Part shown: positions 1 to 20,216 of the stretch, piece by piece | How positions within the stretch are numbered: the stretch's first letter is position 1 | Layout: every line of letters begins with the position of its first letter | Source of the DNA: a virus | Direction: 5' to 3' (one strand) | Length of the DNA: 20,216 bases | IMG/VR virus record: IMGVR_UViG_3300046000_004707 | Location: 1-20,216 of that record | The notes under the pieces: generated by a model | What the model was told of the DNA's origin: nothing | Seen by the model: only the letters and a program-made list of their open reading frames with translations | Databases searched by the model: none | Program-made: the position numbers and the translations under genes

Positions 1-74
1 GCATCATCACGACGCTCTGCGGTACTCATGCGGTCACGCATCAATTGCGCTTCATCAGATTGCAGCCAAGTCAA
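1..74 (-). CDS. Partial gene at the left edge, unknown product
   Basis: This is the 5' part of a gene that continues past position 1. The best start is TTG at 72-74, six bases after a strong GGAGG (81-85). The visible protein reads MTWLQSDEAQLMRDRMSTAE and then continues with Arg and Asp to the edge. It would overlap the end of the upstream tail-tip gene by about 20 bases, like other junctions here. An ATG at 39-41 in the same frame is the alternative start. The ATG at 53-55 opens a four-residue frame and is rejected. The charged, helical character and the position after the tail-tip gene suggest a small tail-associated or unknown protein. Function is not recognisable. Confidence 0.5.
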   Translation of the reverse strand, partial: MTWLQSDEAQLMRDRMSTAERRDD

Positions 75-1197
75 TGCGCACCTCCTCGACTCCTTGCGAA
101 CTCATTGACAATGACACCGCTTGTACCTTGCGCGTCAATGGCGTGCCAGTCTGCGCATCGACGCTGACGAGATCGCCAAGGAAATAGTCGCGACCGTAGC
201 GCCACGCTCCCGACTGCAATACTTCAATGTCGTATGCCTGAATCTTGAAGCGTTGGCGACGAAACCGAGACCGAGCAAGGCTGCGCAGTTGGTTCTCGTT
301 GGTTTGGTCGCTTCCCTTGACGTAGACTTCGCGCAAATCGACGCCGGTCGGGTCTGTCGTTGGGAATTTGGCGCGTATCGGGTTCTTGTCTTTGCCTTTG
401 CTCCCGACGCCATGAAACAACGTGCCGTAGTTCATGAGATTCGTAGAGCGGCTTAGGTTGCCGACGGTGTTGTTGGCTTGGCTGAATTTGACGTAGCTGG
501 TACGGTCGGCACCGAGGTTGTCAGCGTAGAACAACGAATAGCCAAGCGTCGCACGGTCGAAGTTGACGGTAAAGTCAAGCCCTCCGATGTCCGCAACTTT
601 AACCATAGTTTCGTACACGTTTTCGCCACTGCATGACAGTTCGATGGCGTCGCCAATACCGAGGTTGGTGGCGTTGGTTGCGGTCGTAACACGTCCGTCG
701 GCCCATCGTTGCAACTTCGTGCCGTAGCGCCGTGTGAGCGCCGCTGTCATGACTGGCGGATTGCCGTTGGCGAGGCTGCCAATGTTGTAGTTCCAAAGAT
801 TCGTCATGATTGACGATGCGGTCGGAAACGCTGCGGTATTGAAGAATGACACCCCGGAAAGATTTGGATACCATGCAACGACGCGAGATTGCAAGATGCA
901 CTGCGCATCGACGGCCGTCGCCTTCATTACGGGATTTTGTCCGTAGATGCGATCCCAAAACCGTATGAAGCCGGTGAACTCTGTGTACGCTTGCATCCCA
1001 ATCGCCGGGTCACTTCGGATAATCTCGATGATGTATCCGTAGTCCAAATCGGCAACGACTGGCGCATTGAGGTTCACGGAGAACGTCGCCACGCTTGGCG
1101 TGTTGACTTTGTGCACCACTGCGATGTCGAGCGGGGTGACGATGCCGACCGGCACCCCAGCATCGTCGTACAGTTTGATAACGTACTGTATCGCCAT
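55..1197 (-). CDS. Siphovirus Gp37-like tail-tip / baseplate hub protein
   Basis: A 380-aa protein that I read as a tail-tip protein of the type called ReqiPepy6 Gp37-like, a Tal/hub analogue at the distal tail end. Support comes from the opening residues (a short beta-rich region with KVNTPSVATFSVNLNAP), the phrase FTGFIRFWDRIYG near residues 73-85, and a C-terminal beta-rich segment (YFLGDLVSVDAQTG) followed by a VEEVRIDLAAI tail, all typical of this family by recollection. It starts three bases after the receptor-binding candidate ends. In many siphoviruses the hub directly follows Dit; here a fibre-like gene stands between them. No peptidoglycan hydrolase motif is visible. The family call is from remembered similarity and was not tested by a search. 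Confidence 0.72.
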   Translation of the reverse strand: MAIQYVIKLYDDAGVPVGIVTPLDIAVVHKVNTPSVATFSVNLNAPVVADLDYGYIIEIIRSDPAIGMQAYTEFTGFIRFWDRIYGQNPVMKATAVDAQCILQSRVVAWYPNLSGVSFFNTAAFPTASSIMTNLWNYNIGSLANGNPPVMTAALTRRYGTKLQRWADGRVTTATNATNLGIGDAIELSCSGENVYETMVKVADIGGLDFTVNFDRATLGYSLFYADNLGADRTSYVKFSQANNTVGNLSRSTNLMNYGTLFHGVGSKGKDKNPIRAKFPTTDPTGVDLREVYVKGSDQTNENQLRSLARSRFRRQRFKIQAYDIEVLQSGAWRYGRDYFLGDLVSVDAQTGTPLTRKVQAVSLSMSSQGVEEVRIDLAAI

Positions 1198-1199
1198 GG

Positions 1200-2099
1200 C
1201 TACGCTCGCGAGATCGTGAATACACCGTTTGCGTATGACTGTGCTGCAAGCGTACTAATGGCGCTGATTTTGATGACGTCGGTCACGGCCGTCGTCGCAA
1301 TCAACGAAGTTTGTGTCATGGTGTGCGTCGATGTGCCTGACGATGCCATACGTGTAGACTGCACAAAAGAACCGTTTAACTGAATTCCAAGCAAACGATT
1401 GCCGGTTGTGCCCGACGAGAATACACCGTACGCAGTCACGAGATACAAGCCAATGCGTCGCACGGTGATTTCTCCCGTCGTCGTGTTGACGCTGAAGATA
1501 TTGTCACCCGTAACGCTTGACGAAGAGTAACCGGTGATGTCATATGTGGTGTTCGCAGTGGTCAGCGTCGCCGTTCCGCCGCTCATGGTTGCGTAGGATT
1601 GGTACGGTAACTGCGACGTCGTACCGTACATTGCGTACGATTGCGAGATTGCGGATATAACTGCGCCTGCTACGGTGATAGTACCAAGTTGTACATAGAC
1701 TCGACCGGTGAGTTGTGCAGAGGTTGCCACGGCGAGTCGTACGCTGTACGTTCCGACGGTCGTACCGGCGACGCTCCGAGACACTGTCAACGAGCCCGCG
1801 GTGCTGTTGACGAAGATGACGACGTTATACGTGGCGTTTGCTAACGTCGAAATCACAATGGCCGATGACGAAGTGTTTTCGTAGAAATAACCGCCGACAA
1901 TTGCGGCGCCGTCTTGAATAGTCAGCGTACCAGTCCCCGAGCCACTCATTGCAAAGTCGTTGCCGACCTGAAGCACGCCATCGTTGAGCGTCTTTGTTTC
2001 CATCGCAATCATGCGTGCGGTGTCGTAGCCAGCGCCGACGTTACCATCTCCATACGCTGCCCCGGTTCCCGTTGCCATACCAATAGATTGCTCAGCCAT
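1200..2099 (-). CDS. Putative receptor-binding / tail fibre protein with TNF/C1q-like C-terminus
   Basis: A 299-aa protein, rich in Ser, Thr, Gly and Ala, with almost no charged residues after the first 45. The N-terminal third (DTARMIAMETKTLNDGVLQV) probably anchors to the tail tip. The C-terminal part has the alternating strand pattern of a TNF/C1q-like jelly roll: GLYLVTAYGVFSS, then a small-residue loop, then LLGIQLNGSFV and a terminal strand with AQSYANGVF. Such trimeric domains often bind carbohydrate in phage adhesins. A strong AAGGAG lies nine bases before the ATG, in the 12-base gap after Dit. Gene position between Dit and the Gp37-like protein supports a baseplate role. Receptor binding itself is inferred. 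Confidence 0.62.
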   Translation of the reverse strand: MAEQSIGMATGTGAAYGDGNVGAGYDTARMIAMETKTLNDGVLQVGNDFAMSGSGTGTLTIQDGAAIVGGYFYENTSSSAIVISTLANATYNVVIFVNSTAGSLTVSRSVAGTTVGTYSVRLAVATSAQLTGRVYVQLGTITVAGAVISAISQSYAMYGTTSQLPYQSYATMSGGTATLTTANTTYDITGYSSSSVTGDNIFSVNTTTGEITVRRIGLYLVTAYGVFSSGTTGNRLLGIQLNGSFVQSTRMASSGTSTHTMTQTSLIATTAVTDVIKISAISTLAAQSYANGVFTISRA

Positions 2100-2111
2100 T
2101 GCGTATACTCC

Positions 2112-3020
2112 TTAAATACCGACGTATCGGACGTTATAAAACATGTAGACTGCAGAGTTGGAATCTGTTGAAGTTGCGCTGACGCTGATTGTTTGATATG
2201 CACCGAGAAACGAAGTTTCTGGATACAGTCCCCAGTTCACAATATCGCTGTCGATGCTTATCGCGGCAAACTTTGATACTCCAGCGCTGTCGGTCACGGT
2301 CTTTTGTCCGTAGCGCAAATCAATTGACCATACTTCGCCGGCTGGTATTGTTTGCGTCAACGAGATTGTGTGACCTAGTCCGTCGTCAATCACAAGGTCG
2401 CTCAATGGCCCGTAACATTCCAATACCGGGTATGACACTGCGGTGCCGTAGTATGCCAACGAAACAATGTTATTGACCGATGCGGCACCGTACGGGACGC
2501 CATACGGTTTCGGGTATGGCGTTGGTGTTCCGAATTGTATGTTGGTGAGTTGCAAAGGCTTCTGCGTTGAGTCGTACCATGTCGGATCGTCGGCTCGTAG
2601 TTGAATGACTGCGCGCACGTTGAATTCGTTGGGGGTTGTGTCCATCACTGCGCCGGCAACCTTGACATCGATGCACCGCACACCGCGCAAATCGATGATA
2701 CCAGCGTCGGGATTAAGTGTGTGACGCAATGTTGCAACGTCGTTGCCCGGTCGAAACATTGCAGCGACTTTCTCGCGGTTGTTCATCATCTCGTCATACG
2801 TTTCACCGGGCACAACGAGCGGTAAATTGATGACGCGAGGATTAAGCCGATAATCAATATCACTGTCGCCTTCTTGGAATGGGCCTCGCTGCGTAATACG
2901 TGTAATTGGAGCAATGCCCCAATTGACGGCCCCAGTGACGTACATTGTCGCGCCACTGTAGCCGCCATTCGCTACATTGAATTCCCACACTGCGCTTCCG
3001 CGGTAGAATTCTAATTTCAT
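2112..3020 (-). CDS. Distal tail protein (Dit / siphovirus tail component)
   Basis: A 302-aa protein directly after the tape measure, the usual place for Dit, which forms the ring joining tail tube and tip. The N-terminus MKLEFYRGSAVWEFNVANGG and the segment with NLPLVVPGETYDEMMNNREK resemble the N-terminal tube-like domain of Dit proteins, in which a strand, a loop and a helix with a conserved NR(E/D) occur. A beta-rich C-terminal galectin-like half follows (GEVWSIDLRYGQKTV and later strands). I chose the ATG at 3018-3020, which overlaps the tape-measure stop as TAATG. The reading frame extends nine codons further upstream, but those residues (DDDVGGGV) sit inside the tape-measure gene and lack a better ribosome site. 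Confidence 0.82.
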   Translation of the reverse strand: MKLEFYRGSAVWEFNVANGGYSGATMYVTGAVNWGIAPITRITQRGPFQEGDSDIDYRLNPRVINLPLVVPGETYDEMMNNREKVAAMFRPGNDVATLRHTLNPDAGIIDLRGVRCIDVKVAGAVMDTTPNEFNVRAVIQLRADDPTWYDSTQKPLQLTNIQFGTPTPYPKPYGVPYGAASVNNIVSLAYYGTAVSYPVLECYGPLSDLVIDDGLGHTISLTQTIPAGEVWSIDLRYGQKTVTDSAGVSKFAAISIDSDIVNWGLYPETSFLGAYQTISVSATSTDSNSAVYMFYNVRYVGI

Positions 3021-4846
3021 TACGCCTCCCCCAACGTCATCATCCATGCGCGTGCGTCGTTAATCAAAGATGACTCGCTTTGTGTGTTTGCGTACGAAGC
3101 GCTGAAAGTAAAGTTGTTTACCGTCTGCGCCGCCGACATTGCCGCCTGCTCGGATGCTCCAATCACCTCGGGTATGCCGTCTTTGATACCGCCTGCAATA
3201 CCTTTGGACACGTTGATGCCGACCATGTCGTGCATCAGTTTCGACGGTGACTCGATGCCGAAGAAGTCTTTGACCGCTTGGTACGCTGCCTTTGCTGCGG
3301 TCATCGCCGCATCTTTAATGAGCGTTGCACCGCTGCTGATGCCGTCGGCAATGCCTTGCATTAAACTTGTTCCCAATGCAAGCGCTTCGGGTATGATTTC
3401 ATCAAAGAACGATGTAAGGTTTTTGTCGAGCGTCTTGAAGAACTCCCAAAGGTCTTCGAGCGTAGTGCCGACGGTTGTCTTCATTGTTTCAAAGGCTCCG
3501 GAAAAGTCGCCCTTGACGACCTGAGACAATGTGGTAAGAATCCCCGTTACCGCTCCCATGACGGTCGTGGCCAACGAATAGAACGTGTCAAGCACCGTCT
3601 TGATGTATGGCCATGCAATAGTAAAGGCCTGACTGAGCAACGACCATGCAATGGTCGCACCTTGGAACGCCAAGACCAGCACGTCACGCACCAACGTTGC
3701 CAACGCACCGAGAGCGGTTTGCAATACCGCAAGATACCCTTGCACCGCCGGGCTTCCTAAGTATTCCGCAATTGCGCCGCCTGCGCTGGTCATTGCGGTC
3801 ATGAACACCGTGCCGAAGGTTGTTGCCGCATCGGTCAGCGGTTGCAAGAAGACCAGCACTTGCGCAAGGTATCCATTGAGTACTTCGAGGATGCCCGGCA
3901 CCGCTGCGATGGCGTTGCGGATCGTGTCGAATACTCCCGACGTGGTGCCTGATTCGTTCATCCCGTTGATGAAGTCAGCAATACCGGTGACCACGTCTGC
4001 GAAGATTGGAACAAGCGTGTCGGACAAGAACGTGCCGAACTGCAACATCAGCGGCATAAGCGCTTCACCGAGCGTCTGCTGTATGCCTGCCATTTTCTCT
4101 TGCAGTATGACCTGTTGGCCCGCGTAGGTGTTCACCGCCGCCTGTGCCGAGCCGCCGAATTGCGTGTTGAGTTCTTTCAACATCACTTCTTGTGCGCCTG
4201 CAACGTTGCCCGCTTCCACCATGGCTTTGATCATGGCTTCTTGCTCTGCGGTGAACTGTACGCCGCTTCGGCTCAGCGCCGCCAAGCCTGCGACGGGGTC
4301 GTTTAACGCTTTGCCGACTTGCATCGCTGCGCTGTCCAAATCCATCCCCAGCGCTTGCGACATGTCGAGGATTGCTTCGGTTGCGCCTGCAAACTGTAGG
4401 TCTTCGATGTTGGTAAACGTCGCTAAGACGTTCTGGGCCCCGAGGATGGCATCATCGGAAAATAACGACACGCCAGCGGATGCGCTGAGGTTTGTTGCAA
4501 GATTCGCCATCTCTTCCGCAGTGATGCCCGCCGCGCCACCGGTTGACTCGATGACCGCTTGCGTCTGTGCGAATACGCTGTTCCACTGCGAAGCCTCTTC
4601 GATGGAGCCGCTTACAAAGTCAGTGACTGCGCTGATTGCCTTGCCACCGAGTTGCGACGCCATCCCGATAAGGCCCTGACCGATTCCCTGCAATACCCCA
4701 CTCATTACCGAGCCCATACCAGAGAACGACGAGCCCGCCTTACCAGCGTTTTTGCTGACATCGTCGAGCCCGTCGTTGACGGCCTTGGTGGTTTTGGTTG
4801 CATCGTCTTCGCTCTTAAAGCGAATCAGTACCGTCTCTTCGGCCAT
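3020..4846 (-). CDS. Tail tape measure protein
   Basis: A 608-aa protein that sets tail length and is ejected with the DNA. It is the longest tail gene and follows the frameshifted chaperone pair, the conserved siphovirus order. The N-terminal 100 residues are polar and helical (DDATKTTKAVNDGLDDVSK), then hydrophobic Ala/Gly-rich helices follow with several predicted membrane-like stretches (residues about 290-440). The C-terminal third carries the phrase FFGIESPSKLMHDMVG followed by a Gly-rich segment GINVSKGIAGGIKDG, very common near the end of tape measures. The start overlaps the previous stop as TAATG. With the usual rule of about 0.15 nm per residue, the tail would be roughly 90 nm long. 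No lysozyme or peptidase domain is apparent. Confidence 0.92.
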   Translation of the reverse strand: MAEETVLIRFKSEDDATKTTKAVNDGLDDVSKNAGKAGSSFSGMGSVMSGVLQGIGQGLIGMASQLGGKAISAVTDFVSGSIEEASQWNSVFAQTQAVIESTGGAAGITAEEMANLATNLSASAGVSLFSDDAILGAQNVLATFTNIEDLQFAGATEAILDMSQALGMDLDSAAMQVGKALNDPVAGLAALSRSGVQFTAEQEAMIKAMVEAGNVAGAQEVMLKELNTQFGGSAQAAVNTYAGQQVILQEKMAGIQQTLGEALMPLMLQFGTFLSDTLVPIFADVVTGIADFINGMNESGTTSGVFDTIRNAIAAVPGILEVLNGYLAQVLVFLQPLTDAATTFGTVFMTAMTSAGGAIAEYLGSPAVQGYLAVLQTALGALATLVRDVLVLAFQGATIAWSLLSQAFTIAWPYIKTVLDTFYSLATTVMGAVTGILTTLSQVVKGDFSGAFETMKTTVGTTLEDLWEFFKTLDKNLTSFFDEIIPEALALGTSLMQGIADGISSGATLIKDAAMTAAKAAYQAVKDFFGIESPSKLMHDMVGINVSKGIAGGIKDGIPEVIGASEQAAMSAAQTVNNFTFSASYANTQSESSLINDARAWMMTLGEA

Positions 4847-5249
4847 TACTTCTTATTCCTTCGCGTGCGTACCGTGCGCTCTACGGCAATCATGGTCAGG
4901 TCTTCTTGGATAGTACGCCAAGGCACCTGTTCAAGTTCCGTCGGTGTGCAGTGGTACACGTCACGACACATAATCAGCCGTATGTATTCCATTGGCGCCT
5001 CTTCGCCCACCCAAAGGTGGGCACTGAGCGCCTTCTTTAGTTTCCCATTGATGGCGAGAGTGAACCGAGCACGGCTTTGACAATCTTTGGGAAGTGCTTC
5101 GCCGGGATATCCTCGAATTCGCCTTCGCTGACTTCTACGCACTTGCGCAGGATCGACACGGTAACGCTTAGGTCGTTTTGGCTTGCCTGTAGTTTGATGA
5201 GATCGCCGATGGTCAACTTCGAATCGTCAACGGTGTATTCAATAGACAT
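4846..5249 (-). CDS. Tail assembly chaperone, -1 frameshift product (GT-like)
   Basis: A predicted 134-aa fusion made when ribosomes slip by one base at GGGAAAC (5040-5046). Seventy residues come from the G frame and 64 from the -1 frame, joined as SMGN then LKKALSAHLW. The T part continues with a helical region (APMEYIRLIMCRDVYHCTPT) and ends with a strongly basic tail (RTVRTRRNKK), as often seen in T segments that bind the tape measure. The T frame has no good start of its own: its upstream extension, with SQRRRIRGYPGEALPKD, is the wrong-frame reading of the G gene. The stop overlaps the tape measure start as TAATG. The shift itself is predicted, not observed. Confidence 0.82.
5005..5022 (-). 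promoter_or_regulatory. Hairpin downstream of the frameshift site
   Basis: The coding strand reads GCCCACC, a four-base loop, then GGTGGGC: a perfect seven-pair GC-rich stem that begins 17 bases after the slippery heptamer. A stable structure downstream of a slippery site can promote frameshifting. The spacing is longer than the usual five to nine bases, so its effect is uncertain, although a ribosome paused by other means could still be affected. Confidence 0.55.
5037..5249 (-). CDS. Tail assembly chaperone, short form (G-like)
   Basis: A 70-aa acidic-to-neutral protein upstream of the tape measure. By analogy with lambda gpG and similar proteins it keeps the tape measure soluble and recruits tail-tube subunits. 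A strong AAAGGAG lies nine bases before the ATG. The frame ends at TAA (5037-5039), immediately after GGGAAAC, a -1 slippery heptamer, so the short form is the normal termination product. It follows the major tail protein gene after an 80-base gap with a hairpin. The sequence is short and family membership is mostly from position and from the recoding signal, which together are quite specific. Confidence 0.82.
   Translation of the reverse strand: MSIEYTVDDSKLTIGDLIKLQASQNDLSVTVSILRKCVEVSEGEFEDIPAKHFPKIVKAVLGSLSPSMGN
5040..5046 (-). promoter_or_regulatory. -1 ribosomal frameshift slippery heptamer
   Basis: On the coding strand the sequence is G GGA AAC, aligned to the zero frame as X XXY YYZ, with the zero-frame stop TAA directly after it. 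Slipping by one base reads GGG AAA and continues into the open T frame. GGGAAAC is close to the lambda G-T site GGGAAAG. The position, 5' to the tape measure, is where such sites are conserved across siphoviruses. Confidence 0.88.
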
Positions 5250-5282
5250 GTGGGGTGTCTCCTTTGTAGAAATTGTGTGGGG

Positions 5283-5325
5283 CTAAAAGTTGGCACGCGG
5301 TCACGCCCCACCATGACCGCACGCC
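5283..5325 (-). terminator. Terminator-like hairpin after the major tail protein gene
   Basis: On the transcribed strand, GGCGTGCGGTCA pairs with TGACCGCGTGCC across a ten-base loop. All twelve pairs form if two G-U pairs are allowed. The stem starts four bases after the TAG of the major tail gene and is followed by AACTTTTAG. The T-run has only four bases, so termination would be partial, which suits a gene needed in much higher amount than the genes after it. Confidence 0.65.
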
Positions 5326-5329
5326 CGAA

Positions 5330-5785
5330 CTATGCGACGTCAGTGTACGTGATGGCCGGACAACGTACAGTGAAGGAAACCATGAGCGCATCAGCTGAGG
5401 ATGCGTCAACGGCTGGGTAGTCGATGGATGTGATGTAGCCGGTTGCTGCGGTCTCGATCGTGTTGGCTCCCGAGCCCGCGCCACGTGGCACCCATTTGAT
5501 TTGCACTGCGCTCTTCGCTGCGAAGGCACCCTGCGCAACCATGAACGGCTCCGTGGTGACGGTCTCGGTATACAAGATGTTCACCGTCACATCGACAGGC
5601 TCATACTTGCCCAACAAAATGATTGCGCCGCTCCCGTCGAGCGTGTAGGTGTCGGAGTTCATCACCGTTGCGGTTGCGGCGTCGACGCTCTGCGTGGCTC
5701 CGCTGATGTCAACGTACGACCCTGCGCCGACTTTGATGCTTACGGTTGAAGCAACGCCGTTGACTGCGGCTGTGGTTTGTGCCAT
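5330..5785 (-). CDS. Major tail protein (tail tube subunit)
   Basis: A 151-aa protein, the likely repeating unit of the tail tube. It is rich in Ala, Thr, Val and Ser with beta-strand alternation, and contains the domain-like phrases VSIKVGAGSYVDISGATQ near the N-terminus and DALMVSFTVRCPAITYTDVA at the end, similar in style to lambda gpV-type tube proteins. It sits between the tail terminator candidate and the G/GT chaperones, the standard position. AGGAG occurs about eight bases before the ATG in the short gap 5786-5796. A hairpin follows its stop, as expected for a very highly expressed structural gene. No Ig-like extra domain is visible. Confidence 0.8.
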   Translation of the reverse strand: MAQTTAAVNGVASTVSIKVGAGSYVDISGATQSVDAATATVMNSDTYTLDGSGAIILLGKYEPVDVTVNILYTETVTTEPFMVAQGAFAAKSAVQIKWVPRGAGSGANTIETAATGYITSIDYPAVDASSADALMVSFTVRCPAITYTDVA

Positions 5786-5796
5786 GGTCTACACTC

Positions 5797-6240
5797 CTAT
5801 TGGTTAATCTCACGGAATACAAGGGTCGCCACAACGGCGTCATAGTTACGGCCCGAAGCCGCTGGGAATTCTAAAACCTGCGCACGGCATCGAAGGTCAA
5901 CAACTGCCCACGATGGCGCCGTCAATGTTTTGACTGCGTCGTGATACGCAGCCAAGTACGATTCGACGTTTGGCGCAACGTCGGACAAACCAAGCCCCAT
6001 CCCCGCTGAGCGAAGTAATGCAAGGTCGGTTATCGTCCACTCAGCCATCATCACATGTCCAGAACCGCCCAGCGTCTTGGTTTGCACCCGTGCGGAACTC
6101 ATGCCGATGGCGCTGATGATACGCATGGGAATGTCCGCAATTTCTGCGGAGTCTTTCAGCGATGACCCGCGGTATACCGTGGTCACACCGCTGACACTCA
6201 TGGCCTCGACCGCGTCAAGGATGCTGTCGAGTTGTGACAT
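5797..6240 (-). CDS. Probable tail terminator / tail completion protein
   Basis: A 147-aa protein starting MSQLDSILDAVEAMSVSGVT. Its start overlaps the connector gene stop as TAATG, and I chose this ATG (6238-6240). A longer frame reading upstream gives an Arg/His-rich stretch inside the connector gene that looks like wrong-frame translation. The order connector, this gene, major tail protein matches the location of the tail terminator (lambda gpU-like), a hexamer that caps the tube at the head end. The length and the mix of an N-terminal helix with later strands (SWAVVDLRCRAQVLEFPAAS, then VVATLVFREI) agree. No specific motif proves this, so other neck or minor capsid roles are possible. Confidence 0.55.
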   Translation of the reverse strand: MSQLDSILDAVEAMSVSGVTTVYRGSSLKDSAEIADIPMRIISAIGMSSARVQTKTLGGSGHVMMAEWTITDLALLRSAGMGLGLSDVAPNVESYLAAYHDAVKTLTAPSWAVVDLRCRAQVLEFPAASGRNYDAVVATLVFREINQ

Positions 6241-6839
6241 TACGAGTGCCTCACGTATTTCTTGATGATGGTTGATACATCGGTCGGAAACCGTGCGGGA
6301 GCCATAAGCACGCCGTCTGCGCTGATGATGTTGCGGTCTGTATCCGGGCCGCCTTCGCGTCTTCGGTACAGATATGCCCCGAGCATCAACGTGGCGCTTA
6401 CGATGTCCGCTGGTGGCGTTGTAGAGTATGCAAAGCGACCGACGACCGAGATGGAGTATTCCGGCGTACCGGTGAATGTCCACTCAATGTTGGCGCTGTC
6501 TTTTAGTCGGATTGCGTACCATGGTTTGACGTTGATATCGATGGTCACGACGTCGGACAGTGCAATAGCGGTGCCGTTGCCGTTGGTTATCGACGTGATG
6601 GCGCACAGGTCAGCACCGAGCCACAAGGTACGCCCGTCGTCCTCGAGATCGCCCAACACCTCACGACGGTACAACGGTGTGTAATACCGCGTCGTGTCTG
6701 CGGCCGCTTCGAAGACTCGGTGCGTCTGTCGCTCTATTTCGGTCTGCGCACGGGTCACCGCGTTGCCAAGTTGTGTGTCGTCCGTCGTTGCGGTTGCGCC
6801 GATGTACGCACGCAAATCCGCTGCGGTTGCGTATGCCAT
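6240..6839 (-). CDS. Head-tail connector protein (gp6-like)
   Basis: A 199-aa protein. The opening MAYATAADLRAYIGAT with a following helix (LGNAVTRAQTEIERQTHRVF) is typical of the HK97 gp6 / lambda-like connector family, where an N-terminal helix pair is followed by a long beta insertion and a C-terminal helix. The middle part (ITSITNGNGTAIALSDVVTI and on to WTFTGTPEYSISVVGRFAYS) is the beta-rich insertion, and the helix ADIVSATLMLGAYLYRRREG leads to the end. Such proteins form a ring under the portal. The ATG follows the preceding TAA directly, with AAGG nine bases upstream. It lies between capsid genes and tail genes as expected. Confidence 0.75.
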   Translation of the reverse strand: MAYATAADLRAYIGATATTDDTQLGNAVTRAQTEIERQTHRVFEAAADTTRYYTPLYRREVLGDLEDDGRTLWLGADLCAITSITNGNGTAIALSDVVTIDINVKPWYAIRLKDSANIEWTFTGTPEYSISVVGRFAYSTTPPADIVSATLMLGAYLYRRREGGPDTDRNIISADGVLMAPARFPTDVSTIIKKYVRHS

Positions 6840-7028
6840 TTAGACTACCTTCGTGGTGCGCTTCGGCTTCTCGGTTGGCTCTGATTCCACTGCGACGGCT
6901 GAGCCTTCGTCAATGAGAATCTTTGCATCAACGTCGCTGACTTCGATGATATCCCCGGCTTGGTACGTCGTGCAGGCTTTGGTTGCTGCGTCACGAAACA
7001 CGATGCCTGATAACATTTGTACTTTCAT
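6840..7028 (-). CDS. Small phage head-module protein, unknown function
   Basis: A 62-aa protein of the kind often found right after the capsid gene. It starts MKVQMLSGIVFRDAATKACT, continues YQAGDIIEVSDVDAKILIDE and ends with a charged tail (TEKPKRTTKVV). The pattern of a small SH3-like strand set, GD(I/V)(I/V)EVSD followed by AK.LI..G, is familiar from many phage hypothetical proteins beside head-tail connectors. GGAG lies about eight bases before its ATG. It ends exactly where the connector gene begins. A role in head decoration or completion is possible but unsupported by motif. Confidence 0.7.
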   Translation of the reverse strand: MKVQMLSGIVFRDAATKACTTYQAGDIIEVSDVDAKILIDEGSAVAVESEPTEKPKRTTKVV

Positions 7029-7046
7029 GTGGGGTCTCCGTGTGGT

Positions 7047-7079
7047 AGGGAGGTGTCAAGGAATCCTTGACACCTCCCT
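7047..7079 (-). terminator. Long perfect hairpin after the major capsid gene
   Basis: AGGGAGGTGTCAAGGA (plus strand, 7047-7062) is perfectly complementary to 7064-7079, centred on 7063, giving fifteen pairs and a three-base loop. It lies seven bases after the capsid gene stop and 18 bases before the next start. Neither side has a T-run, so it is not a classic intrinsic terminator. It may block 3' exonucleases and stabilise capsid mRNA, or cause pausing or processing. Confidence 0.7.
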
Positions 7080-7085
7080 GATTGA

Positions 7086-8681
7086 CTAAGCGTGGACGCC
7101 GACTGCGAAGGCTTCGATTTGTGTCACGTCGCCACCGTAGCGCCATGAAGCGACAATGTAGGTCAAGCCCTTGCGCACGTCGCGCCATCGCTCGATTTGC
7201 ACACCGCTTGCGCGCTCGACAAATGCGTAGAATGAGTAGTTACCGAAGATGATGGATTTGTTGGTCGTGGCAATCGCTGGGATTTGCGCAGACAACATCA
7301 CCGGCCAACCTTCGACGGTGCGCTGACCGTTCACGGTGTCCGTGATGCGGTTGTAGTTGGTCAGGTCGAGGGTCTTCAATGCGCCCCAAGTGGAGTTCTG
7401 CATGATGAAGCCAGTCTCGCCGTTGGTCAGGTATTCGCCTGCAACGTCGGTGCTAAGCCCGACAATCTGCGCGTTGGTGATTGCCGTTGCGCTGAATGCG
7501 AAGGTGTTCGTTACCCGGGTAAGCAAACCGTACGGCTGCGAAGAACCGGAACCGTTGACGATGTAGTTGTTTGCGCTGACTGCCATTGCGCGTGCGATTT
7601 CGTTCTGCAGGAACTCTTCGAGGTTCGACGACGTGTCGGCCATCAACTCATCCGACAAAGCGAACTCAAGAGTGTCTTTGTAGAGTTGGATGGTCTTGGA
7701 GTTGGCGAGGTTTGGCTCAGATGCCGTTGCGGTTACGCCTTCGGCAACGATTCCGGGAGTTGCCTTGGTGCTCTGCGCAGGCATGATGTGCTTCCACGAT
7801 TCCGTGGTGACACGAGTGAAACCAATTTGACCCAAGAACGAGAGTTCGTCGCGACGTGCCGTGATGGTGCGGTTGATGGTCGTTGGAACGGTGAAACCGC
7901 CGTCGTTGTTCGTTGCTTCGGTCAGTGTCTTCGTTGCTGACTTCTTCGCGTTGTGCAAGGTGTTCATCACCGATGCATCGTCGCTGCCACGCATGAACGA
8001 CTTGTACGCCTGATGGTACTCGTTGGTATCAAATGGGCTCACTGATTCGACCGCAGCCGGTGCGGCCTTCATTGCTGGTGCGCTGTGGATTGTGCCACCT
8101 GCGACGGGTTCGCCTGCGAGCTCGCTGATTGCAGCCTTGACTGCGTCCTTGATGTTTTCCATGGTTGTGTGTGTTTCCTCTGTAGATACTGCGGTTTTGA
8201 TATCGTCATGACCGGTGTTCGCTGCCGCAGTGCGCACAGTGGTTCCCTTGGTCGAGACTTCGGTAGTGGTGCGGGGCTCCGCTGGGGTTGGCGTCAATGA
8301 GATTTCACCGACTACCCAGCGCTTAATTTCGCCGTCGACGCGCTCAACGAGGTGAGGCAATGCGCCGGTCGAGAGACCGAGAGCGCCTTGCTCCGCGAGC
8401 TTCATGACGTCGGCTGCGTACTTGTGCCTGCGGTCAAGTTCGATTTGCACGTCGATGCCGGTGTCGGTTGGAGTCCAAACCTTGACCGTGCCGATTTGCG
8501 ACTTGATGCCGCCAAGTGCGTGGTCGTAGTAGACAGGCATCCCAACGAAGGGACGCGTACCGCCGAAGTCGGTGTCTTTGCTGAATCGGTCGCCGGTCAA
8601 ATCCTCGCCACCGTAGACAACACCGGTGCCCTTAAGGGTGAACGGTGCGACGGCTTTGATAGCGTGTGGTGTTGACTTCAT
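7086..8681 (-). CDS. Prohead protease fused to HK97-fold major capsid protein
   Basis: A 531-aa two-domain protein. Residues about 1-140 match an HK97-type prohead serine protease: DLTGDRFSKDTDF, then GMPVYYDHALGG with His54, LGLSTGALPH with Ser104, and VVGEISLTPTPAEP with Glu127 as the probable third member of the triad. Residues 141-215 are a Thr/Ala-rich linker and helical delta-like segment. From about 220 the capsid protein follows: EYHQAYKSFMRG, the segment NNDGGFTVPTTINRTI, and a C-terminus with the phrase ERWRDVRKGLTYIVASWRYG. Normally these are two genes. Met174 (8160-8162) has AGAGGAA upstream, though 13 bases away, and could give a separate 358-aa capsid chain. The ATG at 8679-8681 overlaps the previous stop as ATGA, with GGGG just upstream. 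Confidence 0.9.
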   Translation of the reverse strand: MKSTPHAIKAVAPFTLKGTGVVYGGEDLTGDRFSKDTDFGGTRPFVGMPVYYDHALGGIKSQIGTVKVWTPTDTGIDVQIELDRRHKYAADVMKLAEQGALGLSTGALPHLVERVDGEIKRWVVGEISLTPTPAEPRTTTEVSTKGTTVRTAAANTGHDDIKTAVSTEETHTTMENIKDAVKAAISELAGEPVAGGTIHSAPAMKAAPAAVESVSPFDTNEYHQAYKSFMRGSDDASVMNTLHNAKKSATKTLTEATNNDGGFTVPTTINRTITARRDELSFLGQIGFTRVTTESWKHIMPAQSTKATPGIVAEGVTATASEPNLANSKTIQLYKDTLEFALSDELMADTSSNLEEFLQNEIARAMAVSANNYIVNGSGSSQPYGLLTRVTNTFAFSATAITNAQIVGLSTDVAGEYLTNGETGFIMQNSTWGALKTLDLTNYNRITDTVNGQRTVEGWPVMLSAQIPAIATTNKSIIFGNYSFYAFVERASGVQIERWRDVRKGLTYIVASWRYGGDVTQIEAFAVGVHA

Positions 8682-9745
8682 TTGACCCCCAGCAATCGAC
8701 GTGCGAAGCGCTTAGTTGCTTCTTCGTTCATTGTCGCGGTGTTGTCAAGGGCTTTGTCTTCGTCGTCCATGTGAGCGGACGCAACGGCTTCCTCGACTGG
8801 CTCTTCGACCTCGGCGACGGCTTCTTCGGCCATCTCTTCGGCCATCTCTTCGGTCTCTTCTTCGGCTTCGGCTTCGACTGGTGCTTCGGCAATCAATGCG
8901 GCCTCGGGAATAATCCACAACTTACACAGTGCGTCTTCTTCGATGTCGCCATCGACGATCTCGCACCGGTTGGCGAGGTAGAACACACAGTTCTTGCACG
9001 CCATGCCTTCGGCCTTGAATGGGTTGCCTTCTGCGCCGATGTAGTGCGCACCGTTGGCGCCGATGCCCTTGTCGAAAACACCGTACTCTTCAACGATGCT
9101 CTCGTACATGTCATACATGACCACTTGGCGCTCGTTCAGGATGGTTGATTCGTCGATTGCCTTGGTGGCGCTCTTTGGTTTCATGCCGTCATAGCCAACG
9201 GTGCGCAGTGCCTTCATTGTTTCCTTGTTGTGATACGCCGCCATACGGAGCGCTTCCATGTCGCTCTCAGAATGTCGACGTGATGCTTTAGTAGCCATGC
9301 TGTTCTCCTCTACAATACGACGCGCCCACGCGCGCCCTTCATCGCCGCCCCAACCATACCAAGCTTGCCACCCTTTGCCTTGCTCGTCCCACGTCGCACC
9401 CTCTTTGTCAATCTCGTGACGGTCGAAGTATGCAACCATGCGTCGCACCGTCTCGAAACTGACCGGCTCTCTGTTGGCCAGTTGGTTCGCACGCGCCAAG
9501 CCGACCGCAGTCATGCCCTGCTGACTCGGTGGCTTCTCCGCACGCACATCGAGCGCACGCTGTGCATTGTCGGCGACCGCCTGCGGTGCGATGTACGTCG
9601 CTTTGGTTTCATCTGATGTTGCAATATTGAGTGCGGTCAGATATGCGATCGCTTCGTCCATGCTTTGATAGCATTGCAATGCTTCGGGTTCGCCATCTTT
9701 GAACACACAATACTGCTCATTTGCAGATACAACATGATACGGCAT
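8678..9745 (-). CDS. Scaffold-like head protein with four-cysteine cluster and acidic repeat
   Basis: A 355-aa protein starting MPYHVVSANEQYCVFKDGEP; the ATG overlaps the previous stop as TGATG. In order: a small N-terminal domain (1-45) as seen in some phage protease-gene products; a helical domain (about 50-146) with VADNAQRALDVR, MTAVGLARANQLANREPVS and WQAWYGWGGDEGRAWARRI; a region with four cysteines (250, 253, 261, 274) in MACKNCVFYLANRCEIVDGD and DALCKLW, which resembles the high-potential iron-sulfur protein motif or a zinc site; an extended Glu/Ala repeat (288-322); and a basic tail (KRFARRLLGVK). The acidic, helical second half just upstream of protease and capsid suggests a scaffold. 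An internal ATG at 9296-9298 (Met150) has AGGAG six bases upstream. Confidence 0.6.
   Translation of the reverse strand: MPYHVVSANEQYCVFKDGEPEALQCYQSMDEAIAYLTALNIATSDETKATYIAPQAVADNAQRALDVRAEKPPSQQGMTAVGLARANQLANREPVSFETVRRMVAYFDRHEIDKEGATWDEQGKGWQAWYGWGGDEGRAWARRIVEENSMATKASRRHSESDMEALRMAAYHNKETMKALRTVGYDGMKPKSATKAIDESTILNERQVVMYDMYESIVEEYGVFDKGIGANGAHYIGAEGNPFKAEGMACKNCVFYLANRCEIVDGDIEEDALCKLWIIPEAALIAEAPVEAEAEEETEEMAEEMAEEAVAEVEEPVEEAVASAHMDDEDKALDNTATMNEEATKRFARRLLGVK
8831..8854 (-). repeat. 12-base tandem repeat encoding Met-Ala-Glu-Glu
   Basis: On the plus strand CATCTCTTCGGC is followed directly by CATCTCTTCGGT. It encodes the EEMAEEMAEE stretch in the acidic region of the scaffold-like protein. 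Flanking TTCGGC triplet pairs extend the low-complexity tract to about 8880. This looks like simple coding-repeat expansion, not a regulatory site. Confidence 0.7.
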
Positions 9746-10206
9746 CAAAGTTTCTCCATTGCTTGCGCGACGAGCGCCGACAGATCGCCGTTTCTGTGTA
9801 TGGTCTCCGCTGCGTTGCCTGCGGTGTTCCATCGTCCTTTGTGTATGTCCGCCTGTTGGTCTCCAACGACGTACGGAGCATACGACGCGGCACTCTGTAG
9901 CACCGCCTCATCGCCTTGCAAATCGACGCGGTACGACCGGTTAAGCGCTTCGCTTCCCTTCAGCGTTGACCCGGTACCGCGTTTATACGGTACCGTGATT
10001 GTGCCGCGTCGATAGTTCGCCATGACGAAGCGCCGTTGCTTCTCTGACTTAAACTTCATTGAGCCCGGAGCCGGTGGTGGTGGCTTGTCTTCGTTTAACT
10101 GCCCTTGCACCAACACCGCATAGCCCAGCGTGACGGTGCGTATCATCTCGCCAATCTGCGCCTCGCCGATGCGTCCAAGGATTTCCACGGTGATGCTGTT
10201 TGCCAT
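9745..10206 (-). CDS. Small head/neck protein, HK97 gp10-like candidate
   Basis: A 153-aa protein beginning MANSITVEILGRIGEAQIGE. Its start overlaps the portal stop by one base (TGATG). The middle is basic (MKFKSEKQRRFVMANYRRG), and the C-terminal half contains the phrase SAASYAPYVVGDQQADIHKG followed by RWNTAG, which recalls the conserved YAPYV.G segment of HK97 gp10-type and related minor tail or neck proteins. A proline run (PPPPAP at about 42-47) separates the two halves. Position directly after the portal is unusual for gp10, which normally lies between connector and tail genes, so it may instead be a minor head protein. The family link is tentative. Confidence 0.5.
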   Translation of the reverse strand: MANSITVEILGRIGEAQIGEMIRTVTLGYAVLVQGQLNEDKPPPPAPGSMKFKSEKQRRFVMANYRRGTITVPYKRGTGSTLKGSEALNRSYRVDLQGDEAVLQSAASYAPYVVGDQQADIHKGRWNTAGNAAETIHRNGDLSALVAQAMEKL

Positions 10207-12227
10207 CAGCGCACCAACCGCAGTGACGTGTCACATCGGCAATTGACGTGCGCTGGTGGACCCGCTGCAACTTCAGCAGGCCACTTGTCTTCCGTCAGTC
10301 CGTTCAAATCGACACCGTAGATTTTGCCTGTGCAGATTGCGCAGACTAACTCGTCCGCATCGGTATTCCACACCCGCACCATGTTGATGCCGCGTTCCCT
10401 GAGATAATCCTTATACGAAGTCGTTGCCTGCGATGCTGCGCGCGTCGTCTCGGTAATGGCTATCATCTTGGCCCGCGTCGGGTCGCTCAGTGGCAACACC
10501 GCAGCGGTGATGTCCTGTATCGTCATGCCCGGGGTCGTGCGGAACATCTCGATAATGGGCTTGATGCGGTTCGCCGTGGTTTCGTCAATCTTCGCCGTCT
10601 CTCTCGGTGTGTAATCGAGTAGCCAATCTTGGATATACCGCGACTGGTCACCGGTATCCATCGGGATACTAAACTCAGTACCGAGCCGGTCGATGCGCTT
10701 GCTCATCGTCGTGCCCAGTTCCGAATCTAAGACCGGTTTGATGATGTCGCGCAACGATGTTGACGGATCGCGCTCGTTGACGATGTCACGCGCCCACTCT
10801 TCGCCCTTCTTGCGCATCTCTTTGATGATGCGGTTATAGATGCGCAGTTCGTCCGGAGTCATGTCGTCAACCGGTGCCTTGACCGCGTGAATGACGTCGT
10901 GCACGTCTGCTACGGTCATGCCTTTGTAGCATCGCTCCATCACGGCATCGACGTGGTCAGCGGGTATCAGCGCAGAATCAAACGAGGTGCGTGGGTCTCG
11001 TCCGCTCTTAATTCTGCGCTCTATTTTTTTTGACAACAACGACCATTCATTGGCTACGGCTTTGGATGTGTTCGCCATGTCCGACGGTGCCGCAGTGCCT
11101 GCTTCGGTTGGCGCTTCGACTGGCGTTGACTCCGGAGCGACGAGGTCACCGGGCAGAATGACGTCGGCAATGCCGTCATAACCAAGGATTTGCATCGCCG
11201 CCCGAAGCGGTACGCCGGCCTGTGTGAGTTGAAGCAAAGAGCCTGCGCGCTGCGCTTCGTCCGCTTGCATGACGTCGAGTTGCTCCGGCATGAACTGAAT
11301 TTCATACTTCAACGGCCCGAGTAGTTGTTCGTTCATGACGTCGGCTAACTTCGGCAACCGAGGTATCACGGTTTCACGCCAAAACGATTGACGATCCGAA
11401 TCCGCCGTTGCGTAGTTCGCCGCCGATGCTTCAAGCATGGTCAACGGTACGCCCATGGTCATGGCGATTTGCTTCAGCGTGCGCTCTGCTAACTCCGGCA
11501 TCATCAAGGTATTGATGTCCGGTGTAATCTTCTGTACCTTCAACTCTTGCGCTCGGACAAATATCCATTTGAACGCGTTCAACACACCGCTTCCGCGTTG
11601 GTTAATCTCTGCGCCCATCCGCTTGAACTCTGAATCGTCCATCGAGTCGGGGAGGTTCATCACCGTCACTGGTTGCGCGCCACCTTCGAAGAACATCGAA
11701 GTGAAGCGGTCAAGATTGTAGGATAACTGCGCATTTTGCATAGCGACCTGCGCAGGTGCCAAGCCCGGCCCGACGTCGTCCGTGAATGAGTTTTCGCGAA
11801 AGTAGACAATCTCTTCCAACGTCCACGGCCCGTACATCTTGCCGCCAATGACTTGGTTAAACGTCAGCCCCAAGTAGGGATTCTCCAACGTGCCGAGGTT
11901 TGGATTGTATGCGTAGTTCACCGTGGTCGGGTTGAGCGCTTCGAAGCCGACCAACGTCCGACCCTTGACGATGCGCACCCAATACGCCGCTCCGCACACA
12001 AGAAGGCTGCGCTCCGTCGCTGCCAAGAGCCGAGAGAAGTTCTTTTTCCACGGCCACTCTACTTCGACCCCGTTGCGAAGTAAGCGATACGGTACCGAGC
12101 TGATCGCGTCGGCACGCAGTTCGACCGCACGGTACAACGGTGCGACGTGTGCATATCCCACATCTGCCGTCTTGATTGTTCCGTTACGCAACAATTGACC
12201 CAGCCAAGCCGGGTTATTCATGGTCAT
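10206..12227 (-). CDS. Portal protein fused to MuF-like head morphogenesis domain
   Basis: A 673-aa protein. Residues 1-360 are the portal, the twelve-fold ring at one capsid vertex: APLYRAVELRADAISSVPYR, SLLVCGAAYWVRIV, IVYFRENSFTDD, and FFEGGAQPVTVMNLP are typical. A Pro/Thr/Ala-rich linker (about 364-388) follows. The C-terminal part ends in a Mu gpF-like domain with ITETTRAASQATT, VRVWNTDADELVCAICTGK and GPPAHVNCRCDTS, with four cysteines and a histidine that may bind metal. In most phages portal and MuF are separate neighbouring genes. I chose the ATG at 12225-12227, which overlaps the terminase stop as ATGA with TGGAG upstream; an ATG four codons earlier is the alternative. Confidence 0.9.
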   Translation of the reverse strand: MTMNNPAWLGQLLRNGTIKTADVGYAHVAPLYRAVELRADAISSVPYRLLRNGVEVEWPWKKNFSRLLAATERSLLVCGAAYWVRIVKGRTLVGFEALNPTTVNYAYNPNLGTLENPYLGLTFNQVIGGKMYGPWTLEEIVYFRENSFTDDVGPGLAPAQVAMQNAQLSYNLDRFTSMFFEGGAQPVTVMNLPDSMDDSEFKRMGAEINQRGSGVLNAFKWIFVRAQELKVQKITPDINTLMMPELAERTLKQIAMTMGVPLTMLEASAANYATADSDRQSFWRETVIPRLPKLADVMNEQLLGPLKYEIQFMPEQLDVMQADEAQRAGSLLQLTQAGVPLRAAMQILGYDGIADVILPGDLVAPESTPVEAPTEAGTAAPSDMANTSKAVANEWSLLSKKIERRIKSGRDPRTSFDSALIPADHVDAVMERCYKGMTVADVHDVIHAVKAPVDDMTPDELRIYNRIIKEMRKKGEEWARDIVNERDPSTSLRDIIKPVLDSELGTTMSKRIDRLGTEFSIPMDTGDQSRYIQDWLLDYTPRETAKIDETTANRIKPIIEMFRTTPGMTIQDITAAVLPLSDPTRAKMIAITETTRAASQATTSYKDYLRERGINMVRVWNTDADELVCAICTGKIYGVDLNGLTEDKWPAEVAAGPPAHVNCRCDTSLRLVR

Positions 12228-13432
12228 GCAAAACTCCATTCTACGCGTGGCTTCGATATCATTGCGACCGCACCGCTGGCCGCGTCAACGTAGTCGTCAT
12301 GCGGTGCGCTGGGGAAGGCGACGACCTCGTCAAGAAAGTCCCGCACCCATGCACCGTTCACCACGACCACGGCTCCGGCTTCGGCTCTGGCAGCCCAAGG
12401 CATTGCGCGCTGGACTTTATCGCCCTTGACGTCAACACCTTTGAACGATACGTCGGCAATCTCCGGTATTCGTCGCAACTCTTGGGTTGCAGCGAGTCCG
12501 TGCTGTGCTTTCTCGATGCCGTGCGTCGTGTCCGTCTCACGGCGCATCGTGTCCACCATGATGCGTCGTACATCGGGCCACTCTGCCTTTACTTTGATAC
12601 CGTCGGCAATATAGAACACGCCGTCGTGTAAACACACACGGACGGACGCGGTATAGTCTGCGGATTGCTTGACGCTGGATGCTAGGTCCCAGTATCGGAA
12701 CCACTTCGCGCCGTGCGGTCGTACGTCGGTCGTCTTTAGCCAATGGCGTTGGAACATTGCCCCGACCGGGTCGATGAAATCACCGTCAACTTCTTGTCGG
12801 TACATCTCTGAGGTCATTGATTCTTTGAGTGTGGCAACGAAGGTGTCATCGAGGAACACGTTATCCGTCGTCTTGCTTCGGATCGTGGCGTAGTCGTGGT
12901 GCGTGCCTGCGAAGAGTTGATACACCCAATCTTTGCCGCGTGGCGTCGTGGACATCCAAGCCCGACCGGGTTGCTCGCGTAACGTCGCAATGCTCAATGG
13001 CCAAATGTCGCTGTCCATCATCGCCACCTCGTCCAACCAAAGCCACCCGGCGTTGGCGCCACGCAGTCGGTCGGGGTTGTCCGCACTGCGAAAGATGATG
13101 CGACGGTCACCGAGCAAACGAAGTTCCATGTCTGATTTGTTCCATGACGTCGCAATGCCTGCCTTCGCTACCAAGCGCAGGATGGTCTCCATGGCGCCGA
13201 GTTTCAGCATTGGGTATGTCGGTGCCACGATGAGCCCCGTGGAGCCCTTGGGCTGTCTCAGTGCCTCTACTGCGCCTGCTCGTGTCTTACCGCTGCCACG
13301 ACCACCGACGAACAGACGAAACCGCGCATCACTTGCCCAAAACGCTCTTTGGGGTGACGTCTGTGATTGGTGTCGGATCGTCAGCGGTGAGGTCGATGAC
13401 GTAGTCGTTGGGGCCGGTTGTGGAGTGTACAT
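12224..13432 (-). CDS. terL: Terminase large subunit
   Basis: A 402-aa DNA-packaging motor protein. The ATPase domain has Walker A GGRGSGKT (43-50), Walker B WLWLDE (130-135) and the coupling motif STTPRG (161-166). The nuclease domain has the first acidic residue in RYWDLASS (Asp249) and a late acidic cluster in PHDDYVDAAS (379-383). Together these indicate an ATPase and an RNase H-like nuclease, both intact. The assigned ATG at 13430-13432 lies 104 bases inside the small terminase gene. No other ATG lies between it and the ATPase core, and its ribosome site is weak. The N-terminal 25 residues are Thr/Ser/Pro-rich. The stop overlaps the portal start. Confidence 0.95.
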   Translation of the reverse strand: MYTPQPAPTTTSSTSPLTIRHQSQTSPQRAFWASDARFRLFVGGRGSGKTRAGAVEALRQPKGSTGLIVAPTYPMLKLGAMETILRLVAKAGIATSWNKSDMELRLLGDRRIIFRSADNPDRLRGANAGWLWLDEVAMMDSDIWPLSIATLREQPGRAWMSTTPRGKDWVYQLFAGTHHDYATIRSKTTDNVFLDDTFVATLKESMTSEMYRQEVDGDFIDPVGAMFQRHWLKTTDVRPHGAKWFRYWDLASSVKQSADYTASVRVCLHDGVFYIADGIKVKAEWPDVRRIMVDTMRRETDTTHGIEKAQHGLAATQELRRIPEIADVSFKGVDVKGDKVQRAMPWAARAEAGAVVVVNGAWVRDFLDEVVAFPSAPHDDYVDAASGAVAMISKPRVEWSFA

Positions 13433-13772
13433 TGTAGGATTCTCTGTAGGTCGGGTCTAACTTCTTGAGTAGAAACATGACCATGACCGGCGTCGTTGGC
13501 GCCATGCTGTACGCCAAAGATTCGAGGAACTCTTGACGCACTTCGCGACCGCGTCGGGTTGCTTCTTCCACCTTCGCAGCGAACACCGGGTCGGCGTCGC
13601 GTGCACGGAGTAGGTCGCGTCGGTTGATGTTGCACACCTTGCACGCGTCCGTCATGAAACCGAGTCGCTCGATGGCTTCCAAGACTTCGGCCTGCTGTAA
13701 CTTGGTTATGATTACAGCCTGTGACTCGCTTTTTACGACGGCCTGCGCACGTGGCTTTCTTGGACCAGTCAC
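13329..13772 (-). CDS. terS: Probable terminase small subunit
   Basis: A 147-aa protein immediately before the large terminase. It has a helix-turn-helix-like region (about 20-60, EVLEAIERLGFMTDACKVCN then INRRDLLRARDADPV), followed by a helix with EEATRRGREVRQEFLESLAY and the phrase MFLLKKLDPTYRESYN, which is characteristic of small-terminase and related phage proteins. It would recognise the packaging site and regulate the large subunit. Start is GTG at 13770-13772, overlapping the holin candidate stop as GTGA. Its last 104 bases overlap the large terminase start in another frame. Confidence 0.8.
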   Translation of the reverse strand: MTGPRKPRAQAVVKSESQAVIITKLQQAEVLEAIERLGFMTDACKVCNINRRDLLRARDADPVFAAKVEEATRRGREVRQEFLESLAYSMAPTTPVMVMFLLKKLDPTYRESYNVHSTTGPNDYVIDLTADDPTPITDVTPKSVLGK

Positions 13773-13945
13773 CGCACCGACTCCGACGTCACGAAGCGAA
13801 GCAACACGTTGACGATGGCAAGCGCATACGCAATCTGCGGTGCAATCTCGTTCAGCTCAGGCCATGCCATAACCGTGGCGAGTATCATGGCGACCAATGA
13901 CAACACGTTAATCCACACCGTCTTTGATTTGTACCAAGGTTTCAT
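13769..13945 (-). CDS. Holin candidate (58 aa, two membrane helices)
   Basis: A 58-aa protein, MKPWYKSKTVWINVLSLVAM and on, with two hydrophobic stretches (about 10-29 and 35-52) joined by a short loop containing PELNEI, and a short C-terminal tail TSESVR. This size and layout, including the basic start KSKTVW, match small phage holins. GGAGG lies eight bases before its ATG. It follows the coiled-coil membrane protein and the amidase, completing a lysis cassette. Its stop overlaps the small-terminase GTG. Pore formation at the end of infection is inferred from topology and context. Confidence 0.75.
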   Translation of the reverse strand: MKPWYKSKTVWINVLSLVAMILATVMAWPELNEIAPQIAYALAIVNVLLRFVTSESVR

Positions 13946-13948
13946 GTC

Positions 13949-14152
13949 TTAGCCTCCACTCATACGGAACCACGAAAGAAACACCAACCACGCACCGCCA
14001 CCGACGAGCATGACCGCGTATACCTGTTGTTCAAGCCGTGCAATACGCTTCTCAAACTCTTTGAAGTTGGCGTCGCCGTTTTCGAGTCGTCGCAGTATCA
14101 TGTCTTGCTTCTCTTCGATGCGCGCCAACTTTGTTTCGACTGACTCGGTCAT
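13949..14152 (-). CDS. XhlA-like coiled-coil membrane protein, holin accessory
   Basis: A 67-aa protein. Residues 5-45 form a heptad-rich coil (SVETKLARIEEKQDMILRRL, then FEKRIARLEQQ), and residues 46-62 are one membrane helix (VYAVMLVGGGAWLVFLSWF). This is the layout of the XhlA haemolysin-like family, found beside holins and endolysins in phages of Gram-positive bacteria. The ATG at 14150-14152 overlaps the amidase stop as ATGA, with GGGGAAAG just before. A longer frame reading into the amidase gene (Arg-rich) is a shadow. It could alternatively anchor the endolysin or serve as holin itself. Confidence 0.75.
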   Translation of the reverse strand: MTESVETKLARIEEKQDMILRRLENGDANFKEFEKRIARLEQQVYAVMLVGGGAWLVFLSWFRMSGG

Positions 14153-14706
14153 ACTTTCCCCTGCTGATATGCTGCGAATTCGTACCGCACCGCGTCGATG
14201 TTTATCGCTGAGCCCGGGCACGACTTCTTCGCCGCTGGGTATTCGCGGTGTCCTTTCAGGGTCGTTGCATCCACTGCGATACCGCGCCAATTCATCAGCG
14301 CCAACGTCGTGGAGCGCACGAGCCGGTGCAGGTCGTCGGGCCATGGTCGCGTGTCGTACTCTCCGACCACTTCGATGCCCCACATCTGCGCGTTGCCAAT
14401 CAACGATGAACAATGAATCCCGGGCACGTTCAATGGGCACATCTGCCAGATGCCGTCAAGCTCCGGATTGCGTCCGCCGATGACGAGGAACAAATGCGGA
14501 CCGCCTCGCCATCCCATCGCCTCGTATCGTTTACTCATGGCGTTCATCGTGATGGCGCCGTTCCATTGGCTTGGCAACGGTCGCCATGTGTGATGCAAGA
14601 CGACGCCACGAGCCCACGGTGCCGTAGCAATGGGCTCATGGCGATGTAGATGCGTGTCAAAGTCTTGCACCGTTGCCCAGTGCCGAAGATCGTACGCATA
14701 CGTCAT
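14149..14706 (-). CDS. N-acetylmuramoyl-L-alanine amidase endolysin (Amidase_2/PGRP fold)
   Basis: A 185-aa zinc enzyme that cuts the bond between MurNAc and the peptide stem. Probable zinc ligands are His38 in GVVLHHTW, His153 in LKGHREYP and Cys163 in KSCPG, the H-H-C triad of this fold. WGIEVVGEY (109-117) corresponds to the conserved central strand with Glu. I start at ATG 14704-14706, which overlaps the previous stop as ATGA; an ATG six codons upstream is an alternative. No separate cell-wall binding domain and no signal peptide are visible, so export would depend on the holin. It is followed by the XhlA-like and holin genes. Confidence 0.92.
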   Translation of the reverse strand: MTYAYDLRHWATVQDFDTHLHRHEPIATAPWARGVVLHHTWRPLPSQWNGAITMNAMSKRYEAMGWRGGPHLFLVIGGRNPELDGIWQMCPLNVPGIHCSSLIGNAQMWGIEVVGEYDTRPWPDDLHRLVRSTTLALMNWRGIAVDATTLKGHREYPAAKKSCPGSAINIDAVRYEFAAYQQGKV

Positions 14707-15029
14707 GAGCGAGGCCCCTGCCATCGTGAAATCTTGTTCATGAACGAAGTACCGTTCTTGCGGTTGACGATAAAGTACAACTCATTGCCGATGACGGTGA
14801 TGTTTCCGTGTGCGTCGTTGTAGAACTGGATAAGTTGCCACTCTGCTGCGAGTGACTTGCGGTACCACAGATGAATACCGAATTGCGGCCACGGCACCCC
14901 GAAGTTGCTCATCGATGTGGCGAACCACTGACCCGCTTTGTCGACCTGTACAAATGTCTGCGTGGCCGTGTACGTTCCGCCGGGTATGCCAAGTTCCGTG
15001 GGGTTTGGAATCGGTGTAATCGTCGTCAT
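14703..15029 (-). CDS. Unknown 108-aa protein between methyltransferase and amidase
   Basis: Product MTTITPIPNPTELGIPGGTY and on. It is not recognised. It has an N-terminal Pro/Thr-rich stretch, then a series of likely beta strands with aromatic residues (FGIHLWYRKSLAAEWQLIQF, then ITVIGNELYFIVNRK), as in small virion or beta-propeller-like repeat proteins. It has no signal peptide or membrane helix. Its start overlaps the methyltransferase stop and its stop overlaps the amidase start, both as ATGA, so it is coupled to the lysis genes. A role as a virion accessory or as a wall-binding partner for the amidase is a guess. Confidence 0.75.
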   Translation of the reverse strand: MTTITPIPNPTELGIPGGTYTATQTFVQVDKAGQWFATSMSNFGVPWPQFGIHLWYRKSLAAEWQLIQFYNDAHGNITVIGNELYFIVNRKNGTSFMNKISRWQGPRS

Positions 15030-16207
15030 GCTTCATCCTCCTCGTGTAGTTCCATTGTCGCCATGTTGTCAAGGGGAGACGATGACGACCACCACGCCAG
15101 ACGCCGCCGAGCGATGTCGACGTATTCCGGGGTGATGTCGATGCCGACGAACTGCATCCCCTCGACCATCGCCGCGCACCCCGTCGACCCTGAGCCCATG
15201 AACGGGTCGAGGACGACGGCGCCACGCGGTACAACGAGGCGAATCATGTAGCGCATCAAGGCGATGGGCTTGACGGTCGGGTGATGGTTGGATCGTGCGG
15301 TGTTAGTGAGGTTGCGTGGATTATCGCCGCCCGGCAAATCATCTGCAGTGCGATCCGCTTCGCGCTTCGCCTCCACCCCGTCGAGCCCCGCTTCGCGCTC
15401 CGACCGCGACGCCTTCGCCGTGTAGAAAAATCGAGACGCGCCGCCGACCCCGCTCTGCGCATCCAGCGCAGCCGCTGCCTCCTCGTCGAGGATGACGTTG
15501 GCGGGCCAGCGGCCGGATACGGAGCCGTTGACTTGCCCTTCGTTGCCTTTGCCGACAAAGACACCGGCGGCGTTACTGTTTGGACGCAATGTACTTTCAT
15601 CGCCCACCCTGCACCCGTCGATGTTGAGCCCACCGACTCCCCATTGCGCCACGTTGTCCGCCACCGTGCCCCGCAGTGGCTTGCGCGCCAATATCGCCGG
15701 TTCGTACGCAGGCTTCAGCGCAGTGCCCCAGCCGTGCCACTCCTTGGCGAGGTCGGTGTTCGGTGCGGTGATAAATGCTTTATGCCCGGCCTGCGCATAA
15801 CGTTCTGAGACCGGAGGATTTGGACGACGTGCATTATATTCCGATTCGCCCAAGACCTCCCGCTCCGCTCCCGCCTGTTTATCCATCGCCTTCGACACGT
15901 CCAGCGACTTCGGGAACCCGCTGCCGTACAACCACATCAGACAGTCGCGCACCTCGAAGCCGGCGTCCTCGATAGCCACCGCCAATCGATGATACGTCCG
16001 AGTACCACCAAAGGCGATGAGGTGCCCGCCCGGTTTCAACACACGCAACGCCTCGACCCAAAAGTCGACACCGGGAACGCCATGGTCCCACCCTTTGCCC
16101 ATAAACGACAGCCCGTACGGAGGGTCGCACACGATGGCGTCGACGGATTCAGCCGGGAGCGTCGCCATCACGTCACGACAGTCGCCGGTATGCAGTGTGT
16201 AGGTCAT
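15026..16207 (-). CDS. DNA methyltransferase, beta class (N6-adenine or N4-cytosine)
   Basis: A 393-aa enzyme that transfers a methyl group from SAM to an exocyclic amino group in DNA. The catalytic motif IV DPPY (28-31) precedes a long central target-recognition region (about 100-290), then HHPTVKPIALM and the SAM motif DPFMGSGSTG (about 334-343), followed by VGIDITPEY. This motif order defines the beta class. DPPY favours adenine, but N4-cytosine is possible. No restriction endonuclease is next to it, so it is an orphan phage methylase, possibly for protection against host restriction. Start overlaps the 59-aa gene stop as ATGA. Confidence 0.93.
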   Translation of the reverse strand: MTYTLHTGDCRDVMATLPAESVDAIVCDPPYGLSFMGKGWDHGVPGVDFWVEALRVLKPGGHLIAFGGTRTYHRLAVAIEDAGFEVRDCLMWLYGSGFPKSLDVSKAMDKQAGAEREVLGESEYNARRPNPPVSERYAQAGHKAFITAPNTDLAKEWHGWGTALKPAYEPAILARKPLRGTVADNVAQWGVGGLNIDGCRVGDESTLRPNSNAAGVFVGKGNEGQVNGSVSGRWPANVILDEEAAAALDAQSGVGGASRFFYTAKASRSEREAGLDGVEAKREADRTADDLPGGDNPRNLTNTARSNHHPTVKPIALMRYMIRLVVPRGAVVLDPFMGSGSTGCAAMVEGMQFVGIDITPEYVDIARRRLAWWSSSSPLDNMATMELHEEDEA

Positions 16208-16383
16208 GCTGCGTACTCTCCTCGTGCCTTCTCCGGAATATCAACGTCATACGACCGAGACACCAACGCAAGGCGCAGTCGCTCGTTTGCCTTGCGTCGT
16301 GCCTTGCGAAATTGCTGTTGGTAGAGCGCATGTTTGCCGCGTCGCGATCTGCATTGTTTGCAGAGACAGTTAAGTACTTTCAT
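16204..16383 (-). CDS. 59-aa basic cysteine-containing protein, unknown
   Basis: A short gene starting MKVLNCLCKQCRSRRGKHAL. It has three cysteines (6, 8, 11), a helix that is highly basic (QQQFRKARRKANERLRLALV) and an acidic-to-neutral end (DVDIPEKARGEYAA). The start lies 14 bases inside the end of the repeated-HTH gene and its stop overlaps the methyltransferase start as ATGA, so context strongly suggests it is translated. Its own ribosome site is poor: AGGAG is about 17 bases upstream. The charge suggests nucleic-acid or ribosome binding. The similar end of many small phage proteins (IPEKARGEYA) is noted only from memory. Confidence 0.65.
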   Translation of the reverse strand: MKVLNCLCKQCRSRRGKHALYQQQFRKARRKANERLRLALVSRSYDVDIPEKARGEYAA

Positions 16384-17077
16384 TGTTGCTCGTTTTTTCT
16401 CTCCTTTGTGATGCGTTTTCGTAGGTGTTCTTGTTACGGTATTTCCAATCGTACCTGCTCAACTCGGGAGACTTCGTTGTGTATCCGTGCTTCCGTGCGT
16501 GTAAATAGACTTGGTCGTCGATGACCATGAGTATGCCGGCGATCTCCTGCGCAGTCCGCTCAGCGTACCACGATGCGTCGGTCGGCCAAGGGATGCGCCG
16601 ATTTTGCTTCTTCATGACGTAGCCGTGCTTGCGTGCCCATCGTTCAGCGTTGCCGTATCCGCAGCCGACTATTTCCGCCATCTGTTTGATTGTGCGTGCT
16701 TCCCAGAACGACCGCGACTCTGGGTAGTTATACTTTGGTGGTCGGTGCGGTTGCCCACCGGGTCGTTTGCCGGTGAACAACGAACGTGCCCAGCGTCCCT
16801 TGCGGTACGTATATCCTCGCTTCTTGATATGCAATGAAGCGGTGTCCACTCTGCACTTCAGCGCCGCAACGATGTCGGACATGGTTCGCTCTTCGTACCA
16901 TGCAGGATCGCTTGGCCAGTCGATGTAGTGCCGCTTTCGTCCAACGAACTCGCGTCGGTACTTGCACACAGTCGTCTTCGATACGCCAAGTTCCAACGCG
17001 ACGGCCTTCGATGTGGCGTCGGACTTAATCAGCGCCATGGTTGCCTCGGTCAATCGCAGTGCTTCCCATGTGGCCAT
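16370..17077 (-). CDS. Multi-HTH DNA-binding-like protein with three internal repeats
   Basis: A 235-aa basic protein. Residues 8-45 form a homeodomain-like HTH (TSKAVALELGVSKTTVCKYR). Three related units follow at about 54-92, 117-156 and 163-202. Each opens with an aromatic pair and RT (WYEERT, FWEART, WYAERT), contains a short helix with A.I, and closes with a basic helix ending in GY (IKKRGY, ARKHGY, ARKHGY). The spacing from the Arg of RT to the Tyr of GY is 25 residues in all three. The start is ATG 17075-17077, with AAAGG upstream; the frame stays open upstream to 17470 inside the Rpf-like gene, but that part is wrong-frame. It could be a transcription regulator or a packaging or DNA-organising protein. 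No nuclease motif is seen. Confidence 0.78.
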   Translation of the reverse strand: MATWEALRLTEATMALIKSDATSKAVALELGVSKTTVCKYRREFVGRKRHYIDWPSDPAWYEERTMSDIVAALKCRVDTASLHIKKRGYTYRKGRWARSLFTGKRPGGQPHRPPKYNYPESRSFWEARTIKQMAEIVGCGYGNAERWARKHGYVMKKQNRRIPWPTDASWYAERTAQEIAGILMVIDDQVYLHARKHGYTTKSPELSRYDWKYRNKNTYENASQRREKTSNNEST

Positions 17078-17088
17078 TACTATGCCTT

Positions 17089-17181
17089 TCAATATCGAAC
17101 AAAGCCAACCAAGAAAGCGAATATCAGAAAACACACCAAATACAAAGCCGTCATCAGCGCAACGACTAAGAAGTGCTTCAT
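17089..17181 (-). CDS. 30-aa membrane peptide
   Basis: Product MKHFLVVALMTALYLVCFLI followed by FAFLVGFVRY. One long hydrophobic helix with a Lys at the start and an Arg near the end. The ATG overlaps the stop of the Rpf-like gene as ATGA, so it is coupled to it. The gene ends 12 bases before the next start. Together with the 32-aa peptide it brackets the Rpf-like enzyme. A holin, pinholin or regulator of lysis is a reasonable but untested guess. It is too short for homology detection, so the case rests on overlap and on hydrophobicity. Confidence 0.6.
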   Translation of the reverse strand: MKHFLVVALMTALYLVCFLIFAFLVGFVRY

Positions 17182-17546
17182 CGCCACACCGCTCGGCCGT
17201 CGTCATCGATGCGCATCCACTGCGACCAGCACGGCTTCGACGCCTTCCAATGCTTCCACCCTCGGCCATCGTTCCACAATCGTTGGAACGTATCGTATTG
17301 ATTCGCTGGGGTGTCGGTGTCGGCGTGCGTCCGCCCCGTGAGCCACTCGTACGTTGCGTCGTTGAACTGGAATAATCCGCCGTCCTGCGTTGCGCTCCGT
17401 GCGTGCCTGCTGTACGTTCCGTAGTTGTGACCGTCGCCACTCTCACACGCCACGATGGCAGCGGCTTCACGGGTCACCTCGAAGGGCACGACGTTGCAGT
17501 CTGAGCCGTTGCAGAGTAGGTAATAAAAGAGAATTATGGTTTCCAT
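17178..17546 (-). CDS. Rpf-like transglycosylase / lysozyme-fold wall hydrolase
   Basis: A 122-aa protein with the small lysozyme-like fold of resuscitation-promoting factors, which cut the glycan chain of peptidoglycan. The segment AAAIVACESGDG gives the catalytic Glu35 next to Cys34. DGGLFQFNDATYEW (55-68) matches the GGLQF...TW core, and DTFQRLW...GWKHWKASKPCW (85-107) matches the closing part, with Cys106 a likely disulfide partner of Cys34. The first 15 residues are hydrophobic (METIILFYYLLC) and may act as a short signal or anchor, but charge is not basic. Ribosome site GGAG nine bases upstream. The enzyme lies between two tiny membrane peptides. Confidence 0.8.
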   Translation of the reverse strand: METIILFYYLLCNGSDCNVVPFEVTREAAAIVACESGDGHNYGTYSRHARSATQDGGLFQFNDATYEWLTGRTHADTDTPANQYDTFQRLWNDGRGWKHWKASKPCWSQWMRIDDDGRAVWR

Positions 17547-17632
17547 CGTTTACGCTCCAATACCATGCCGACCGTCATTGCGATCACCGAAGCAACAAAA
17601 CCAATAATTAGTCCTGCGATGAATTCGAACAT
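17534..17632 (-). CDS. 32-aa membrane peptide
   Basis: Product MFEFIAGLIIGFVASVIAMT followed by VGMVLERKRWKP. One hydrophobic helix (about 4-25) and a strongly basic end, so an N-out, C-in orientation is likely. Ribosome site GAGGAA lies about six bases before the ATG. The first 25 bases overlap the end of the 75-aa gene, and the last 13 overlap the start of the Rpf-like gene. The tidy overlaps and ribosome site support real translation. It may be a small holin or anti-holin; this is inference from size and neighbours. Confidence 0.65.
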   Translation of the reverse strand: MFEFIAGLIIGFVASVIAMTVGMVLERKRWKP

Positions 17633-17835
17633 TGTATTTCCTCTGCTAAGCATTGCAACTCGTCGACAATCGCCGCCATGATTTCGTCAATCGTTGCGGT
17701 CATCTCCCGACCGCGGCATACCACTTCGTCGTCCTGCTCGTCGGCCCGCTCCCGCACCAACATCCACCGCCCGCTTTCGCCGACGTCCACGCGGTACCAG
17801 TGCCGCCCAATCAATCTCGTCCATTGCGTACGCAT
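17608..17835 (-). CDS. 75-aa unknown protein overlapping the nuclease gene tail
   Basis: Product MRTQWTRLIGRHWYRVDVGE and on; it ends in an acidic helix (TIDEIMAAIVDELQCLAEEI). Not recognised. It has a strong GGAGG nine bases before the ATG, and its composition is normal for a folded protein, with a Trp/Tyr/Val-rich strand set (WYRVDVG, RWMLVRER) followed by a helix. It overlaps the VRR-NUC gene by 149 bases in another frame. In the overlap the nuclease frame is Arg/Gly-rich, so this gene is likely the one under selection there. It precedes the 32-aa membrane peptide and may be unrelated to lysis. Confidence 0.7.
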   Translation of the reverse strand: MRTQWTRLIGRHWYRVDVGESGRWMLVRERADEQDDEVVCRGREMTATIDEIMAAIVDELQCLAEEIQCSNSSQD

Positions 17836-18121
17836 TGCGTAGAACCTCCATCACATCGAACACATCGTCAGGCGATCGTAGAACGAGTGCGGGGTACTCC
17901 GTCCAAGCGTCGAAGAATTCCCGTTGTTTGGCGCTGAGTGCGCCGGTTGCGGTCTTCACTTCAACTAAGAATAGCACGCCGCGATAACCGCAGAGCAAAT
18001 CCGGGACACCTCCGCCAGCATTCCCCATGTCCGCAACGATGGCGCCGTGGTAGATCAGCGCCGCCACAATGGCCTTGTGATTTGTGTCTCGGTGCTGTTG
18101 ACGATGGTACCAGTTGGTCAC
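17687..18121 (-). CDS. VRR-NUC domain nuclease
   Basis: A 144-aa protein of the PD-(D/E)xK fold, which in phages acts on replication or recombination intermediates such as branched DNA. The active site is visible: GGGVPDLL with Asp41, then FLVEVKT with Glu54 and Lys56, followed by LSAKQREFFDAW with a conserved Gln. The fold seems complete by about residue 96 (VMEVLRNAY). The final 40 residues are Arg/Gly/Ala-rich (RGRRRKRAVDVGAGAGRRAG) and overlap the 75-aa gene. Start is GTG at 18119-18121, overlapping the previous stop as GTGA. It lies close to the primase-helicase, matching a DNA-metabolism role. Confidence 0.88.
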   Translation of the reverse strand: MTNWYHRQQHRDTNHKAIVAALIYHGAIVADMGNAGGGVPDLLCGYRGVLFLVEVKTATGALSAKQREFFDAWTEYPALVLRSPDDVFDVMEVLRNAYAMDEIDWAALVPRGRRRKRAVDVGAGAGRRAGRRSGMPRSGDDRND

Positions 18122-18576
18122 GACGTCGCCTCCACTCTGAACACCATCATGATTTGCAACATGTCGCGGTCACCACATCGACGGTGCCACGCTCGCCATG
18201 CGGTCACTAAGCGCGCGAATTCGCCACCCTTGGCCACCGTGGCCGCCGCTCTGCGCTGGAACTCTGCGATGCTTCGTTGCCGCGTTGGATACGCAGCGGG
18301 CCCATACGCTGACCCGGCCGCCTCTAGGAACGCAACGAAGCGCTCTTGATACTCGTCGTCAGCGCCTTTAAACATTGCGCGCCACTTCGCCTCGAGCTCT
18401 GCGCAGTCCGTCGCCACGGTCACGAGCGCTCCGTGCATGTCCGCACGACATCGGCTGCACAGCTGGGGATACGGCGTTGCGGTATCCATTGCGAAGGCAC
18501 AACAAAGGCATCGGAGGGGCTCAGATTTTTTTAAGACGGGCATCGGTGCGGTTTTCTTTGAGAATAGGTCGTCCAT
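18118..18576 (-). CDS. Unknown 152-aa protein with zinc-ribbon-like cysteines
   Basis: Product MDDLFSKKTAPMPVLKKSEP and on. Cysteines 23, 26, 40 and 43 (RCLCC and CSRC) have the spacing of a small zinc ribbon, with an extra Cys25 inside the first pair. The rest is helical and basic (AEFQRRAAATVAKGGEFARL), without a known motif. I chose the ATG at 18574-18576, which has AAAGGA six bases upstream. Two in-frame ATGs further upstream (18592-18597) lie in the arm of the dyad and lack a good ribosome site. First gene after the dyad and just before the nuclease. DNA or RNA binding is probable by composition, not shown. Confidence 0.75.
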   Translation of the reverse strand: MDDLFSKKTAPMPVLKKSEPLRCLCCAFAMDTATPYPQLCSRCRADMHGALVTVATDCAELEAKWRAMFKGADDEYQERFVAFLEAAGSAYGPAAYPTRQRSIAEFQRRAAATVAKGGEFARLVTAWRAWHRRCGDRDMLQIMMVFRVEATS

Positions 18577-18591
18577 GGTGTTCCTTTCGTG

Positions 18592-18688
18592 CATCATTGC
18601 ATTATCTCACCCTGTTTTCAGTAACTTTTATATACGAGGTAGATATATAGAAAAGTTACCGAAATTACAATGAGATAATGCAATAATG
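18592..18688. repeat. 97-base nested inverted repeat between primase-helicase and next gene
   Basis: Outer arms CATCATTGCATTATCTCA (18592-18609) and 18671-18688 pair at 17 of 18 positions. Inner arms GTAACTTTT (18621-18629) and AAAAGTTAC (18651-18659) pair at all nine. Both share one centre near 18640, with a weaker stretch between them, so the whole forms a single extended dyad. The core is far more AT-rich than the neighbouring genes. The region spans nearly the whole gap 18577-18697. There is no T-run, so it is not a standard terminator. A replication origin, an operator or an mRNA stem are candidates. TTGTAA with TATATC 17 bases on is a weak minus-strand promoter match. Confidence 0.8.
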
Positions 18689-18697
18689 CGTATTTTG

Positions 18698-20216
18698 CTA
18701 CGCTTCAGCACGTCGACGTTGACCGCGTGTAACTTGCGACGTTGGCTCATTGGATTCTTCGCGCTCCTCGACAAGACCGATACCGTACACAAAGCGCCGG
18801 TCATGCGCAATGACGATCTTTCGCGTTTCCAACTGCTTCAATACCCAGCGCTGAGACTTAAACGCCGCTCCGCGCTCGCCTTCGTCTTCGGCCCACTCTT
18901 TCCAAGATGCATAGAGTACGGTCTTCGCGACGCGCTTTGACTCGCCGGTGACGCACATCGTTTGGATAAAGCGTGCGACGATGTCTTCCTCGCCACGATA
19001 CTCGGTCGTGGCCTTCTCGACCGCTTCACATGTACCGATGCCGTTCTTGTACCACAGATACGCACCGAGCACGGCCCACTGAAGGATTGCCGACGCGTCT
19101 TCGTGGAACTCTTTGGCGATCTCTCGCGAGTCGCGGCGTTGGTCTTCGGGGATGTTCGCAGTAAACGGCACAATCCGGATGCGTCGCCATATGCCTGCGT
19201 CGGTGCCAGTTATGCGTGGCTTGTGGTTGCCGGTAAGCCAGAGAGTGTGCGTCGGTACGAACTTGAATATACTTCCGTACAACATGCGTGCGCTGATGGT
19301 GTCGCCGCCGGTAATGCTTTTGATGAGTGACTCATCGAAGCGTTTACCATCTGGCATCTCTTGGGCAGTGGCCAAGCGCATCCCGACAAGACCAGCGACG
19401 GTCGGCGTGGCGTTGTCGCCGTCGTTGCGTTTCTCGAGTAGCGCTTCGATGCTGGCCGTTGTTGAGAATTCGCCCGATATGATTTCAAGCGCCTTCATAA
19501 ACGTTGACTTACCGTTGGCGCCGTCGCCATAGCAGAAGAACAGACAATGCTCGTCCGTGTGACCGGTGAGCGTGTAGCCGACGGCACGCTGTACGTATCC
19601 TTCGAGCTCGTTGTCGTCGTCGAAGATGGTACGCAGAAACTTTGCCCAGCGTGGCGACATCGGTGTTTTCTCGTTGTATGCGACGTCGACAATCTTGGTA
19701 AGGTACTGCGCCGGATCGTGGTCGTGCATCTTCATCGTTTGCAGATTGACGGTGCCGTTGGCGACGTTGAGTAAATGCGCATGGGTGTCAAAGAGTGACG
19801 GTGCCTTGGTGAGGTACGGTCGTGCGCTCTTTATCATTGCGTCGATGCGCATCGCTGATTCGCTCGCAACGGCCCACTTGGTAATGTCTTTGCGTCGGTC
19901 GCTGTCTGGCTCGTTGGCAATCTCGGTGTAGATGTCGAGTGCGACGCGATGCGCCAAGCGCACCACGCCAGCGTCGTCACCCTTGGCCCAACGTTGACCA
20001 TCCCAGACGAGCCATTGCTTCCACTCAGCGACATAGCAGAGTTTGTCACCGCAGGCACGAACAAGCCGTCGACCGTTGCCGAGGTCGGTAAGGTGGTATG
20101 TTTCCTCGTCTTCGATACTTTCGACGCTCTCCGTGGTTTCTGTGGGGACTGTCAGCGTCTTTTTGGCAATCGGTGCAATCGGTGCGGATGGTTTCGGTAG
20201 GTCGATGGGCTTGGCT
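18698..20216 (-). CDS. Primase-helicase, D5/P4 family (5' end outside window)
   Basis: The visible 505 residues are the C-terminal portion; the frame is open to the right edge, so the start lies outside. The segment YHLTDLGNGRRLVRACGDKL and WLVWDGQRW form the D5_N part (about residues 40-80 of the fragment). The SF3 helicase core has Walker A GDGANGKST (230-238), a Walker B-like region ending in ATAQEMPDG, the sensor LWLTGNHKPRI, and GIWRRIRIVPF with the likely arginine finger. It unwinds DNA for replication. A Pro/Thr-rich linker at the beginning suggests an upstream primase domain. A GTG inside (19964-19966) is not the start. Confidence 0.92.
   Translation of the reverse strand, partial: AKPIDLPKPSAPIAPIAKKTLTVPTETTESVESIEDEETYHLTDLGNGRRLVRACGDKLCYVAEWKQWLVWDGQRWAKGDDAGVVRLAHRVALDIYTEIANEPDSDRRKDITKWAVASESAMRIDAMIKSARPYLTKAPSLFDTHAHLLNVANGTVNLQTMKMHDHDPAQYLTKIVDVAYNEKTPMSPRWAKFLRTIFDDDNELEGYVQRAVGYTLTGHTDEHCLFFCYGDGANGKSTFMKALEIISGEFSTTASIEALLEKRNDGDNATPTVAGLVGMRLATAQEMPDGKRFDESLIKSITGGDTISARMLYGSIFKFVPTHTLWLTGNHKPRITGTDAGIWRRIRIVPFTANIPEDQRRDSREIAKEFHEDASAILQWAVLGAYLWYKNGIGTCEAVEKATTEYRGEEDIVARFIQTMCVTGESKRVAKTVLYASWKEWAEDEGERGAAFKSQRWVLKQLETRKIVIAHDRRFVYGIGLVEEREESNEPTSQVTRGQRRRAEA

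Follow-up and report, generated by a model that had tools for sequence, protein, structure and literature searches.

The three overlapping genes at positions 17,089 to 17,632 of this DNA from an uncultured phage, in which a lysozyme-superfamily enzyme is enclosed by two single-helix membrane peptides (A and B), most likely serve as an accessory to the ordinary lysis machinery and do not act to wake dormant cells. More specifically, we give an even chance to the reading in which the enzyme is a second, glycan-cutting endolysin and A and B are membrane mini-proteins that tune its release or the timing of lysis. The initial annotation had called the trio a second lysis or wall-opening unit; this stands as the best reading, the peptides being coupled to a wall-hydrolase gene, but the trio is not a separate, remote unit: it is distant from the lysis cassette in the window (the whole stretch of 20,216 nucleotides that was analysed) and not in relatives.

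All three genes are on the minus strand. Peptide A (17632-17534; 32 aa, MFEFIAGLIIGFVASVIAMTVGMVLERKRWKP) and peptide B (17181-17089; 30 aa from its ATG, or 32 aa if the GTG at 17187 serves as start, ending in GFVRY) each have one TM helix, and the enzyme between them (17546-17178; 122 aa) is a single domain that is apparently signal-less. The enzyme start lies inside A, the two genes overlapping by 13 nt, and the enzyme stop overlaps B by 4 nt (ATGA). Peptide A has a good Shine-Dalgarno sequence, GCAGAGGAAATACAATG, with AGAGGA at normal spacing, and the enzyme ATG is preceded by a GGAG placed inside the frame of A. Peptide B has no clear ribosome-binding site, and its translation may depend on coupling with that of the enzyme. 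Throughout the 20-kb window, the coding strand holds only four strongly hydrophobic ORFs of 20-70 aa: the two peptides, the holin-like ORF of 58 aa in the lysis cassette, and a fourth that lies within another gene. A further ORF of 75 aa (17608-17835, minus strand) overlaps the start of A and, in another frame, the 3' end of the neighbouring VRR-NUC gene; in most A-carrying relatives, the C-terminal portion of this ORF can be recognised.

The two peptides are genes. Outside the overlaps, pN/pS was 0.316 for A (25 distinct sequences), 0.406 for B (11 distinct sequences) and 0.289 for the enzyme (31 distinct sequences), so that all three frames are under purifying selection among relatives, and none of 300 column shuffles gave a value as low as those of A or B. 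Other frames ranged from 0.9 to 1.9, with the exception of one complementary frame (0.38-0.51), whose third positions fall on the same sites. This selection supports the coding status of A and B. The initial annotation had described two single-helix peptides of 32 and 30 aa overlapping the enzyme gene, to be doubted if synonymous-site constraint were lacking or the frames were broken in relatives; coordinates and selection bear the description out, and beside an intact enzyme the only broken frame is one N-terminally truncated remnant of A (L037/L088). In peptide A, E3, G7xxxG11 and G22 are invariant and the C-terminus is positive. The acidic residue near the N-terminus, the GxxxG pair and the basic C-terminus suggest a helix of N-out/C-in orientation that could pack against other helices, whereas B, with a basic residue at both ends, may be inserted the opposite way, orientation in both cases being read from charge. 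Counting the window, 52 sequences were examined; 37 of them have an A-type peptide and one more has a diverged form of it, while B is present in ~16 sequences, plus a diverged form in L035/L036; in L032, a copy of B is displaced ~0.5 kb downstream. When public viral contigs were scanned with profiles of A and B, all matches (20/20 and 15/15, respectively) fell in contigs that also encode the enzyme, a co-occurrence to which shared ancestry contributes; since many contigs are near copies of each other, raw contig counts are not independent.

The enzyme has full-length relatives in ~50 viral contigs (63-100% identity), plus a few distant ones. Glu35, Asp55 and Cys106 are invariant in 47/47 homologues, Cys34 is conserved in 46/47, and Cys12 and Cys17 in 45/47. 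Its best Pfam match is SLT_3 (PF18896), at E 0.005 for the window protein, or 7.9e-5 in a one-genome search, scores under the curated cut-off, and at E 7.9e-5 for the best of the 47 members; at E up to 1, SLT_3 is matched by 41/47 and SLT by 34/47. A profile built from the 47 homologues matches c-type lysozymes at E ~0.001, also below the curated cut-off. Glu35 and Asp53 are the catalytic pair of human c-type lysozyme, and in the alignment with that protein Glu35 of the enzyme falls on Glu35 and Asp55 on Asp53. Judged from sequence, the enzyme appears to be a peptidoglycan-hydrolase domain that retains its catalytic residues, each of the matches being individually weak. Its N-terminus (M..IILFYYL.C) is short and strongly conserved and has no positive n-region, so it probably belongs to the fold, and the protein would not be self-exported.

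A first AlphaFold model was dropped because it was too poor (pLDDT 46), and only the second, of moderate quality (pLDDT 71, pTM 0.64), was used. Foldseek ranked RpfC first, weakly (best E 0.74), and a second structure comparison placed RpfB, RpfC and RpfE on top, again weakly (Z up to 3.2). Among viral models, an unnamed uncultured-phage protein was closest, at 57% identity, and a hydrolase of a Streptomyces phage came next. The Rpf model PF06737 has no match in the window even at E 10, on which ground Rpf membership by Pfam was rejected; among the homologues it matched 1/47 (E 0.035). The initial label "Rpf-like" can therefore be kept for the fold and the Cys-Glu motif, at weak scores, but not for family membership. 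Two other search results were set aside. A direct PDB sequence search from a shallow alignment returned only noise, mostly ribonucleases, whereas a wider alignment was informative. An NCBIfam Hok-toxin match to the enzyme N-terminus (E 0.086, window 17436-17540) rests on a REAAAIVACESG-like string; it was taken as chance, since its score is far under the cut-off and a scan of another family member did not reproduce it.

The genomic position of the enzyme links it to the lysis cassette. In the window, its upstream neighbour beyond A is a VRR-NUC-type nuclease (17687-18121; Pfam VRR_NUC E 8e-5), and downstream lies an HTH protein (16370-17077), a variable neighbour that is absent from some relatives. 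The lysis cassette, like these genes on the minus strand, comprises conserved g108 (14703-15029), its upstream edge by synteny; an Amidase_2 endolysin (14149-14724; Pfam E 1.7e-10, PHROG endolysin E 1.7e-8); a coiled-coil protein with a C-terminal TM segment (13949-14152), XhlA/holin-like by weak matches; and the 58-aa holin-like protein (13769-13945; PHROG holin E 0.0025). Mapping of 18 window proteins onto relatives gave the order primase - g159 - VRR-NUC - A - enzyme - (B) - variable genes - g108 - amidase - coiled-coil TM protein - TerS - TerL - portal. The trio had been described as lying far from the amidase-holin cassette; this is so in the window, where variable genes (HTH, methyltransferase) fill a gap of 2.45 kb between enzyme and cassette, but not in relatives, where the gap shrinks to ~0.25 kb in L105 and L108 and to 95 nt in L121. 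Members of one divergent group (TerL 54-56% identical) mostly have the enzyme within ~0.3-1.3 kb of g108 and of another gene of Amidase_2 type. The enzyme lies upstream of g108-amidase-(coiled-coil TM)-TerS-TerL across lineages with terminases of only ~50-56% identity, and it is present in 12/12 amidase contigs with enough upstream sequence. Together, synteny and co-occurrence make the enzyme a core neighbour of the lysis cassette. The g108 protein, encoded directly ahead of the amidase and lengthened by a coiled coil in L121 (L121:1484-2128), may have a role of its own in wall binding or as an accessory in lysis. As to the phages themselves, the window amidase has no match among cultured phages, and the best-covering cultured matches of TerL are just ~28% identical. 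The only match in a scan of genome contigs, a weak one in a Treponema MAG, was judged spurious after inspection of the DNA, and thus no prophage or host was found; a scan of a defence-gene library gave no match.

The association of tiny membrane peptides with the enzyme extends beyond A and B. Counting as a tiny TM ORF any strongly hydrophobic frame of 24-60 aa that ends within 30 nt of a gene start or begins within 30 nt of its stop, we found such ORFs abutting the enzyme upstream in 34/49 loci and downstream in 15/49, as against none on either side of primase, g159, the methyltransferase, g108 or TerL. Elsewhere they were one-sided and infrequent (VRR-NUC 5/35, HTH 4/25, amidase 3/32, portal 1/15), and the sole other strong spot was the gap between the coiled-coil TM protein and TerS (18/35), inside the lysis cassette, where the 58-aa holin-like gene of the window is found. 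Outside the main lineage, 3/13 loci have a tiny, other-looking TM peptide beside the enzyme, where ~0.2 would be expected by chance (P 0.001, a simple estimate that ignores relatedness). The trio is not, as first supposed, a fixed three-gene unit: B is missing in most relatives, the enzyme stands without a tiny peptide in the majority of group II, and in ~10 relatives insertions exactly at the A/enzyme junction displace A from the enzyme.

The junction shows several arrangements. L034, L036, L038, L043 and others carry repeated small-gene insertions, some of them tandem tiny TM ORFs, at the overlap CGATGGGAGC, and in L036 and L043 the overlap joint is present twice. This pattern suggests that short homologies mediate recombination at the gene boundary. 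In L010 (L010:4886-5490), an intact enzyme is followed by another tiny TM ORF, after which part of the 3' end of the enzyme gene occurs a second time and runs into a B-like peptide, the footprint of a recent cassette insertion. In L044, L045, L047, L053 and L076, a hydrophobic peptide of a type resembling B (such as ..IAYFALGWSWF) lies upstream of the enzyme and not downstream.

This turnover is the ground of the main rival to a lysis role for A and B, namely that the enzyme is a second endolysin while the peptides are generic mini membrane proteins, for host takeover or exclusion, in a packed insertion hot spot. We regard it as unlikely, if a serious contender. Where cassettes have entered between A and the enzyme in close relatives, A is still 54 nt from VRR-NUC; the insertions recur at exactly this junction; B is absent from most relatives; and A has a weak PHROG match to a moron membrane protein (E 0.076). 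Yet a hot spot of this kind does not readily account for tiny TM ORFs being so much more frequent beside the enzyme than beside other genes, other lineages included, or for A and B never occurring in enzyme-less contigs, even if the latter partly reflects shared ancestry.

Lysis remains our preferred role for the trio. The enzyme would be a minimal muramidase or transglycosylase of lysozyme fold, expressed late, cytoplasmic for want of a signal peptide, active on the glycan and thus complementary to the amidase of the downstream cassette; it would depend on a holin, reaching the wall through a membrane lesion. Peptides A and B, single-helix mini-proteins presumably translated in coupling with the enzyme, would most likely act on the membrane in a holin-like or holin-modulating way, tuning enzyme release or lysis timing. 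A holin is expected to be a small TM protein encoded beside an endolysin, as A and B are; linkage to a lysis cassette is expected of an endolysin, and the enzyme has it through g108-amidase-TM-TerS synteny in divergent groups. Direct support comes from the genes and the selection on them (pN/pS 0.32 and 0.41 for the peptides), from the association of peptides with enzyme, from the invariant E35/D55 together with the c-type lysozyme and SLT_3/SLT profile matches, and from the position of the enzyme ahead of the cassette across lineages; LysF1b offers a precedent (PMC13056207). Against this reading, a holin-like gene is already present in the main cassette, neither peptide matches a lysis family (lysis-class PHROGs gave nothing up to E 10), both fall far short of the 79-145 aa of one-TM holin-like proteins from Gordonia phages (PMC9671378), most group II relatives do without the peptides, A keeps its distance to VRR-NUC even with the enzyme displaced, and the structure model is moderate at best. 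A bolder version, which we hold to be improbable, would make A and B the smallest holin-type proteins known: bare helices of 30-34 aa dedicated to a cysteine-rich lysozyme that is inactive in the cytoplasm and becomes oxidised and active only on release. Peptides and lysozyme would then add a second, exchangeable stage of lysis to an amidase-holin cassette that is itself complete.

The enzyme could instead act early or at entry, in local wall remodelling, as a virion-borne lysozyme, or in superinfection control as a membrane-tethered wall enzyme. It does adjoin replication genes in the window and the main lineage, and the tape measure protein of phage TM4, which bears a peptidoglycan-hydrolase motif according to a work cited in PMC6116114, is a precedent. 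We nevertheless find such a role doubtful, since the enzyme is not near tail genes, adjoins the lysis cassette in L121 and in group II, and has no match to virion-protein families beyond chance for the window protein. It is very unlikely that the enzyme is a phage resuscitation-promoting factor waking dormant host cells: RpfC, RpfB and RpfE do rank first among PDB folds, and the Cys-Glu motif with its downstream Cys recalls Cys15-Glu16-Cys76 of RpfC (PMC4648573), but PF06737 is unmatched, the lysozyme-type Asp55 is present, the fold matches are weak throughout and, unlike a Streptomyces phage relative with a signal-like start, the enzyme has no evident secretion signal, so that the early expression or host reactivation first proposed finds no footing. 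Finally, that A and B are untranslated chance ORFs, short as the frames are, is scarcely credible given their pN/pS, the shuffles, the ribosome-binding site ahead of A and the conserved motifs in both.

In this family of uncultured phages, then, a wall hydrolase is closely flanked by conserved membrane genes of ~30 residues, a size at the lower bound of ordinary gene calling, and mini membrane peptides are rapidly exchanged at a single junction. It also corrects the dormancy reading by identifying the enzyme as a core gene beside the lysis cassette. Should A and B act in lysis, they would set an unusually small lower size limit for holin-like proteins and provide compact models for the study of membrane lesions.

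Searches of the open-access literature on phage-encoded Rpf proteins and on tiny TM peptides beside endolysins did not turn up this arrangement. It shares features with several known systems. The Rpf domains of M. tuberculosis RpfB, RpfC and RpfE are the best-ranked PDB folds (20-29% identity over 58-73 residues), and as in RpfC a cysteine, Cys34, directly precedes the catalytic Glu35, with a partner, Cys106, downstream. Unlike Rpf proteins, the enzyme has no Pfam Rpf match, evident signal or accessory domain, and it has an extra conserved Cys12/Cys17 pair as well as Asp55 in the lysozyme position. It resembles c-type lysozyme (PF00062) in profile (E 0.001) and in the aligned Glu35 and Asp, but its cysteine pattern differs from those of c-type lysozyme and SLT_3 and its scores are below the curated cut-offs. 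With lyZ1 (Caudoviricetes sp. MW202577) and the "hydrolase" of Streptomyces phages such as Jada (gp19), it shares its domain, including an ESGG motif and a Trp-then-Cys C-terminal pattern; those proteins have a membrane or signal-like N-terminal segment in the same chain, whereas the enzyme has none and the tiny membrane peptides are separate genes. Jada gp19 (L078:2578-3267), with an apparent signal segment and a long linker, lies beside tRNA and glycosyltransferase genes and is likely a secreted version of the enzyme domain. Lysis cassettes of Gordonia phages have up to four non-duplicated holin-like genes, including one-TM proteins with long cytoplasmic tails (PMC9671378), and in mycobacteriophages Girr and NBJ the one-TM, N-out/C-in protein LysF1b is a putative holin by genetics (PMC13056207). 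A and B, at 30-34 aa, are almost tail-less by comparison, and no common sequence family was detected. As in those cassettes, however, two single-domain lysins are encoded in separate genes and several small TM proteins show high turnover (PMC9671378), and the topology that charge suggests for A is that of LysF1b (PMC13056207).
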